Source of the DNA: Streptomyces paludis
Lineage (GTDB): Bacteria; Actinomycetota; Actinomycetes; Streptomycetales; Streptomycetaceae
Assembly: GCF_003344965.1 (NCBI RefSeq)
Contig: NZ_CP031194.1
Location: 4,464,001 to 4,528,000, forward strand
DNA length: 64,000 bases
Direction: 5' to 3'
In this document: piece by piece, positions 1 through 64,000 of the stretch
Layout: each line of letters begins with the position of its first letter
Position numbering within the stretch: position 1 is the stretch's first letter
The notes under the pieces: generated by a model
The model's input: only the letters and a program-made list of their open reading frames with translations
What the model was told of the DNA's origin: nothing
Databases searched by the model: none
Translations under genes and position numbers: made by a program

Positions 1-355
1 GGGAATGGGCCCGTCCGTGAGCGAATGGTCAAGAGGAACGATCACCGTTCGCTGGGGATTCTTTCGAAACAGTCGATTGAGTCGTATACGACGCGCAGTG
101 GAACCGCCATGTAACGGCTTGCTCATCATTGCCTCTCATGCCTCGCCAATTTGCAGGCAGGAGACACGTTAGGGCTGCAACTTCATTCCGGTCAACGGGT
201 GCACCTTATGCCTGGCCGCATGTCCATGAGCTTTGCCCCTGCGGCCATTCCGCCGGTATTCGCGTGCACCGTTCCTTGACAGCCCCGGAAACCCATGTGA
301 ATCTCCTAACCCCAGTGCGTGAATCGCCCTGCGGCCCATTGAGAAAGACCTGTAT
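1..355. other. Upstream region of the terpenoid operon
   Basis: No convincing gene is seen in these 355 bases; the open frames here lack a ribosome binding site and a family match. The region must hold the promoter of the terpenoid operon that starts at 356. Its one clear element is the 12-bp palindrome at 81-92. I cannot place a -10/-35 pair with confidence. The left boundary of the gene cluster may lie outside the window. Confidence 0.5.
81..92. promoter_or_regulatory. Perfect 12-bp palindrome, candidate operator
   Basis: GTCGTATACGAC is a perfect inverted repeat about 265 bp upstream of the first terpenoid gene. A palindrome this AT-rich at its centre stands out in this GC-rich sequence and could bind a dimeric regulator. 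No regulator gene is visible next to it, so the role is inference. Confidence 0.3.
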
Positions 356-1408
356 ATGTTACAGTCCCCCAGCCCGATTTCCGCTTTCATCAAGCTCGGC
401 CGGCTGAAGTTCCTGTTCGAGACGATGGTCATCGTCGCTCTGGGCGTCACTCTCGCCGTGGCCGACGAAAACCCCTTCGATCTGCGCTGGTACGTGGTCG
501 CGATGGTGTTCGCCTGGGTCACCCACCTCATGACGCACTACTGCAACGAATACTTCGACCTGGACGCCGACCGTGCGAACGCGGCACCGACCGAGTGGAC
601 CGGAGGCAGCCGCATTCTCGTCAGCGGGCTGCTGCCGCCGAGCGTCAGCCTTTCCGCCGCGTTCGTGCTGCTGTTCGCCGGGGTCGGTCTGCTGTCGGTG
701 ATGCCGGACACGACGGCACGGCTCCTCGGCGTCGCCAGCATGGCCCTGGCCTGGTTCTACACGGCGCCACCGCTGCGCTTCAACTACCGCGGCCTCGGCG
801 AGCTGGCCGCTTCCGCGGTGAGTTACGCACTGGGCCCGCTGCTCGCCTACTACCTGCAAGGGCAAAGAGTTTCGCCGCTCGCCCTTTCGCTGATCGGCAT
901 CGTCTTCGCGCTTCAGTTTCTGCGGCTGCTGACGATGAACCTGTTCGACAGCGCCGGAGACCGGGCGGCCGGCAAACGGACACTCGCGGTGGTGCTGGGC
1001 GAACGCCGGCTGATCGCGACGTACCGCGGCGGGCAGGTCCTCGTATACCTGGCTGTCGCGCTGCTGGCGGTCCTTCAGGTGATCCCGGCACTGGTCGCCG
1101 TGTTGCTGCTGCTCACCGCGGGGATTCCGTTCTGGGTGGGCAGGAATATCCGTACGGCGACCCTGCCCGACAGTGCCCGCAGGGGCACCGTCACTTTCTG
1201 GGCGTCCTCGCATTTGCCCCTGTGCACCATCACCGTCTTCCTCGGCCTGCTCGTCGACAGGTCCATGACGGGATCATCCGTCTCCACCGTATGGCTGGGT
1301 ATCTGCGCGGGGACCACGCTCGCCTTCGGGCTTCTGCTGGTGCATTCGCTCGGCCGGGACGGTCGTCAACGCCGGCCCGCCACCGTGACATCGCAACCCG
1401 CGCCCTGA
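356..1408 (+). CDS. UbiA-family prenyltransferase or UbiA-type terpene cyclase
   Basis: A 350-residue integral membrane protein of the UbiA superfamily. Two Asp-rich motifs that bind the Mg-diphosphate of a prenyl donor are intact: N64-x3-D68-x3-D72 (NEYFDLDAD) and D198-x3-D202 (DSAGD). Hydrophobic segments along the length fit the usual 8-9 helix fold. UbiA enzymes either move a prenyl chain onto an aromatic acceptor or, in the UbiA-type terpene cyclases, ionise and cyclise a prenyl diphosphate. No aromatic-acceptor gene is in view, so a cyclase or diphosphate-removing role is possible. It is the first gene of a tight operon, 28 bp before the polyprenyl synthase. The second codon is TTA, which predicts dependence on the bldA tRNA. 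The ribosome binding site (GAGAAAGA) is modest; the next in-frame ATG is 23 codons later and would cut into the conserved N-terminus. Confidence 0.8.
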   Translation: MLQSPSPISAFIKLGRLKFLFETMVIVALGVTLAVADENPFDLRWYVVAMVFAWVTHLMTHYCNEYFDLDADRANAAPTEWTGGSRILVSGLLPPSVSLSAAFVLLFAGVGLLSVMPDTTARLLGVASMALAWFYTAPPLRFNYRGLGELAASAVSYALGPLLAYYLQGQRVSPLALSLIGIVFALQFLRLLTMNLFDSAGDRAAGKRTLAVVLGERRLIATYRGGQVLVYLAVALLAVLQVIPALVAVLLLLTAGIPFWVGRNIRTATLPDSARRGTVTFWASSHLPLCTITVFLGLLVDRSMTGSSVSTVWLGICAGTTLAFGLLLVHSLGRDGRQRRPATVTSQPAP

Positions 1409-1436
1409 CGGGAAGCCCCCCGAGAGGAACAATCCG

Positions 1437-2474
1437 ATGATGCCCCACACCGATACCGGGCCGGACGCTGCGGCCATCCTGATACGCGCCCGCGATCTCG
1501 TCCTGCCGGAACTGCGCACGGCCGTCGCGCGACTGGATCCCGCGTTGGGCACGATGGCCGGCTACCACTTCGGCTGGAACACCGCGGACGGCCGCCCGGC
1601 CACGGCCCACCCGGGCAAACTGCTCCGCCCCGCGCTCACCGTGCTGGCGGCCGAAGCGGTCGGCGGACTCGGCGCGTCGGTCACCCGGGGCGCGGTGGCG
1701 GTGGAGCTGGTGCACAACTTCAGCCTCATCCACGACGACATCATGGACCGCGACGAACTGCGGCGGGGCAGGCCGACGCTGTGGCGGTGCTTCGACATAC
1801 CGTTCGCCATCATGGTCGGCGACGCGCTCCACGCCCTGGCCTTCGAGTTACTGAGCGAGCAGGACAACCAGCGTGCGTCCCAACTGCTCGGTGCCGCCCT
1901 GCGCGACCTCGTGTCCGGTCAGGCCCGGGACATGGAGTTCAGCGGCCGGTCGTGGCAGTGCGGCGACGCCGTCACGGTCGGGGTCGACGAGTACCGCGAG
2001 ATGGCGATGGCCAAGACGGGTGCGCTGATGTCCGCGGCACTCTCCATCGGCGCCGAACTCGGCGGTGCGCGACCGGAGGTCGTGGCCACCTTCACACAGG
2101 TCGGGCGGCATCTGGGACTCGCCTTCCAGTGCGTGGACGACATTCTCGGTATCTGGGGCGACGAGGCCGTCACGGGCAAGCCGGCGCTGGGTGATCTGCG
2201 CGAGGGCAAGCGCACCCTGCCGTTGCTCGGCGCCCTGGCCACGCCGGACGGCGAGGAACTCGCCGGGATCCTCGCCGGATCCGACCTCGGCGACCCGGAT
2301 CTGCGGCACGCCGCCAAGGTGATCGAACGGGCCGGCGGTCGCGCTCTCACCGAACGGGAAGTGGACCGGCAGATCGCGCTCGCCCGCGCGCTGCTGGCCG
2401 AAGTCCCCACGGAGGCGGCAGTCCAGGCCCGGTTCGACGCTCTCTGCGCAGCCGCTGTCCGGAGGGTCCGATGA
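1437..2474 (+). CDS. Polyprenyl diphosphate synthase (GGPP/GFPP synthase type)
   Basis: A 345-residue trans-isoprenyl diphosphate synthase. The first Asp-rich motif is D100-D-I-M-D104, followed by the usual RRGRPT stretch; the second is D234-D-I-L-G, the variant common in actinomycete enzymes. It should condense IPP with an allylic diphosphate in the cytoplasm to give the C20 or C25 precursor for the flanking terpene enzymes; product length cannot be read reliably from the sequence. A GAGAGGAA ribosome binding site precedes the ATG-ATG start. Its stop overlaps the start of the cyclase-like gene (ATGA), so translation is probably coupled. Codon 138 (1848-1850) is TTA, a second bldA-dependent codon in this operon. 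Confidence 0.9.
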   Translation: MMPHTDTGPDAAAILIRARDLVLPELRTAVARLDPALGTMAGYHFGWNTADGRPATAHPGKLLRPALTVLAAEAVGGLGASVTRGAVAVELVHNFSLIHDDIMDRDELRRGRPTLWRCFDIPFAIMVGDALHALAFELLSEQDNQRASQLLGAALRDLVSGQARDMEFSGRSWQCGDAVTVGVDEYREMAMAKTGALMSAALSIGAELGGARPEVVATFTQVGRHLGLAFQCVDDILGIWGDEAVTGKPALGDLREGKRTLPLLGALATPDGEELAGILAGSDLGDPDLRHAAKVIERAGGRALTEREVDRQIALARALLAEVPTEAAVQARFDALCAAAVRRVR

Positions 2475-4129
2475 GCACGGAGGAGACCCTGACCGGTCAG
2501 GTCGACGCGGCCGTGGCGTCGAGTGTCGCCGCGCTACTGGCGGCACAGGACGCCGACGGCGGCTGGCCGAACCCGCGCGCGTCCTCGGTGCCGTGCACGG
2601 CCGCCGCCCTGGTGGCCCTGCACCTCGTCGACCGGCCGAACTCCGCCGACCTGGTCAAGGCCGGCGTTGAATGGCTGATGGGGGCACGCAACGCCGACGG
2701 CGGCTGGGCCACCATCGCCGGCCGCCCGACCGACTTCGCGGCCACCTCCGCGGCCATGGCGGCGCTGCACCTGATCGCGCCGCAGGAGTCGGAGGACGCC
2801 GTCCGTACCGGGTTCGAGGTGCTCGAACGCTGGGGCGGGGTGGCCGGCTATCCGGACCCGGCCATCACCCAGATGGCAGGCCTGGCCTTCTCCCTCGCCG
2901 ACCTGTACGACGCCGCGGACGTACCCCGGATGCCCACGGAAATGCTCCTGCTGCCGGGCCCGCTGCGCCGCCGGGTGCTGTCCTTCCTGACGGTGCCCTT
3001 CATCGCCCACGTGCTGCTCCAGGCGAAGCAACGCCCGGGCAACGTGCTCACCCGCGGGATCGACCGGGTCACCCGTCCCGCGGCGCTGCGTCTCCTCACG
3101 GAGATCACCGAACAGGAGGGCGGTGTCGGCTCGTTCGGCGCCGACCCGTGGCTGTCCGCACTGGTCGCCACGGGACTCTCGGTCAACGGACTCAGACCCG
3201 ATCTGGTGGAAGCCGTACTCGGCTACCTCCGGATGACCGTGCAGCCCGACGGATCGTGGCAGACGCTGCACGGGATGCAGGTCGAGAAGGTCGAGGTGAC
3301 CGGTCCCGCCTATGTCGTCTCGGCCCTCGGCACGGCCGGCCTCGCCACCGATCCACGCCTGCGCCGCGCCCGTGCCTGGCTGGGTGACTTCCAGCAGCAG
3401 AAGGGCTTCCCGGCGTACGACTGCCCGCCCGGCGGCTGGACGTGGTCCGGCGCACAGGGCTGGCCGAACGTGCTGGACTCGCTCGCGGTGCTCAAGGCAC
3501 TCGCCCAGGACGAGAACGACGCCGCCGCGGCGCAGCGGTTGCGGACGGGTGTCGACTGGCTGCTCGAACGGCAGGACCGGCGCGGGACGTGGAGCACGTT
3601 CGTCCGCAACAGCCTGCTGCCCGCCGACGGCCCGTGCCCGTTCAGCACCGCCGAGGCCGCGCTGCTCCTGCTGGACCTGAACAAGGGAGCCGACCCGCGC
3701 GCGGACCGCGCGATCCGGTGGCTCCTGCGGCATCCGAACCCCGACGGGTCCTACTCGGCGACCTGGCACCGCGGCGGTGTGGCCGCCACCTCGGTGGCCT
3801 GGCGGGCGTTCTCCCGCGCCGGTCTCGCCGGCCATCCGGTGGCCGGAAAGGCACGGCAGTGGTTGCTGAACGCCCAGCAGCCGGACGGCTCCTGGGGCAC
3901 CCCTGAGGAGACCGGGTGGGCGCTGCGCGCCCTGGTCGGCACAGGCGCCGAGGACTCCACGCGCCGCGCCGCCTCGTGGCTGGTGGCGAACCAGCGCCCC
4001 GACGGCAGCTGGCGGCCCGGCGAGTCGGGCGTCTACATACGTGACCATGTGCACTACCCCGACCATATGATCGCGCAGGGCCTCGTCCTGGAAGCGCTGG
4101 TCGCCTACCGCGACGAGGAAAGCCGATGA
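2471..4129 (+). CDS. Squalene-hopene-cyclase-like protein with degenerate DXDD motif
   Basis: A 552-residue protein built of QW-type prenyltransferase/squalene-cyclase repeats: QDADGGW, RNADGGW, QPDGSW, QDRRGTW, QQPDGSWG and QRPDGSW are all visible, spread over two alpha-alpha barrels as in class II terpene cyclases. The length is shorter than hopene cyclases (about 630). The block GGWTW...GWPNVLDSLAVL aligns with the hopene cyclase segment GGWAF...YYPDVDDTAVVV, so the acid motif DXDD reads N333-V-L-D336; the position of the catalytic general acid is Leu335 and only the last Asp remains. It may use a different acid, act on an epoxide made by the next gene, or serve as a non-cyclising partner. 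It overlaps both neighbours by four bases (ATGA), which ties it to the same pathway. The family is confident; the reaction is not. Confidence 0.8.
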   Translation: MSTEETLTGQVDAAVASSVAALLAAQDADGGWPNPRASSVPCTAAALVALHLVDRPNSADLVKAGVEWLMGARNADGGWATIAGRPTDFAATSAAMAALHLIAPQESEDAVRTGFEVLERWGGVAGYPDPAITQMAGLAFSLADLYDAADVPRMPTEMLLLPGPLRRRVLSFLTVPFIAHVLLQAKQRPGNVLTRGIDRVTRPAALRLLTEITEQEGGVGSFGADPWLSALVATGLSVNGLRPDLVEAVLGYLRMTVQPDGSWQTLHGMQVEKVEVTGPAYVVSALGTAGLATDPRLRRARAWLGDFQQQKGFPAYDCPPGGWTWSGAQGWPNVLDSLAVLKALAQDENDAAAAQRLRTGVDWLLERQDRRGTWSTFVRNSLLPADGPCPFSTAEAALLLLDLNKGADPRADRAIRWLLRHPNPDGSYSATWHRGGVAATSVAWRAFSRAGLAGHPVAGKARQWLLNAQQPDGSWGTPEETGWALRALVGTGAEDSTRRAASWLVANQRPDGSWRPGESGVYIRDHVHYPDHMIAQGLVLEALVAYRDEESR

Positions 4130-5373
4130 CCTACGACGTGGTGGTGTGCGGCGCCGGTGTGGGGGGCCTGCTGTGCGCCCACGCCCTGGGCGCGCGAGGT
4201 CTTCGCGTCCTTCTGCTGGAGAAGCTGAGCGCACCTGTCCCGCTGGCCAAGGGTGAGGTTCTCCAGCCGAGTTCGCTGCCCATCCTGCGCGAACTGGGCC
4301 TACTGCCCCGGCTCGTCGAGCGGGGCGCGGTGGAACTGAGCCGCCTGGTGGTGCGCGGCGCCGACGGCGCGTCCCTGCTGGCGTTCGACTACTCCGGACT
4401 GGAGGGGAGCGACCGGACGCTGCTCGCGCTGGACTACGCCGAGATCCTCGACGTGTTCGGCGAAGCCCTGCCGGAAACGGTGACCTGCCGACGCGGTGCC
4501 ACGGTGACCGAGTTGCTGCGCGACCCGGCCGGGCGGCGGGTCACCGGCGTGGGCTTCACCGCCCAGGGAGACCACGAGAGCGCGATCGCGCCCTTGGTGG
4601 TAGCTGCGGACGGCGTCTCCTCCCGGCTGCGCAAACTCGCCGGAATAGCCGCACAGCCGGTCAGGTACGGCCACCGTCTGGTGTCGTTCGAGCTGTCCGG
4701 AGTGGAGAGTCCGGCACCCGAGGTGACCGCCTACATGACCCCGGGGGGCCTGCGCCTCTTCTACCCGCTGCCCGGCGACCGGGGCAGGCTGTACGTCCAG
4801 ATGGCCCCGGAGTCGTTGCGGCGGATGAACCGGGCCGAGCCGGCCGAGTGGTGTGCCGCCGTCTGCACGGACACCGCCCCGCTGGCTCCGTTGCGCGAGC
4901 GGCTGCGGAACTGCGTCGGCACCCGGCAGGTGCACACGGTGTGGCGCTTCAGCGCGTCCCGTCTGACCGTGCCCGGCATGGCGCTGGTGGGTGAGTCGGC
5001 GCACTCCGTGCATCCGATGGCCGCGCAGGGCATGAATACCGCCATCGCGGACGCCCGCACGCTCGCCGATCAGTTCACGTCCGGTCCGCTCGCACCGGAC
5101 GCCGTGGACGACGCGCTGGTCCGGTACGAGGCACAGCGCGGCGCGTGGATCCGGCACATCGACCTGATGAGCCACGACGCGACCAGAATGGTCACCAGCA
5201 CGTCGCGGGCCGGGAGGGCCTTCGGGCGGCATGTGCTGCGGAGGATGGGCGGCAATCCCCGGCTGCGCCACATCGCCACCCACAACCTCGCGGGCTACGG
5301 CATGCGGCCGTTCACCGTGCTCGACCGGCTGCACCAAGTGGGTCTTCCCGACCTGCGGTCGGCCCCCGTATGA
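4126..5373 (+). CDS. FAD-dependent monooxygenase/epoxidase-like oxidoreductase
   Basis: A 415-residue flavoprotein of the UbiH/squalene-epoxidase/geranylgeranyl-reductase superfamily. The N-terminal dinucleotide fold shows GAGVGG (residues 9-14) and an acidic E at the end of the second strand (LLLEK). The second FAD motif, usually GDAAH...P..GQG.N, reads G289-E-S-A-H-S-V-H-P-M-A-A-Q-G-M-N, with Glu in place of the usual Asp. It overlaps the cyclase-like gene by four bases and is last in the operon. In terpenoid clusters such enzymes epoxidise the terminal alkene to prime cyclisation, or reduce prenyl double bonds; the former fits the presence of a cyclase-like partner lacking its usual acid. 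That link is inference. Confidence 0.75.
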   Translation: MTYDVVVCGAGVGGLLCAHALGARGLRVLLLEKLSAPVPLAKGEVLQPSSLPILRELGLLPRLVERGAVELSRLVVRGADGASLLAFDYSGLEGSDRTLLALDYAEILDVFGEALPETVTCRRGATVTELLRDPAGRRVTGVGFTAQGDHESAIAPLVVAADGVSSRLRKLAGIAAQPVRYGHRLVSFELSGVESPAPEVTAYMTPGGLRLFYPLPGDRGRLYVQMAPESLRRMNRAEPAEWCAAVCTDTAPLAPLRERLRNCVGTRQVHTVWRFSASRLTVPGMALVGESAHSVHPMAAQGMNTAIADARTLADQFTSGPLAPDAVDDALVRYEAQRGAWIRHIDLMSHDATRMVTSTSRAGRAFGRHVLRRMGGNPRLRHIATHNLAGYGMRPFTVLDRLHQVGLPDLRSAPV

Positions 5374-5465
5374 GGTCCGGTACGGTCCGCTCCGGCAACC
5401 GCACCGTGCACACCGTCTCCACCTGCGGCCGGCGGCCTGTGTCCACAGACAGGTCGGCTGCCGCG

Positions 5466-6713
5466 CTACCGCGACGGTCCGCCCAGGAAGTCGGCCACGT
5501 TCACGAAGCCCTTCCGCTGCGCCACCAGCCGTCCCTTCCGTACGACTTGGAAGGTCACATCGCCGTTCACGATGCGCGGGAAGCCCGGGGTGCCCAGCAT
5601 GTCCTCGTAGCGCCAGCGCAGCGGCGGGGTGAGGCCGCCCGTGTCGACCTCCGCGCCGTGGTCGAGGGCGTTGGTGAGGGAGCCCGCGGTGATCTTGTCG
5701 GTGCGCAGGGACTCGATGACCGAGCTGAGCGCCGTGTACGCGATCCAGGTGGTCTGCGCGCCCGGGTCCGCCGGGTCGATGTCGTCGTCCCCGAAGGCGT
5801 ACTTCTCGATGACCTCGCGCATCGGCTGCCACGCGGGATCGCTCGCGGGCGGGTACCAGCCGGTGAAGTACGCGCCCTCGAAGGGGCCGTTCTTGCCGCC
5901 CGTACGGTCGATGAGGGACTGGCCGACGCTGCCGAGGACGGAGGAGACACGGATGGTCCGGCCATCGGCGGGGACACGGCGGTAGGAGTCAAAAAACGTT
6001 TCTGTACGGTCGCCGAGCACGGCCGTCACACAGCCGCCGTCGCCCGCCCGCCCGCGCGCCTGCTCCGCCGCGCCCGCGTACGCCGTGGCGCTCTCGGGCG
6101 CGCGGATATCGGCGGCGCGGGCCCGGCGGCCGGTGGCGAGGCCGGAGTCGAGCAGATCCGCGAAGTCGTCGCCGGTGGTGGTGTCGGGCCGGACGAGCGC
6201 GGTCCCGGCGCAGTCGCGGGCGAGCTGCCGCCCGTTGCCCGCGAGCAGCGTCGCCTGACCGCCGTTGACCGGATACGACATAAAGCTGGTGAACTCCTCG
6301 GCGGCGATCCCGTAACCGCCGAGATACGGGATGGCCGCGGCCTCCAGCGGCGCCATGAACTCCCGGCCGTGCTGGCTGTACGAGCCGACGACCGCCACCG
6401 CGTTCGCCTTGACGGCGCGCCGCGCGCAGTCCGCCGCGTGCGCCGGGTCGTTGCGTTCGTTGCAGGTCAGGACCCGCAGCTCATGGCCGTCGATACCGCC
6501 GGCCGCGTTGACGTACCGGGCGTACGCCTGCGCCATGGCCGGCATGCCGGGCCGGTTGGTGGCATCGGTGCCGCTCGGCGCCCAGGTCATGACGGTGACC
6601 GGGGCGCGGTCGCCGTCCGAGCCGCCGGGCAGCGCGCCGCACCCCGCGACGAGGGAGGGGACGAGGAGCAGCGACACGCTGGCGAGGGCTGTGCGGAGCC
6701 TACGTACGGTCAT
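5466..6713 (-). CDS. ABC transporter substrate-binding lipoprotein (Leu/Ile/Val-binding fold)
   Basis: A 415-residue exported lipoprotein. The N-terminus has twin Arg-containing basic residues, a hydrophobic core and the lipobox L-V-A-G-C25, so it should be lipid-anchored on the outer face of the membrane. The body resembles periplasmic-binding-protein family 6 (branched-chain amino acid receptor type): an early TWAPSGTDAT strand, MAQAYARYVNAAGGIDGHEL, then a region binding a small ligand in two lobes. No permease or ATPase gene is adjacent, so the partner transporter and ligand are unknown. The ATG at 6713 is chosen because it places a complete signal peptide at the start; longer open frames upstream have no signal. 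It converges on the terpenoid operon with 92 bp between stops. Confidence 0.75.
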   Translation of the reverse strand: MTVRRLRTALASVSLLLVPSLVAGCGALPGGSDGDRAPVTVMTWAPSGTDATNRPGMPAMAQAYARYVNAAGGIDGHELRVLTCNERNDPAHAADCARRAVKANAVAVVGSYSQHGREFMAPLEAAAIPYLGGYGIAAEEFTSFMSYPVNGGQATLLAGNGRQLARDCAGTALVRPDTTTGDDFADLLDSGLATGRRARAADIRAPESATAYAGAAEQARGRAGDGGCVTAVLGDRTETFFDSYRRVPADGRTIRVSSVLGSVGQSLIDRTGGKNGPFEGAYFTGWYPPASDPAWQPMREVIEKYAFGDDDIDPADPGAQTTWIAYTALSSVIESLRTDKITAGSLTNALDHGAEVDTGGLTPPLRWRYEDMLGTPGFPRIVNGDVTFQVVRKGRLVAQRKGFVNVADFLGGPSR

Positions 6714-6840
6714 ACATGCGCACACTTCCGGCCCCGGGGTAACACTGGGCTGTGCGGTGATCAACTGTCGGTTACGGGAAGGTGAATTGCGGGGGCCCGG
6801 TGCTCCGCGCCGGCGCGGAACGTACGTAAAGTCGACGACT

Positions 6841-7338
6841 GTGCAGCAAGGTTCCGAGAACTCTTCCCGTCCCGCCCGTCGCTCCCCCACCATGGGCGGC
6901 ATGCCGCTGAATGACATGCCGTGGTGGCGCTGGCGCAGCAACGTGCGCTCGGCGCTGCACATGCTTTCCGACCCCGTCTTCCACCAGGAGTGCTGGCTGG
7001 CCGGCCTCGAAGGATACGGCGACGTCACCGACGCCGTGTACCGGCTGGTCGAGGACACCTGGCTGGACAACTGGTCCGCCGAGAAATACGTCGGCACGAT
7101 CTTCCGCGACTCCGGCGAGGCCGCGCTCGTCGATGTCGCCGTGCTGCGGGTGCTGCGGATCATGCACCAGGTCGGCGCGGACGCGCCGGTCTCCGCGTAT
7201 CTGGAGCACCACGGCTGGCCGGAGGCGGTACGGGCGGCCCGCGAGGCCCACGTACGGCTGGCGGTGAGCGACGGGGACGACCCGGACACGGTGCCGCAGT
7301 CGCTGGACGCGCTGCGGATGGTCACCCGGTCCGGGTGA
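6841..7338 (+). CDS. Conserved actinomycete hypothetical protein
   Basis: A 165-residue soluble protein (113-residue if measured only from the well-ordered part) with no domain I can name. It has a Trp-rich start (MPWWRWRSNVRSALHML) followed by helical segments such as WSAEKYVGTIFRDS and LRVLRIMHQVGADAPVSAYL. I recall similar proteins in streptomycetes next to metabolic genes, but no function. The GTG at 6841 is used as the start because the preceding residues look conserved; the ATG at 6892 is a credible alternative. It is divergent from the lipoprotein gene and sits 60 bp before purU, so the two may be co-transcribed. Confidence 0.6.
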   Translation: MQQGSENSSRPARRSPTMGGMPLNDMPWWRWRSNVRSALHMLSDPVFHQECWLAGLEGYGDVTDAVYRLVEDTWLDNWSAEKYVGTIFRDSGEAALVDVAVLRVLRIMHQVGADAPVSAYLEHHGWPEAVRAAREAHVRLAVSDGDDPDTVPQSLDALRMVTRSG

Positions 7339-7398
7339 CGTGTCCGCCGTACGGGAGAGGATCACGCCCCCGGCACGGATGTGGGATCCTCTGAGGTC

Positions 7399-8295
7399 AT
7401 GAGTACCGCCCCGCAGCCACCTGCCGCCGCCGCGCCCCCCGCCCTGTCCGACCAGTACGTCCTGACGCTGTCCTGCCCGGACAAACAGGGCATCGTGCAC
7501 GCCGTGTCGAGCTATCTCTTCATGACCGGCTGCAACATCGAGGACAGCCAGCAGTTCGGGGACCACGACACGGGCCTCTTCTTCATGCGGGTGCACTTCT
7601 CGGCGGGCGCCCCCGTCACGGTGGAGAAGCTGCGGGCGAGCTTCGCCGCGATCGGTGACTCGTTCCGTATGGAGTGGCAGATCCACCGCGCCGACGAGCG
7701 CATGCGCGTGGTGCTCATGGTCAGCCGGTTCGGCCACTGCCTGAACGACCTGCTGTTCCGGGCCTCCATCGGCGCGCTGCCGGTGGAGATCGTGGCCGTC
7801 GTCTCGAACCACCAGGACTTCGCCGAGCTGGCCGCCTCGTACCACATCCCGTTCCACCACATCCCCGTCACCAAGGACACCAAGGCCGCCGCCGAGGCGG
7901 AGCTGCTGGAGCTGGTACGGGCGGAGCGGGTGGAGCTGGTGGTGCTGGCGCGCTATATGCAGGTCATCTCGGACGATCTGTGCAAGCAGCTCAACGGGCG
8001 GATCATCAACATCCACCACTCCTTCCTGCCGAGCTTCAAGGGCGCGCGCCCCTACCACCAGGCGCACGCGCGCGGTGTGAAGCTGATCGGCGCGACCTCG
8101 CACTACGTGACGGCGGATCTCGACGAGGGCCCGATCATCGAGCAGGAGGTCCAGCGCGTCGGCCACCAGGTCACGCCCGACCAGCTCGTGGCGATCGGCC
8201 GGGACGTGGAGTGCCGGGCGCTGGCGCGCGCGGTGAAGTGGCACGCCGAGCACCGGATCCTGCTCAACGGGCACCGTACGGTCGTCTTCGGCTGA
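7399..8295 (+). CDS. purU: Formyltetrahydrofolate deformylase
   Basis: A 298-residue enzyme that hydrolyses 10-formyl-tetrahydrofolate to formate and tetrahydrofolate, balancing one-carbon pools for purine synthesis. The N-terminal ACT domain is seen in YVLTLSCPDKQGIVHAVSSYL, and the formyltransferase domain has the substrate-binding stretch INIHHSFLPSFKGA and the catalytic segment ATSHYVTADLDEGPII with the conserved Asp. Length is normal for the family. The ATG at 7399 matches the usual Pro/Ala-rich N-terminus of streptomycete PurU; a GTG at 7381 would add only six residues. Confidence 0.93.
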   Translation: MSTAPQPPAAAAPPALSDQYVLTLSCPDKQGIVHAVSSYLFMTGCNIEDSQQFGDHDTGLFFMRVHFSAGAPVTVEKLRASFAAIGDSFRMEWQIHRADERMRVVLMVSRFGHCLNDLLFRASIGALPVEIVAVVSNHQDFAELAASYHIPFHHIPVTKDTKAAAEAELLELVRAERVELVVLARYMQVISDDLCKQLNGRIINIHHSFLPSFKGARPYHQAHARGVKLIGATSHYVTADLDEGPIIEQEVQRVGHQVTPDQLVAIGRDVECRALARAVKWHAEHRILLNGHRTVVFG

Positions 8296-8329
8296 GGCGT
8301 AACGCCCACTTGACCTTCCGGTCCGGCGA

Positions 8330-9718
8330 TCAGAGGCGGCTCAGCGCCGCCGCCGCGAAGAGCACGTCCCTGATCGCCTCCCGGTCGCCCTCCTGCCCGG
8401 CCGCCGCGTCCTCCGGCGGTACGTGGCCCGCCACCAGCTGGCAGAACTCGACGGCGTCCAGCGCCACCGAGCCGACGGCCCGCTCGGGCACGGCGAGCGC
8501 GGCCGGGGAGTCCAGCGCGATGTACCAGTCCCCGCCGCCGGGCCCCTCCACCTCCAGATGCAGCGACCGGCCGGGCGCGCCCGCCGCCACCAGGTCCTTC
8601 GCCGGGCCCGCGAGCCCGCTGCGGCGGCGCTGGGCGAGCGCCGCGGGCAGCAGCCGGGCCGCCAGGTCGACCATCTCGCGCAGATGGGCGCCGCAGGGCG
8701 GGTCGTACGGATAGTCCACCGCCTCCGCGATGTCCGCGCCGTGCACCCAGCACTCGAAGGCGCGGTCCAGCAGCGCGTCCCGCAGGGGCAGCGCGAACTC
8801 CCCGTACGAAACGGACAGTTCGGCGACGCCCCGGCCGGCGAAGGAGACCGTACGGATGAGGGTGTGGCTCTGCTCGCGCCACGGTCCGTGGAGGGTCCGG
8901 GAGGGCAGCGGGTGCGCGCCGCCGTCCCGGCCGCCGCCGGTGTCGGACGGGCCGGTGCCGGGCAGGCCGTCGTGCCAGAAGGTTTCCGTACGGGCGGTGG
9001 GGTCGGTCGAGGCGTTGGGGCCGAGCGGGTCGTCCAGCCCGAGGGCGGCGGTGACCAGACCGTCCACGGACATGAGATGGCCGATGACACCGGCGACCGT
9101 CGTCCGGCGGGAGGCGGCCCGTTCCGCTTCGAACCACTTGAGCTTGACGGGCGCGTGCCACTCCGTGTCGCGGATGTCCCGGAGCAGCGCGTCGAGCCGC
9201 GCGGTCTCGGCGTCGTACGGGGACGCCCACTCGGGCACCGGTATCCGGGGCGGACGGGCGCCGAGGCAGCTCTCCAGGACGCGTGAGCGCAGCAACGGGT
9301 CCAGATCCAGGTTCTGTTCGGTGTGGAGAAGGCCCACGGCGTCGCGCAGCCGGAGCGCCTCGTCGGCGCAGGGGGCGCACTCGGTGAGGTGGTCCTCGAC
9401 GAGGGCGGTCTCCTCCGCCGAGCAGGCGGAGAGCGCCCAGGCGCCGAGGAGGGAGGTGAGCACGGTGTGGGGAGGCCGTTCGGCCGGAGGTTCCGGTTCC
9501 GGTTCCGGACCCGAGCCCGGTTCCTGCTCCGGTTCGGTGTCCGGCTCCGGTTCGGCGTTCTGTTCCGGGTCCGGTGGCAGTCGGGGTGCGAGGTTGGCGA
9601 GGTTCGCGAGGTGGCCGGGATGCTCCGCGGCCGGCCGTGGGCCCGGTATCCGCGAGTGGACCGCCCGTTCGTCCGGCTCCCCGCCGTCGTGGTGGCCGCC
9701 GTCCAGGGGGCCGGTCAT
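8330..9718 (-). CDS. ZAS anti-sigma factor fused to a mycothiol-dependent isomerase-like domain
   Basis: A 462-residue protein in three parts. Residues 1 to about 70 are a Pro/Glu-rich spacer with repeated PE pairs. Next comes a zinc-binding anti-sigma (zf-HC2/ZAS) module with H-x3-C-x2-C in VEDHLTECAPCADEA. The C-terminal 330 residues resemble the mycothiol-dependent maleylpyruvate isomerase/DinB fold (VAGVIGHLMSVDGLVTAAL, WVHGADIAEAVDYPY). It starts inside the stop codon of the sigma-factor gene (ATGA overlap), so the pair is co-translated and should form a sigma/anti-sigma unit. The zinc thiol cluster plus a thiol-cofactor fold suggests redox or electrophile sensing; that is inference. No transmembrane helix is seen, so it is likely soluble. 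Confidence 0.78.
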   Translation of the reverse strand: MTGPLDGGHHDGGEPDERAVHSRIPGPRPAAEHPGHLANLANLAPRLPPDPEQNAEPEPDTEPEQEPGSGPEPEPEPPAERPPHTVLTSLLGAWALSACSAEETALVEDHLTECAPCADEALRLRDAVGLLHTEQNLDLDPLLRSRVLESCLGARPPRIPVPEWASPYDAETARLDALLRDIRDTEWHAPVKLKWFEAERAASRRTTVAGVIGHLMSVDGLVTAALGLDDPLGPNASTDPTARTETFWHDGLPGTGPSDTGGGRDGGAHPLPSRTLHGPWREQSHTLIRTVSFAGRGVAELSVSYGEFALPLRDALLDRAFECWVHGADIAEAVDYPYDPPCGAHLREMVDLAARLLPAALAQRRRSGLAGPAKDLVAAGAPGRSLHLEVEGPGGGDWYIALDSPAALAVPERAVGSVALDAVEFCQLVAGHVPPEDAAAGQEGDREAIRDVLFAAAALSRL

Positions 9719-10320
9719 CGCGCGCGTCCGATCCCGGGGGGTGGGCTGCCGTCGCGCGGGAAGTCCTCGCCGGCCCGGGTGTTGGCCGTCGAGAGCAACT
9801 GGAGGCCGAGCCGCAGCCGGCGCCGGGCCTCGTCCTCGGTGACGCCGAGGTCCGCGGCGGCCTGGCGGTAGTCCCTGCGCTGGACGTACGCCAGTTGCAG
9901 CGCGTCCCACAGCGGCGGTGGCATGGACCTGACGATGTAGTCCGCGCGGGCGGCGGCCGCGACCCGGCGTATCTTCTCCTCCAGCTCGGCCAGCTTCTCC
10001 CGCGAGGTCTCGCCGCTCGCCTCGTACGCCGCCGCCTCGGTCCGCCGGAGCTGTGCCACGGCCAGCTCCTGTGTGACGTTCGCCACCCAGGAGCGGATCG
10101 AGCCCCGCTTGGGGTCGTAGGTGTCCGGGTGCTCCCAGAGATGGCCGAAAACCTCGCGGGTGATCCGCCCGGCCGCCTCGTCGTCGTCCAGCACCCGGTG
10201 GGCGAGGCTGTGCACCAGCGGCGCGTACTTGTCGTACAGCTCACCGAGCGCAGCCGCCTCGCCCCGGGCCATCCGCTGCTGCATCCTGCGGTCCCAGCGG
10301 GGAGGACTGTCCTTCGCCAT
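9715..10320 (-). CDS. ECF-type RNA polymerase sigma factor
   Basis: A 201-residue group IV sigma factor. Region 2 is seen in LGELYDKYAPLVHSLAHRVL through ITREVFGHLWEHPDTYDP and RSWVANVTQELAVAQLRR; region 4 in LQLAYVQRRDYRQAAADLG with a helix-turn-helix followed by DEARRRLRLGLQLL. The linker is long and helical. Its last codon overlaps the start of the ZAS anti-sigma gene. The promoter targets are unknown; autoregulation is common in such pairs. Confidence 0.88.
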   Translation of the reverse strand: MAKDSPPRWDRRMQQRMARGEAAALGELYDKYAPLVHSLAHRVLDDDEAAGRITREVFGHLWEHPDTYDPKRGSIRSWVANVTQELAVAQLRRTEAAAYEASGETSREKLAELEEKIRRVAAAARADYIVRSMPPPLWDALQLAYVQRRDYRQAAADLGVTEDEARRRLRLGLQLLSTANTRAGEDFPRDGSPPPGIGRAR

Positions 10321-10620
10321 ACGACCCCCTGCTCTGTTCTGTTCTTCCGCGCTCTGTCCCGCTGTGCGATCCGACCCTGCTCACCCGTGTGACACCGTCG
10401 TGTCCGGGCCCGTCCGTTACCCGAATGTAGTGGGCCACGCCGACAACGCACGCTCCTTTGAGGCAAGTGCGCCCCCAGGGCCGTCCGGCAGGGTAGGGGA
10501 CGGCGAAGCTGGGTATCCAGGTGGGTACGTTTCGCGGGAGTGACGCGGGGCAGTCGCCGCAGAGGGAAGGACGGCTTCCGGATCAGCCCGGTGGCCGGGC
10601 CCGAGGAAAGGTCCAGGCGC
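10321..10620. other. Divergent intergenic region between sigma factor and STAS gene
   Basis: About 300 bp without a convincing gene. It must carry the divergent promoters of the sigma/anti-sigma pair (minus strand) and of the STAS gene (plus strand). A purine-rich ribosome binding site (GAGGAAAGG, 10603-10611) near its right end decides the STAS start. No clear inverted repeat is seen. Confidence 0.5.
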
Positions 10621-11001
10621 GTGACGCTCAAGGTGGAGGAGTCCGAGCAGGCCGGGTGGACCGTGCTGCGTGTCAGCGGTGAGCTGGACCTGCTGACCTC
10701 GCCGGAGGTCCGGCAGGGCGTGCACGACGCGGTGGCCGGGGGCCGGCGCGATGTGGTGCTCGATCTCTCCCGGGTGTTCTTCTGCGACTCCAGTGGCGTC
10801 GGGGTGCTGATCGCCGCGCGCCGGCTGCTGCACTCCTGCCGGGGCCGGCTGCGGATCGTCCTGCCCGCGCGCGGCGCGCACGCCGGAGCCGGGTCCCATG
10901 TCAACCGCGTACTCGCGGCGCTCGGTGTGCGCCGGCTCTTCGAGGTCTATCCCGATGTGCCGTCGGCCGTCGACGGGTCGTCACAACCGCTGTCCGCGTA
11001 A
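10621..11001 (+). CDS. STAS-domain anti-sigma factor antagonist
   Basis: A 126-residue single-domain STAS protein. GWTVLRVSGELDLLTSPEV is the first strand-helix block and VFFCDSSGVGVLIAARRLL carries the Ser that partner kinases phosphorylate (DSSG). In partner-switching systems the unphosphorylated antagonist binds the anti-sigma kinase and frees a sigma factor. The GTG at 10621 is preferred over a GTG at 10540 because GAGGAAAGG lies nine bases upstream and the resulting length fits the family. An RsbW-like kinase gene lies 1.2 kb downstream and could be its partner. Confidence 0.88.
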   Translation: MTLKVEESEQAGWTVLRVSGELDLLTSPEVRQGVHDAVAGGRRDVVLDLSRVFFCDSSGVGVLIAARRLLHSCRGRLRIVLPARGAHAGAGSHVNRVLAALGVRRLFEVYPDVPSAVDGSSQPLSA

Positions 11002-11087
11002 CTTTTGGTGGTCTTTGGGACGACCCTTGCTCCACGGACCCCGCACAACCGGACCCACGCCGTCCGCTGTCGTCGTACGCTCCCGGC

Positions 11088-11600
11088 ATGGACAGCGCAG
11101 AGTACGAGGCCAAGATCGCCTCCCGGTTCGAGGCATTCGACCAGGACGGCAGTGGCTCCATCGACCGTGAGGACTTCAGCGGAGCCGCGGCGGCGCTGCT
11201 GGCGGAGTTCGGTACGGCCGCCCGCTCCGACAAGGGGCAGGCGCTGTACAGCGGAGCCGAGGCGTTCTGGCAGGGCATGGCCGGTATCGCGGATGTGGAC
11301 GGCGATCAGCGGGTCAGCAGGCAGGAGTTCGTGACCGGCGCGGTGAAGCGGCTGCGGGACAGCCCCGAGCGGTTCGCCGAGATCGCCCGCCCGTTTCTGC
11401 ACGCCGCGATCGCCGTCGCCGACGAGGACGGCGGCGGGGTGACCCCGGCCGCGGTCGAGCGCGCGCTGCGGGTGCTCGGGGTGGACCGGGCGGCGGCGGA
11501 GCGGGTGGCCCGGGAGCTGGACGCGGACGGGGACGGCCGGATCCGGGAGGCGGACATCCTCACGGGCTTCGCCGGGTATTACGTGACGCCCGAGCCCTGA
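11088..11600 (+). CDS. EF-hand calcium-binding protein (calerythrin-like)
   Basis: A 170-residue cytosolic protein with four EF-hand loops: 18-29 (DQDGSGSIDRED), 69-80 (DVDGDQRVSRQE), 112-123 (DEDGGGVTPAAV) and 145-156 (DADGDGRIREAD). Loops 1, 2 and 4 have the acidic ligands at positions 1, 3, 5 and 12. The third loop ends in Val at position 12, where Glu normally gives the bidentate ligand, so it may bind calcium weakly or not at all. The layout resembles the calerythrin/CalD family of actinomycetes, which buffer or sense calcium. It stands alone as a transcription unit. Confidence 0.9.
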   Translation: MDSAEYEAKIASRFEAFDQDGSGSIDREDFSGAAAALLAEFGTAARSDKGQALYSGAEAFWQGMAGIADVDGDQRVSRQEFVTGAVKRLRDSPERFAEIARPFLHAAIAVADEDGGGVTPAAVERALRVLGVDRAAAERVARELDADGDGRIREADILTGFAGYYVTPEP

Positions 11601-12204
11601 GGGAACCGTGCGCCGGTGTTGGTGCCGGCGCGGGTGCGCGGTGTCGGCGTCGGCGTTGGTGTCGGTTTCGGCGCGAGTGTGTGGTGTCGGCGCGTGCGTG
11701 TGTACGGCGCCGGTGCGTGCCTGTGTGCGGCATCGGTGCGTGTGTGCGGCGCCGGCACCAAAGCTCTGGCCCTAACCCTGCGATGCGTCACTGTACGTAT
11801 CGGGCGCGGGAGTTGAGGTCGATACCGGGTTGTGTCCTTACGGCGGTCCGTCACAGGCCGGAGTCGCGCCGGGCTCCGGTACGCTCCGTTGGGTGCGAGA
11901 GCCAAGGCAGACCCGAGTGGGGTGCGGCGGTCGCGGTGCGGCCGGTCCGGCGGCGCCGGGAGCGGGCATGTGCGCCGCTCGCGCGCCCGAAGTGCGCCGT
12001 GCGCGCCCGCGTTCGACGCGTCGGGATGTGCGTCGCACAGTATGCACTACGCGTACTCCTTCGCGCTGGAATATGCCCGAAGCGCTTGTCGCGGTGACTG
12101 TATGTCAACCATGCTGTGTCGCAGGTACATCACGTTCAGTGATCCTGTTGAGGACCTTGTCGAGGCGCGAGGCGATGTGTCCGCCGGTTCGGATGGTGTG
12201 AGCG
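11601..12204. other. Non-coding region with a GTGT/GCGG-rich tract
   Basis: About 600 bp with several open frames on both strands, none with a family signature or a good ribosome binding site. From about 11616 to 11765 the plus strand is a degenerate tract of GTGTCGGCG and GTGTGCGGC units, an expanded low-complexity repeat. The right part is less biased in base composition (for example around 12030-12140) and probably contains the promoter of the RsbW-like gene. Confidence 0.5.
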
Positions 12205-12750
12205 GTGCAGGTGCTTCAGATGCAGTTGGAGGTAGGACCCGATCCCGCGGAGGTGGGGCGGGCCCGTAGATGGGCGCGGTCGCGGCTCGTCGGTTCGGGA
12301 ATGGACGGCGACGAGCCGGTGGCGGAGGCGCTGATTCTGCTCATCTCCGAGCTGGTCACCAACGCCGTGGTGCACACGGGCTGTCCGGCCGTGCTGCGGG
12401 TGCTCTTCGGCGCGGGCCCGGCCGAGGCCGACACCGTACGGGTTGAAGTGGCGGACGCCAGCGCGGTCCCGCCGCGCCCGCGGCACGCCGAGGGCGACGA
12501 CACCAACGGGCGCGGGCTCGAACTCGTCGACTGCCTCGCCGACCGGTGGGGCTGGCAGCCGGAGGGCGCGGGCAAGCGCATCTGGTGCGAGATCGACCGC
12601 ACCGCCAAGGCGCCGGAGGCCGCGACGGACACGTCCTCGACGGCGACCTCGTCACCGCCGACGACGGTGGAAACTTCCCCGGCTCCCCGCGACCCGGCCC
12701 CCCACGACCCGGCGCCGTGGGAGCCGACGTACACCGTCTATCCGTGGTGA
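12205..12750 (+). CDS. RsbW-like anti-sigma regulatory kinase (HATPase_c)
   Basis: A 181-residue GHKL-fold ATP-binding protein. The N box is visible in LLISELVTNAVVHTG, a D box in VRVEVADAS, and the G box in NGRGLELVDCLADRWGW. Such small kinases are abundant in streptomycetes and act as anti-sigma factors that phosphorylate STAS antagonists. The last 50 residues are a disordered Thr/Pro/Ala tail. The GTG start is used; several in-frame alternatives (GTG, ATG) follow within seven codons. Confidence 0.85.
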   Translation: MQVLQMQLEVGPDPAEVGRARRWARSRLVGSGMDGDEPVAEALILLISELVTNAVVHTGCPAVLRVLFGAGPAEADTVRVEVADASAVPPRPRHAEGDDTNGRGLELVDCLADRWGWQPEGAGKRIWCEIDRTAKAPEAATDTSSTATSSPPTTVETSPAPRDPAPHDPAPWEPTYTVYPW

Positions 12751-12763
12751 ACGGCGGGCCCGT

Positions 12764-13906
12764 TCAGCCGTGTACGGCCGCCACGCTCAGATCGCGCAGG
12801 CGGCAGAACTCCTCGGCACCGTCGTTGCGGTAGCGCCACGGCAGCGCGCCGACATAGCCGTCCACCTGCCGGAACAGCTCCAGGGCCGGCTCGTCCCGGT
12901 CCTGTACGCACAGGTAGTACGCCAGCAGGTGCCGGACCTCGGCGAGCCGGGGGTGGTCCGGATCGGCCGCCGCCGCGTCGGCCAGGGCGGCGTCCACCAG
13001 GGCGCGCGCCTCCTCGGTGTTCTCCGGTGCGTAGCCGCCGCCCTCGGGCTCCTCGCGGTGCTCAAAGAGGACGATCAGCGGGAGGATCCGCAGCAGGCTG
13101 CCCAGCGGCGCGTCGGCCGCCGCCCGCGCCGCGAAGCCGCGGGCCAGCTCCTCCGAGCCGCGCCACTTCGCGCACCAGTACTGGAGCGCCGAGAAGTGCG
13201 CCTCGTAGTGGTACGGCGCCCGCTGGACGATCTCCGCCCAGAGCCGGTCCAGCCGGGCGTGCGGATAGCCCAGGCCGAGCGCGGTCCAGATCTCCACGAT
13301 GTACGGGGTCGGGTCGTCCGGCGCCAGTTCGGCCGCGCGGGCGCACTCCGCGACGGAGCGCTCCAGCACCCGGCGGAACCCGGCGAACTGCTCGTCGCTG
13401 GTGTACTTGGCCCGTTGCGCGCCCCGGATGTCCCAGGCGAGATCGACCGTGGACCGGGCCCGTACGAGCGCGGCGTCCGGGTCGTCGGGACGCTCCGCCT
13501 CCCAGTCCGCCAGCCAGCCGTCGTCCTTGGCGGCCAGATCGCCGAGGAATGTGACGTACAGGCTGCGCCGGTCCCAGTCGGGGCCGCCCGCGGTGGCCGT
13601 GGCGCTCCGCGTGGCGGCCAGCAGTTCGGCGGCGGGACGCCAGTCGCCGGCTTTCAGGGCGGGCTGGACGGCGGTGAGTCCCGGCTCCAGGGGCGCGAAG
13701 TGCTCGGTGTTCTGCCGCTCGGGCGGCAGAAACCCCAACTCGGCGCTCTCCGCGGATAGTTCGGAGGCGGCGGGGCTGTCGGTCTCGCCGCGCATCTGCC
13801 GGCGGAACTCCTGGACGAACGTCACCACGTACACGTCCCAGGCCAGCAGTTTCACGAGGAGGAAGAGACAGCCCAGGGAGAGCAGGATGATCAGGGCGAC
13901 GAGCAT
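12764..13906 (-). CDS. Membrane-anchored TPR-like hypothetical protein
   Basis: A 380-residue protein with one N-terminal transmembrane segment (LVALIILLSLGCLFLLVKLL) and a soluble, helix-rich body with Trp/Ala-rich repeats of TPR character (LKAGDWRPAAELLA, RVLERSVAECARAAEL, HYEAHFSALQYWCAKW). I do not recognise a named family with certainty. The ATG at 13906 has GAAGGAA upstream and puts the membrane helix at the N-terminus. It is read 78 bp after the M48 peptidase gene on the same strand, so it may be an accessory of that protease. Confidence 0.65.
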   Translation of the reverse strand: MLVALIILLSLGCLFLLVKLLAWDVYVVTFVQEFRRQMRGETDSPAASELSAESAELGFLPPERQNTEHFAPLEPGLTAVQPALKAGDWRPAAELLAATRSATATAGGPDWDRRSLYVTFLGDLAAKDDGWLADWEAERPDDPDAALVRARSTVDLAWDIRGAQRAKYTSDEQFAGFRRVLERSVAECARAAELAPDDPTPYIVEIWTALGLGYPHARLDRLWAEIVQRAPYHYEAHFSALQYWCAKWRGSEELARGFAARAAADAPLGSLLRILPLIVLFEHREEPEGGGYAPENTEEARALVDAALADAAAADPDHPRLAEVRHLLAYYLCVQDRDEPALELFRQVDGYVGALPWRYRNDGAEEFCRLRDLSVAAVHG

Positions 13907-13984
13907 GGGCGGTTCCTTCGTGGGTGCGGAGGTGCAGGTGTTGTGCACGTACGGCTGCGCGCGGCGGCGGTCCGCCGCCCGGGC

Positions 13985-15664
13985 TCACCGCGCCTGGTCG
14001 AGCAGGAGCCGCTTGAGCGGCTCGGTGTCCGGCCGGTCGGCCAGCGCCGCCGCGACCGCGGCCTCCGGGTCGTGCTCGGTGCCCTCGGGCGCCAGCCGTA
14101 CCTCCGCCGCCTCCGACCAGGAGAACGTCCAGCTCAGCCGGGACCGGCCGGCCAGTTCGGCCAGGACCATGCCGGTGACACCGGTCACCAGCGCCGGGCG
14201 GACCAGCTCCTGGAAGGCCCGGCCCGTGACCGTGGCCGTCCTCTCGGAGAGCGGCAGTCTGCGGGCGAGCTGCCACAGCTGGCCGTCGTCGATCACCCTG
14301 AGCAGCACCGCCATGGTCGGCACATCCCGGGTGTAGTCGGCCAGCGCCCGGTGCAGCGGCGAGTCCAGCGCGCCGAGCCGGGCGCGGGAGGACTCCGTCA
14401 GCAGCTCCGGCCAGTCGGCCGCGCGGCGCATGGCCCGCGCGTCGGGCGTCAGCACCGCCTCCTCCAGCGCCTCCAGTGTGCGGGCGGGATCGGCGAGGAG
14501 GTCCAGCGCGGCGCCCTTGCCGCTGTCGGTGGCGGTGGCAAGAGCAGAGGCAGTGGAGGTAGTGGTGGCGGCGGATCCGGCGGCCGGGGATTCGTCCCGC
14601 GTCAGTGACGTCGGCAGCTCCTCGATCCGGCGGACCCGGTCCGCAATGGGCGGGTGCGAACCGTACGGAGAGACCGGCTCGTCCGGCAACTCGTCGCGCA
14701 GCGGCAGCAGTTGCAGCGCGCGGGCGCTGAGCAGCTCCCCGAAGCCGCCGAACACCGCGCCGCGCGGCGGGAGCAGCCCGGCGTCCGTGCCCATCAGCGC
14801 GTACGACCGGAGGTAGAAGCCGTGCGCGGAGTCCAGCACCGGGATCTCGCGCAGCGCGGACGCGGTGGCGTCCCGGCCGGCGATCCGGGCGGCCGTCGCG
14901 TCGGCCGCGTACTCCTGGCGCCGGGCATCGGCCAGTGTGGCGCGCAGGGAGAACTTCGCGTAGCCGGTGTAGAGCCGGGCCATCACGCGGTACGTGAAGC
15001 CCGCGCCGCCCGGGTCGATCTCGCGCGCCTCGCGGCCCTTGGCGAGCCGCTTCTCGTTGCGGCGCTCCTGGCGGGCCCGCTCCTTGTCCTGCGTACGGTC
15101 CGCGCGTGCTTCGAAGTCCCCTATGGTGCGCAGCAGTTGATCCCGTCCGCGGCGGATCGCCGGGCCGAGCCGGGTGTCGGAGTGCGAGTAGTGGCCCAGC
15201 TCATGGGCGATGACCGACCGGGACTGCGCCTGATTGAGGCCCTGGAGCAGCGGCACGCCGAGGAAGAGCAGCCGGCGGCCCGGCAACAGGCCCAGCAGCC
15301 GGGCCTCTTCGGTGACGGCGGCGTTCACCTCGGCGGTGAGCACGATAGCGTCCGGCGCCCTGGTGCCGACCTGCTCCGCCAACTCCCGTACTGTGTGCCA
15401 GAGTTGCGGTTCGTCGTCCGCGTCGACCGGCAGTCCGGGCGGATAGTCGTCCGGGTTGCGCCGACTGCCCAGCATGAACATGCCCCGTACCACGGGTATC
15501 GCGAGCAGCAGCGACACCAAGGACAGCTTGACCGCGACCGAGGCCGGGCCCCAGCGGAAGAGCGCGTAGTCCGCGCCCGCGAGCGCGCCCAGCACCACGA
15601 GGCCCAGCAGATGGAATCCGGCGAGCAGCGCGAGTGCGCGCAGCGCCCGGAGAGACGCCCCCAT
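13985..15664 (-). CDS. M48-family membrane zinc metalloprotease
   Basis: A 559-residue integral membrane peptidase of the HtpX/Ste24 (M48) family. Two N-terminal hydrophobic segments precede the catalytic helix H154-E155-L-G-H158 (AHELGHYSHSD); the third zinc ligand is probably the Glu of QEYAADATAA. Family members act in membrane protein quality control. The C-terminal half is a long extension without a recognised domain, larger than in HtpX. It lies upstream of the TPR-like membrane protein in what looks like a two-gene operon. Confidence 0.85.
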   Translation of the reverse strand: MGASLRALRALALLAGFHLLGLVVLGALAGADYALFRWGPASVAVKLSLVSLLLAIPVVRGMFMLGSRRNPDDYPPGLPVDADDEPQLWHTVRELAEQVGTRAPDAIVLTAEVNAAVTEEARLLGLLPGRRLLFLGVPLLQGLNQAQSRSVIAHELGHYSHSDTRLGPAIRRGRDQLLRTIGDFEARADRTQDKERARQERRNEKRLAKGREAREIDPGGAGFTYRVMARLYTGYAKFSLRATLADARRQEYAADATAARIAGRDATASALREIPVLDSAHGFYLRSYALMGTDAGLLPPRGAVFGGFGELLSARALQLLPLRDELPDEPVSPYGSHPPIADRVRRIEELPTSLTRDESPAAGSAATTTSTASALATATDSGKGAALDLLADPARTLEALEEAVLTPDARAMRRAADWPELLTESSRARLGALDSPLHRALADYTRDVPTMAVLLRVIDDGQLWQLARRLPLSERTATVTGRAFQELVRPALVTGVTGMVLAELAGRSRLSWTFSWSEAAEVRLAPEGTEHDPEAAVAAALADRPDTEPLKRLLLDQAR

Positions 15665-15767
15665 ATGAATTTCCCCCCTCTTCGGAAAAGACTGAGGGAG
15701 TATGCATCAGGCGTCCGACCGGCCCGTATCCGGGGCGCGGTTGCCGTGGGTACGGGTACGGGCGGGC

Positions 15768-16811
15768 TCAGCCGGAGGCGCGGGCGCGGAAGGCGCGCCG
15801 GTATGTCGTCGGTGGTACGCCCAGCACCGTCTGGAGGTGCTGGCGCATCGACTGGGCCGTGCCGAAGCCGGCGTCGCGGGCGACCCGGTCGACCGGGAGG
15901 TCCGTCGACTCCAGGAGCTGGCGGGCACGTTCGACGCGCTGGCGGACCAGCCACTGACCTGGGCTGATGCCGGATTCCTCGCGGAAGCGGCGGGTGAACG
16001 TCCGGACGGACATCGACTCCTGCTCGGCCATGTCGCGCAGCTGGATCGGCTGGTGGAGCCGGGCGAGCGCCCAGGTCCGGGCGGCGGTGGTGGTCGCCAG
16101 CCGGGGTTCGGGCACCGGGCGCCGGATGTACTGGGCCTGACCGCCGTCCCGGTGCGGAGGGACGACCGTACGGCGCGCGACTTCGTTGGCGACGGCCGAG
16201 CCGTGGTCGCGGCGCACGATGTGGAGGCAGAGATCGATACCGGCGGCGACCCCGGCGGAGGTCAGGACATCGCCGTCGTCGATGAACAGGACGTCCGCGT
16301 CCACCCTGATCCGGGGGAACAGCTGCTGGAAGTGGGCGGCGGAGGACCAGTGGGTGGTGGCGGGCCGGCCGTCGAGCAGCCCCGCCGCGGCCAGGACATA
16401 GCCGCCGGTGCAGATCGACACGAGCCGGGTGCCGGGGCGGACATGGGCGAGGGCGGCGGCCAGCTCCGGGGTGAGGACGCCCCGCTCGTGGACGGGACCC
16501 AGTTCGTACGACGCGGGGACGACGACGGTGTCGGCGGTGGCCAGCGCCTCCGGGCCGTGCTCGACGAGGATCGAGAAGTCGGCGTCCGTACGGACCGGGC
16601 CGGGCGCGCCGACCGCGCAGGTCACGACCTCGTACAGCCGCTCGTGCCGCTGCTCCCGCTGCCGCGATGGGTGCCGCGCCGGGTGCCGGGCCAGGCCGAA
16701 GATCCGCTGGGGGATGCCCAGCTCGAACGGGATCAGCCCGGGGAGGGCGAGGACGACGACGCGGTGCGGGCGGTGCGGGGGAGTGGGGCGGTGGTCGTGG
16801 TCGTGGGCCAT
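15768..16811 (-). CDS. GlxA-family (DJ-1/PfpI plus AraC HTH) transcriptional regulator
   Basis: A 347-residue regulator. The N-terminal half is a DJ-1/PfpI-type amidotransferase-like domain (VVVLALPGLIPFELGIPQRI, VSICTGGYVLAAAGLLDGR, with the nucleophile-elbow Cys retained). The C-terminal 100 residues are an AraC-type double helix-turn-helix (IQLRDMAEQESMSVRTFTRR, VDRVARDAGFGTAQSMRQHL). A His-rich N-terminus follows the ATG at 16811. It is divergent from an MFS transporter gene 60 bp away, the usual layout for a local regulator of an exporter. Confidence 0.88.
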   Translation of the reverse strand: MAHDHDHRPTPPHRPHRVVVLALPGLIPFELGIPQRIFGLARHPARHPSRQREQRHERLYEVVTCAVGAPGPVRTDADFSILVEHGPEALATADTVVVPASYELGPVHERGVLTPELAAALAHVRPGTRLVSICTGGYVLAAAGLLDGRPATTHWSSAAHFQQLFPRIRVDADVLFIDDGDVLTSAGVAAGIDLCLHIVRRDHGSAVANEVARRTVVPPHRDGGQAQYIRRPVPEPRLATTTAARTWALARLHQPIQLRDMAEQESMSVRTFTRRFREESGISPGQWLVRQRVERARQLLESTDLPVDRVARDAGFGTAQSMRQHLQTVLGVPPTTYRRAFRARASG

Positions 16812-16871
16812 GGCCCGATCGTAGCGAATGCTGTCTGTCCGGCCACTCGTCCGGAGCGGGCGGCTCGGCCG

Positions 16872-18257
16872 ATGCTGTCCGGCGTGACACAGATAAGTGA
16901 GAACTCCGAGGTAAGCGGCCCGCGCGGGCCGCGTCGGGGTTGGCCCCGGCCCCAGTCCCGGCCTCAGTCCGCGCCCCGGCCCCGGCCCGGGCGTCGGCCG
17001 CGGTTCCACCGGGCCTGGTCCGTCGCCGTGGTCACCTTCGTGACGATCATCGGCGCGGCGGCCTTCGCCTCGCTCCCCGGTCTGCTGATCGAGCCGCTGC
17101 ACACGGAGTTCGACTGGTCACGCGGCACGATCGGGTTCGCCGTCTCGGTCAATCTCGCGCTGTACGGGCTGACCGCGCCGTTCGCCGCCGCGCTGATGGA
17201 CCGCTTCGGGATCCGCCGGGTCGTCACCGTGGCGCTCACCGTCATCTCGGCGGGCTCGCTGCTCACGGTGTGGATGACCGCCGCCTGGCAACTGGTGCTC
17301 TACTGGGGCCTGCTGGTCGGGCTCGGCAGCGGCTCGATGGCGCTGGCCTTCGCCGCGACCGTCACCAACCGCTGGTTCGTGGCCCGGCGCGGACTGGTCA
17401 CCGGCATTCTCACGGCGGCCGGCGCCTCCGGCCAGCTCGTCTTCCTGCCGCTGCTCTCCTGGCTGGTGGAGCGGCACGGCTGGCGTCCGGCGGCGGTCAC
17501 GGTGGCGCTGGCCGCCGCCGCGGTGGTGCCGTTCGTCTGGCTGCTGCTGCGGGACCATCCGGCGGACGTGGGGCTGGCCCCGTACGGCGCGCCCGCGCTC
17601 GTACCCAAGCCGCCGCCGGTGCCCGGTGCCGCGCGGCGGGCGGTCGGGGTGCTGGTCCGGGCGGCCCGCACCGGGCCGTTCTGGCTGCTGGCGGGCACGT
17701 TCGCGATCTGTGGCGCCTCCACGAACGGCCTGGTGAAGACCCACTTCGTGCCCGCCGCGCACGACCACGGCATGCCGATCACGGCCGCGGCGTCGCTGCT
17801 CGCGGTGATCGGGGTCTTCGACGTGGTCGGCACGATCGCGTCCGGCTGGTTCACCGACCGCTACGAGGCGCGCCGGCTGCTCGCGGTCTACTACGCGCTG
17901 CGCGGGATCTCGCTGCTGTTCCTGCCGATGCTGCTGGCACCGACCGTGCACCCGCCGATGGTCTTCTTCATCGTCTTCTACGGTCTGGACTGGGTCGCGA
18001 CGGTCCCACCGACCATCGCCCTGTGCCGGGAGCACTACGGCGACGACAGCGCGATCGTCTTCGGCTGGGTCCTCGCCTCACACCAGATCGGCGCGGCGGC
18101 CGTAGCCTTCGCGGGCGGCCTGGCCCGCGACATCTTCGGCTCGTACGACGTGGTCTGGTACGCCTCAGGCGCGCTGTGCGCGGTGGCGGCGCTGATGGCT
18201 TTGGTGATCAGCCGCCGCCCGGCGGGGGCGGCGGGCGCGGCGTCGGCAACCGGCTGA
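16872..18257 (+). CDS. MFS transporter
   Basis: A 461-residue major facilitator with about twelve transmembrane helices. The loop 2-3 signature appears as ALMDRFGIRRV and the repeat after helix 8 as GWFTDRYEARRLL. The first 45 residues are a Pro/Arg-rich cytoplasmic tail encoded by a repetitive stretch. It resembles the oxalate/formate-antiporter-like MFS group; the substrate is unknown. Starts at ATG 16872 or GTG 16884 are both possible, and neither has a strong ribosome binding site. The divergent GlxA-type gene is its likely regulator. Confidence 0.85.
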   Translation: MLSGVTQISENSEVSGPRGPRRGWPRPQSRPQSAPRPRPGRRPRFHRAWSVAVVTFVTIIGAAAFASLPGLLIEPLHTEFDWSRGTIGFAVSVNLALYGLTAPFAAALMDRFGIRRVVTVALTVISAGSLLTVWMTAAWQLVLYWGLLVGLGSGSMALAFAATVTNRWFVARRGLVTGILTAAGASGQLVFLPLLSWLVERHGWRPAAVTVALAAAAVVPFVWLLLRDHPADVGLAPYGAPALVPKPPPVPGAARRAVGVLVRAARTGPFWLLAGTFAICGASTNGLVKTHFVPAAHDHGMPITAAASLLAVIGVFDVVGTIASGWFTDRYEARRLLAVYYALRGISLLFLPMLLAPTVHPPMVFFIVFYGLDWVATVPPTIALCREHYGDDSAIVFGWVLASHQIGAAAVAFAGGLARDIFGSYDVVWYASGALCAVAALMALVISRRPAGAAGAASATG

Positions 18258-18284
18258 CCTCCGGCCCGGGCGCCGGTCGAGGTG

Positions 18285-18430
18285 CCCGTACACCGTCGAG
18301 CGCGGCTGGTCCGGGGTGAGCTTCGTCGATCTGGTGATCAGGGACTGGCCGGCCGTCGATGTGCGGCAGTAGCCAAGAAGCGTTGTCGGAAACCACCCCA
18401 ACGATCGTTCGCCGACACTCCCGGGCCAGT
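18285..18430 (-). pseudogene. Remnant of a serine recombinase/resolvase N-terminus
   Basis: On the minus strand one frame reads LLGYCRTSTAGQSL, which matches the resolvase N-terminus (GYxRVSTxxQ) including the catalytic-Ser context RxST. The next frame continues as DHQIDEAHPG, as expected for the family stretch following GQ, so at least one frameshift splits the match, and a second appears to restore the first frame (TPDQPRSTVYGHLDRRPG). No intact recombinase remains. It lies between the ends of the MFS and TetR genes and may mark an old insertion. Confidence 0.4.
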
Positions 18431-18433
18431 CGG

Positions 18434-19093
18434 CTAGCTCGTGCAGATCGCGGCCTCGATGTGGGCGAGCTGGGCGGCGAGGATCTCTTCGAACGCGGCG
18501 CGGCGGTCCACCCCGAGGGGGCGGACGTCGCGGGCGAAGTGGGCCAGGGCCGGGAAGCGTTCGGGGTCGGCGCCGAGTACCGCGACGCGGAACAGCTCCA
18601 TGCCCTGTTCGTGTTCTTCGGGGGTGACGGTGCTGACCCCGGCCTCGGAGGCGATCAACGCGGCGATGAGGACCGCGATCCGGTGGTAGCACGCCGGGAT
18701 CTCCTCGTCGGGCAGTCCCGACGCGCGCAGAGCCTGTAGCGCCTCTTCCATGACCAGCCGGGAACCGGTGCCGCTTGACGCGTAGCGTCCCCAGACCGCG
18801 GCGAGCTGGGGCTGCTGACCGAATGCCTCTCTCACGCGCAGGGCCAGGGCCGTGATGCGCTGCTTCCAGTCGCCCTCGGGGCGGTGGCCGTCCATGGCCG
18901 CGAGAAGAATCCGGTCGGCGACCGCGCGCAGCAGTTCGGTCTTGCTGCGGAAGTGCCGGTAGAGGCTGGAGGAATCGGTCCCGAGGGCCGCGGCCAGCTT
19001 GCGCACGCTGAACGAATCCGCGTCGCTCGTGCGCAGCAGCTCCGCCGCCGCATCCAGGATCTCTTCGGTCGACCAGCGCCTTCGGCCTGCCAT
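18434..19093 (-). CDS. TetR/AcrR-family transcriptional repressor
   Basis: A 219-residue regulator with an N-terminal TetR helix-turn-helix (STEEILDAAAELLRTSDADSF, VRKLAAALGTDSSSLYRHFRSK) and a helical C-terminal ligand domain of the TetR_C_2 kind. It is divergent from the serine hydrolase gene; the 7-bp inverted repeat at 19139-19155 in the shared promoter is its likely operator, implying repression of the hydrolase and of itself. The ligand is unknown. Confidence 0.88.
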   Translation of the reverse strand: MAGRRRWSTEEILDAAAELLRTSDADSFSVRKLAAALGTDSSSLYRHFRSKTELLRAVADRILLAAMDGHRPEGDWKQRITALALRVREAFGQQPQLAAVWGRYASSGTGSRLVMEEALQALRASGLPDEEIPACYHRIAVLIAALIASEAGVSTVTPEEHEQGMELFRVAVLGADPERFPALAHFARDVRPLGVDRRAAFEEILAAQLAHIEAAICTS

Positions 19094-19131
19094 CTTGCTC
19101 CTCTCGCCGGATCTCAGCCTAACCTATGCAC

Positions 19132-19159
19132 TTGTTGTTGCACGCACCGCGTGCATAAT
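19132..19159 (+). promoter_or_regulatory. Promoter of the serine hydrolase transcript
   Basis: TTGTTG (19132-19137) and CATAAT (19154-19159) are separated by 16 bp and resemble a vegetative -35/-10 pair, unusually AT-rich for this window. The TetR-type operator fills the spacer, so a bound repressor would block RNA polymerase. Transcription would start just before the small leader frame at 19166. Confidence 0.55.
19139..19155. promoter_or_regulatory. TetR operator candidate (7-3-7 inverted repeat)
   Basis: TGCACGC-ACC-GCGTGCA is a perfect inverted repeat with 7-bp arms and a 3-bp spacer. It lies in the 206-bp divergent region between the TetR gene and the serine hydrolase gene and overlaps the -35/-10 spacer. 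Size and place fit a TetR-family dimer site. Confidence 0.65.
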
Positions 19160-19194
19160 GAGGACATGGGCATGCCTGAGGACATGGGCATGCC
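19159..19194 (+). repeat. Two tandem 18-bp repeats
   Basis: The unit TGAGGACATGGGCATGCC occurs twice back to back (19159-19176 and 19177-19194) right after the -10 element. Read in the leader frame it encodes MGMPED then MGMPGG. It could be a recent duplication or an mRNA leader element. Confidence 0.7.
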
Positions 19195-19303
19195 GGGCGG
19201 CCCGGCAGGAGGCGGGTCGGCGTGCCGCTCGTGCCCTCTTATCCGGGTCAGGCGACCGATGCGGAGCGCAACCCCGGGGAATACGAAAGGACGCATGACG
19301 TGA
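19166..19303 (+). CDS. Possible 45-residue leader peptide
   Basis: An ATG frame of 46 codons begins a few bases after the predicted promoter, starts with the Met/Gly/Pro repeat MGMPEDMGMPGG, contains C-R-S-C, and ends in TGA whose first two bases overlap the GTG start of the serine hydrolase (19300-19302). This overlap would allow translational coupling. The ribosome binding site (GAGG directly before the ATG) is too close to be good, so it may simply be untranslated leader. No known family. Confidence 0.3.
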   Translation: MGMPEDMGMPGGPAGGGSACRSCPLIRVRRPMRSATPGNTKGRMT

Positions 19304-20418
19304 AGTACCCACTGGACTCCACGGCGCTGAACGCAGCCATCGAAAACGTCCACCGCGCCGGGATGCCGGGCCTGTTCGCCGCGGTGCGTGACGGCGACCA
19401 GGTCTGGCGCGGTGCCGCCGGGGTCGCGGATGTCGCCACCGGTCGCCCCGTCACCGCCGACTTGCGGCACCGGGTCGGCAGCATCACCAAGACCTTCACC
19501 GCAGTCGCAGTCCTGCAACAGGTCGAGAGTGGTCAGATCGGTCTCGACACATCGATCGGCCGGTACCTTCCGGGGCTGGTTCCCGGAGAACGCGGTGAAG
19601 CGATCACGGTCCGGATGCTGATCAACCACACCAGTGGCCTCGCCGAGTACCTTCCGTACGCCTACCCCTCCCTCAAGGCGTTCCCCGCCCTCGCGGACAC
19701 CGGACCCCAGAGCCTGGACGACCACCGGCTCACGCGGTTTCACCCCACTGAACTGATCGAGATGGGGGTCACCGCACCTGCCGTGGGCGCCCCGGGCGGT
19801 ACGCCGGGGGTGTACTCCAACACCAACTACCTGCTCCTCGGCGAACTCCTGCAACAGGTGACCGGCACTACGGCCGAGCGGTACATCACCCGGAACGTCA
19901 TCGAGCGCGCCGGGCTCCGGGACACCGAATTCCCCGCCGGACCATACGTCGACGGGCCGCACTCGCAGCTCTACGAGGCGTGGTTCGGCATGATCGACCC
20001 GCCGCGCGACTACAGCGTCTACGACATGTCATGGGTGGGGCCGTCGGCCTCGCTGATATCAACCGTCGCGGACCTCAACCGTTTCTACGGCATGCTGCTG
20101 GCCGGGGAGATCGTCAGCCCGTCGTCGCTGGCGCAGATGCAACGCACCGTTCCGGTCGTCTCCCAAGAGGGAAGGACGATCGACTACGGCCTCGGCCTGC
20201 ACCCGATGGAGGGGCCCGGTCAGGGCATCTTCTGGGGCCATGGCGGCACGGTCTGGGGTGGTGGAGCGCTGGCCATGACCCGTGCCGACGGGAAGCGTCA
20301 GATGGCGGTCGCGGTGAACCTGCAGAGGTGGAACGGGCTCGACTCCTCCGGCAAGCCGCAGCCTCATCCCATCGACGACGCGCTTGTGGCTCTCTACCGC
20401 GTGGCGATGCACAGCTGA
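19300..20418 (+). CDS. Serine hydrolase of the beta-lactamase/DD-peptidase (class C, S12) family
   Basis: A 372-residue S12-type enzyme with all three catalytic motifs: S61-I-T-K64, Y172-S-N174 and H314-G-G. Family members include DD-carboxypeptidases, esterases and AmpC-type beta-lactamases. No signal peptide is seen from the chosen start, which suggests a cytoplasmic esterase or peptidase. The GTG at 19300 is chosen because GAAAGG lies ten bases upstream. It is controlled in all likelihood by the divergent TetR repressor. Confidence 0.85.
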   Translation: MKYPLDSTALNAAIENVHRAGMPGLFAAVRDGDQVWRGAAGVADVATGRPVTADLRHRVGSITKTFTAVAVLQQVESGQIGLDTSIGRYLPGLVPGERGEAITVRMLINHTSGLAEYLPYAYPSLKAFPALADTGPQSLDDHRLTRFHPTELIEMGVTAPAVGAPGGTPGVYSNTNYLLLGELLQQVTGTTAERYITRNVIERAGLRDTEFPAGPYVDGPHSQLYEAWFGMIDPPRDYSVYDMSWVGPSASLISTVADLNRFYGMLLAGEIVSPSSLAQMQRTVPVVSQEGRTIDYGLGLHPMEGPGQGIFWGHGGTVWGGGALAMTRADGKRQMAVAVNLQRWNGLDSSGKPQPHPIDDALVALYRVAMHS

Positions 20419-20511
20419 CCCGGCCGGGGAGAGTGACGGCCCCCGTCCGGACGCCTTTGACCTCTACCGTCCAGCCCGAGTGCCGATCGCGACGGCGACG
20501 TCAGCGCCGGG

Positions 20512-21744
20512 CTACCGCGTCCGGCGGGCGAGGGACTTGCGTTCACTCGATCGTGTGCGGGCCTCGGCGCGGAGGCGGGTGCGTTTTTCGCGGGCCAGGG
20601 CCTTGCCTATGCGGCGGGCGTCGAGGGCGAGTTCGCGGAGCATGCCGCTGATCGGGTTGGTGAAGCCGGTGAAGTAGAGGCCGGGGGCGTGTTTGGGGGT
20701 GCGGGCGCCGCGGACGGTGGGGTGGCCGCGGGGGTCCAGGACCTTCAGGTGGCCCACCAGGCCCTCCAGCGCGCGGTGGTAGCCGGTCGCCGCGATGACC
20801 ACCTCGGGGGTGATGCGGGAGCCGTCGGCCAGGACGACCGCGTTGCCCTCGAAGGACTCGACCGCGGCCACCGGCTCGACCTGTCCCTTGCGTACGGCCT
20901 TGATCAGGCCCACGTCCTGAAGCGGGATCGCGCCCTCGCGGGCCCGCGAGTACAGGCCGGTGTCCGGGCGCGGCAGGCCGTATGCCGAGAGGTCGGGGAT
21001 CGCGATCCGGGCCTGGAGCGCGGCCACGCGGTCGACGAGCCGGGTCGGCAGCCGGCGGATCAGGATGCCGGTGGCCTGCGCCGGCCAGCCCAGGGTGGAG
21101 CGGCGCACGATGTGGGGGGCGTTCCTGACGGCGAGCCGGACATGCGCGGCGCCGCCCTCGACGAGGTCGACGGCTATCTCCGCGCCGGTGTTGCCGACCC
21201 CGACGACCAGCACGTCCTTGCCCGCGTACGGTCCGGCGTCGCGGTAGCCGCTCGCGTGCAGCAGGGTGCCGCCGGAGGTCTCGTACGTCTCGCGGCCGGG
21301 CCAGTCCGGCAGCTTCGGCGTGTGGTTGAAGCCGGTCGCGACGACGACCGCGCGCCCGCTCAGCTCCCGCCCGCCGGTCGCGTGCAGCAGCCATCCGGCG
21401 CCGTCGGGGGCCCGGTCGATCCGGGTGACCTCGACACCGGTGACGGTCTCCAGACCGTGGTGCTCGGCGTACTTCTCCAGGTACCGGACAACGTTGGCAC
21501 GCGCCACCCAGCGGCCGAACGAGCGCGGCATCGCGAGCCCCGGCAGCCCGGACCGCGCGCGCGTGGTGTGCAGATGCAGCCGCTCGTAGTGCCCGCGCCA
21601 GGACGCCCCGACGGCATCGGCCTTCTCCAGCACGACGGCCCGCACACCGTGTTGGCGCAGCACGGCGGCGACCGCGAGCCCACCGGGGCCGCCGCCGATG
21701 ACGTACACGGGACGGTCATGGGTGAAGTCGAAATCGGCACACAT
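20512..21744 (-). CDS. Flavin-containing monooxygenase-like NAD(P)/FAD oxidoreductase
   Basis: A 410-residue enzyme with two Rossmann motifs: GGGPGG in YVIGGGPGGLAVAAVL near the N-terminus for FAD, and GVGNTG in VLVVGVGNTGAEIAVDL for NADPH. The FMO-type ATG motif is seen as VVVATGFNHTPKLP and later VVIAATGYH. It is of the YUCCA/CzcO-like putative flavoprotein group; the substrate is not evident. The Arg-rich C-terminal tail is disordered. The ATG at 21744 places the FAD motif at residue 15, which is normal. Confidence 0.82.
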   Translation of the reverse strand: MCADFDFTHDRPVYVIGGGPGGLAVAAVLRQHGVRAVVLEKADAVGASWRGHYERLHLHTTRARSGLPGLAMPRSFGRWVARANVVRYLEKYAEHHGLETVTGVEVTRIDRAPDGAGWLLHATGGRELSGRAVVVATGFNHTPKLPDWPGRETYETSGGTLLHASGYRDAGPYAGKDVLVVGVGNTGAEIAVDLVEGGAAHVRLAVRNAPHIVRRSTLGWPAQATGILIRRLPTRLVDRVAALQARIAIPDLSAYGLPRPDTGLYSRAREGAIPLQDVGLIKAVRKGQVEPVAAVESFEGNAVVLADGSRITPEVVIAATGYHRALEGLVGHLKVLDPRGHPTVRGARTPKHAPGLYFTGFTNPISGMLRELALDARRIGKALAREKRTRLRAEARTRSSERKSLARRTR

Positions 21745-21852
21745 GTCAGCAGAGCGTAGTCGTATCTTCACAATTGACGGGTCTCGTTCACACCGGGATT
21801 TCGATTGCGAATAGGTCACGCCGCCCCGCCGCGCCCCGCCGGGCCGTTGGGC

Positions 21853-22542
21853 TCACGGCCAGAGCAACTCCCGCGTCCAGTCGTCCGCTTCTCCGCCGCG
21901 CCGGTAGCGCAGCCGTACATGCCGCCTGCGCTCGTCCCCCTGGAAGAACTCCACCTCGTCGGGCACCAGTACGTACGCCGTCCACGTCGGCGCCTCCGCG
22001 GTGGGCTCGTGGTGCGCCCGGTCCCAGGCCGCCGCGCTCGCCTCGGCCAATTCGGCTGCTGAGGCGAGGACTTCGCTCTGCCGGCCGACCAGTGCGGCGG
22101 CCAGCGCGCCGGTCGAGCGGGCGCGCAGATCCGCCCGCGCGGCCTCCGGGCCCGCGGTGCGGACATGACCTCGCAGGCGTACGGCCCGGCCCTGCGCGGC
22201 CCAGTAGAAGCCGAGCGCGGCCTCGGGGCATGCGGCCAGCTGGCGGCCCTTGCGGCTGGTCGCGTGGGAGGCGAAGTGCCAGCCGTGTTCGTCCGCGTCG
22301 TGCAGCATCAGGGTGCGTACGTCCGGACGGCCGGATACGTCGGCGGTCGCGAGCGTCATGGTGTGCGGTTCGGGCTGGCCTGCCGCCACCGCCTCGGTGA
22401 ACCACCGGTGGAACAGCGGGAGCGGATCGACGGGTGAGCCGGCCGGATCGAAGACGGGCAGTGCGGTGTCCCAGACGCGCTGGGCGCGCAGGAGCGCGCG
22501 GAAGGTCTCCTGCCGCTCGTCGCGCGAGTGTTCGTCGGTCAT
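21853..22542 (-). CDS. pdxH: Pyridoxamine 5'-phosphate oxidase
   Basis: A 229-residue FMN-dependent oxidase that makes pyridoxal 5'-phosphate from PNP or PMP. The flavin split-barrel core shows MTLATADVSGRPDVRTLMLH, FASHATSRKGRQLAACPEAAL and the C-terminal dimerisation block VLVPDEVEFFQGD ending in WTRELLWP, which carries the substrate-binding C-terminus (the canonical RLxP reads ELLWP here). Length fits. The related PhzG group is also possible, but no phenazine genes are present. Confidence 0.82.
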   Translation of the reverse strand: MTDEHSRDERQETFRALLRAQRVWDTALPVFDPAGSPVDPLPLFHRWFTEAVAAGQPEPHTMTLATADVSGRPDVRTLMLHDADEHGWHFASHATSRKGRQLAACPEAALGFYWAAQGRAVRLRGHVRTAGPEAARADLRARSTGALAAALVGRQSEVLASAAELAEASAAAWDRAHHEPTAEAPTWTAYVLVPDEVEFFQGDERRRHVRLRYRRGGEADDWTRELLWP

Positions 22543-22620
22543 GGGGACATTGAACCCGTGGCGGCGGAGTGTCTGTGTGTCCGCGCGTCTGTGGTGTCGC
22601 GTCGCCGGACCGCTCGTTCG

Positions 22621-22656
22621 GTGCTGGTGCTGGTGCTGGTGCTGGTGCTGGTGCTG
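22621..22656 (+). repeat. GTGCTG hexanucleotide microsatellite
   Basis: Six uninterrupted GTGCTG units lie between pdxH and the stop of a TetR-family gene. The tract is outside both genes. Slippage at such a tract could vary its length between strains, but no function is evident. Confidence 0.85.
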
Positions 22657-22669
22657 TTTCTGTTTTTGC

Positions 22670-23317
22670 TTACTTCGCGGGCTTCTTGCCGGTGATTCCC
22701 AGGTGGACCAACAGCGCCAGGTTCGGCTTCAGTTCCGCCTGCTTCACGCCCCAGCTCTGGAAGTTCTTCTGGTGCGAGGCCACCGCGGCGAGCATGACGA
22801 CCAGGGAGCCGGCCAGTGCCGCCGGGCTGATGTCCTTGTCGACCCGGCCCTTGGCCTGAAGTTCCTTCACCGATTCGGTGAGGGAGTTGGTCACGGAGTT
22901 GAGGATCTTGAGGCGGATCTTGTTGAACCGCTTGTCGCCCTCGGCCGCGCCCAGGTCGACCACGCGGAGGATGGCGTCGTGTTTGCGCCAGAAGTCGAGG
23001 AAGCCGTCGACCAGCTCCTCCGCCGTCTGCCAGCCGGCCTTGCCGACCCAGGAGCGGCCGGAGACCAGTCCGGTCAACCCCGTGCCCTCCTTGGCCATTT
23101 CCTCGGCGATCTCCAGGACGGCGCCCTCGACGTCCGGGAAGTACTGGTAGAAGGTCGCGGGCGAGGTGCCCGCCTTCCGTGCGACGTCGATGACTTTGAC
23201 GTCCCGGTACGGCGAGGAGCTGAGCATCTCGCCGAGGCAGTCGAGCAGCTTCTGCCGCGTCGCCTGCCCACGTCGACCAGCCACGCGGCCGTCGACGGTG
23301 CGCACTTGTCCTGTCAT
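22670..23317 (-). CDS. TetR-family transcriptional regulator next to the afs locus
   Basis: A 215-residue regulator. The HTH is in RRGQATRQKLLDCLGEML and KVIDVARKAGTSPATFYQYF; the rest is a helical ligand/dimer domain ending in a Lys-rich tail. It is divergent from the KbpA-like gene, with a 266-bp region between them that contains a cluster of DnaA-box-like sites. In S. coelicolor I recall a TetR gene at the same place beside kbpA-afsK. Its target is unknown. Confidence 0.88.
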   Translation of the reverse strand: MTGQVRTVDGRVAGRRGQATRQKLLDCLGEMLSSSPYRDVKVIDVARKAGTSPATFYQYFPDVEGAVLEIAEEMAKEGTGLTGLVSGRSWVGKAGWQTAEELVDGFLDFWRKHDAILRVVDLGAAEGDKRFNKIRLKILNSVTNSLTESVKELQAKGRVDKDISPAALAGSLVVMLAAVASHQKNFQSWGVKQAELKPNLALLVHLGITGKKPAK

Positions 23318-23444
23318 GCCGTCAGCTTACCGAGGGGTGATCCCCGCGCGATTTGGCCGACTGCAAATGGGGAAGCGGCCCTCTCGCACAGGGGTGCGGC
23401 GGGGTGGGGGTCTGGTCTCTGGCTGGAAATCGGCGTGAATAGTG

Positions 23445-23478
23445 TTATCAACAGCCTGTGGATAACTTCGGTGGATAA
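23445..23478. promoter_or_regulatory. Cluster of three DnaA-box-like 9-mers
   Basis: TTATCAACA (23445-23453, one mismatch), TGTGGATAA (23457-23465, exact complement of TTATCCACA) and GGTGGATAA (23470-23478, one mismatch) occur within 34 bp of an unusually AT-rich intergenic stretch upstream of the kbpA-afsK genes. They may titrate or respond to DnaA. This is not an origin: dnaA, dnaN and a large box array are absent. Confidence 0.45.
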
Positions 23479-23583
23479 CTCGTGGTGGCAGCCGGCTCAC
23501 GCGCTGCGCTTCCGCCCCCGGCGCATTAGCTTGGCGGTGCGGGAAGCATGTTTCCACGTCCACGCCAGGAAGGACCCGGGCCC

Positions 23584-24465
23584 ATGGCCGCATTCGCGGA
23601 ATCCACACCGTGCTGGGTGGATGTGTCGCTCCCCGATCTGGAGGCGGGCAAGCGCTTCTACGGGGAGCTGTTCGGCTGGACCTTCGGCGGGAGCGGTGAC
23701 CGGGAGTCCGGGCAGTACACGGAGGCGTTCAGCGACGGGAAGCGGGTGGCCGGGCTCGTCGCCAAGAAGGACGGGCGGATGCCCACCGTCTGGGGGATCT
23801 ATTTCGCCACCGCCGACGCCGTCGCGCTCTGCCGCCGTATCACCGAGGCCGGCGGCCGGCTGGTGCGCGACCCGGTGGCGATCGGGCGCAACGGGATCGT
23901 GGCCCAGGCGGCCGACCCCGACGGTGCCGTCTTCGGTGTCTGGCAGGCGGGCGAGGACCCGGGCTTCGAGAAGAAGGGCCTGCCGGGGTCCTTCTGCTGG
24001 ACCGAGTGCTACACCCGGGACAAGGAGCGCGTCGACCGGTTCTACGAGACCGTCTTCGGCTTCCGGGGTACGGATCTGCCCAGCCCCTCCGTCGACTTCC
24101 GGATGTGGTCCCCGGCCGGTACGGAACCGGGGGAGGCCACCGCGATCGGCGGTCGCAGCGTCATCACGGACGCCTTCCCGGTGGAGCTGCCCAGCCACTT
24201 CCTCAGCTACTTCTCCGTTTTCGACTGCGACGCGACCGCCGCCCTCGCCGTCCGCCTCGGCGGCCGGGTCAGCGCGCCGCCGTTCGACATCCCGCACGGC
24301 CGGATGGCCGTGCTGCTGGACAACCAGGGGGCCTCCTTCGCCGTACTGTCTGAGTCGGCGGCATCAGCGGCGGCGTCAGCGGCGGGACCGGCGGCATCAG
24401 CGGCCTCCGCCGCATCCGCGGATGCGGCGGAATCCGGCCCGGAGCGGGGTCGGAAACCGGCGTAA
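23584..24465 (+). CDS. kbpA: Two-domain VOC protein, probable AfsK-binding inhibitor KbpA
   Basis: A 293-residue protein with two vicinal-oxygen-chelate domains: residues 1-125 begin PCWVDVSLPDLEAGKRFYGELFGW, quoted in part here as CWVDVSLPDLEAGKRF, and residues 135-255 repeat the fold (FCWTECYTRDKERVDRFYETV). A 35-residue Ala/Ser-rich tail follows. VOC pairs are often annotated as glyoxalase or hydroxylase, but here the gene directly precedes afsK, where S. coelicolor has kbpA; KbpA (about 252 residues) binds AfsK and blocks its autophosphorylation. The assignment rests on gene order and size, not alignment. The ATG at 23584 has AGGAAGG ten bases upstream; the earlier ATG at 23548 does not. 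Confidence 0.65.
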   Translation: MAAFAESTPCWVDVSLPDLEAGKRFYGELFGWTFGGSGDRESGQYTEAFSDGKRVAGLVAKKDGRMPTVWGIYFATADAVALCRRITEAGGRLVRDPVAIGRNGIVAQAADPDGAVFGVWQAGEDPGFEKKGLPGSFCWTECYTRDKERVDRFYETVFGFRGTDLPSPSVDFRMWSPAGTEPGEATAIGGRSVITDAFPVELPSHFLSYFSVFDCDATAALAVRLGGRVSAPPFDIPHGRMAVLLDNQGASFAVLSESAASAAASAAGPAASAASAASADAAESGPERGRKPA

Positions 24466-24611
24466 GAACCCGAACCCGTACAGGTCGTGGTGTCCGGATC
24501 GCTACAGGACACCCCGATCCGCCCCCGGGTTCGCAACAGCCGCCTCCGACAGGAAGAATCAACGGGGATGGGGCCGTACCTTCGTGGCCCGTACGGGGAG
24601 GTGGCAGGCAA

Positions 24612-27155
24612 GTGGAGCAGCTGACGCAGCACGACCCGCGGCGTATCGGCCCTTTCGAGGTGCTGATGCGGCTCGGGGCCGGCGGCATGGGGCTGGTCTA
24701 CCTCGCGCGCTCGGCTTCGGGCCGCCGGGTGGCGATCAAGACCGTACGGACCGAACTGGCCGAGGACCAGCTGTTCCGGGTCCGCTTCACACGTGAGGTG
24801 GAGGCCGCCCGCGCCGTCAGCGGGTTCTACACCGCCGCCGTGGTGGACGCCGACCCCCGGGCCGCCGTGCCCTGGCTGGCCACCGCCTATGTGCCCGCGC
24901 CCTCCCTCGAAGAGATAGTGAACGAGTGCGGTCCCATGCCGGCCCAGGCGGTGCGCTGGCTGGCGGCGGGCATCGCCGAGGCGCTCCAGTCGATCCACGG
25001 CGCCAACCTCGTCCACCGCGACCTGAAACCGTCGAACGTGCTGGTCGTCGAGGACGGGCCGCGCGTCATCGACTTCGGCATCGCCTCCGGCGTCTCCAAC
25101 ACCCGGCTGACCATGACGAACGTCGCCGTGGGCACCCCCGCCTACATGTCGCCCGAGCAGGCGCGCGACTCGCGCAGCGTGAAGGGCGCCAGCGACATCT
25201 TCTCGCTCGGCTCCACGCTGGTCTTCGCCGCCACCGGACACGCGCCGTTCCACGGGGTCAACGCCGTCGAGACGGTCTTCATGCTGCTGCGCGAGGGCCC
25301 GGACCTCGACGGGCTGCCGGACGAGCTGAGACCGCTGATCGAGTCGTGCATGCAGACCGACCCGACGCTACGGCCCAGCCCCGCCGACCTCCAGGCGCAG
25401 CTGGCGCCGCACCTCTTCGCCTCGGGCGGTGACGACAGCGGTACGGCGTCGGCGTGGCTGCCCGAGGCCGCCACCGCGATGATCGAGCACCGGCGGGCCG
25501 GCGGCCGGGTCCCCGCGCCCGCCGCGCCCGCCTCCGTACGGCAGGCGGAGAGCCCGCCCGTACGGCCCCCGGCCCCGCCGCCGGCCCCGCCCCGGCCGCC
25601 CGCGCAGTCGCCCGACTGGGACGCCGCGTGGCGGCCCGACGGCGGTGGCGCCGGTGGCGCCGGCGGTGGCCGCCGCGTCGGCGGCAGACCGGCCACCGAG
25701 CCGCAGCGGACCGCGCCGCACCCGCCGCCGACCCCGTTCCCGCCGCCCCCGGCGCCCCCGCGGATGGCGCCGCGGACCGCCCCGTCGACGCCCCCGGACG
25801 GCCCGGTGCGGCTGCCCGGGGCCCCGCTGCCGATCGGTCCCGGACCCCGGGTCGCGGGCGGGCACGGCGCGGGCGCCGCCGAGGCCGGGCAGGCCACCGG
25901 CTGGGTCAGACCGCCCGCCGGGCTCACCGCCCCCGACGGCTCCCCGGGCGGCCCCCTGCCGGCCCCGGCCGCCCCGCCGGTGCCCGCGCCCACCAGGCCG
26001 CCCGACGCGGCGCCGCCCGGCCCCTGGCGGCCCTGGCGGTTCCGTATGTCGAACGACGTCTGGGGAACGCCGGTCGTCGAGGACGATCTGCTGTACGTCA
26101 CCTCCTTCGAGGTGCACGCGCTGGACGTGGCCAGCGGACGCCGCCAGTTCAAGACCCGCGACGTGGCCTGGGCGATGGCCGTCTCCGGCGGCCGGATCCA
26201 CGCCTCGGACGGCCCCACGCTCTACGCGCTCGACGGCAAGGACGGCAGCGAGCGCTGGCGTCTCCAGACCGACGCCTGGGTGTACTCCCTCAAGGTCGAC
26301 CGGGGCACGGTCGTCACCGGGACCCGCGGCGGCGGCGTCCAGGCGTGGGAGGCGGCGAACGGCGAGAAACTCTGGGAGACCTCGGGCGCCCAGACGGACT
26401 TCGAGACCCCCGAGGCCGGGCCCGCCATCTCCGGCGGCACGGTCTACGTCTGGAAGGACGCCCGGCTGCTGGCGCTGGACGCGCGCTCCGGCACCGAGCT
26501 GTGGTCGTACCCCATCGGTGACGCGGCCTCCTGCGGCGGCGTACCCGTACGGGTGAGTCCGGCCCCGGACGGCCAGCTGTACGTCGCGGCCGGTCCGCGC
26601 GTGCTCTCCATCGACCTCACGAGCGGTCATGTGCGCTGGCACTTCGAGGCGCCCGCGGTCTTCCTCTCGCCGCCCGCCTTCGCGCCGGGCCCGGCCGTCA
26701 CGGGCGGCGGGGTCTACCTCGCCGACTACCTCGGCACCGTGTACGCGCTGGACGCCGCCACCGGCAAGGACCGCTGGCGGATCGCGACGGAGTCCCGCCA
26801 GTCCATCGAGCCGGTGCTCGTCGCGGACGGCAACATCCATGTCGGCAGCGGCAGCGCGCTCTACACCCTCGACGCGGTGACGGGCACGCCCAAGTGGCGC
26901 TTCGCGGCGGGCGGCGAGGTGATCGGCGCGCCGGTGGTCGCGGACGGCCGGCTGCACTTCGGCTCGGCCGACCATGTGCTGTACACCCTGGACGCGAGCG
27001 GCGGCCAGCTCCGCTGGAAGCTGGCGACCGGCGGCGAGATCACCGGCTCGCCGGTGGCGCGGCGGGGTGTCGTGTACGCGTGCAGCAAGGACCGGTGCGT
27101 GTACGCGCTGGACGCGGTGAAGGGGACGGCGACGGGACGCGGCGGCGCGCGGTAG
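24612..27155 (+). CDS. afsK: Serine/threonine protein kinase AfsK with PQQ-type beta-propeller
   Basis: An 847-residue kinase. The N-terminal domain (residues 12-275) has the glycine loop LGAGGMG, catalytic HRDLKPSN with Asp137, DFG in VIDFGIAS and an activation loop TRLTMTNVAVGTPAYMSPEQ with Thr167 and Thr169; S. coelicolor AfsK autophosphorylates on a Thr in this loop. Residues 290-475 are a Pro/Ala-rich linker, and 480-840 form a PQQ-like propeller with repeated LYALDGKDG, LLALDARSG, VYALDAATG and LYTLDASGG blades. No transmembrane helix is visible, in line with a loosely membrane-bound kinase. AfsK phosphorylates AfsR, encoded 1.7 kb further on. A GGGAGG site precedes the GTG start. It is somewhat longer than the S. 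coelicolor protein (about 799) through the linker. Confidence 0.9.
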   Translation: MEQLTQHDPRRIGPFEVLMRLGAGGMGLVYLARSASGRRVAIKTVRTELAEDQLFRVRFTREVEAARAVSGFYTAAVVDADPRAAVPWLATAYVPAPSLEEIVNECGPMPAQAVRWLAAGIAEALQSIHGANLVHRDLKPSNVLVVEDGPRVIDFGIASGVSNTRLTMTNVAVGTPAYMSPEQARDSRSVKGASDIFSLGSTLVFAATGHAPFHGVNAVETVFMLLREGPDLDGLPDELRPLIESCMQTDPTLRPSPADLQAQLAPHLFASGGDDSGTASAWLPEAATAMIEHRRAGGRVPAPAAPASVRQAESPPVRPPAPPPAPPRPPAQSPDWDAAWRPDGGGAGGAGGGRRVGGRPATEPQRTAPHPPPTPFPPPPAPPRMAPRTAPSTPPDGPVRLPGAPLPIGPGPRVAGGHGAGAAEAGQATGWVRPPAGLTAPDGSPGGPLPAPAAPPVPAPTRPPDAAPPGPWRPWRFRMSNDVWGTPVVEDDLLYVTSFEVHALDVASGRRQFKTRDVAWAMAVSGGRIHASDGPTLYALDGKDGSERWRLQTDAWVYSLKVDRGTVVTGTRGGGVQAWEAANGEKLWETSGAQTDFETPEAGPAISGGTVYVWKDARLLALDARSGTELWSYPIGDAASCGGVPVRVSPAPDGQLYVAAGPRVLSIDLTSGHVRWHFEAPAVFLSPPAFAPGPAVTGGGVYLADYLGTVYALDAATGKDRWRIATESRQSIEPVLVADGNIHVGSGSALYTLDAVTGTPKWRFAAGGEVIGAPVVADGRLHFGSADHVLYTLDASGGQLRWKLATGGEITGSPVARRGVVYACSKDRCVYALDAVKGTATGRGGAR

Positions 27156-27180
27156 GAGTCCGGGTCCGCCTCAACAGGCC

Positions 27181-27966
27181 CTATGCGCGCGGGTCGTTGG
27201 ACGGGCGGTCGGGGGATGGGCGGTCGACGACGGGCAGGGACTGGGTGTCGCCGTCGTGGGACCAGCCGTCCGGGGGCCGCGCGGACGCGGACGGGTAGGG
27301 GTGCGGGTCGGGGTGCGCGTACGGGTCCGGGTGAGGGTAGGGCTCGGGCGCGTACGGCTGCTGGCGCTGCGGCGGGGACTGCGGCTGATGCTGCGGCGCC
27401 GGGCCCGGGTCGTACCCGTACGGCGACGACTGCTGCTGAGGGGCGTACTGCCAGTCCTGCGGCGGCTGTTGCGACTGCTGAGGCTGGTACGGGTGGGGCT
27501 GATACGGCTGCGGCTCCTGACGCTGTGGTGCCGGGGGCCAGGGCTGCCTGGCGCGGCTGCGTCCGCTCATCAGCAGCGCGGCGATCAGCAGCACGATCCC
27601 GCCACCGAGGGCGTACGCGACACCGATACCGAGCCCCGACCCGTCACCGTTGAGCGCGAGACTGCCCGCCGCCTGCCCCTGACGCACCATCCACAGCACG
27701 GTGAAGCCGAGAACGGCCAGCCCGGACAGCCCCACCAGCGCCCGCGAGCGCAGCGTCAGCGCGAAGAGCGTGAGCAGCGCCGCGAAGGCGAAGGGCAGGA
27801 GCAGCGAGTCGAACAGCCCGGAGCCGCGGTCGGTCAGGCCCTCGAACAGCTCCGCGATCCGGAAGTCGCGCCCCTCCCGGCCGTCGTACCAGGGGCGGAA
27901 CGGGGCGATGACGGCCGCGGCGGCGCCGATGAGCGCGAGGATCGAACCGAGGACGTTACGGACCAT
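27181..27966 (-). CDS. Membrane protein with Pro/Gln/Tyr-rich C-terminal tail
   Basis: A 261-residue protein. The first 140 residues hold four predicted transmembrane segments (LGSILALIGAAAAVIAPF, LLLPFAFAALLTLFAL, ALVGLSGLAVLGFTVLWM, YALGGGIVLLIAALLM). The remaining 120 residues are a disordered tail rich in Pro, Gln, Tyr and His with PYQPHPYQPQQ-type repeats. It lies between afsK and the AfsS genes and converges on afsK with 25 bp between stops. No known function; a link to AfsK signalling is only positional. Confidence 0.75.
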   Translation of the reverse strand: MVRNVLGSILALIGAAAAVIAPFRPWYDGREGRDFRIAELFEGLTDRGSGLFDSLLLPFAFAALLTLFALTLRSRALVGLSGLAVLGFTVLWMVRQGQAAGSLALNGDGSGLGIGVAYALGGGIVLLIAALLMSGRSRARQPWPPAPQRQEPQPYQPHPYQPQQSQQPPQDWQYAPQQQSSPYGYDPGPAPQHQPQSPPQRQQPYAPEPYPHPDPYAHPDPHPYPSASARPPDGWSHDGDTQSLPVVDRPSPDRPSNDPRA

Positions 27967-28193
27967 CGTCGGCCTCCCGGGCGGTACGGAATGCTGCTCC
28001 GGCTCCCGACGCTACGCCCCGTCATCGGCGTACGCCATGCGATCGCGGCCGATTGGCACGCGCGGGGCGACGCTGGGCCACCCGTGGGGCGATGCTGGGC
28101 CATGCGGGGGCCACGCGCGGACGGGCCGACGGGGGTGCGGGCCCGCGGCCCTGTCCGCCGGCCCGCACCGCCCTGTCACCCGACCGGCAGGCC

Positions 28194-28379
28194 CTAGTGG
28201 TTCAAGGTGAGGTGCCAGTCGCCCCGGGGCGTGGCCGGTATGAGTGTGTCGCCGATGCTGGTGGCGTGTACGTCGCCGCTCGTGGCGTGCATGTCGCCCG
28301 CGAGGGCCGGTGACGCCGCTCCGGCTGTCGTGGCGGCCACAAGGGCGGTGGTGATCAGAATGCGCTTTGCGAGGGTCAT
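28194..28379 (-). CDS. Small exported AfsS-like repeat peptide
   Basis: A 61-residue protein with a clear signal peptide (MTLAKRILITTALVAATTAG then ASPALA) and predicted cleavage before GDMHAT. The mature part, about 34 residues, is a run of GD-x-H-like units: GDMHAT, GDVHAT, GDTLIP, GDWHLT. The same GDxHAT unit makes up AfsS encoded 150 bp upstream on the same strand. GAAAGG lies six bases before the ATG and third codon positions are GC-rich, so it looks translated. A 14-bp hairpin separates it from afsS, so it is likely expressed separately or by read-through. I know no described family: it looks like an AfsS-derived peptide sent outside the cell. Confidence 0.7.
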   Translation of the reverse strand: MTLAKRILITTALVAATTAGAASPALAGDMHATSGDVHATSIGDTLIPATPRGDWHLTLNH

Positions 28380-28456
28380 GTCGTACCTTTCGGGCGAGAC
28401 TTGATCGAGCGGAGTGCTGTTGTCGGCCGACGACCCGACCGGGAACCGGACATGCC

Positions 28457-28495
28457 ACGACCGCGACGGCTCCCCCTCCGCGCCGTCGCGGTCGT
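28457..28495 (-). terminator. 14-bp hairpin between afsS and the exported repeat peptide
   Basis: A perfect inverted repeat with arms at 28457-28470 (ACGACCGCGACGGC) and 28482-28495 and an 11-base loop. It follows the afsS stop by about 30 bp and lacks a T run, as is common for streptomycete terminators. It lies upstream of the exported peptide gene and could also attenuate it. Confidence 0.7.
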
Positions 28496-28526
28496 CACCC
28501 CCGTCAAGAGGATTTTTCAAGCGGCA

Positions 28527-28694
28527 TCAGGCACCGGGTTCACCGGTGGCGTGCGTGTCCCCCTGGGTGGTCGCGCCCGCGTCCGGGCTGCCGGTGGCGT
28601 GCGTGTCGCCCTGGGTGGTCGCGGCCGAGTCCGGGCTGCCGGTGGCGTGCGTGTCGCCCTGCGGCTTGAGGGTCGAGCTCTTCTTGTCCGTCAT
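28527..28694 (-). CDS. afsS: AfsS-type small repeat protein, activator of secondary metabolism
   Basis: A 55-residue protein, MTDKKSSTLKPQ followed by three copies of GDTHATG separated by SPDSAATTQ, SPDAGATTQ and a short EPGA end; the repeat period is 16 residues. AfsS proteins are small (about 63 residues in S. coelicolor), repetitive, encoded right after afsR and switched on by AfsR to raise antibiotic production. Position, size and repeats all fit. AAAGGGAG lies nine bases before the ATG. It has its own promoter region after the afsR terminator, with an AfsR/PhoP-like direct repeat at 28867-28888. Confidence 0.8.
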   Translation of the reverse strand: MTDKKSSTLKPQGDTHATGSPDSAATTQGDTHATGSPDAGATTQGDTHATGEPGA

Positions 28695-28738
28695 GACCGT
28701 TGACTCCCTTTGTGGCGTTCGAGTGCTGGGGCGATGAG

Positions 28739-28777
28739 GCCCGTCCGGCGGTTCCCCCGGGCGACTGCCGGACGGGC
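28739..28777 (-). terminator. 11-bp hairpin downstream of afsR
   Basis: A perfect inverted repeat with arms 28739-28749 (GCCCGTCCGGC) and 28767-28777 and a 17-base loop, located between the afsR stop and the afsS start. It fits a terminator of the afsR message or a structure in the afsS leader. No T run. Confidence 0.5.
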
Positions 28778-28866
28778 TACTCAGGGCCGCTCACCCTAGG
28801 GGTACGGCCTGACACCGATCCATCTGCCCCCCGACGCAACGGATCGACGACTACGACCGTGCCAGG

Positions 28867-28888
28867 CAGCCCTAAACGAATGATGAAC
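28867..28888 (-). promoter_or_regulatory. Candidate AfsR/PhoP direct-repeat site in the afsS promoter
   Basis: On the minus strand two adjacent 11-base units read GTTCATCATTC and GTTTAGGGCTG, each starting GTTyA. SARP activators and PhoP both bind 11-bp-spaced direct repeats, and both are known to compete at the S. coelicolor afsS promoter. The site lies 20 bp past the afsR stop and 170 bp before afsS. I cannot fix the -10 element. Confidence 0.45.
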
Positions 28889-28908
28889 GCCCAGCCCAGG
28901 GGGCCCGG

Positions 28909-31900
28909 TCAGGCCGCGGCCACCGACGAGAGCAGGGCGCGCACATCCGCCGCCTCCGGTGAGCCCAACTCCTCGTACGTGGCGAGCGCCTCCCGCCAGC
29001 AGACGTGGGCGCGGCCCGTCTGGCCGATGCTGTTCAGGGCGCGTCCCAGGGTCGTCAGCACATTGGCGCGCCGCCAGTCGCCGCCGATGTCCCGGAGGAT
29101 GGTCAGCGCTGCCTCGGCGTTCGACGCCGCCCGTACCGGACGGCGGGCCAGCAGATCGACCTCGGCGAGCCGGAACAGCGACATGCCCTCCCACAGCCGG
29201 TGCCTGCTGTCTCTGAAGGTCTTCAGCGCCTCCGTCAGCCGGTCGGTCGCGTCGGTGAGATGGTCCTTCTGCGCGAGGGCCATGCCCAGCGCGTAGCGGG
29301 CGTTCGCGCCGCGGAGGGTGTTCCCCGTGCGGTCGTAGATCTCCATGCCCTGCTGGGCGAGCGCGATCGCGCTCGCCGTGCGGCCGAGGGCGAGCCGTAC
29401 GCGGGAGAGATTGCAGAGCGAGGAAGCCTCTCCCGCCTCGTTCCCGTCCGCGCGGTAATCCGCGATGGCCCGCGTCAGATGCCGCTCGCCGTCCGGGTAG
29501 CGGTTCTGGTAGAGAGCGATGATGCCGCAGTGGTTCGAGGCCCAGGCCATGGTCAGCAGGTCGCCGGAGTGGTGGGCCAGCGCCCGGGCCTGTTCCGCCT
29601 TCTCCTTCGCCCTGTCGAACCGTCCCGTGAAGTGGTGGACGTTGCTCATCGTGATCAGGGCGCGCCCCTCCAGCCAGGGATCGCCCGACGCGCCCGCCGC
29701 CGTCAGCAGTGCCGCCGCGGCCTCCTCGTACTCCTTGGAGTTGGCGCCCGACTCGCCCAAGTCCAGCGACGCCCACAGCAGATCGACCGCCCGGCGCAGC
29801 GTGCCGGGGCGGTCGGCCGCCTGGTGTGCGCAGGCCAGCACGGAGTTCGCCTCCGCGTAGAGCCAGTCCTCGCCGTCGCGCCGGTCCGTGAACGACAGGC
29901 CCGGGTAGGCGGTCGCCTCCAGCCGGTCCGGCAGCCGGTCGCCGGGCCGTTCCAGCGCGTACACGTTCGCCGTCGTCGCCAGATAGAAGTCCAGCAGCCG
30001 GGAGAGCGCGTCCTCCCGCCGGGACGCGGGCTGTTCGTCGCGTTCCGCGCACGCACGCGCGTAGAGCCGTACGAGGTCGTGGTACCGGTAGCGGCCCGGG
30101 GCGGCGGATTCGAGCAGGGAGGTGTCGACGAGCGACTCCAGCAGCTCCTCGGCCTGTCTCACCGGCAGATCGAGGAGCGCGGCCGCGGCGGCGAGCGAGA
30201 TGTCCGGGCCGTCGGCGAGGCCGAGCAGCCGGAACGCGCGGGCCTGGGACTGTTCGAGGGCGCCGTAGCCGAGTTCGAAGGTCGCCTTGACGGCGAGGTC
30301 GCCGGCCTGCAACTCGTCCAGCCTGCGCCGCTCGTCCGCGAGCTTCTCGGCGAGTACGGAGACGGTCCAGGTGCGCCGGGAGGCGATGCGGGAGGCGGCG
30401 ATACGGATCGCCAGCGGCAGGAAGCCGCACGCGGCGACGACATCGAGCGCGGCCTCGCGCTCGGAGCTGACGCGCTCGTGGCCGATGATGCGGGTGAACA
30501 GCTGGAGCGCCTCGTCCGGCGACATCACGTCCAGATCGACCAGATGTGCCCCGGCCAGGTCGACCATCCGGCCCCGGCTGGTCACCACCGCCGCGCAGCC
30601 GTCCGTACCGGGCAGCAGCGGGCGGACCTGGGCGGCGTCGCGCGCGTTGTCCAGCAGGACCAGGACGCGACGGCCGTCGAGCGTGGAGCGGTAGAGCGCG
30701 GAGCGGTCCTCCAGCGAGTCGGGGATCGCGGCCGCGCTCATGCCGAGCGCCCGCAGGAACGAGGCCAGTACGGTCTCCGGCTCGGCGGCCCGGGGCCCGG
30801 CGCCCTGGAGGTCCACGTACAACTGCCCGTCGGGGAAGTGCGCGCGGGCCGCGTGCGCGACATGGATGGCGAGGGTCGTCTTGCCGACGCCGCCGATCCC
30901 GGCGATCGCGGAGACCGCCATCACCGCCCCCTCGGGGGTGGCCAGCCGGTCGCCCAGCTCCTGTACGAAGGCGGCGCGGCCGGTGAAGTCGGGCACGGTC
31001 GCGGGCAGTTGGGCGGGCCGGAGGACGGCGGGCGAGGTGGCGGGCTCCTCGGCGGGGCCGACGAGCAATGCGTCGGCCTCCAGGATGCGCTGATGGAGTC
31101 TGGCCAGCTCGGGGCGCGGGTCGACACCGAGTTCGTCGGCGAGCAGCCGGCGGGTGTCCGCGTACACGGCGAGCGCCTCCGCCTGCCGGCCGCCGCGGTA
31201 CAGCGCGAGCATCAGCAGCTCGCGCAGCCGCTCGCGCAGCGGGTGCTCGGCGGTGAGGGCGGTCAGCTCGGAGACGGCCCCGGCATGGCAACCGGCCTCC
31301 AGGTCCATGTCAATTCGAGCCTCGGTGAGTTGCAGGCGCCATTCCTCCAGCCGGGCGCGCTGCGTCTGCGCGTACGGCCCCGGCACCGCGGCCAGCGGCT
31401 CGCCCGTCCACAGCTCCAGCGACCGGTTGAGCAGGTCCCGGGCCTGCGCGCGGTTCCCGGCGGCCCGCTCCTTGTCCGCGTGCCCGGCCAGTTCCTCGGC
31501 GACGCTCAGGTCGAGGGCCTCGGGCCCGGTCCGCAGGGCGTACCCGCCGGACTCGCTCACCAGCACGCCCGAGCTGAGCACCTTCCGCAGCCGCGAGGCG
31601 TACGTCCGTACGGCGGCCAGCGCCTGCGACGGCGGCCGGTCGCCCCAGAGCGCGTCGATCAGCTCGGGGGCGGTGGCGGTACGGCCCTCGCGCAGGAGCA
31701 GGGCGGCCAGCAGCGCGCGCTGCTGCGGCGAACCGGACGGCAGCGTCTCGGCGCCGCGCCAGGCGCGGACCGGGCCGAGCACGCTGAAGCGCAGCGCGTC
31801 GGTGCTGGGGTGCGCGGTGGCGCCGGGGCCGGCGTTCGTGTGTGCGCTTGTGCCCGCGCTCGCGTTGCCGTTCGCGTCGCCCTGCGCGGTCGCGTCGGCG

Positions 31901-32037
31901 CCCGCGTTTTTGCTCGCCCGGACGCCCGCGTCTTCGCTCGCTCCGTCGCCCGCGCGTCCGCCCTTCGTCCCTTCCGTACCCACCGGAGCCCGTCGCTCCC
32001 GCTGCTCCGGCACGCGCGGCTCGCCGTCACGTTCCAT
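28909..32037 (-). CDS. afsR: AfsR global regulator (SARP, NB-ARC ATPase, TPR)
   Basis: A 1042-residue regulator close in size to S. coelicolor AfsR (993). Residues 1-80 are a low-complexity Ala/Gly/Asn/Thr tail. Residues 82-175 are the OmpR-like winged helix (FSVLGPVRAWRGAETLPSGS, LIDALWGDRPPSQALAAVRTY), followed by the bacterial transcriptional activation domain to about 345. The NB-ARC ATPase has Walker A GIGGVGKTTLA with Lys386 and Walker B VLVLLDNARD. From about 720 on there are TPR-like repeats. AfsR is phosphorylated by AfsK and related kinases, binds the afsS promoter and recruits RNA polymerase. Co-location with AfsK, a KbpA-like protein and AfsS makes the assignment strong. Confidence 0.93.
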   Translation of the reverse strand: MERDGEPRVPEQRERRAPVGTEGTKGGRAGDGASEDAGVRASKNAGADATAQGDANGNASAGTSAHTNAGPGATAHPSTDALRFSVLGPVRAWRGAETLPSGSPQQRALLAALLLREGRTATAPELIDALWGDRPPSQALAAVRTYASRLRKVLSSGVLVSESGGYALRTGPEALDLSVAEELAGHADKERAAGNRAQARDLLNRSLELWTGEPLAAVPGPYAQTQRARLEEWRLQLTEARIDMDLEAGCHAGAVSELTALTAEHPLRERLRELLMLALYRGGRQAEALAVYADTRRLLADELGVDPRPELARLHQRILEADALLVGPAEEPATSPAVLRPAQLPATVPDFTGRAAFVQELGDRLATPEGAVMAVSAIAGIGGVGKTTLAIHVAHAARAHFPDGQLYVDLQGAGPRAAEPETVLASFLRALGMSAAAIPDSLEDRSALYRSTLDGRRVLVLLDNARDAAQVRPLLPGTDGCAAVVTSRGRMVDLAGAHLVDLDVMSPDEALQLFTRIIGHERVSSEREAALDVVAACGFLPLAIRIAASRIASRRTWTVSVLAEKLADERRRLDELQAGDLAVKATFELGYGALEQSQARAFRLLGLADGPDISLAAAAALLDLPVRQAEELLESLVDTSLLESAAPGRYRYHDLVRLYARACAERDEQPASRREDALSRLLDFYLATTANVYALERPGDRLPDRLEATAYPGLSFTDRRDGEDWLYAEANSVLACAHQAADRPGTLRRAVDLLWASLDLGESGANSKEYEEAAAALLTAAGASGDPWLEGRALITMSNVHHFTGRFDRAKEKAEQARALAHHSGDLLTMAWASNHCGIIALYQNRYPDGERHLTRAIADYRADGNEAGEASSLCNLSRVRLALGRTASAIALAQQGMEIYDRTGNTLRGANARYALGMALAQKDHLTDATDRLTEALKTFRDSRHRLWEGMSLFRLAEVDLLARRPVRAASNAEAALTILRDIGGDWRRANVLTTLGRALNSIGQTGRAHVCWREALATYEELGSPEAADVRALLSSVAAA

Positions 32038-32282
32038 TGCTCCCCCTGCCCTGCCCCCGTTGCCGCCGTCGTTGCCTCATCGCGCTACCGCCGTACTGCC
32101 GTACCGCCCACGACAGTCTGCCCTGTCAGGAGCGTTGAGTCAGCAGTGAGTTCGGGTCTCCGCGGGCCCGGGACAGGATCGTGACGGCGGGCGGCCGGGA
32201 GGTTATTCAGAAAAGGATGCGGAGGCCGGCAGAAACGGTTCCAGCCTGTCCGGATCTCCTCCGTTCCCCCCTTATCTCCCCT

Positions 32283-33914
32283 TCACTTTCCCCGCTCTCC
32301 CAGGAAAATCGGGTTCGTGAAGGCGATGAGGGCGCCGGGCAGACCGGGGGCCGCCGGGGGGTGCCGTACCTCGGCCCGCACGTAGGTCGCGTACGAGGCG
32401 GTGGTACGCCACTCGACGGAGCCGGTGTAGGCGGCGGGGGCGGCGCCCGAGCCGGCGCCGGGGAGCGTGGCCGTGTGGACGATGCCCTGGTCGGTGAGGA
32501 AGCGGACGGTCCGGCCGGGGGCTCCGGTGACGTCGAGACGTACCGTCACCGGGGCGTCGGCGGCGACCCGCAGCCGCTCACCGATGCCCGCGTGCCGCCC
32601 CCGGCCGCCGGTGGCGCCGAAGGAGAGCGAGACCCGGGCGGACTCGGCGACATAGCTGCGGCCCGCGCGCAGACCCGCCAGGATCGCGTCGCGCGTGAGG
32701 TCCTCGGCCAGGACGACGGTCTGCGGGGTGCCGACGGGGTCCGGGTCGCGGTGGGCGTCGCTGCTGCCCATCGCCGGGATCCAGCGCCCGCCCGAACGGG
32801 CCGCCGCGACAAGGAGGTTGTCCCACTCGGCGAGGGACACCTCGTCGTCCGGGGTGTACGGGCCGTTCCAGACCTCGACCGCGTCCGCGTCCGCGAAACC
32901 GAACTTCCACGCGCAGCCGAGGCAGGTGCCGTGCGGATGCGCCGGGACCACCAGCCCGCCGGCGCGCCGGATCTCGCGCGCGTAATGGCCGAAACGGTTG
33001 TCGCGGGCGCGGTAGCGCCAGTCGATGAAGGTGCCCGGGTCCGTGCCGAGCGCCACGACATGGCCGTTGCGGGTGGTGACCTCCTCGCCGGTGAGGATCA
33101 GCAGGTCGTCGCCCCACAGGCCCTCCCACGCGCGGTGGCCGGCGGAGGTGTTGTGCTCGCTGCTGTTGATGAAGTCGAGCCCGGCGGTACGGGCGAGCGC
33201 GGCGATCTCGGCGGGTGTGCGCCGGCCGTCGGAGTAGACGGAGTGGAGGTGGCAGTCGCCCCGGTACCAGTCCCGGCCGCGCCCCTTCGCGCGCGGCGGC
33301 GGATAGACGGGTACGGGCGCTTCACCGGGTACGGGCTGGCCGCCTGCCTCGGGCGCCGGGCCGGGGCGCAGCGTCACCGTCACCTCGTACGGGAGTCCCG
33401 CCGGGGCGACCGTGTACGGGCCGAGGACGATGTGCCAGGTGCCCGCGCGGACCGGGCCCGGGAGATAGCCGGGGGTGGCCGCGTCCGCGCGGACGAAGAA
33501 CTCGCTGCGGGCCCCGCCCGACCAGCCGCGGAAACCGGGGCCGCCGAGCCGGGTGCCGCGTTCGTCGAAGAGACCGATGTCGAGGGCGTTGCCCAGGGTG
33601 CCGGCGGGCACGGCGGGCCGCTCGTAGGCGTACGCGACATGGATCTCGGCGATGCCCTCGGGCACGTCCACGGGCAGGTGGACGAAGTCGGGGGCGCCCG
33701 GCGGGAGGGTGCCGCGCACGGTCCGGACCAGATCGCCGCCGCCCGACGCGCCTGACGCGCCTGACGTGCCGGACCCATCAGACCCGCCGCCGCCCGGGGC
33801 CGCCGCGCTCGCGAAGCTCACAGGCCCCAACGTAAGCGCGGCGGCGGCGCCCGTCACCAGGAGCCCGCGCCGGCCGGGATCTGCGGGAGTGTGCTTGTCG
33901 CGGTCCTTGTCCAT
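32283..33914 (-). CDS. Tat-exported CehA/McbA-family PHP-domain metallohydrolase
   Basis: A 543-residue protein. The N-terminus has a twin-arginine signal (GRRGLLVTGAAAALTL). After a Gly/Ser linker, residues 45-190 form a beta-rich domain, then the PHP domain shows DCHLHSVYSDG, SSEHN, GEEVTT.NGHVVALG, VPAHP, EVWNG and GSSDAH, which carry the metal-binding His and Asp residues. Related enzymes hydrolyse phosphoesters or carbamate esters outside the cell. It lies upstream of afsR on the same strand, 245 bp away, so transcriptional linkage is uncertain. Confidence 0.8.
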   Translation of the reverse strand: MDKDRDKHTPADPGRRGLLVTGAAAALTLGPVSFASAAAPGGGGSDGSGTSGASGASGGGDLVRTVRGTLPPGAPDFVHLPVDVPEGIAEIHVAYAYERPAVPAGTLGNALDIGLFDERGTRLGGPGFRGWSGGARSEFFVRADAATPGYLPGPVRAGTWHIVLGPYTVAPAGLPYEVTVTLRPGPAPEAGGQPVPGEAPVPVYPPPRAKGRGRDWYRGDCHLHSVYSDGRRTPAEIAALARTAGLDFINSSEHNTSAGHRAWEGLWGDDLLILTGEEVTTRNGHVVALGTDPGTFIDWRYRARDNRFGHYAREIRRAGGLVVPAHPHGTCLGCAWKFGFADADAVEVWNGPYTPDDEVSLAEWDNLLVAAARSGGRWIPAMGSSDAHRDPDPVGTPQTVVLAEDLTRDAILAGLRAGRSYVAESARVSLSFGATGGRGRHAGIGERLRVAADAPVTVRLDVTGAPGRTVRFLTDQGIVHTATLPGAGSGAAPAAYTGSVEWRTTASYATYVRAEVRHPPAAPGLPGALIAFTNPIFLGERGK

Positions 33915-34122
33915 GGTGGCGGCTCCAGGGGTGCCGAGGGGATTGGGTCTGCGCACTCCTGCCCACGCCCGGTGAACCGTGGCACACGGCAGGGGGGTCG
34001 CCGTATGACCGAAACAAGGCAGGGCCGCCTCTCCCGCGCCCGCCCACACCCCCTACCTGCGAGTAACAAGGCGCTGTACGGTGACAGCCGCCCCACCGAC
34101 GCCGACGACGGAGGCTCCACCC

Positions 34123-34950
34123 ATGCGGATCGCGACCACCATCTTCCTCACCGACGAGACGATCACCCCGGTGCGGCTCGCCCGCGAACTGGAGGAGCGC
34201 GGCTTCGCGGGGCTCTACCTCCCCGAGCACACCCATATCCCCGTCGAGCGCACCAGCCCCTACCCGGCCGGCGGCCCGCTGCCGCGCGAGTACGGCCGTA
34301 CGCTCGACCCCTTCGTCGCCCTCGGCCAGGCCGCCGCCGTGACCGAGCGGCTCGGGCTCGGCACGGGCATCACGCTCGTCGCCCAGCACGACCCGATCGA
34401 TCTGGCCAAGCAGATCGCCACCCTCGACCATCTCTCCGGCGGGCGCTTCACGCTCGGCGTCGGCTACGGCTGGAACAAGGAGGAGGCCGCGGACCACGGC
34501 GTGGAGTGGACGTCCCGGCGCGCGCTCACCCAGGACCGGCTGGCGCTGATGCGGGCACTGTGGGCCGCCGAACCGACCGCGTACAAGGGCGAGTTCGGCG
34601 CCGTACGGGCCAGCACCGCGTACCCGAAGCCGGTACGGGGCGAGCCCCGCGTCCTCATCGGCGGCGCGGCGGGCCCCAAGCTCTTCGCCGCAATCGCCGA
34701 GGCCGCCGACGGCTGGCTCCCGATCGGCGGCCGGGGCCTCACGGAGACCCTCCCCGCGCTCCGCGCGTCCTGGACAGCGGCGGGCCGCGACCCGGCCACC
34801 CTCCAGGTCGTGCCGTACGCGGTGATCCCGAGCGAGGGAAAGCTGGCGCACTACGCGGAGCTGGGCATCGAGGAGGTCGTCCTCCAGCTCCCGCCGGCGG
34901 GCGAGACGGAGGTACTGCACGCACTGGACGCGTACGCGGCGTACGTCTGA
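34123..34950 (+). CDS. LLM-class F420-dependent oxidoreductase
   Basis: A 275-residue luciferase-like TIM-barrel enzyme. RIATTIFLTDETITPVRLAR opens the barrel, LYLPEHTHIP carries the His of the F420 pocket, and GRFTLGVGYGWNKEE and PRVLIGGAAGPKLF are family blocks of the TIGR03619 type. It likely reduces or oxidises a small molecule with F420. GGAGG lies before the ATG at 34123. The next gene makes the F420 precursor FO, which supports cofactor choice. Confidence 0.88.
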   Translation: MRIATTIFLTDETITPVRLARELEERGFAGLYLPEHTHIPVERTSPYPAGGPLPREYGRTLDPFVALGQAAAVTERLGLGTGITLVAQHDPIDLAKQIATLDHLSGGRFTLGVGYGWNKEEAADHGVEWTSRRALTQDRLALMRALWAAEPTAYKGEFGAVRASTAYPKPVRGEPRVLIGGAAGPKLFAAIAEAADGWLPIGGRGLTETLPALRASWTAAGRDPATLQVVPYAVIPSEGKLAHYAELGIEEVVLQLPPAGETEVLHALDAYAAYV

Positions 34951-35064
34951 GGCGGCCGGCGGACCGGCAGCAGGCAGCCGGCCACCGACCGCCACCCACG
35001 GACGAGAGCCGTGCCACCTCCCCGGCGCCCGCGTCCACCCCGTTCGCGCTCGTATGCTCGGATC

Positions 35065-37647
35065 ATGACGATTCAGCAGCCCGGAGGGCCGACCGCCAAC
35101 TCCATGCGCCGTGCGCTCAAGCGCGCCCGCGACGGCGTCGCCCTCGATGTCGCCGAGGCCGCCGTGCTCCTTCAGGCGCGGGGGGACGACCTCACCGACC
35201 TCGCCGCGTCCGCCGCGCGGGTGCGGGACGCGGGGCTCGCGGCGGCCGGGCGGCCGGGGGTCATCACGTACTCCCGGAAGGTCTTCATCCCGCTGACCCG
35301 GCTCTGCCGGGACAAGTGCCACTACTGCACCTTCGTCACCGTGCCCGGCAAGCTGCGCCGCGCCGGGCACGGGATGTTCCTCTCGCCCGACGAGGTGCTG
35401 GAGATCGCGCGCCAGGGCGCCGCGCTCGGCTGCAAGGAAGCGCTGTTCACGCTCGGCGACCGGCCCGAGGACCGGTGGCCGGAGGCGCGTGAGTGGCTGG
35501 AGGCGGAGGGGTACGACGACACGCTCGCGTATGTCCGCGCCATGGCCATCCGGGTCCTGGAGGAGACGGGGCTGCTGCCCCATCTGAACCCGGGCGTCAT
35601 GAGCTGGACCGACCTACAGCGGCTCAAGCCGGTCGCGCCGAGCATGGGCATGATGCTGGAGACCACCGCCACCCGCCTCTGGTCCGAGCCCGGCGGCCCG
35701 CACCACGGCTCGCCCGACAAGGAGCCCGCCGTACGGCTGCGGGTGCTGGAGGACGCCGGCCGCTCCAACGTCCCCTTCACCACCGGGGTGCTGATCGGCA
35801 TCGGGGAGAACCACGAGGAGCGCGCCGACGCCCTCTTCGAGCTGCGCCGCGTCCAGCGGGCGTACCACGGCATCCAGGAAGCCATCATCCAGAACTTCCG
35901 CGCCAAACCGGACACCGCGATGCGCGGCATGCCGGACGCGGAGCTGGAGGAGCTGGCGGCCACCATCGCCGTCGCCCGGCACATCCTGGGCCCCGCCGCC
36001 CGGATCCAGGCCCCGCCGAATCTGGTCGACGCGGAGTACGCGCTGCTGATCGGCGCGGGCATCGACGACTGGGGCGGCGTCTCGCCGCTCACCCCCGACC
36101 ACGTCAACCCCGAGCGCCCCTGGCCGCACATCGACGAACTGGCCGCGCGGACCGCCGAGTCGGGGTTCGAGCTGCGTGAACGGCTCACGATCTACCCGGA
36201 GTTCATCCAGCGCGGCGAGCCGTGGCTCGACCCCCGGCTGCTGCCGCACGTACGCGCGCTGGCCGACCCGGAGACCGGGCTCGCCCGGGAGGGCGTCCGG
36301 CCCGCCGGCCTGCCCTGGCAGGAGCCGGACGAGGGCTTCACCTCCACCGGCCGCACCGATCTGCACCGCACCATCGACACCGAGGGCCGCACCGGCGACC
36401 GGCGCGACGACTTCGACGTCGTGTACGGGGACTGGGAGGCGCTCCGCGAGGCCGCCGCGCCCGGCATGGTGCCGTCCCGGATCGACACGGACGTACGGGG
36501 CGCACTCGCGCAGGCCGCCGACGACCCGACCAAGCTCACCGACGCCGAGGCGCTCGCGCTCTTCCACGCGGACGGCCCGGCGCTCGACGCGCTGACCCGG
36601 ATCGCGGACGAGCTGCGCCGCGATGTGGTCGGCGACGATGTCACGTACATCGTCACGCGCAACATCAACTTCACCAACGTCTGCTACACCGGCTGCCGTT
36701 TCTGCGCCTTCGCCCAGCGCCGTACGGACGCCGACGCCTACACACTCTCCCTGAGCCAGGTCGCGGACCGCGCCGAGCAGGCGTGGGAGGTCGGCGCCAC
36801 CGAGGTCTGCATGCAGGGCGGTATCCACCCGGACCTGCCGGGCACGGCGTACTTCGACATCGCGCGGGCGGTGAAGGAGCGCGTCCCGGGCATGCATGTG
36901 CACGCCTTCTCCCCGATGGAGGTCGTCAACGGCGCCTCGCGCACGGGTCTTTCGATCCGCGAGTGGCTGACCGCCGCGAAGGAGGCGGGTCTCGACTCGA
37001 TCCCCGGTACGGCGGCGGAGATCCTGGACGACGAGGTCCGCTGGATCCTCACCAAGGGCAAGCTGCCCACGGCCACCTGGATCGAGGTCATCACCACCGC
37101 CCACGAGCTGGGCATCCGCTCCAGCTCCACGATGATGTACGGCCATGTCGACCAGCCCCGCCACTGGCTCGGCCACTTCCGTACGCTCGCCCGTATCCAG
37201 CAACAGACCGGCGGCTTCACCGAGTTCGTCACACTGCCCTTCATCCACACCAACGCCCCGGTCTATCTGGCCGGAATCGCCCGGCCGGGCCCGACCGACC
37301 GGGACAACCGCGCGGTGATGGCCATGGCCCGGCTCCTGCTCCACCCGTACATCCCCAACATCCAGACCAGCTGGGTCAAGCTCGGTACCGAGGGCGCCGC
37401 CGAGATGCTCCGCTCGGGCGCGAACGACCTGGGCGGCACGCTGATGGAGGAGACCATCTCCCGTATGGCCGGGTCGAGTTACGGCTCTTACCGCTCGGTC
37501 AAGGATCTCGTCGCCATCGCGGAGGCGGCCGGCCGGCCGGCCCGGCCGCGTACGACGCTGTACGGGGAGGTCCCGGAGGAGCGCGTACGGGCGGCGGCGG
37601 CCTCGGACGGCCATCTGCCGGAGCTGCTGCCGGTGCTGCCCTCGTAG
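35065..37647 (+). CDS. fbiC: FO synthase (fused CofG-CofH), bifunctional
   Basis: An 860-residue fusion of two radical-SAM enzymes that together make 7,8-didemethyl-8-hydroxy-5-deazariboflavin, the chromophore of coenzyme F420, from tyrosine and a flavin pathway pyrimidine. The CofG half has C81-x3-C85-x2-C88 (CRDKCHYC) and the CofH half C540-x3-C544-x2-C547 (CYTGCRFC). Length fits actinomycete FbiC. The ATG at 35065 removes a Pro/Arg-rich non-conserved extension. It follows the F420-dependent oxidoreductase gene by 114 bp on the same strand. Confidence 0.95.
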
Positions 37648-37656
37648 AACCGGCGG

Positions 37657-37696
37657 TTACCGGACCGGCGTAAGACGGGCGATTACCGGACCGGCG
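37657..37696 (+). repeat. 14-bp direct repeats upstream of the pectate lyase gene
   Basis: TTACCGGACCGGCG occurs at 37657-37670 and again at 37683-37696, 26 bp apart, just after the FO synthase stop. It could be a regulator site for the next gene or a chance duplication. Confidence 0.5.
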
Positions 37697-37725
37697 ACGT
37701 TCGGACAAGAAAGAGGTGTCGGAAA

Positions 37726-37737
37726 GAAAGCGCTTCC
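37726..37737. promoter_or_regulatory. LacI-type operator candidate
   Basis: GAAAGCGCTTCC is a near-palindrome centred on AAGCGCTT, close to the LacI/GalR pattern with a central CG. It sits 85 bp before the start of the secreted pectate-lyase-like gene, a class often under LacI-family sugar control. No lacI gene is adjacent. Confidence 0.4.
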
Positions 37738-37821
37738 TACCTGTTGCCCCCGCGAAGGCGCGGCCGTTTGACTGTCCCCGCACGGGACGGCCAAGTCGGC
37801 GCCTTCATGAGGGAGTTGCAT

Positions 37822-40224
37822 GTGAGACCCATCGCACGAGCCCACCGTCTGACAGCCCTGACCGCGGCGGGGCTGCTGGCCGCGGCCGGGCTGCTGACGT
37901 CCGCCTCCACGGCCGTCGCGGCCGGCCCGGCCGCCGCCGGAGAGGCCGTCGCCCCGGCCGCCGCCGACGCCCCGGCCTGGGAAGCCATCACCTTCGGCCA
38001 GTCCACCGACCTCAACTTCGCCTCCAACGTGCTGCCCGAGAAGGTCGGCTTCAACTACGCGGCGCCCGAGCATCCCGGCACCATCGACGGCCGCGTCGTC
38101 ATGGAGAGCCGGGGCGGCAAGATCGCCCCCGGGCACGACGGGCTCACCTTCTACCACACCACCCTGAACCCCCGGACGGACAACTTCGTCCTCACCGCCG
38201 ACATGACGGTCGACCAGCTCGGCCCCGAGACCGGCGGCGCCGTCGGCTCCCAGGACAGCGCCGGCATCATGGTGCGCGATGTGAACGGCGGGGCGCGCCA
38301 GGACCCGATGGTCCTCGGTTACGAGGAGGTGCCGGCCGCGTCCAACATCTTCGCCTCCGGTGTCATGCGCCAGGGCGTCACCGCCATCCAGCGCACCGGT
38401 GTCGTCAAGCCGTACGGCAACACGGGCAGCAGCATGAGCGCCACCGCGTTCACCACCGACTCCCGTTACGCGCTGCCGCTCGGCACCCCGGTGACCCTCC
38501 GACTGGAGCGCACCGACACCGAGTTCATCATCTCCTCGACCTTCACCCACGTGGGCCAGCCCGTCACCTTCGAGCGGCGGGTGACCGGCGCGGACTGGGT
38601 CCAGGACATCGACCCGGACCATATGTACGTCGGCTTCTACGCGGCCCGCAACGCCAAGGTCACCTTCGACAACGCCCGCCTCGAACTCTCCGAGGCGCAC
38701 ACCCAGCCCCGCCCGGCGACCGAGCCGGTCCCGGTGAAGCCCGCACTCACCGTGCTCTCTCCGCCGGTGACCAGCGGCCTCGACTACCCGCTGCGGGCCC
38801 GCCCCAATGTCGATGGCACGGTGGAGTTCACCGACGCGGCCGGGACCGTACTGCACCGTGCGCACACCACCGCGCACCGTACGGTCGGCCACCGCGTCAC
38901 CCTCACCGCCGAACGGACCGATTTCGGGCTGCGCTTCATCCCGGACGACGCCACCTCCGGCGGCCCGGTGAGCCAGTCGCTGACGGTACGGACGAAGGCG
39001 TACGGCGAGCGCGGTGACGGCGCCGTCGTCCACGCGGCCCCCGAGGGCGCGGCCACCGCCGCCGGCACGGCCGCCGACCCCGTCGACCTCGCCACGGCGC
39101 TCGCGTATGTCGCGCCGGGCGGCAAGGTGCTGCTGCACGGCGGTACGTACCGGCCGACGGCGACGGTCGGGCTCGACGCCGCGTACAGCGGCACGAAGGA
39201 CCGGCCCAAGACCGTCAAGCCGTACCGCGGCGCTCAGGTCGTGCTCGACGGCCGCGGCACCCTCCCCATCACCCTGCGGCTGGACGCCGACCACTGGCGC
39301 TTCGAGGGCTTCCGCGTCACCGGCGCGACGGGCAACGGCATGCGGGTCAGCGGCAGCCACAATGTCATCGAGCGCATGCTCTTCAACTACAACATGGACA
39401 GCGGTTTCCAGATGTCCGGCAGCGGCGACAACTCCGCCCTGTGGCCCGCGCACAACCTGATCCTCAACAGCGAGTCGCACGACAACCGGGACCTCACCGA
39501 CATCAACGCCGACGGCTTCGCGGCGAAGCTCGGCGTCGGCGCCGGCAATGTGTTCCGGGGCAATGTCGCACACCACAACATCGACGACGGCTGGGACCTC
39601 TACAACCGCGTCAACGAGGGCGCCAACATGCCCGTCCTCCTGGAGAACAACATCGCCTACGCCAACGGCCGCCTCAGCAACGGCTATCACGAGGACGGCG
39701 ACACCGGGAACGGCTTCAAGGTCGGCGGCGAGGGCCTGCCCGTCGCCCATGTCGTACGCGGCAACATCGCTTTCGACAACAACATGGACGGCTTCTCGGA
39801 CAACTTCAACCCGGGCCCTCTTGAGCTGTCCCACAACACCGCGTTCGACAACAAGCGCTTCAACTTCATCATGCGCTTCAACCCCTACTTCTCCGTCGAG
39901 GAGCAGGGCGTCTACCGCGACAACCTGTCGTTCCGCACCCCGGACGGGCGCGGCGGCGACACTCCCGTACGCGACTACATCTCCGGCGACACCGACCGCA
40001 CCAACGTCCTCTTCGACGGCGAGCGCGCCACCAACGAGGACGCCACCACCATCGCCCGGGCGCGCGACTTCCGCTCGCTGACGCTGCCGGGCACGTACAC
40101 CAGGCACAAGGACGGCTCGCTGATCTACGGCGACTTCCTCCGGCCCACCCGCCACTCGCTGCTCAACACGGCGGGGACGAAGGGCGGTTGGATCGGCGCG
40201 CTCGACGGCGGCAGGCTGCGCTGA
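37822..40224 (+). CDS. Secreted right-handed beta-helix protein, PL9-like pectate lyase
   Basis: An 800-residue secreted protein. A signal peptide (HRLTALTAAGLLAAAGLL then TSASTAVAAG) is followed by a beta-sandwich-like domain (about 45-290), an Ig-like linker, and a parallel beta-helix from about 430 to 790. The helix carries PL9 features: NADGFAAKLGVGAGN, NIDDGWDLYN and multiple N-rich turns. PL9 enzymes cleave pectate or rhamnogalacturonan with calcium. GTG 37822 is preferred to ATG 37807 since AGGGAG lies six to seven bases before it. A 13-bp terminator follows. Confidence 0.78.
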   Translation: MRPIARAHRLTALTAAGLLAAAGLLTSASTAVAAGPAAAGEAVAPAAADAPAWEAITFGQSTDLNFASNVLPEKVGFNYAAPEHPGTIDGRVVMESRGGKIAPGHDGLTFYHTTLNPRTDNFVLTADMTVDQLGPETGGAVGSQDSAGIMVRDVNGGARQDPMVLGYEEVPAASNIFASGVMRQGVTAIQRTGVVKPYGNTGSSMSATAFTTDSRYALPLGTPVTLRLERTDTEFIISSTFTHVGQPVTFERRVTGADWVQDIDPDHMYVGFYAARNAKVTFDNARLELSEAHTQPRPATEPVPVKPALTVLSPPVTSGLDYPLRARPNVDGTVEFTDAAGTVLHRAHTTAHRTVGHRVTLTAERTDFGLRFIPDDATSGGPVSQSLTVRTKAYGERGDGAVVHAAPEGAATAAGTAADPVDLATALAYVAPGGKVLLHGGTYRPTATVGLDAAYSGTKDRPKTVKPYRGAQVVLDGRGTLPITLRLDADHWRFEGFRVTGATGNGMRVSGSHNVIERMLFNYNMDSGFQMSGSGDNSALWPAHNLILNSESHDNRDLTDINADGFAAKLGVGAGNVFRGNVAHHNIDDGWDLYNRVNEGANMPVLLENNIAYANGRLSNGYHEDGDTGNGFKVGGEGLPVAHVVRGNIAFDNNMDGFSDNFNPGPLELSHNTAFDNKRFNFIMRFNPYFSVEEQGVYRDNLSFRTPDGRGGDTPVRDYISGDTDRTNVLFDGERATNEDATTIARARDFRSLTLPGTYTRHKDGSLIYGDFLRPTRHSLLNTAGTKGGWIGALDGGRLR

Positions 40225-40242
40225 CGCGCGGGCTCACGTCTG

Positions 40243-40290
40243 CTCTTCGGTCTCCGCCGTCCGTCCGCCGGGTCGGGGGAGACCGAAGAG
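40243..40290 (+). terminator. 13-bp hairpin after the pectate lyase gene
   Basis: Perfect arms 40243-40255 (CTCTTCGGTCTCC) and 40278-40290 with a 22-base loop, 19 bp after the stop codon. No T run follows. It likely ends the lyase transcript before the DUF418 gene. Confidence 0.7.
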
Positions 40291-40350
40291 AACCGCCCGT
40301 CGACTTTGGTCGGCTGTCCAGGGCCGGGCGGGGTTTGTACGGTCAGCGGT

Positions 40351-41673
40351 ATGACAGCAGAGGCCGGTAGAGGCACGAGTACGAGTGCGAGCACGGGTAC
40401 GGGTACGGGGACGGGAACGAGACGACTGGCGGATGTCGACGCGTTGCGGGGCTTTGCGCTCCTGGGGATTCTGCTCGTCAACATCCCGTTCTTCGCAAGC
40501 GGTTACACCCTGCCGGGAGTGGCCGATCCGGCCCGGACGGCCTGGCACGACGGGGTCGCCTCGGGCCTGATCCAGTTCGTCTTCGAGGCGAAGTTCTATC
40601 TGCTCTTCTCGTTCCTCTTCGGCTACAGCTTCACCCTCCAGCTCGACTCGGCCGCCGCGCGCGGCGTCGGCTTCCGGCCCCGCTTCCTGCGCCGGCTCGG
40701 CGCGCTGTTCCTGATAGGCGTGGCCAACGCGGCGCTCCTCTACTACGGCGACATCCTCATCACGTACGCGCTCTTCGGGCTGCTGCTGTTCCTGATGCGC
40801 GGCATCAGCCCGCGCCGGGCGCTGTGGGTGGCCGGGATCATCACCGGCGTCTTCGTTCTGCTCTTCCTCGCGCTGGCCACGGCGGTGGCCCTGTTCGACG
40901 GGTCGTCCTCGCCCACCGCCGCGGAGCACGCGAAGATGCTCGCCGACGGCCGGGCGGCCACCGAGGCGATGCGGGGCGGCCCGTGGTCCGTGATCGCGGA
41001 CCGGGTCTCGGAGCTGACGACGACCCTCCCGCTCACGATCTTCATCCAGGGCCCACTGGCCTTCTCCGCCATGCTGGTGGGGCTGGCCGCCGGGAAGCTG
41101 CGCGTCCTGGCGGACCGGGGCGCGGACCCGGCGGCGTACGGGCGGAAGCTGCGCACGATCCAGTGGATCGGCTTCCCGGTGGGGCTGGCCGGCTCGGCCT
41201 TCTACACCTTCGCCAGTACGGACAACCTGTTCGCGGGCGGTCTGCACTTCCTGACCGCGCCCTTCCTCACCGCCGCGTACGTCGCCACGCTGCTGCGCTT
41301 CTTCCGTACGGTCCGGGGCGGCCGGGTGGCGGAGGCGCTGGCCCGGCCGGGGCGGATGGCGCTCACCAACTATCTGAGCCAGTCCCTGCTCTGCGTCCTG
41401 ATCTTCACGGGCACCGGCCTCGGTCTCATCGGCCGGGTCCCGTACGCGGGGGTCATCGGTATCGCGCTGGCGATCTACTCCGTACAGCTGCTGTGGAGCG
41501 CGTGGTGGCTGCGGCGGTTCCGGATGGGCCCGGTGGAGTGGCTGCTGCGGGCCGCGACGTATCTGGAGCGGCCGGCGATGCGCGTACGACGCCAGGAGGG
41601 GGCGGATGGCGGGTCGGGCGGCGGGTCCGGCACCGGGGCTGAAGCGCGCTCCGAGGCCACGCGATCGGCCTGA
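40351..41673 (+). CDS. DUF418-family polytopic membrane protein
   Basis: A 440-residue membrane protein. After a Thr/Ser/Gly-rich start encoded by a simple repeat, it begins RLADVDALRGFALLGILLVN, the DUF418/acyltransferase-3-like opening, then has about nine transmembrane segments and the C-terminal DUF418 block (NYLSQSLLCVLIFTGTGLGL, WWLRRFRMGPVEWLLR). DUF418 proteins (YeiB group) have no proven reaction. The ATG at 40351 directly precedes the conserved start. Confidence 0.85.
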   Translation: MTAEAGRGTSTSASTGTGTGTGTRRLADVDALRGFALLGILLVNIPFFASGYTLPGVADPARTAWHDGVASGLIQFVFEAKFYLLFSFLFGYSFTLQLDSAAARGVGFRPRFLRRLGALFLIGVANAALLYYGDILITYALFGLLLFLMRGISPRRALWVAGIITGVFVLLFLALATAVALFDGSSSPTAAEHAKMLADGRAATEAMRGGPWSVIADRVSELTTTLPLTIFIQGPLAFSAMLVGLAAGKLRVLADRGADPAAYGRKLRTIQWIGFPVGLAGSAFYTFASTDNLFAGGLHFLTAPFLTAAYVATLLRFFRTVRGGRVAEALARPGRMALTNYLSQSLLCVLIFTGTGLGLIGRVPYAGVIGIALAIYSVQLLWSAWWLRRFRMGPVEWLLRAATYLERPAMRVRRQEGADGGSGGGSGTGAEARSEATRSA

Positions 41674-41845
41674 TTATCGAAGTTTTACATACCCACCCCG
41701 TGGCTCAAATGCGACCTCCGCGACCACGGACCCCCATACCGGCCCCGTGACACGGGGCCGTAACCAAGAGCGCCCTCAACCCCCTGTTCCCGGTCGATTA
41801 CAGTGCTGCGCAGCCGCTGCGAGGCACAGGGTGAGGGAGGGGCGC

Positions 41846-42961
41846 GTGAGCACACCGTCCGGTGCCATCTGGGGCCGTGTGGAGCAGCAGGACTTCCGCA
41901 GCCGGGTGCGGGGCTGTCTGCTCGGCGGCGCGATGGGCGACGCGCTGGGCGCGGGGGTCGCGATGATGACCCTCGACGAGATGCGGGCGGCGTACGGCGC
42001 CGAGGGCGTGGTGGACTTCGTCCCCGCGTACGGCCGCCGGGGCGGGGTCACCGCGGCGACCCAGCTGACCCTCTTCACCGTCGACGGGCTGATACGGGCC
42101 CAGATCCGCCGCGACACCGGCGCCTGGCATCCGCCCACCGACGTCTACCGCGCCCATCAGCGCTGGGTCGCGACCCAGCGCGACTGGGGCCCCGATCTGC
42201 GCCGCAAGGACAACGGCTGGCTCGCGCAGGAGGAGTGGCTCTACGCGCGGAGGGACCCGACGATCTCCACCCTCACCGGCTTTGCGGGCGAGGTCATGGG
42301 CTCGCTCGACCAGCCGAGGAACCCGATCGCGCGAGACGCGGGCGCGCTGGTGCGGTCCGCGCCGTTCGGGCTGCTGGTGGGCTGGGAACCGCAGCTGGTC
42401 TGCCAGCTGGCGCTGGAGTGCGCCGTGCAGTCGCACGGCTCGCCGGGCGCGTATCTCTCGGCGGGCGCCTTCGCCGCGATCGTGCACGCGCCGGCCCGCG
42501 GCGAGACGCTGGAGACGGGCGTGGAACGCGCCCTCGCGCTGCTCGCGCCGCGCCCCGGCCACGAGCCGGTGACGGAGGCCCTCCAGCAGGCGATGGCCGC
42601 CGTACGGCAGGGGGCGCCGGGCCCGTCGGTGATCGCGTCGCTCGGCGAGGGCCGGACCGCCGAGTCCGCGCTCGCCGTCGGCGTCTACTGCGCGCTGGTC
42701 GCCGAGGACGTACGGCAGGGCCTGCGCCTCGCCGTCAACCACGACGGCCCCTCCGCCGCGACCGCGAGCCTGTGCGGCGCCCTGCTCGGCGCGCTGCACG
42801 GGGAGACGGCCCTGCCGCCGGCCTGGGTGGCCGAGCTGGAGGGCCGTCCGACCCTGCTGGAGATGGCCGACGACTTCGCGATGGAGATGACCCAGGGCCG
42901 CGCCCTGCACAGCCCGTCGGAGACGGCATCGGGCTGGCTGGCGCGCTATCCGCGGGGGTAG
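41846..42961 (+). CDS. ADP-ribosylglycohydrolase-fold protein lacking metal ligands
   Basis: A 371-residue protein of the ADP-ribosylglycohydrolase (DraG/ARH) family: RGCLLGGAMGDALGAGV opens the fold and helices follow as usual. Active relatives bind two Mg ions with S/T-D-D-T in the first block and D-x-D-S/T in the last. Here the first reads T69-A-A-T-Q and the second D300-G-P-S-A-A-T, so the metal-binding Asp pairs are gone while the surrounding sequence (QLTLFTVDGLIRA, SLCGALLGALHG) is intact. It is probably a pseudoenzyme that binds ADP-ribosyl groups or partners. GGGAGGGG precedes the GTG start. Confidence 0.82.
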   Translation: MSTPSGAIWGRVEQQDFRSRVRGCLLGGAMGDALGAGVAMMTLDEMRAAYGAEGVVDFVPAYGRRGGVTAATQLTLFTVDGLIRAQIRRDTGAWHPPTDVYRAHQRWVATQRDWGPDLRRKDNGWLAQEEWLYARRDPTISTLTGFAGEVMGSLDQPRNPIARDAGALVRSAPFGLLVGWEPQLVCQLALECAVQSHGSPGAYLSAGAFAAIVHAPARGETLETGVERALALLAPRPGHEPVTEALQQAMAAVRQGAPGPSVIASLGEGRTAESALAVGVYCALVAEDVRQGLRLAVNHDGPSAATASLCGALLGALHGETALPPAWVAELEGRPTLLEMADDFAMEMTQGRALHSPSETASGWLARYPRG

Positions 42962-43026
42962 GGGGGTAGGGGGCGGGCCGTACGGACGCCCGCGCCCGCG
43001 CCCGGGCCCGGCTCCGCCGCGTACCG

Positions 43027-44631
43027 TCAGCCGCCCGAGGACCCCGAGTCCTCCCGCTTGCCGTGCTTCCCCCGTGTCGCCTGCGTCCCCTGCGCGGGCA
43101 CCTTCAGCGACTCGGCCGTCAGCCCGGACCCGTCCCCGTCGCCCTGCCCGTTGATCCGCGCCAGCAGTACGTCGCGTGCCGGCGTGTCCTCCGGCTTCAG
43201 GAAGCCGATCACGATGTAGAGCACCAGCGACACCGCGAGCGGTACGGAGACCTGGTACTGGAGCGGGACCCCGCCCGACACGTTCCAGTTGATCGGATAG
43301 TTGACCAGCCAGAAGGCCAGCAGCCCCATCGACCAGCTGGTGAGCGCGGCCGTCGGGCCCGATCTGCGGAACGTCTTGAGCATCCCGAGCATGAACGGGA
43401 TCGCGATCGGCCCCATCAGCCCCGCCACCCACTTGATGACGACGGTGATGATGTCCTTGAACGTCGGCGAGTTGACCTGGGTCGCGACGGCCATCGACAG
43501 CGCCAGGAAGGTGATGGTCGACAGCCGCGCCGCCAGCAGCCCCGCCCGCGCCGACCAGGTGCGCGCCGCCTTGGAGAGGGTGGGGGCGATATCGCGGGTG
43601 AAGACGGCCGCGATGGCGTTCGCGTCGGAGGAGCACATGGCCATCGTGTGCGAGAAGAAGCCGACGATGACCAGGCCCAGCAGCCCGTGCGGCAGCAGCT
43701 GTTCGGTCATGAGGGCGTACGCGTCCGACGCGTCGGGCTTCTCCGCCGTCACCAGCAGCGGCGCGCACCACATCGGGAAGAACAGCACCAGCGGCCAGAC
43801 CAGCCAGAGGACGGCGGAGAGCCGGGCCGAGCGGGTCGCCTCGCGGGCGTTGGCGGTCGCCATGTAGCGCTGCGCCTGGTTCCACATGCCGCCGTTGTAC
43901 TCGAACGTCTTGATGAAGAGGAACGCGAGCAGGAAGGTGACGGTGTACGGGCCGGCCGTCGGTGACGCGTGCCCGTCCGGGAGCTTGTCCCAGACCGTCC
44001 ACAGCGCGCTGAACCCGCCCAGCTCGCCCATGACGGCGACGAGCATCGCGATACCGGCGAAGAGCTGGATGATGAACTGCCCGAGTTCGGTGAGGGCGTC
44101 GGCCCACAGCCCGCCGATGGTGCAGTAGATACCCGTGATGACACCGGTGATGAGGATGCCCTGGTTGAGGGAGATACCGGTGAAGACGGAGAGCAGGGTG
44201 GCGATGGCGGCCCATTTGGCGCCGACGTCCACGATCTTCAGCAGCAGCCCCGACCAGGCGAGGGCCTGCTGTGTTCTCAGGTCGTAGCGGTTCTTGAGGT
44301 ATTCGAGCGGCGACGCGACGTGTAATCGGGAGCGCAGCCGGTTCAGCCGGGGCGCGAAGAGCTTGGAGCCGATCCCGATACCGATGGCGATGGGCAGGGA
44401 CCAGGTGACGAACGAGGTGACGCCGAAGGTATAGGCGATGCCCGCGTATCCGGTGAACATCACCGCGCTGTAGCCGGACATGTGGTGCGAGATGCCCGAC
44501 AGCCACCAGGGCATCCTGCCGCCGGCGGTGAAGAAGTCACTGACATTGTCCACGCGTTTGTGCGACCACAGGCCAATCGCGATCATCACACCGAAGTAGG
44601 CGATGAGCACGGTCCAGTCGAGGCTGTTCAT
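43027..44631 (-). CDS. Sodium:solute symporter (SSS family)
   Basis: A 534-residue transporter with about thirteen transmembrane helices. LDWTVLIAYFGVMIAIGLW and FFTAGGRMPWWLSGISHHMS are typical of the SSS/SGLT family, and the sodium-site helix carries SFVTWSLPIAIGIG. The group includes sugar, proline, pantothenate and sialic acid carriers; the substrate cannot be told. The C-terminal tail is charged. It converges on the ADP-ribosylglycohydrolase-fold gene. Confidence 0.9.
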   Translation of the reverse strand: MNSLDWTVLIAYFGVMIAIGLWSHKRVDNVSDFFTAGGRMPWWLSGISHHMSGYSAVMFTGYAGIAYTFGVTSFVTWSLPIAIGIGIGSKLFAPRLNRLRSRLHVASPLEYLKNRYDLRTQQALAWSGLLLKIVDVGAKWAAIATLLSVFTGISLNQGILITGVITGIYCTIGGLWADALTELGQFIIQLFAGIAMLVAVMGELGGFSALWTVWDKLPDGHASPTAGPYTVTFLLAFLFIKTFEYNGGMWNQAQRYMATANAREATRSARLSAVLWLVWPLVLFFPMWCAPLLVTAEKPDASDAYALMTEQLLPHGLLGLVIVGFFSHTMAMCSSDANAIAAVFTRDIAPTLSKAARTWSARAGLLAARLSTITFLALSMAVATQVNSPTFKDIITVVIKWVAGLMGPIAIPFMLGMLKTFRRSGPTAALTSWSMGLLAFWLVNYPINWNVSGGVPLQYQVSVPLAVSLVLYIVIGFLKPEDTPARDVLLARINGQGDGDGSGLTAESLKVPAQGTQATRGKHGKREDSGSSGG

Positions 44632-44906
44632 ATCCCCTCCAGGGGTTCCGCCTTATGAACCATGGAGTGCCGGAGGGATTGAACCGCCTAGTTCTGGGGC
44701 GGGTCAAGACATCGCGCAGTCATAGATATGAACAGAGGTCAGGAAGCCGAACGACGGCCGACGGGCTGCCGCGCGGGCGATGCCACCCGGACGCGGGCAT
44801 GACCGAGCCCCCTCGGCCAGGACGGCGGACCGGTCGAGAGGGCTCTTCAGTGGTGCGTGGTGCGGGGCGCGGGGTGCCGCGCCCGGGTGGCGCTTCGGTC
44901 CCGGCC

Positions 44907-45116
44907 TCAGCCGCGGTCGAAGGCGCCCGTGGTCATCTGCTGCACGAACGCGTTCCACGAGGTGGGCGCGAAGGAGATCGACGGCCCCTCGGGGGCTTTC
45001 GAGTCCCGGACGGCAATGGTCTGGACGACGGGGGACTTGACCTCTACGCATGCGCCGTTTCCGCCGGAGTACGAGGACTTCGTCCACGTGTCCGTAGCGC
45101 CCTGAAGAATTGCCAT
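44907..45116 (-). CDS. DUF397 protein, partner of the upstream XRE regulator
   Basis: A 69-residue DUF397 protein with the family core TWTKSSYSGGNGACVEV and AVRDSKAPEGPSISFAPTSWNAFV. DUF397 proteins are encoded beside XRE-DUF5753 regulators in streptomycetes and behave like antitoxin-like or anti-regulator partners affecting development (WhiJ/BldB-type systems). CGGAGCG is six bases before the ATG. The XRE gene is 347 bp upstream on the same strand. Confidence 0.92.
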   Translation of the reverse strand: MAILQGATDTWTKSSYSGGNGACVEVKSPVVQTIAVRDSKAPEGPSISFAPTSWNAFVQQMTTGAFDRG

Positions 45117-45463
45117 GTTCGCTCCGGTTCAGCAAGTGATGTGAAATAGCGCCAACTTCTCGCTGGCATGATCGACGCTACTCGCCCCGGTCCTTGCGCG
45201 GGGGCGGCGTTCACTCGTACGGATGGCTAATAGGGGAACGGGCTTACGGAATACTCCAGTTGGAGGGTATAATCCCCTCGCGCCTGTTGACGGAAAATGG
45301 ATCTGTCCGACTATTTCGGGTGATGCGGCGCGGAAACGACGTGCGAAACGAGTACGAGGCGACGTGCGAAGCCCGTGTGAAACGGTGCGCGAAACGGCGC
45401 GGTCCCGGGAGCACGGGGGATCCGTGGTCCCGGGACCGGAATGGGGCCCGTTCGGTGGGCGCC
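45117..45463. other. Intergenic region between XRE and DUF397 genes
   Basis: About 350 bp without a gene, less GC-rich than its surroundings near 45220-45320. It holds the DUF397 promoter and, near the XRE gene end, a set of GAAACG iterons (45333-45396). Confidence 0.6.
45333..45396 (+). repeat. GAAACG iterons downstream of the XRE gene
   Basis: Four exact GAAACG hexamers (45333, 45345, 45379, 45391) and one GAAGCC variant (45368), three of them preceded by GTGCG, GTGTG or GTGCGC, lie within 64 bp. They are 220-280 bp upstream of the DUF397 start and could be binding sites for the adjacent XRE regulator. Confidence 0.45.
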
Positions 45464-46324
45464 TCAGCGCTCGGTGTAATCCTTGATGATCTTCGAGATG
45501 AAATCCCGCGTCTGCTCGACATTCAGCGCCTGGGCGCGCAGGTGCTCGTACATCACGCTGTAGCGCTGCACGTCATTCGCCTTCTCCAGATAGAGATCGC
45601 TGGTGACGCCCTCGATGTACACCACGCTGGAGTCCGCCGCGTCCGGGAATTCGAGAATCGCGTAATGCCCGCTGATCCCGGGGTGCGCGCCCATCTCGAA
45701 GGGCAGCACCTGCACGGTCACATGCGGGAGTTGCGACTGCTCGACGAGATGCTCCAACTGCTCGCGCATCAGCTGCTTGTTGCCGACCACCCGGCGCAGC
45801 GCCGCCTCGTCGACCACGGCCCAGAGCCGGAGCGGATTGTCGGGCGTGTTCACCCGGTCCTGGCGCCGGAGCCGTACCCCGACGCGCTTCTCGACGTCCG
45901 GCGCCGGCGCCTCCGGCAGGGCCCCGTTGATCAGCGCCTCGGCGTACGGGCGGGTCTGGAGCAGCCCCGGGACGACCTGGGGCTCGTACACGCGGAGTGA
46001 CGCCGCGTCCGTCTCCAGACCGATGTAGACGCTGTACGGGATATCGCCGAACGCGTGCCACCAGCCCTGCTGGCGCGAGTCCTTGGCCATTTGCATCAGC
46101 GAGTCGACGATCCGGGCGTCCTCGACCTCGTACACCCCGCAGAGGTCGCGCACATCGCGCTGGCTGATGGAGCGGCGGCCGTTCTCCAGCCGACTGATCT
46201 TCGACTGGGACACGAGCAGGCGCTCCGCCACCTCTTCGGCGGTCATGCCTTTGAGTTCGCGAAGCCGACGCAACTCCTGGCCCAATCGGCGTCGCCTGAC
46301 GGTGGGATTGACGTTGGACGCCAC
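45464..46324 (-). CDS. XRE-family regulator with DUF5753 ligand domain
   Basis: A 286-residue regulator. The HTH is in LGQELRRLRELKGMTAEEVA, SQSKISRLENGRRSIS; residues 100-280 form the DUF5753 domain (YEPQVVPGLLQTRPYAEALI, WAVVDEAALRRVVG, VTVQVLPFEMGAHPGISGHY, SDLYLEKANDVQRYS). Start: GTG at 46324 (VASNVNPTVRRRR) with GGAGG eleven bases upstream; the earlier GTG overlaps that site. It forms a pair with the DUF397 gene, an arrangement repeated many times in streptomycete genomes and linked to development. Confidence 0.9.
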   Translation of the reverse strand: MASNVNPTVRRRRLGQELRRLRELKGMTAEEVAERLLVSQSKISRLENGRRSISQRDVRDLCGVYEVEDARIVDSLMQMAKDSRQQGWWHAFGDIPYSVYIGLETDAASLRVYEPQVVPGLLQTRPYAEALINGALPEAPAPDVEKRVGVRLRRQDRVNTPDNPLRLWAVVDEAALRRVVGNKQLMREQLEHLVEQSQLPHVTVQVLPFEMGAHPGISGHYAILEFPDAADSSVVYIEGVTSDLYLEKANDVQRYSVMYEHLRAQALNVEQTRDFISKIIKDYTER

Positions 46325-46606
46325 GGGAAACTGCACCTCCGGCTGCGTAACTGGTGTAGCTGTACGTATCTACTGCTGAGCAGACTGCCACCAAAGGTCC
46401 CAACTGCGCTGGGAAACGGCCACAGAGACGTATGCGCCGGTCTGCGCCCCGGACGCCGCACGCCCTTCCGCGCGCCCTGGCGCCCCCTGCGGGTGCGGGG
46501 CGGGTACGGGGCCGACCCCCGGGGTGTCCGCGGGCCCGTGAGACCCGCCTGGGGCCGCCTGAGGCCGCGTGAGCCCGCCTGGGGCCACCCGTCGAGTGAA
46601 CGCACA

Positions 46607-46647
46607 ACGCGCGGGGTGGCCGAATGGTTTCCGGCCACCCCGCGCGT
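46607..46647. terminator. 16-bp hairpin, terminator of the GPP34 gene
   Basis: Perfect arms ACGCGCGGGGTGGCCG (46607-46622) and its complement (46632-46647) with a 9-base loop. It lies about 160 bp after the GPP34 gene stop on the minus strand and upstream of the XRE promoter, so it would insulate the two. Confidence 0.75.
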
Positions 46648-46674
46648 CTTGTGCGGCTCCCGGACCGGGTCTGG

Positions 46675-46790
46675 GGACTGCGATACGGCGGACTGCGATA
46701 CGGCGGACTGCGGTGCTGCGGTTCGAGCGGTTCGTGCGTCCTGCGGTCGTACGGTCCTGCGGTGTGCTGCGGTCGTACGGTCGCGCCGGG
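46675..46790 (+). repeat. Short tandem repeats downstream of the GPP34 gene
   Basis: A 15-bp unit GGACTGCGATACGGC occurs at 46675-46689 and 46690-46704 with a partial third copy, followed by two copies of TGCGGTCGTACGGTC-type units near 46742 and 46768. Probably slippage-prone non-coding repeats. Confidence 0.65.
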
Positions 46791-46809
46791 ACGCACGCGT
46801 ACGCACCGC

Positions 46810-47553
46810 TCAGTGCGCCGGCACCCGGTCCATGCCACCGCGCTGCGGCTGCATCGGCACGCCGCCTGGCGGCCTGCCACCCCCCGGAACGCCGACGGCG
46901 CCCTGGGCGGGGTTACGGCGTGGCTGAGCGCCCGCGCCGTTCTGGACGTCCATCACGGCGTGTGCCACGAGGCCGCCCATCGGGTCGTGCCGGATCAGAT
47001 CCCGGAGCCGGGAGCGCGAGGAGCGCCCCTCGTTCCCGGGGTAGAGGTGCTTGCCGAGTCCGACCGCATGGGCCAGCGCGGCGAGCGCCGCGGTCCGCGG
47101 GTCCGGCGGAACGCCGGTGCGGATCGCATTGTCCAGCCGGGTCTTGATCTCCCGGCTGATCGCCGTCTCCGTCGCCTGGTAGCGCGTTGTCGGCAGCACC
47201 CCGCACATCTGGCCCGCCACGGCATGCACCATGCCGCACCGTTCCAGATGCGAGAGATAGGTCTGGCGAAGTCCCAGTCGGGGCCCGCCAATCCAATGGA
47301 CGGCCCGGACCGGACTGCCGCGTCTGCGCAGCAGTTCCAGTGCGGAGTCCAGAGTCGGATCTCCGGTCGGCCGTGGCATCACCACGGCGATACGATCCCC
47401 ATCAGGGGCTATCCGTCCTGCCAGAGCCAGCTCTACTAGCTGTGCTCCGGCCAGGCCGAGGTCGAGCGACTGCGGCTGCGCTGTGGTACCCGTGGCCGGG
47501 TCCAGAGCGAGCAACAGAAGCTCCTCCGGAATTGTTCTGCGGCTCCTGCCCAT
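46810..47553 (-). CDS. GPP34 (GOLPH3/Vps74-like) domain protein
   Basis: A 247-residue protein with the GPP34 fold: IPEELLLLALDPATG at the N-terminus, LAGAQLVELALAGRI, the VHWIGG...LRQTYLSHL stretch, and the helical C-terminal half ALAALAHAVGLGKHLYP. Eukaryotic GOLPH3 binds phosphatidylinositol-4-phosphate at Golgi membranes; the role of actinobacterial members is unknown. The last 40 residues are a Pro/Gly/Gln-rich tail. It is divergent from the carboxypeptidase gene. Confidence 0.85.
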   Translation of the reverse strand: MGRSRRTIPEELLLLALDPATGTTAQPQSLDLGLAGAQLVELALAGRIAPDGDRIAVVMPRPTGDPTLDSALELLRRRGSPVRAVHWIGGPRLGLRQTYLSHLERCGMVHAVAGQMCGVLPTTRYQATETAISREIKTRLDNAIRTGVPPDPRTAALAALAHAVGLGKHLYPGNEGRSSRSRLRDLIRHDPMGGLVAHAVMDVQNGAGAQPRRNPAQGAVGVPGGGRPPGGVPMQPQRGGMDRVPAH

Positions 47554-47745
47554 CCATGCCTCCCCGCGTGGATGAATGACAGGGTGACCCCTCTCACAAT
47601 GGTCTGTCGAGGGTGCCTGGGTGCTTTGTGTGGGAACCGTTATGTATGTCGTTCTCGTCTAGCACGTGGGCCGAGGTCTCAGAGCAGGACACTGATAGAT
47701 GCTTCGGACAGTGCGGTACGTCGGATGAGACATGAAGGAGACGCG

Positions 47746-50091
47746 GTGGCGGGCGAGTCCCCCGGTAAGTCGGAGCAGCGGAAGTCATCGGGGGAGTCAG
47801 CCCCGGGAGAGCAGGATCCCCGGCTCTCAGTCTTCCGTGAAACGGCGACGGAGAGGAGCGGAACGGCCGAGAAGGCCGAATCCGGTCCTGGCTCCGGATC
47901 GGGTTCCGCGGTGTCGGTGATGGTCGCGACCGCAAATCGTACGGAGGAGCCCGAGACGCCCGGCGGGGCCGGCGGGGCCGGCGAGGACTCCGACGAGTCG
48001 GACGGCGGGCCGATAGCCAAGGAAGAAGAAGCCGAGGAGCCCAAGCCCAAGGCGGAGGAGCCCAAGGCTGAAGAGGTCGAAGAGGCCAAGGAGCAGGAGG
48101 CGGACGCGAAGGCGCCCTCCTGGGCCAAGCCCGCCGCCGTACCGGAGGCAGAGGCCGAACCGGAGGCCGAACCGGAGGCGGACGCCTCACAAACCGCACC
48201 CGCCTCACCCGCCTCATCCACCACTTCCGGCGAAGACGCCTCAGGCGCCCCTGAGGCCCCAGAGAGCACCGAAAGCACTCCTGCCCCCGCCAAGGGCTCC
48301 GAGGCCGCTGAGGACCCCGCCAAGCCCGCTCCGGACCCCGAAGCGGATGCCGACCGGCCCGCCGCAGAGCCCGAGGGCAAGGCGGACGACAAGACGGACG
48401 GCAAGACGGACGCCGAATCCGGCGCCGAATCCAGCGGCGAATCCGTCAGCGAAGCCAGCGACAAGAGCGACAAGCCGGCCGACTCGATCGACCGGCCGAC
48501 CACCGTTTTCAAGGCCCTGCCGCGCCCCGCCGTCGACCAGCCCACCACCGCGCTCAAGATCCCCCCGAGCCTGCGGGACAAGGCGAAGCCGGAGGCGCAC
48601 AAGGCCGACGAGCCCAAGCCGGACGAGCCGAAGAGCAGCACGTTCGTCCCCCTGCGCCGCGACGACAAGCCGACCCCGGCCCCGGCCGCCGCCACGAGCA
48701 CCACCCCCGGCAAGGCGAAGCCCGCCACTCCCGCCCCCGCCGTCACCTCGCCCGTACCGACACCGCCCGCCGCGGCCACCGCCGCGTTCCCCGAGGCCGA
48801 GCGCACCCGGCAGCAGCCCATGCCGCCGATGCCGCCGCTCGATCTGCTGGCCGAGCTGACCAACACCCCGGAAACGGCGGCCCGCAAGGCCGTCCGCCGG
48901 GTCAAGATCTGGACGCCGCTGGTCGTGCTCGCGGCGATCGTCTTCGTCATCATCCAGGCGGTACGCCCGCTCCCGGCGCCGGAGTTGACGCTCTCGGCGG
49001 ACGCCGGCTTCACCTTCGACGGGGAGAAGCTCGACATGCCGTACCCCGGCGAGGGGCAGGGCGCCGTCGAGGTCGAAGGTGTCGGCGCCATCGGCACCTT
49101 CGGTGAGCAGAAGCCCGCGCCGATCGCGAGTGTCGCCAAGACGATGACGGCCTACGTGATCCTCAAGGAGCACCCGATCAAGGGCGAGCAGGACGGCCCG
49201 GACATCAAGGTCGACAAGAAGGCGGGCGAGGAGGCCGACCGGCCGGACGAGTCGGTGGCGCCCATCAAGACGGGCCAGAAGTACACGGAGAAGCAGATGC
49301 TGCAACTCCTGATGATTCCCTCGGGGAACAACGCCGCGCGGTTGCTCGCTCGTTGGGACTCCGGTTCCGAGGACGCGTTCGTCGAGAAGATGAACGCCGC
49401 CGCCAAGGAACTGGGCATGACGGACACGACGTACACGGACCCCAGTGGCCTGGACGCGGCCACCGTGTCCACGCCCTTGGACCAGATCAAGCTGGCCAGG
49501 GCCGTCATGCAGAACGATGTCTTCCGGGCCATCGTCGACATGCCGCAGGCCGACATCCCGGGGATCGGCAAGACGATCTACAACAACAACACGATTCTGC
49601 TGGAGCCGGGGGTGGGCGGAATCAAGACCGGTTCGTCGACTCCGGCCGGCGGCAACCTCCTCTGGTCCGCCAATACGGTCATCGATGGCAAGCCGCGCCG
49701 GATTCTCGGCGTAGTGATGGGTATGCAGAAGGCCGGCACGCTCGACGAGAAGCTCACGCTCGCCAAGCAGGAGAGCCTGAAGCTGATCCAGGCCGCGCAG
49801 GCCGGGGTCCGTTCGGAGACCGTCCTCAAGAAGGGCGATGTCGTCGGTTATGTCGACGACGGGCTCGGCACCCGTACCCCCGTGGTCGCCACCAAGGACC
49901 TCAAGGCGGTCGGCTGGGGCGGTTTCAAGGTGAAGGTCGCCCTGGACGAGGGCGGTGAGACCGTTCCGCACTCCGCCGCGGCGGGCACCGTGGTGGGCAG
50001 GGTGACCGCGGGCAAGGAGTCCGTTCCGGTGGCGCTCCAGTCCGCGCTGGCAGAGCCCGGATTCGGCGCGAAGCTGACGCGTCTGGGCTGA
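47746..50091 (+). CDS. D-alanyl-D-alanine carboxypeptidase (S11) with long disordered cytoplasmic region
   Basis: A 781-residue type II membrane protein. Residues 1-385 are a low-complexity Glu/Lys/Ala/Pro/Asp-rich segment predicted to stay in the cytoplasm, then a transmembrane helix (TPLVVLAAIVFVIIQAV, about 388-405), then an extracytoplasmic S11 peptidase with S462-V-A-K465, S526-G-N528 and K627-T-G629. The enzyme trims the terminal D-Ala from peptidoglycan stem peptides. GTG 47746 has GAAGGAG five bases upstream; the open frame extends further up but without a site. The 385-residue tail is far longer than in typical DacA/DacC. Confidence 0.88.
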   Translation: MAGESPGKSEQRKSSGESAPGEQDPRLSVFRETATERSGTAEKAESGPGSGSGSAVSVMVATANRTEEPETPGGAGGAGEDSDESDGGPIAKEEEAEEPKPKAEEPKAEEVEEAKEQEADAKAPSWAKPAAVPEAEAEPEAEPEADASQTAPASPASSTTSGEDASGAPEAPESTESTPAPAKGSEAAEDPAKPAPDPEADADRPAAEPEGKADDKTDGKTDAESGAESSGESVSEASDKSDKPADSIDRPTTVFKALPRPAVDQPTTALKIPPSLRDKAKPEAHKADEPKPDEPKSSTFVPLRRDDKPTPAPAAATSTTPGKAKPATPAPAVTSPVPTPPAAATAAFPEAERTRQQPMPPMPPLDLLAELTNTPETAARKAVRRVKIWTPLVVLAAIVFVIIQAVRPLPAPELTLSADAGFTFDGEKLDMPYPGEGQGAVEVEGVGAIGTFGEQKPAPIASVAKTMTAYVILKEHPIKGEQDGPDIKVDKKAGEEADRPDESVAPIKTGQKYTEKQMLQLLMIPSGNNAARLLARWDSGSEDAFVEKMNAAAKELGMTDTTYTDPSGLDAATVSTPLDQIKLARAVMQNDVFRAIVDMPQADIPGIGKTIYNNNTILLEPGVGGIKTGSSTPAGGNLLWSANTVIDGKPRRILGVVMGMQKAGTLDEKLTLAKQESLKLIQAAQAGVRSETVLKKGDVVGYVDDGLGTRTPVVATKDLKAVGWGGFKVKVALDEGGETVPHSAAAGTVVGRVTAGKESVPVALQSALAEPGFGAKLTRLG

Positions 50092-50102
50092 CGGCCCGCG
50101 AC

Positions 50103-50143
50103 CGCCTGTGTGCCCGTCGGTGCTTCCGGCGGGCACACAGGCG
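50103..50143 (+). terminator. 14-bp hairpin with T run after the carboxypeptidase gene
   Basis: Arms 50103-50116 (CGCCTGTGTGCCCG) and 50130-50143 with a 13-base loop, directly followed by TTTTC. This is a classical intrinsic terminator 12 bp after the stop codon, and the best formed one in the window. Confidence 0.88.
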
Positions 50144-50367
50144 TTTTCGCGCGAAGGCGCGGGTGCGCAGCGAAGCCGATCAGTGACGGATCGAAATCGA
50201 TCCGCTCATCCCTCCCACGCGTGCTAGCGTCGCGAAACGGACATCTGCCCGTCGCGGTCCCCGATGCGCCGATCGGGCAACCTTCGGAGGCGGGGCGGCG
50301 TCCCTGGGACTGCCGGGGGGCGGCAAGCCGGGCAGACGACGGTGAGACGGGGAGACGGAGAGCCGCA

Positions 50368-52287
50368 GTGACCACCGCTGAGCCGACGCGCGCCGGCAGC
50401 ACGTCCGATGCTGTGTCCGATGCCACAATCGACGCCGACGCCGACGCCATGCCCGAGGCCGTGGCCGGCAGCCCGCCCGTCGCTCCGCGAATAGACGTCC
50501 CGGCGCCACGGCCCAGCGGCGACACCGGCGACGTACCGCCGAGGGACAGCGACCCGCGTACCGGCATCCGTACCCGCCTCGAACCCCTCCGGCTCCGCGT
50601 GCTGCGGCACCCCGTCCTCTTCACCGCCGTCGTCGCCGGCGCCGTCCACGTGCTGTGGTTCTTCTTCTTCGCCAACAGCGGCGGCGACATCGCCGCCCAG
50701 GACGCCTGGGCCGAGTTCGTCGGGCGGCACCCGGACTCCGCGTACAACCTCGCCTGGTACGGCGGGATGCACCCCGTCTCGTACAGCGTCGTCTCGCCGT
50801 ATCTGATGTCCGTCCTCGGTGTCCGGACGACGATGATGATCGTCGGCACCGTCGGCGCCGCCCTCACCGCGCTGATCCTGGTCCGGGTGCGGGCCGTCCG
50901 TAATCCGGTGGCGTGCTCGCTCGTCGGGGTCTTCGCGTATCTGTGCAACGCGCTGTCGGGGCGCGTGACGTTCGGGCTCGGTGTGATGTTCGCGGTCGGC
51001 GCGGTCGCGGCGGTGTTCTGCTGGCCGTACCGCTGGCGCCGCAAGCGCTGGCTCAAGGGGGTCGCGGCGGCGCCGCTGGCCGCGCTGGCGACGGCGGCGA
51101 GCCCGGTGGCCGGGCTCTTCCTCGGTGTCGTGGCCGCCGCGCTCTTCCTCAACAAACGGCGCCCGGGGGCGTACGCGCTGGGGCTCGCGCCCGCGGCCGT
51201 CGTGGCGCTCTCGGCGTGGCTGTTCCCGTTCTCGGGGACGCAGCCGATGTCGGTGGGGACGGCGTCGCTGCCGTTCATCTTCTCGGTCGTCACGTTTCTG
51301 CTCGTACCGAAGGAGTGGCGTACGGTCCGGGCCGCCGCGGCGGTCTACGGCATCGGTGTGCTGCTCACGTACGTCATCGACTCGCAGATCGGCTCCAACG
51401 TCTCGCGGCTCGCGATGATCATCGGCGGGGTGGTGCTGCTCGCGGCCCTCCCGTACGCACGGCCCCGCTCGCGCCGCTGGTACGCGCTGGTCCTCGCCGT
51501 CGTCGGGCTCAACTTCTGGATCGGCTTCAAGGGCGTCGACGACATCGTCCGTACGGCGCCCGCCGCCTCGTGGACACGCGAGCTGGCGCCGCTGGTGTAC
51601 CAGTTGCAGCGGGTGAAGGCGGAGAAGGGCCGGGTCGAGGTCGTCCCCGCCAGCAGCCACCGCGAGGCGTCGGCGCTCGCCCCGTACGTCAATCTGGCCC
51701 GCGGCTGGAACCGGCAGGCGGACATGGAGCGCAACCCGCTCTTCTACGACGACACCCTGACCCCCGACAGCTACCGCGCCTGGCTCGACCGCTGGGCCGT
51801 GCACTACGTGGTGCTGCCGAAGGGGCGGCCGGACGCGGGCGCGGGGCTGGAGGCGCAGCTGGTGGAGGAGGGGCTGCCGTATCTGGAGCGCCTCTGGGGC
51901 GACTCGAACTGGCAGCTCTTCGCGGTGAAGGACCCGATGCCGCTGGCCGACCCGCCGGCCACGGTGGACCGGGCGGGCGCGGGCGAGCTGACGATCCAGG
52001 TGCGGTCGGCGGGCCGGGTGCTGATCCGGATCCCGTACTCGCCGTGGCTGGGGCTGGTCGACAGCGACGGCAAGAGTGTGCTGCCGCCGCAGCAGACGGA
52101 GACCTCGAAGGCGGACCCGGAGAGCCCGAAGGTCTTCACCAACCCCAACGGCTGCCTGATGAAGGCCGAGGCGAACGGGGACGGCGACGAGTGGACGGAG
52201 CTGCTGGCCCCCCGGCCGGGCGTCTACCGACTGGCGGCGCCGTACCGGCTGCCGCGGGGCACGGGGTGCCCGGAGGAGATGCGGTAG
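50368..52287 (+). CDS. Polytopic membrane protein with extracytoplasmic C-terminal domain
   Basis: A 639-residue protein. Residues 1-80 are a disordered Asp/Ala/Pro tail; about 9-10 transmembrane segments follow between residues 85 and 375 (PVLFTAVVAGAVHVLWFFFF, YSVVSPYLMSVLGV, LAMIIGGVVLLAALPY), then a soluble 260-residue domain (YLERLWGDSNWQLFAVKDP, AGRVLIRIPYSPWLGLVDSD). The motif HPDSAYNLAWYGGMHPVSYS after the first helix recalls GT-C-like membrane glycosyltransferases. No family with known function is certain. GGAG lies seven bases before the GTG start. Confidence 0.7.
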   Translation: MTTAEPTRAGSTSDAVSDATIDADADAMPEAVAGSPPVAPRIDVPAPRPSGDTGDVPPRDSDPRTGIRTRLEPLRLRVLRHPVLFTAVVAGAVHVLWFFFFANSGGDIAAQDAWAEFVGRHPDSAYNLAWYGGMHPVSYSVVSPYLMSVLGVRTTMMIVGTVGAALTALILVRVRAVRNPVACSLVGVFAYLCNALSGRVTFGLGVMFAVGAVAAVFCWPYRWRRKRWLKGVAAAPLAALATAASPVAGLFLGVVAAALFLNKRRPGAYALGLAPAAVVALSAWLFPFSGTQPMSVGTASLPFIFSVVTFLLVPKEWRTVRAAAAVYGIGVLLTYVIDSQIGSNVSRLAMIIGGVVLLAALPYARPRSRRWYALVLAVVGLNFWIGFKGVDDIVRTAPAASWTRELAPLVYQLQRVKAEKGRVEVVPASSHREASALAPYVNLARGWNRQADMERNPLFYDDTLTPDSYRAWLDRWAVHYVVLPKGRPDAGAGLEAQLVEEGLPYLERLWGDSNWQLFAVKDPMPLADPPATVDRAGAGELTIQVRSAGRVLIRIPYSPWLGLVDSDGKSVLPPQQTETSKADPESPKVFTNPNGCLMKAEANGDGDEWTELLAPRPGVYRLAAPYRLPRGTGCPEEMR

Positions 52288-52526
52288 CCGGTACGACGAC
52301 GGGGTGTCAACGCTCCGCCGTCCGGTCACGACCGCATCACCATGGGTCGTGATCACGGAAGAGCGTGACGCCGTTGTGCTGGGCCCGGAACCACTGGCAC
52401 TTCGGCGGCTCGCCGATTCACTTGGCGGGCGGGGCCGCAAACGGAGCCCTCACGGGCCACCACGCCCTGTCTTGCACCCGCTGCAATGCCACCGAAAGGG
52501 AGGTGATGGCAGCTCTCGGCGGCTTG

Positions 52527-52937
52527 TCAGCCGCAGTGCTCCCAACCGCTCTTCCAGACAACATCTTGGACACCGCCGCCCCACTTGACACAGGTGTTGG
52601 CCGCAGACACGTACACAGGTCCTGCGAACTTGGTGTACCCACCGAAATCTTTGATCTCGCTCCCGCCGGACTTCTGGATGGAGGCGCCCATCCACATCGC
52701 TGCGCCGGTCGACGAATCCAAGATCGTGGTGACGCAGTTGTACCCGTTGCTGCTGTTGTAGGTCAGGTAGATGACCGCAGGGCCCAGGTCTTTGGAGTTG
52801 ATGACTTTATATCCGGAGCCGCACACCGCGCCGGGGGTCGTTGCCGCAGCTGCGGCGGGGCCAGCCGTCGAGAGCAGCCAGGCTGCAGCGACGACGGTCA
52901 CCACGGCGGCGGGCTTCAACTTGTTGGAACGGAGCAC
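52527..52937 (-). CDS. Spore-associated protein A (SapA)-like secreted protein
   Basis: A 136-residue secreted protein. A signal peptide (LKPAAVVTVVAAAWLLSTAG, cleaved near PAAAAATT) precedes a beta-rich domain with VCGSGYKVINSKDLG, VIYLTYNSSNGYNCVTT and a C-terminal CVKWGG...GWEHCG. Four Cys could form two disulfides. SapA of S. coelicolor is found on spores; close relatives occur outside sporulation too. GAGAGAAGG precedes the GTG at 52937. The 239 bp between it and the membrane protein gene hold no supported feature. Confidence 0.8.
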   Translation of the reverse strand: MLRSNKLKPAAVVTVVAAAWLLSTAGPAAAAATTPGAVCGSGYKVINSKDLGPAVIYLTYNSSNGYNCVTTILDSSTGAAMWMGASIQKSGGSEIKDFGGYTKFAGPVYVSAANTCVKWGGGVQDVVWKSGWEHCG

Positions 52938-53066
52938 AGTGCCTTCTCTCTTCACATGCATGATCATTTCATGAAGATCATTTGCTCTCCCGGTGAAGGT
53001 GTCAAGGGCGTTATGTAGCCAAGAGCGAACGGATGTTGACGGGGCGTGAGTGGACCGGGCCGGGGC

Positions 53067-53909
53067 TCAGCCGATCGGGAACGCCACGTCGCAGACCTCG
53101 TCCGTGGCCGAGGCCGCGTCCCAGTCGGCGAAGTAGATCTCGCGGCACGGGCCGGTGATGGTCAGGCCCTGCCGGTCGATCCACTTCTCGACCGCCTCGA
53201 AGGCGGAGAGGATCTGCGGGTGCGCGACCTGCGCCTTGGTGATGCGGACGTAGGCCAGGCGCTGCGCGGGCTCGGTGCGTACGGTGGCGCCCGGGACGGC
53301 CGCCGTGCCGTTCGCCGCGACGGCCGCCGTGTCGTCCGCCGCGCTCTTCGCGACCGGTACGCACGCCTCGGCCGGGCCGTCGCTGTCCGGGCCGACCTCC
53401 GCGTGGTACGCGACGTACGGCACGCCCGTCACGCCCCCGTACGCGGCGGCGGCTTCGGTGAGGCGGCCGATGGCGGCCGGGATCCAGCGGGGCAGTTCGT
53501 CGGAGAGCAGCTGGCGGCGCTCGGCCAGCACGGTCCGCTCGGGCACGTCGATGGTCCTGATCTCGTACATGTGGCTACTCCTGCCGGAGAGTCGGTCACG
53601 GATATGGGTGGCGAGCACGCGCCGGACCGCGTGGCGTTCCTCGACGTCCGTCCAGTACGCTTCCAGCGCGTCGGCGGCCCGGTCACCGGGCAGCGCGACG
53701 ACCTCGGCGATGCGCGCCAGCGGCATGTCGAGCTGCCGCAGGAGCGCCACCAGCCGGGCCTGTTCGACCTGGTCGGGGCGGTACCAGCGGTAGCCGGTGG
53801 CGGGGTCGACCCGCGCGGGGGCGAGCAGACCGAGCCGGTCGTACAGCCGCAGTGCCTTCGGCGAGAGGCGTGAACGGGCCGAGAAGTCACCGATCGTGAG
53901 CAGTTCCAC
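53067..53909 (-). CDS. MerR-family regulator with GyrI-like effector domain
   Basis: A 280-residue BmrR-type regulator. Residues 1-70 are a MerR winged helix (LLTIGDFSARSRLSPKALRL, YRWYRPDQVEQARLVALLRQ), followed by a coiled-coil dimer helix and a GyrI-like small-molecule domain from about 125 (MYEIRTIDVPERTVLAERRQ, AYVRITKAQVAHPQILSAFE). Such proteins bend promoter DNA when a lipophilic cation or drug binds. Start at GTG 53909, just before the HTH. The target promoter may be its own or that of the divergent gene 250 bp away. Confidence 0.86.
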   Translation of the reverse strand: MELLTIGDFSARSRLSPKALRLYDRLGLLAPARVDPATGYRWYRPDQVEQARLVALLRQLDMPLARIAEVVALPGDRAADALEAYWTDVEERHAVRRVLATHIRDRLSGRSSHMYEIRTIDVPERTVLAERRQLLSDELPRWIPAAIGRLTEAAAAYGGVTGVPYVAYHAEVGPDSDGPAEACVPVAKSAADDTAAVAANGTAAVPGATVRTEPAQRLAYVRITKAQVAHPQILSAFEAVEKWIDRQGLTITGPCREIYFADWDAASATDEVCDVAFPIG

Positions 53910-54158
53910 GAGGTCCCATCCTCCGTCATCGGGCCGCTGTCGGCCCGATGGGGAGAGCGTGCGCCTTGCCCCTGGGACAAGGTCAAACACCGGAGCGTAC
54001 GTACGAACGAAGCGCGTCCGCGCGACAGGAGGCGGGACCACGGGCAGGACCGAGGTTGAGTTCAATGGCGGGGCCAAGGTCAAAAGAGAGAAAGGTCAAA
54101 CCGTCAATCATCCATTTTTGCTTTCGGGTTACGGCGCGATCCCTCATAGTGATGCGAT

Positions 54159-55565
54159 ATGAGGTGTGAACGGTGCGGGAGTGACCGGGGAGAATCGCGG
54201 CCCGGCACGGAGTGCCAGGTGTGCGGCGCCGGGGGCTCGGAGCCCTGGAACGATGCCGCCGACACCCGGCCCTGGTCCGACGCCGGTGCCACGCAGGCGG
54301 CCTGGACCGGCCTTGAGGCGCGCTCGACGCCGATTCCCGGTATGACGATGCCGAGGACGGCCGCCGCGGCGGCAAGCGTCGCGCCCGGCCCCAGGCGGCA
54401 CGAGATACCCGATGAGATGCCGGGCCAGCCCCTGGGCCGGGCCTTCGACGAGCTGGCGGAGTCGTCGCGGCTGGGCGAACAGGGCGTCCCCGGGGCGGAG
54501 TCGGAGAGCGGCGGGAACCGCGAACGCGGCGGCAACGGGCGGGGCGTCCGGCGGCGGTCGAAGCGCGACGCCTCGCGCGAGCGCGCGCGCGACCGCGAGC
54601 GGGCGCTCGCGGCGAGCGAGGAGGCGGGCGTCTTCTCGGAGTTCTCGCCGGACTTCCCGCCGGGGAGCATGTACAGCCGGGGCCGCTCGCGCAAGCGCGT
54701 ACTGATCACCGTCGCCGTGCTGGCCCTCGGCTGCCTGGGCGTCACGGTCGCCGTGGTCAACAGCTCCGGCGGCGGCAACGGCCCGGTGGCCGGCACCGCC
54801 AACCCGCAGCTGCCCGGCGCCGATACGCCCCAGCTGCCGGGCCTGGGAGGCGGCGGCATCGACCCCGGCGTCGTCCCCGGTGACGGCGACGGTGTGGGTG
54901 ACGGTGTCGGCGACGGTACGGGCAACGGCGCGGACCCGGGCGCCGGCATGGGGACGAACGCGGGCGACCCGTCCGGCGACGCCTCGGCCGAACCGGGCCC
55001 GGGCGCGGGCGTCGGCTCGGAGGCGGGCTCGGCGGCGCCCGGCGGGGCGGGGGCAGCCGCGTACGAGGAGTGGGCCGGTCCCGGATGCAGTACGGGCCAC
55101 TACCGCGAGCACGGCCGGGTCGAGAACGGCGACGCGGCCTGGTACACGGTGAAGTCCGGCGGATACAAGGGCAGTTACTGCGACGGCAGATTCTCCGCCG
55201 TACCGATGTCCGGTCGGCAGGACCAGGACTCCGGCTCCACCGCGACCTGGTCCTGGACGCTCGACAAGGCGTACGAGAGGTGCGCCGTCGCCGTGTACGT
55301 ACCGGACAGCGGCCGGGCCCGCGATGTGGCCGGCAACCCGACCGTCTACAGCGTGCTCAAGGACCCGGCGAACAGTGCCACAGGCTACGACGGCTTCGCC
55401 GTGGTCCAGACGAAGCACCGCGGCAGTCTGGTGCGGGTGGGCAGCTACCCGGCAAAGGGCCGGACATTCGCGGTCCAAATGGTGGACCGGGGGCTGGACT
55501 TCGGCAGCGAGGAACGCACGGGCGCGCACCACGCGGCGGCCCAGATGAAGATCAACTGCACCTAG
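54159..55565 (+). CDS. Zinc-ribbon single-pass membrane protein with exported C-terminal domain
   Basis: A 468-residue protein. C3-x2-C6 and C19-x2-C22 form an N-terminal zinc ribbon in the cytoplasm, then a disordered Arg/Glu-rich region with RASRERARDRERA-like charges, one transmembrane helix (VLITVAVLALGCLGVTVAVV, near residue 180), a Gly/Asp/Pro-rich stalk with GDGVGDGVGDG repeats, and a C-terminal domain of 150 residues with CSTGHY, GSYCDGRF, RCAVAVYVPD and KINCT, whose Cys could pair. I do not recognise the family. It is followed by the restriction enzyme gene after 97 bp. Confidence 0.65.
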   Translation: MRCERCGSDRGESRPGTECQVCGAGGSEPWNDAADTRPWSDAGATQAAWTGLEARSTPIPGMTMPRTAAAAASVAPGPRRHEIPDEMPGQPLGRAFDELAESSRLGEQGVPGAESESGGNRERGGNGRGVRRRSKRDASRERARDRERALAASEEAGVFSEFSPDFPPGSMYSRGRSRKRVLITVAVLALGCLGVTVAVVNSSGGGNGPVAGTANPQLPGADTPQLPGLGGGGIDPGVVPGDGDGVGDGVGDGTGNGADPGAGMGTNAGDPSGDASAEPGPGAGVGSEAGSAAPGGAGAAAYEEWAGPGCSTGHYREHGRVENGDAAWYTVKSGGYKGSYCDGRFSAVPMSGRQDQDSGSTATWSWTLDKAYERCAVAVYVPDSGRARDVAGNPTVYSVLKDPANSATGYDGFAVVQTKHRGSLVRVGSYPAKGRTFAVQMVDRGLDFGSEERTGAHHAAAQMKINCT

Positions 55566-55662
55566 TGGAAAGCTCGACCGGCGGCGCGGATACCTGAGAA
55601 TCAGCGGCCCGGAAAGCGGATGCCCGGAAAAGCGAAAGTCCAGAAAAGCAGAAGTCGGACAA

Positions 55663-56667
55663 GTGAAGCGCGACGAACTGAACCGTGAGCTGGCCGGCCT
55701 GCGCCGCGCGCGGATCGGTGACCGTCGCGCTCCGCACAAGCCCCTGCTGCTGCTCTGGCTGCTGGGCCGCTTCGCCGCCTCGGGCGGTACGCCGGGCGGT
55801 ACGGCCGTCACGTACGACGAGGCGGAGGAGCCGGTCAGCCGGCTGATCAACGACTTCGGCCCGGCCGTGACAAGCCCCGCGCGGGCCCGGGAGCGGGCGG
55901 CGATGCCCTTCGTCCACCTGGAGCGCTCCCTGTGGGACCTGCGGGACGCGACGGGGCAGGCGATCGGCACGGACGCGCCGGAGCGGGGCGGCCAGCTCCG
56001 GGCGCGCGGTGCGCACGGCCGGCTCCGCCCGGAGGTCGAGGCGCTGGTGGCGGACCCCGCCGTACTGGCCGCTGCCGCCCGGCAACTGCTCGAACAGCAC
56101 TTCACCCCGGCGCTGGAGGCGCTCGTCCGCGACGCGGCGGGCCTGGACCTGCCGGGGCTGGACGAGGAGATGTACGCAGCTGTACCGCCGCTGTCCGACC
56201 CGTCCGGCAGGTCCGCTCCGTCCGGCCTGTCCGGCCTGTCCCGTCCGGCGCGACGGGCGCGGCGGGCGGGCTTCGCCGAGGAGGTGCTCCACGCGTACGC
56301 CTACGCCTGTGCCTTCTGCGGCTTCGACGGCGCGCTGGGCCGTCACCCGGTCGGACTTGAGGCCGCGCATGTCCGCTGGCACAGCCAGGACGGCCCGGAC
56401 GCCGTCGACAACGGGCTGGCCCTCTGCTCCCTGCACCACACACTCCTCGACCTGGGCGTCCTGGGCCTGGTCCCCGGCCCGTCCGCCGGACCGCGGATCC
56501 AGGTGTCGCGGCTGTACGTCACGAGGAGCGAGGCGGGCCGCGCGGTGGACGCCCTGCACGGCCGCCCTGTCGCGCCGACCCGGCCGGGACATCCGCCCGT
56601 ATCGAAGGAGTTCGTGGTCTGGCACGGGCGGCAGGTCTTCAAGCGGCCGGGCGCGGCGGTGATGTGA
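55663..56667 (+). CDS. SBD-HNH type IV restriction endonuclease (phosphorothioate-DNA dependent)
   Basis: A 334-residue two-domain nuclease. The N-terminal half (RRAPHKPLLLLWLLGRF onwards) matches the sulfur-binding domain found in ScoMcrA and SprMcrA, which recognise phosphorothioate-modified DNA. The C-terminal HNH domain has Cys216 and Cys219 (CAFCGFDG), catalytic His236 (EAAHVRWH), Asn250, and Cys255 with His258/His259 (CSLHH). It should cut DNA carrying dnd-type sulfur modification and so exclude such foreign DNA. Size fits the short SprMcrA type. No dnd modification genes are in the window, as expected, since host Dnd modification would be lethal with it. Confidence 0.8.
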   Translation: MKRDELNRELAGLRRARIGDRRAPHKPLLLLWLLGRFAASGGTPGGTAVTYDEAEEPVSRLINDFGPAVTSPARARERAAMPFVHLERSLWDLRDATGQAIGTDAPERGGQLRARGAHGRLRPEVEALVADPAVLAAAARQLLEQHFTPALEALVRDAAGLDLPGLDEEMYAAVPPLSDPSGRSAPSGLSGLSRPARRARRAGFAEEVLHAYAYACAFCGFDGALGRHPVGLEAAHVRWHSQDGPDAVDNGLALCSLHHTLLDLGVLGLVPGPSAGPRIQVSRLYVTRSEAGRAVDALHGRPVAPTRPGHPPVSKEFVVWHGRQVFKRPGAAVM

Positions 56668-56722
56668 GCCGGGCGGCGTGAGCCGTATGGTACGGACCTG
56701 CTGTCACTGTCACTGTCACCTG

Positions 56723-57376
56723 TCACGTCCGGTCGAGGACGCCGGTCTCCCAGGCCCAGGCGGCGATCTCCACGCGGTTGCGGGCGGGCAGTTTGGTCTG
56801 CACGTTGCCGAGATGGGTCTTCACCGTGCCGATGGAGATGGAGAGTTCGGCGGCGATCTCCGCGTTGGTCAGCCCCCGGGCGACGAGGCGTACCAGCTCC
56901 AGCTCGCGGGCCGACAGCGGGCTCTGCGCCCGCCGGGCATCGGTCGCGGGGCGGTGCAGGCCGCGCAGCAGCCGTACGGTGATGGAGGGGCTGACCAGCG
57001 CCTCGCCGGAGGCCGCGGCGCGGATCGCCTCGACGAGCAGGGCGGGGCCCGAGTCCTTGATCAGGAATCCGGCGGCGCCGTCGCGGAGGGCGCGGTGGAC
57101 GTACTCGTCGTCGTCGAAGGTGGTGGCGACGACGACCTTCGGCGGGTTGACGGCGCCGGGCCGGTTGATACGGCGGAGCGCTTCGAGGCCGTCGAGGCGG
57201 GGCATGCGGATGTCCATCAGGACGACGTCGGGGCGGTGCAGGCGGGCTAGTTCGACGGCCTCCAGCCCGTCGGCGGCCTCGGCGACGACCTCGATGTCGT
57301 CCTCGGCGGCGAGGATCATCGAGAATCCGGCGCGGACCATGGCCTGGTCGTCGGCGATCAGTACGCGAATGGTCAT
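56723..57376 (-). CDS. NarL/LuxR-family response regulator
   Basis: A 217-residue response regulator. The receiver domain has the acidic pair DD in VLIADDQAMVRAGF, the phospho-acceptor Asp in VVLMDIRMP and Lys in FLIKD. The C-terminal LuxR HTH reads LSARELELVRLVARGLTNAE, SISIGTVKTHLGNVQTKL. The cognate kinase gene is directly upstream with 17 bp between them. It likely controls the divergent ABC exporter. Confidence 0.93.
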   Translation of the reverse strand: MTIRVLIADDQAMVRAGFSMILAAEDDIEVVAEAADGLEAVELARLHRPDVVLMDIRMPRLDGLEALRRINRPGAVNPPKVVVATTFDDDEYVHRALRDGAAGFLIKDSGPALLVEAIRAAASGEALVSPSITVRLLRGLHRPATDARRAQSPLSARELELVRLVARGLTNAEIAAELSISIGTVKTHLGNVQTKLPARNRVEIAAWAWETGVLDRT

Positions 57377-57393
57377 CGGGCGGCTCCGGTGGG

Positions 57394-58812
57394 TCAGTGG
57401 GAGGGGACTGAAGAAGAGGAGAGGACAGGCAGGACGGCTTCGACACCCCAGCCGCCGCCCGTGACCGGGCCCGCCTGGATACGGCCGCCGATCAGACCGA
57501 CGCGCTCGGCCAGCCCGCGCAGACCGAAACCGCCGCCGCTGCCGCCCACGCCGCCGACGACGGTGTGACGCGGCCGGCCGTTGTCGGTGACGCGTACGGT
57601 GAGAATGTCGCTGCCGCTACCGCCGCCGGTTCCCGTTTCTGCGGCCGTGGACCGGGCCACGCGTACGGTCACTTCCGTACAACCGTGGGCGTGCTTACGG
57701 ATGTTGGTCAGGGCCTCCATCACCACCCGGTGCGCGGTGGTGGTCACCTCCACCGGCAGATCGCCGAACGTGCCCTCCCGGTCGAGCCGGGCCCGTGCGC
57801 CGCCGACCCCGGCGAACCCCTCGACCAGCGCGTCGATCTCGTCGATCCCGGCCAGGGGCGCCAGCGCCGGCTGCCCCTCGGTGTCGCGCAGCATGCCGAC
57901 CATGTGCCGCATGGAGGTCAGCGCCTCCGTGCCGGCCCGCTCGATCCGTTCCAGCGACGGGGGGATCAGCTCCGGCCGCCGCTCCGCGACGGCGAGGGCG
58001 CCCTGCGCCTGTACGACGATGCCGGTCACGTGGTGGGCGACGAAGTCGTGCAGGTCGCGGGCGAACTCGGTGCGCTGCTCCAGGCGCAGCGTCGACGCCT
58101 GGCGCCGCTGTTCCGTCATGACCAGCCGCCAGGTGACACCGATACCGAGGACGGCCGTCGAGCCGAAGGCGAACATCGTGACCATGGTGATCATCCGGTC
58201 GCCGCCCAGGCCGAGCGCCAGCGGCCGGAGCATGATCGCCGTCCACAGCAGGGGAGGGGCGATCCATCCCGTCCACTCCCGTCGTGCCCGTACGGGAACG
58301 ACCAGCAACAGCCAGAGCAGCGCGGCTGGTTCGGCGAGTCCGTACGGGCTGTGGAAGTAGGGGAAGCCGGGGGAGACACGGTCAAGGGCGTACATGGCGA
58401 GGGTGAAGCCCAGCGACGCCGCCCCGACCGCGCAGGCGACCGCGGGGAGCGCCCGGGCGCCGAGCCACGGGGACACGACGACGACCGCCCCGGCGGCCAG
58501 GACGAGGGACAGCTTGATGAGGTCGGCGTCGTACGGACCGAACCGCGCGGTCCGGTAGTCGTACACCAGAGCCGTCCCCACCACGGCCAGCCAGAGCAGC
58601 CATCCGCCCCGGGCCAGCAGGAGCCCCGTGCGGGTCCAGCGGAGGACGGGGCCGTTCGGCGGCTGCGCTCGCGGCTGGGCTCGGGCTCGGCCGAAAGTCG
58701 TAGAGGAGCGCGAGGGATCTGTCTTTCGCCGGATCCGTAGCGCTCGGCGCGCGGGCAGAGTCGTCTCTGTCGGGCGGACCCCGGTTCCGTTCTCCATCAC
58801 ACGCAGGAGCAT
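57394..58812 (-). CDS. Sensor histidine kinase (NarL-type, HisKA_3)
   Basis: A 472-residue membrane kinase. An Arg-rich cytoplasmic start is followed by six or so transmembrane segments (ALVYDYRTARFGPYDADL lies in a loop), a HisKA_3 dimerisation helix with the phospho-His in EFARDLHDFVAHHVTGIV, and an ATPase domain with N box EALTNIRKHAH and G box GGGFGLRGLAERVGLIGG. The start is uncertain: ATG at 58812 (GGGGGAGAG upstream) or ATG at 58797. It is co-transcribed with the response regulator and diverges from the ABC transporter. Confidence 0.87.
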   Translation of the reverse strand: MLLRVMENGTGVRPTETTLPARRALRIRRKTDPSRSSTTFGRARAQPRAQPPNGPVLRWTRTGLLLARGGWLLWLAVVGTALVYDYRTARFGPYDADLIKLSLVLAAGAVVVVSPWLGARALPAVACAVGAASLGFTLAMYALDRVSPGFPYFHSPYGLAEPAALLWLLLVVPVRARREWTGWIAPPLLWTAIMLRPLALGLGGDRMITMVTMFAFGSTAVLGIGVTWRLVMTEQRRQASTLRLEQRTEFARDLHDFVAHHVTGIVVQAQGALAVAERRPELIPPSLERIERAGTEALTSMRHMVGMLRDTEGQPALAPLAGIDEIDALVEGFAGVGGARARLDREGTFGDLPVEVTTTAHRVVMEALTNIRKHAHGCTEVTVRVARSTAAETGTGGGSGSDILTVRVTDNGRPRHTVVGGVGGSGGGFGLRGLAERVGLIGGRIQAGPVTGGGWGVEAVLPVLSSSSVPSH

Positions 58813-58815
58813 GAC

Positions 58816-59883
58816 ATGAGCGCTCTCCCCCCTTCGGGCCACCCGATCCATCCACCGGAGAGAAACGAGTGGGACGGACGGGCTGAGTGGGACGGGCGGA
58901 CCGAGTGGGCCGCCGCGCCGACGACGCGGCCCCGGTGGAGTGAACCGGCCGTGGAGGCATACGGGTTGGGAATGGAGTACCGGCGCGGCTGGGCGCTGCG
59001 GGACTGCTCCTTCCGGCTTCCGGCCGGGCGGATCTGCGGGCTCGTGGGCCCCAACGGCGCCGGGAAGAGCACCCTGATGAGCCTTGTGACCGGTATGGCG
59101 CGGCCGACCGCCGGGCGGCTGCGGGTGTTCGGCGCGGAGGCGCACTCGCCGGACGGCAGTCTACGGACCGCCTTCCTGTCGCAGGACAAGCCGCTGTTCC
59201 GGCGCTTCACCGTGGCGGAGACGCTGCTCATGGGCGCCCGGCTGAACCCGAGTTGGGACCGGGCGACGGCGGAGGCCATCGTCCGGGCCGGCAACGTACC
59301 CCTCACCGCACGGGTCGGCACCCTCTCCGGCGGCCAGCGCACCCGTGTCGCCTTCGCCCTGGCCTTCGGCAAGCGCCCCGACCTGCTGGTTCTCGACGAG
59401 CCGATGGCCGATCTCGATCCGCTGGTACGGAAGGAGCTGACGCTGGCCCTGGCCGCGGAGGCCGCCGCGCACGGCACCACGGTGCTGATCTCCTCCCACA
59501 TGCTCTCCGAACTGGAGGACCTGTGCGACTACTTGCTCGTCATCGCGGACGGTTCCCTGCGACTGGCCGGCGACGCGCACGAGCTGCTCGCCGCGCACAC
59601 GCTGATCGACGGCGGCCCGGCGGACGTCCCGGCGGCGGTCGGCGGCCACCGCGTGGTCGAGACCAGCGGGGCGGCGGGCCGCGCGGTCACTCTCGTACGG
59701 CTGGAGGGCCCGCCACCCGTACCCCCGGCCTCCCGGGCGGGCCGGACGCCGGGACTGGAGGACCTGCTCCTCGGCTATCTGCGCTCACCGGAGGCGCCGC
59801 CGCTGATCTGCCCCAGCGCGCGGGTGGGCGACATAGCCGACGCCATTGCCAACAACCCGACGACCAAGGACGCGGCCGCATGA
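58816..59883 (+). CDS. ABC transporter ATP-binding protein
   Basis: A 355-residue ATPase. Walker A GPNGAGKST, signature LSGGQRTRVAFA, Walker B LLVLDEPMADLD and the switch His in LISSHML are all present, followed by a 110-residue C-terminal extension typical of exporter-type ATPases. ATG 58816 has AGGAG six bases upstream. Residues 18-33 (EWDGRAEWDGRTEW) come from an 18-bp repeat and are not conserved-looking; GTG 58951 (with GGTGGAG ten bases upstream) would start right at the ATPase fold and leave a normal promoter gap. It overlaps the permease gene by four bases. Confidence 0.9.
   Translation: MSALPPSGHPIHPPERNEWDGRAEWDGRTEWAAAPTTRPRWSEPAVEAYGLGMEYRRGWALRDCSFRLPAGRICGLVGPNGAGKSTLMSLVTGMARPTAGRLRVFGAEAHSPDGSLRTAFLSQDKPLFRRFTVAETLLMGARLNPSWDRATAEAIVRAGNVPLTARVGTLSGGQRTRVAFALAFGKRPDLLVLDEPMADLDPLVRKELTLALAAEAAAHGTTVLISSHMLSELEDLCDYLLVIADGSLRLAGDAHELLAAHTLIDGGPADVPAAVGGHRVVETSGAAGRAVTLVRLEGPPPVPPASRAGRTPGLEDLLLGYLRSPEAPPLICPSARVGDIADAIANNPTTKDAAA
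58867..58912 (+). repeat. Three direct repeats with exact 18-bp period
   Basis: GAGTGGGACGG at 58867 and 58885 and the variant GAGTGGGCCG at 58903. They lie between the start codons of the two-component system and the probable start of the ABC ATPase fold, so they may be the response-regulator binding site instead of coding sequence. Confidence 0.5.
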
Positions 59884-60947
59884 GCACCGACACCAGGCAG
59901 GGCGGCCAGAACCAGCAGCCCACCGGAACCAAGGGCCCCACCAGAAATACCGGCCCCACCGGAACCGTCCCGACCGCCGTCCAGCGGGGCCCGGCCCGGC
60001 TCGCCGGCATGCTGTGGCTCGTCTGGCGCCAGCACCGGGCCGCGTTCCTGACCCTGATCGCCGTGACCGCCGTCGCGGTGGGCCTGATGGCGTACCTGCG
60101 CGCGGACCTGATGGGCTTCCTGGCCAGCGAGAACACCTCGGCCCCGACCCCCGACCAGACGGACTCCTTCGAGTCGCACGCCCAACGCATGTGGAGTGTC
60201 GGCGAGTACCTCGGCTACCTGCCGCTCCTGATCGGCGTCTTCATCGGCGCCCCGCTCTTCGCCGGCGACCTGGAGACGGGCACCGCCCGGCTGGTCACGG
60301 CGCAGTCCGTCAGCCGTACGCGCTGGATCGTCACGAAGCTCGCGCTGACCGGGGTCGTGGTCGCCGCGCTGACCGCGCTGCTGTCGGCCGTATTCGGCTG
60401 GTGGTGGCGGCCCGTGAGCCACCGCGACACGATGAGCTTCACCAGCGGCACCTTCTTCGACAACACGGGCATCGTCCCGGTGGCCCTGGCACTGCTGGCC
60501 TTCTCCGTGGGCGCGGCGGCGGGCCTGGTGCTGCGCCGCACCCTGGTGTCGATGGTGGCCACCCTGGGCATCGTCGCCGCCCTCCAGGTGGTGTGGTCCC
60601 GCTTCCGCCTGGACCTCGGAACCATCCTCACCGCCGAGTCCCGCGGCACCGCCGGCCAGGAACTCCCGGACCCCAAACTACCCTCGGGCGCCGTGGAGAC
60701 GGGCGAGGGCACAGGCTTCCTCACCGGCTCCGGCGAGCGCCTGGACTGGATGACCTGCCTCAGCGAAACCGAGGACACCGCCCGCACCGCCTGCCTCCAG
60801 GCCAAGGACATCGTCGGCCTCTGGAAGGACTACCTGCCGATCTCCCAGATGCCCACCATGCAGTACCTGGGCGCCGCCATCATCCTGACCCTCACCGCGG
60901 CCCTGACCACATGCATCCTCCTACGAGGCCGCAAACAACCGCTGTAA
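59880..60947 (+). CDS. ABC transporter permease
   Basis: A 355-residue membrane subunit with six predicted helices (AAFLTLIAVTAVAVGLMAYL, YLGYLPLLIGVFIGAPLFAG, LALTGVVVAALTALLSAVFG and others) and a long exported loop between helices 5 and 6. The GDLETGTARLVTAQSVSRTR stretch after helix 2 is typical of ABC-2 type permeases. It is coupled to the ATPase gene by an ATGA overlap. Together they should form an exporter controlled by the adjacent two-component system; the substrate is unknown (antimicrobial peptide or drug efflux is common in this group). Confidence 0.85.
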   Translation: MSTDTRQGGQNQQPTGTKGPTRNTGPTGTVPTAVQRGPARLAGMLWLVWRQHRAAFLTLIAVTAVAVGLMAYLRADLMGFLASENTSAPTPDQTDSFESHAQRMWSVGEYLGYLPLLIGVFIGAPLFAGDLETGTARLVTAQSVSRTRWIVTKLALTGVVVAALTALLSAVFGWWWRPVSHRDTMSFTSGTFFDNTGIVPVALALLAFSVGAAAGLVLRRTLVSMVATLGIVAALQVVWSRFRLDLGTILTAESRGTAGQELPDPKLPSGAVETGEGTGFLTGSGERLDWMTCLSETEDTARTACLQAKDIVGLWKDYLPISQMPTMQYLGAAIILTLTAALTTCILLRGRKQPL

Positions 60948-60994
60948 CCCCCACACGAGCCCTGAACCCAGAACCCCCACAGCCCACAAGAACG

Positions 60995-61032
60995 CAGAAG
61001 CCTTTCCGCCCATACCCGCGGAAAGGCTTCTG
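60995..61032. terminator. 15-bp bidirectional hairpin
   Basis: Perfect arms CAGAAGCCTTTCCGC (60995-61009) and its complement (61018-61032) with an 8-base loop. It lies between the permease gene end (plus strand) and the 3' end of the tRNA gene (minus strand) and would stop both transcripts. Confidence 0.85.
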
Positions 61033-61050
61033 ACCTGCAACTTCACCGTG

Positions 61051-61123
61051 TGCCCCCGGCAGGATTCGAACCTGCGACACCCGCTTTAGGAGAGCGGTGC
61101 TCTATCCCCTGAGCTACGAAGGC
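61051..61123 (-). tRNA. tRNA-Arg (anticodon CCU)
   Basis: Read on the minus strand the 73 bases fold as a tRNA: acceptor GCCTTCG pairs with CGGGGGC (two G-U pairs), D arm GCTCAGGGGATAGAGC, anticodon stem CCGCT/AGCGG around the loop CTCCTAA giving anticodon CCU for AGG, and T arm GCAGGTTCGAATCCTGC. The 3' CCA is not encoded. AGG is a rare codon in this GC-rich genome. Such tRNA genes are frequent integration sites, but no integrase is nearby. Confidence 0.95.
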
Positions 61124-61334
61124 GGGGCTTGCGTGGAGCGTGGAGGAATACTCTGGGTGATATTCCGTCTCGCTTGAGCAAGGTCCCGGGCTGCCGCTGA
61201 GGTCAGCCCAGGACAGCGTAGCGGATGGGGTGGGGTGGTGTTGCGGTGGTTGGTGGTTCGGCCGGCTCGGCCTTGGCCGGGTACGTGACTGCGGGATGAA
61301 CGGCTTCGTCTGCTGGACCTGTTCGCGCAGGAGG

Positions 61335-62498
61335 TCACCATACGCAGGGGAGTTCCACGTCGATCACCGTCGGGCCTCCCGCCGGGCTTGTCACCGTGAC
61401 CGTTCCGTCGAGTGCGGCGACCCGGCGGCGCATGCCGACCAGGCCGGAGCCGGCCGTCTCGTCGGCGCCGCCGCGGCCCTCGTCGCGGACCATGACCACC
61501 AGGCCGGTACGGGTGCCGGCCAGCCATACCTCGGCGGTCGCGGAGCCGCTGTACTTGGCCGCGTTCGTCAGTGCCTCGGCCACGACGAAGTACGCCGCCG
61601 CCTCGACCGCCGCCGGGACGCGGGCGCCGCTCTCGGCGCCGTCCTCCAGGCCCTGGACCCGTACGGTGACATCCAGACCGCTGCTCGCGGCCAGGGCCCG
61701 TACCGCGCCGGCGAGGCCGCGGTCGGTGAGGATCGGCGGGTGGATGCCGCGTACGACGTGGCGCAGCTCGGTCAGTGCCTCCTCGGCCTGGTGCTGCGCG
61801 TCGTCCAGCAGCCGGCGCGCGCCGTCCGGGTCGCGGTCGTACGCGCGTTTCGCCAGCCCGATGCGCATGGACAGCGATACCAGCCTGGCCTGCGTACCGT
61901 CGTGCAAGTCCCTTTCGATACGGCGCAGTTCGGCGCCGTGCGCGGCGATCGCGCCGGCCCGGGTGGCGGTCAGCTCCTCGACGCGTTCGGCGAGCAGCGC
62001 GCTCGGCGAGGGCTTGAGCAGGGTGGTCGACCACGCGGCGTCGAGGTCCGCGAGCCGGCTGATCAGCGGCAGGACGACCGCCTTCCGGCGCAGCAGTCCG
62101 CACAGCACGCCGTCGACCAGCAGCCCCGCCAGCCACAGAGGCACCGCCAGCAACAGCAGCAGACCGTAGACGTAGTAGGCGGCCATCCACCGCAGATCCT
62201 TGCGCGTACCGGGGTCGCGGACCGCCGTGCGCAGCCGCTCCCGGAGCGGACCCGTCAGGGGCGCGTACGCCTCGGGGATCTTCTTCCCCGTCCACGCCTC
62301 CACCTGGGTCCGCTTCGCGCCCGCCACCCGGCGCACCAGGAGCACCGCCTCGGGCAGCAGCCCGGCACCCACCACCAGCAGGGTGCCGGCGGCCGAGAAC
62401 AGCAGCACGGTGACGAACAGGTACGAGAAGAAGCCCAGGGCCGTGGCTCCCGCGAGCTGCACTGTGGCCCGAGCCGCCTGTCGCACTGTGTTTCGCAT
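61335..62498 (-). CDS. Orphan sensor histidine kinase (HisKA_3)
   Basis: A 387-residue membrane kinase. Two hydrophobic hairpins (GFFSYLFVTVLLFSAAGTLL, AYYVYGLLLLLAVPLWLAGL) form the sensor, followed by a HisKA_3 helix with the phospho-His in IERDLHDGTQARLVSLSM and an ATPase domain with N box EALTNAAKYS and G box GSGLVGMRRRVAALDG. No response regulator gene is next to it. Start at ATG 62498; a GTG nine codons upstream is also open. Confidence 0.88.
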   Translation of the reverse strand: MRNTVRQAARATVQLAGATALGFFSYLFVTVLLFSAAGTLLVVGAGLLPEAVLLVRRVAGAKRTQVEAWTGKKIPEAYAPLTGPLRERLRTAVRDPGTRKDLRWMAAYYVYGLLLLLAVPLWLAGLLVDGVLCGLLRRKAVVLPLISRLADLDAAWSTTLLKPSPSALLAERVEELTATRAGAIAAHGAELRRIERDLHDGTQARLVSLSMRIGLAKRAYDRDPDGARRLLDDAQHQAEEALTELRHVVRGIHPPILTDRGLAGAVRALAASSGLDVTVRVQGLEDGAESGARVPAAVEAAAYFVVAEALTNAAKYSGSATAEVWLAGTRTGLVVMVRDEGRGGADETAGSGLVGMRRRVAALDGTVTVTSPAGGPTVIDVELPCVW

Positions 62499-62678
62499 GC
62501 TGATCAGGCTAATTCCTCGCTTCACCCGGGGGCGGGAGAGCGGGCACCCGGTTCGGGGTGTAGCCCGCTACACCATGGGTTCGGGAGTGACACTCCTCGT
62601 ACCGGCGGGCGGGTGACGGCACCGTTGAACGCAGTTGATCCGCGAGGTTCACCGTTCATCGTGCCGGAAGGAAATCCC

Positions 62679-63479
62679 ATGAAGTCGCACCGGGCCACGG
62701 CCACCCCGGCAGCCCCGGCCGCAGCTCTGGCCGCAGCCTCGGCAGCCCCGGCCGCGCCCGGTCCGTTCGCTTCCTTCGCCCGGTTCGTACTGTTCGGTGG
62801 CGGCGTCGGTGTCGCCTCCAGCTTCGCCGTCTCCCCGCTCGCCGCGCTGATGCCCTGGGCGGTCGCGAACGCGCTGATCACGGTCGCCTCCACCGTCCTG
62901 TGCACGGAACTCCACGCCCGCTTCACCTTCGGGGCCGGGCGCCGTGCCGGATGGCGGCAGCACCTTCAGTCGGCGGGATCGGCCTCGGCCGCGTACGGGG
63001 TGACCACCGTCGCGATGCTCATCCTGCACCTGATGCAGCCGTCGGCCGGAACGCTGCGCGAGCAGGCCGTCTACCTCGGCGCCTCCGGGCTCGCGGGCAT
63101 CGGACGCTTTCTGGTGCTGCGGCTGTACGTGTTCGCCGTCGGCCGGAGCCAGGCCCCGGCGGACGGTGAGAGGGCGGTTCCGTCCATCCCGGTTCAGCGA
63201 GGTGTCCCTGTCCGATCGGCCATGGCTACGGCTGTGGCTACGGCCACCGCTTGGCAGGTCCCCTTGCGGGGCGTACGGGTGAACTCCAGGCCGGTCTCCC
63301 GGTCCGGTCGGGCCTCGCAGGGGAACCCGAAGGCGACGGCCGGGTCGCGCCCGTGGAGGTCGACCACGGATTCCACGAGGTCCGCGAAGTCGCCCACAGT
63401 CAGGCGGCCTTGGCGCCAGGCGCCCGCCCAGGTGATCGGCACGATGAGCCCGGCCGGCGCCACCACAGCGCGGGTATGA
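62679..63479 (+). CDS. GtrA-family membrane protein with aberrant C-terminal extension
   Basis: A 266-residue frame. Residues 28-157 are a GtrA-like four-helix membrane domain (FARFVLFGGGVGVASSF, NALITVASTVLCTELHARFTF, GVTTVAMLILHLM, GRFLVLRLYVFAVG). GtrA proteins help flip or transfer undecaprenyl-linked sugars. The last 105 residues are Arg/Ser/Thr-rich, run antisense to a frame with better codon bias (63194-63466), and have no GtrA counterpart, so the gene may have lost its true stop. GGAAGGAAA precedes the ATG. Confidence 0.7.
   Translation: MKSHRATATPAAPAAALAAASAAPAAPGPFASFARFVLFGGGVGVASSFAVSPLAALMPWAVANALITVASTVLCTELHARFTFGAGRRAGWRQHLQSAGSASAAYGVTTVAMLILHLMQPSAGTLREQAVYLGASGLAGIGRFLVLRLYVFAVGRSQAPADGERAVPSIPVQRGVPVRSAMATAVATATAWQVPLRGVRVNSRPVSRSGRASQGNPKATAGSRPWRSTTDSTRSAKSPTVRRPWRQAPAQVIGTMSPAGATTARV
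63194..63466 (-). CDS. Hypothetical protein or 3' gene fragment, antisense to the GtrA tail
   Basis: A 90-residue frame from a GTG-GTG start. Its codons have strong G/C third positions and its composition is protein-like (WAGAWRQGRLTVGDFADLVE, VDLHGRDPAVAFGF, RETGLEFTRTP), unlike the opposite strand. The upstream part of the same frame (63467-63796) is Arg-rich and looks like antisense of the CHAT remnant, so the 5' end may be lost. No family recognised. Confidence 0.35.
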   Translation of the reverse strand: MVAPAGLIVPITWAGAWRQGRLTVGDFADLVESVVDLHGRDPAVAFGFPCEARPDRETGLEFTRTPRKGTCQAVAVATAVAMADRTGTPR

Positions 63480-63504
63480 CGTAGAGCAGCCTCACATTCG
63501 TCCG

Positions 63505-63760
63505 GGGAGCATCGGGCAGGAGGCCCGCGTGGTCTCCTCGTACGCCCCGACGCTGCGCGCCCCCGCTCGCGCTCCGGGCCCGGGCGCCGGGCGCGCCGCC
63601 CGCTTTCTGCTGTTCTCGGTCCCCGAAGCGCCCGGGACGCCGCCGCCGCCCGGCGCTGACGCCGAGGCCGGCCTGCTGCCCCGGATACTGCCCGACGCGC
63701 TCCTCCTGTACGGGGTACGGGCGAGCCGGGACGCCGTGTCCCAGGCCAGGGACCGACACC
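63505..63760 (+). pseudogene. Remnant of a CHAT-domain protein
   Basis: The frame RVVSSYAPTLRA...RFLLFSVPEAPGTPP...LPRILPDALLL...RASRDAVSQARDRHP follows the order of the CHAT (caspase-like) domain: RVVSSYxPTLRAL, RFLLVxxPEAPG, a spacer, LLxxxLP, and the helix before the catalytic His. The His-Gly motif that should come next is lost in a changed frame and no upstream TPR region is present. It appears to be a decayed piece of a TPR-CHAT protein. Confidence 0.45.
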
Positions 63761-64000
63761 CCTGCCACGCCCTTGCCGTGGGCGGCCCATGTCCACATCG
63801 GACCGTGAACGCCCTTACCTGATAGGCCCGTTGTTGCTCTATCGGCCCGTCCGTCCTCGCCTCTCGACCCCGCCACGGAGCGGCTGATCCTCGCGGTGTA
63901 CTACGGCGGCAGCCGAGGAGGCGGCGCGCTACCTGAGGCCGGTTGCGGAGATCGGGAACCCAGGGGCCTGCCAGGCACCTGACGAGTTACGTTTCCGCCG

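Follow-up and report, generated by a model that had tools for sequence, protein, structure and literature searches.

The closest described counterpart of the gene considered here is AfsS (AfsR2) of Streptomyces, whose gene is controlled by AfsR. How AfsS acts is left unexplained in those parts of PMC2267785 and PMC10972967 that bear on it. The C-terminal TPR domain of AfsR is described as a tentative sensor in a passage of PMC10936776, and the question whether this sensor binds an inducer is called elusive in a passage of the 2024 paper on the structure of AfsR. In the same partial body of published work, the NOD and TPR domains inhibit AfsR in vitro, and ATP alone activates it in assays to which no AfsS was added.

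A second point of comparison is the RRNPP group of TPR regulators and their peptides. In the Rap-Phr system, Phr peptides re-enter the cell via an oligopeptide permease and act on Rap. When present in multicopy, afsS reportedly works even where afsR is missing, an effect that would need a further target.

Here we analyse a gene, X, that encodes an exported AfsS-type peptide next to afsS in Streptomyces paludis; the stretch of 64,000 nucleotides that was analysed is referred to as the window. In the partial texts that formed our literature basis, which lies outside subscription journals and preprints and includes PMC2267785, PMC6988585, PMC3897704, PMC10936776 and PMC10972967, we found no description of an exported AfsS-like peptide or of AfsS binding the AfsR sensor.

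Results

A first-pass annotation of the window had proposed a 61-codon gene with an export signal and AfsS-type repeats beside afsS; X is a real gene, and the coordinates given for it proved exact (Table 1). Its product, read from the minus strand, is MTLAKRILITTALVAATTAGAASPALA followed by GDMHATSGDVHATSIGDTLIPATPRGDWHLTLNH and a stop, in which a basic N-terminus and a hydrophobic stretch lead to an A-L-A site; of its four GDxxxx units, two (GDTLIP and GDWHLT) are degenerate; CGAAAGG stands 5′ of the ATG. Composition and the A-L-A site suggest a Sec-type signal, with cleavage expected after A-L-A. X matched no Pfam or NCBIfam family at E<=1, and when its sequence alone was compared with 5.77 billion proteins, X itself was the one match; a profile of the X family retrieved 27 proteins including X, which, where a source gives them a name, are labelled hypothetical or 'Secreted protein'.

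Table 1. Features of the afs locus, in positions of the window
Feature	Position	Strand	Basis or remark
Gene X, exported AfsS-type peptide	28194..28379	-	61 codons plus stop; open reading frame and sequence
Predicted export signal of X, codons 1-27	28299..28379	-	Sequence; best-conserved part of the X family
Expected mature peptide of X, units GDMHAT, GDVHAT, GDTLIP, GDWHLT	28197..28298	-	Sequence
Hairpin in the afsS-X interval, GGAGGGGGAG in its loop	28457..28495	-	Fold and recurrence of the loop motif
afsS; GDTHATG in three copies, without an export signal	28527..28694	-	Sequence
afs box upstream of afsS, two direct repeats CGTTCATCATT-CGTTTA	28873..28889	-	Motif scan
afsR, SARP-NOD-arm-TPR regulator	28909..32037	-	NF053617, 1699.5 bits, cut-off 1430
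Predicted TPR sensor region of AfsR, about residues 787-1042	28912..29679	-	AlphaFold2 model
AfsR Arg989 codon	29071..29073	-	Covaries with core position 5
AfsR Arg909 codon	29311..29313	-	Covaries with core position 1
AfsR His836 codon	29530..29532	-	Covaries with core position 2

The identities of afsR and afsK rest on the NCBIfam equivalogs NF053617 and NF053615. Between X and afsK, which lies on the opposite strand, is a gene for a membrane-type protein of 261 residues whose tail is rich in Q, P and Y (27181-27966, minus strand); it has no Pfam match above cut-off, and relatives occur near afsK in two other loci (L181, L196). With the repeat consensus taken from the relevant part of PMC10972967, the window yields one match, the afs box upstream of afsS, with 0 mismatches where 0.24 matches would be expected, so that X has no afs box in its own promoter; a sigma-70 consensus scan around X found no promoter either, and X may be transcribed by read-through from afsS. 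The intervening hairpin has a fold z of only -1.5 against shuffled sequences, and its loop motif, GGAGGGGGAG, precedes X in 9 of 65 loci, that of the window among them (shuffled mean 0.02); it is likely to be an afsS terminator or a processing site. In many other loci X probably has its own promoter or operator: TCGAAC, absent from the window, occurs about 70 bases (60-90) upstream of X in 24 of 65 loci (1.8 expected), is followed by a TA-rich hexamer in 18 (0.05 expected), and takes the form of a palindrome, GTTCGA-N5-TCGAAC, in four. An Rfam search gave a lone sub-threshold ar7 match on the other strand (26.5 bits, gathering score 60), which we attribute to chance.

The first-pass annotation would have fallen had such a gene been absent from all relatives; it is not, since the AfsS-X pair recurs and 81 X peptides were collected. 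Searched in six frames at E<=0.01, 392 Streptomyces genomes yielded 30 matches, a good part of them short exported-type peptides with D-x-H-x-P/T units. An alignment (n=23) was built from these peptides and from others that follow afsS among 80 named AfsR loci, and the resulting profile matched 169 of the 392 genomes at E<=1e-3, the weaker matches being mostly to signal peptides. Regions were fetched for 60 of the best 65 profile matches (omitted were the window itself, three from genome G371 and one from G224), and in 53 of the 60 the peptide lies downstream of AfsR on the same strand. The other seven (L180, L182, L190, L193, L202, L204, L206) have no AfsR upstream. By script, X was called in 13 of the 80 named AfsR loci, some of which end early downstream, and additionally with a broken frame in L039; in an even draw it was present in 16 of 119 loci and missing from 103. 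X is thus sporadic yet recurrent, and is found in the afs position in every counted case. Its dN/dS is 0.30-0.61 (11 pairs tried). In L039 (Streptomyces sp. L-9-10) the frame is broken past the signal part, possibly a recent loss. SCO4424, a putative X counterpart at most, is listed as 'Possible secreted protein' in the table seen of PMC3897704. Excluded from the collection were L170 (a duplicate of L084), L039 (broken X frame), L081 (unlikely open reading frames), L065 (AfsS not found) and L217 (unlikely X reading frame); L192 and L195, with a short AfsR, were kept out of the AfsR tests.

The repeats of AfsS agree within a protein and vary between species (DNHAP, DMHAT, NIHIT, DSHMT, DGHIP, DNGMP, DSTRP, DEQMP and others), and X tends to follow the AfsS of its own genome. 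Examples of AfsS/X pairs are EDSHIT/EDGHIT (L181), DGHTT/DGHTY (L194), DEQMP/DEHLP (L188) and DNPMP/DNSMP (L186), and in the replication set described below NRHTT/NRHST (L314), NNHGT/NNHST (L319) and DHQGS/DYQGS (L324). X of L324 has six DYQGS-type units and that of L325 fewer, AfsS carrying a single DHQGS unit; in both the motif lies outside D-x-H-x-T/P and the AfsS-X match is kept. Over 65 loci, the own-pair match averaged 31.8 against 22.9 for shuffled pairs (sd 0.69, z 13), and the largest of 20,000 shuffles reached 25.8; together with the dN/dS of X, this places the likeness to AfsS claimed in the first-pass annotation beyond chance. Against nearest relatives, own pairs matched better in 49 and worse in 13 of 63 comparisons, and in 31 independent sister pairs the counts were 17 better, 6 worse and 8 ties. 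Own cores agree at positions 1 to 5 in 58, 31, 56, 29 and 59 of the 65 loci, compared with shuffled means of 39.7, 9.6, 52.6, 10.4 and 29.1; the classes at positions 1 and 5 are narrow by construction, because the automatic calling, which made no use of AfsR, admitted D, N or E alone at position 1 and T, P, S, G, Y or Q at position 5.

Could neighbouring repeats simply be copied into one another by gene conversion, with no functional matching? Concerted evolution is visible inside each gene, where repeats are homogenised (codon identity 0.76-0.86). At shared residues, however, afsS and X are no more alike in codons within a genome (0.69-0.71) than between genomes (0.67-0.70). Selection at the protein level, not DNA copying, therefore keeps the match, and gene conversion, largely refuted, is a highly improbable explanation of it.

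With cleavage placed by a simple A-x-A rule, 62 of 81 X peptides would begin their mature part with the core, and 35 of 81 (6.9 expected) end in it exactly; this placement suits the release of small peptides. The export signal, the N-terminal cores and a mature peptide that often begins X-X-His speak for the alternative that X acts outside the cell only, as a protease decoy, a surface or matrix peptide or a metal scavenger, and resembles AfsS by descent. X-X-His at an N-terminus is the ATCUN pattern, which binds copper and nickel. Metal binding by this histidine is not the common function of X, because X lacks His along with AfsS in four loci of the DNGMP and DNPMP types (L173, L186, L191, L197), although DSTRP-type loci (L176, L177, L179) retain it in X. 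An origin by duplication alone does not explain why X continues to covary with AfsS and with AfsR sites, and we regard a purely external role as unlikely. Less probable still is that X briefly competes with AfsS for the AfsR sensor while it is still in the cell, with export as disposal: the shared motif would then require no uptake, but the exact placement of cores at both mature ends would be left unexplained.

A partner for the core was sought in AfsR. Across 128 loci, agreement of AfsS cores correlated with AfsR identity in the TPR (r 0.69), the arm (0.43), NOD (0.25) and SARP (0.22), and in a joint regression the TPR alone kept weight; the covariation is present in loci with and without X. 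Partial correlations stay at about 0 as far as residue 700 or so, are 0.23-0.34 in the arm (713-802), reach 0.43-0.57 by window at residues 803-1012, and are 0.17-0.18 in the last 30 residues, those closest to afsS. Core positions 1, 2, 4 and 5 look as though they were read out by TPR sites 909, 836, 842, 989, 952, 954 and 910. In the discovery set, residue 909 is Arg in 93 of 93 loci with D or E at core position 1 and Lys in 31 of 35 with N, and residue 989 is Arg in 83 of 83 loci with T or S at position 5 and another residue in 42 of 45 with P or G. Core position 3 (loss of His) is tied to scattered columns, among them 234 in SARP and 631 in NOD, which we read as a clade effect.

Since these columns had been chosen by scanning, predictions were fixed in advance and tested in 109 new loci, which share ancestry with the discovery loci and are new samples, not independent lineages. 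Site 909 had Arg with D/E in 93 of 93 loci and Lys with N in 10 of 16, the prediction failing in the other 6; site 989 had Arg with T/S in 75 of 75 and a non-Arg residue with P/G in 34 of 34; and at site 836, Asp accompanied N in 34 of 39, Ala accompanied M in 8 of 8, Ile accompanied V in 5 of 6, and Glu or Asp accompanied S in 8 of 10. Dropped from this test were L216, L254, L324, L325 and L326, in which the script found no AfsS (one is seen by eye in L216 and L254), and six loci whose AfsS is identical to one of the discovery set. X obeys the same code at position 5 and site 989 in 71 of 77 loci, and at position 1 and site 909 in 71 of 77, with six rule-breakers each (for example L158, L160 and L167). 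AfsR thus appears the likely partner of both AfsS and X.

In an AlphaFold2 model, residues 690-1042 of AfsR form a TPR solenoid (mean pLDDT 90, pTM 0.88). The eight strongest covarying sites all lie on A helices, which face the groove, A and B being assigned from the TPR pattern. Neighbours retrieved by Foldseek and VIA-align include LGN complexes, Rap, NprR and AimR, some of them pheromone-bound, and the MalT sensor. The modelled AfsR TPR therefore resembles peptide-binding receptors in fold, and a fold does not prove function.

The strongest alternative to a ligand for this groove is passive linkage, in which 3′ afsR, afsS and X travel as one recombination block and covary without recognition. 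On a tree of SARP and NOD, co-changes with the core are many (site 909, 18 with 1.6 expected; 836, 33 with 14.4; 842, 25 with 10.3; 952, 16 with 2.9), and hardly any column of SARP or NOD itself responds (no more than 3 of 96 and 1 of 84, respectively, reach p<0.01). Core position 1, however, changes about 20 times on that tree and 8 times on a tree of arm and TPR, where core positions change rarely (8, 34, 34 and 7 changes), 909 is still the best site for position 1 on 4 co-changes only, and 989 is not among the best sites for position 5. Core and TPR are thus largely inherited together. Arm columns are partly involved as well (29 of 98 associated with position 1 and 23 of 98 with position 2, site 758 among them). 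Linkage alone sits poorly with the weak association of the last 30 AfsR residues, which adjoin afsS, and with the location of the strongest sites on groove helices; TPR synonymous sites, which are near saturation, give 0.14 against 0.68 for amino acids, and the signal part of X only 0.05. We consider it unlikely that passive linkage accounts for the pattern. The arm and TPR of AfsR share a history with the AfsS core that SARP and NOD do not, as if sensor and ligand had been exchanged between lineages as a module.

Discussion

The X family, its place in the afs locus, the covariation of AfsS with X and the replicated covariation of AfsS with the AfsR TPR can be read from sequence comparison. 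We lean, with some reserve, towards a reading in which the core would be a ligand of the AfsR TPR sensor, presented by AfsS inside the cell and by X as an exported and re-imported signal. X would be a Sec-exported pro-peptide made of copies of the D-x-H-x-(T/P) core common to the AfsS repeats; the C-terminal TPR sensor would have the core pentapeptide as its cognate ligand, and its groove residues would read core positions 1, 2, 4 and 5. Switched on by AfsR, AfsS, with three to six ligand copies, would feed back on that sensor, and in a minority of lineages X would carry an AfsS-type ligand outside. An oligopeptide permease would bring peptides released from X into the cell, where they would act on AfsR, by analogy with Rap-Phr, and the onset of antibiotic production would thereby depend also on lineage-matched neighbours.

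We infer binding of AfsS and X to AfsR, the sign of its effect, and the export, cleavage and uptake of X. Because NOD and TPR inhibit AfsR in vitro, a ligand may relieve that inhibition. X is missing from 103 of 119 loci and is therefore not essential to the AfsR-AfsS circuit. Of the roles that the first-pass annotation had offered for X, the best match is an extracellular signal, since the motif varies in step with the sensor domain of AfsR; a decoy role stays conceivable, and nothing in the loci collected spoke for a coat peptide.

More broadly, and more tentatively, AfsK-AfsR-AfsS may be a lineage-typed peptide-recognition circuit in which the AfsS repeats are the missing TPR inducer or co-regulator and the exported twin serves some lineages as a quorum signal; we count this a serious possibility that falls a little short of probable. 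The proposed residue code makes the action of AfsS and the inducer of AfsR directly testable questions. Were X a signal, Streptomyces would have a peptide pheromone whose target is a global regulator of antibiotic production, cognate peptides would offer a simple means of eliciting silent antibiotic clusters, and the exported twin would gate antibiotic production among strains that share a peptide type.

Compared with AfsS, X has tandem D-x-H-x-(T/P) units, locus, strand and a matched core in common, and like the AfsS family it bears the species' own core in its units (GDMHAT and GDVHAT, against GDTHAT). The two differ in that X, unlike AfsS, has a predicted export signal and carries its units at the mature ends; this signal and the A-L-A site mark it as an exported relative and not AfsS itself. 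AfsR is a SARP-STAND activator by NF053617 (1699.5 bits against a cut-off of 1430), as is MalT a STAND protein with a TPR sensor; MalT senses a sugar, whereas the proposed ligand of AfsR is a peptide encoded next door. The RRNPP systems (Rap-Phr, NprR-NprX, AimR) likewise place a short Sec-type pro-peptide gene beside a TPR regulator, an adjacency found in the window and 80 other collected loci and absent from 103 of 119 in the even draw. Their receptors (Rap, NprR, PlcR, PrgX, AimR) carry an HTH or phosphatase effector, in contrast to the SARP-NOD-TPR architecture of the actinomycete AfsR, and the C-terminal TPR is similar in fold only, by model and alignments. The sequence families differ, uptake in the afs system is putative, and the ligand here would also exist as a separate intracellular multi-repeat protein. 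What the two groups have in common, beyond gene order and fold, is lineage-specific matching of peptide and receptor, as suggested here by the covariation of AfsR with the cores of AfsS and X.
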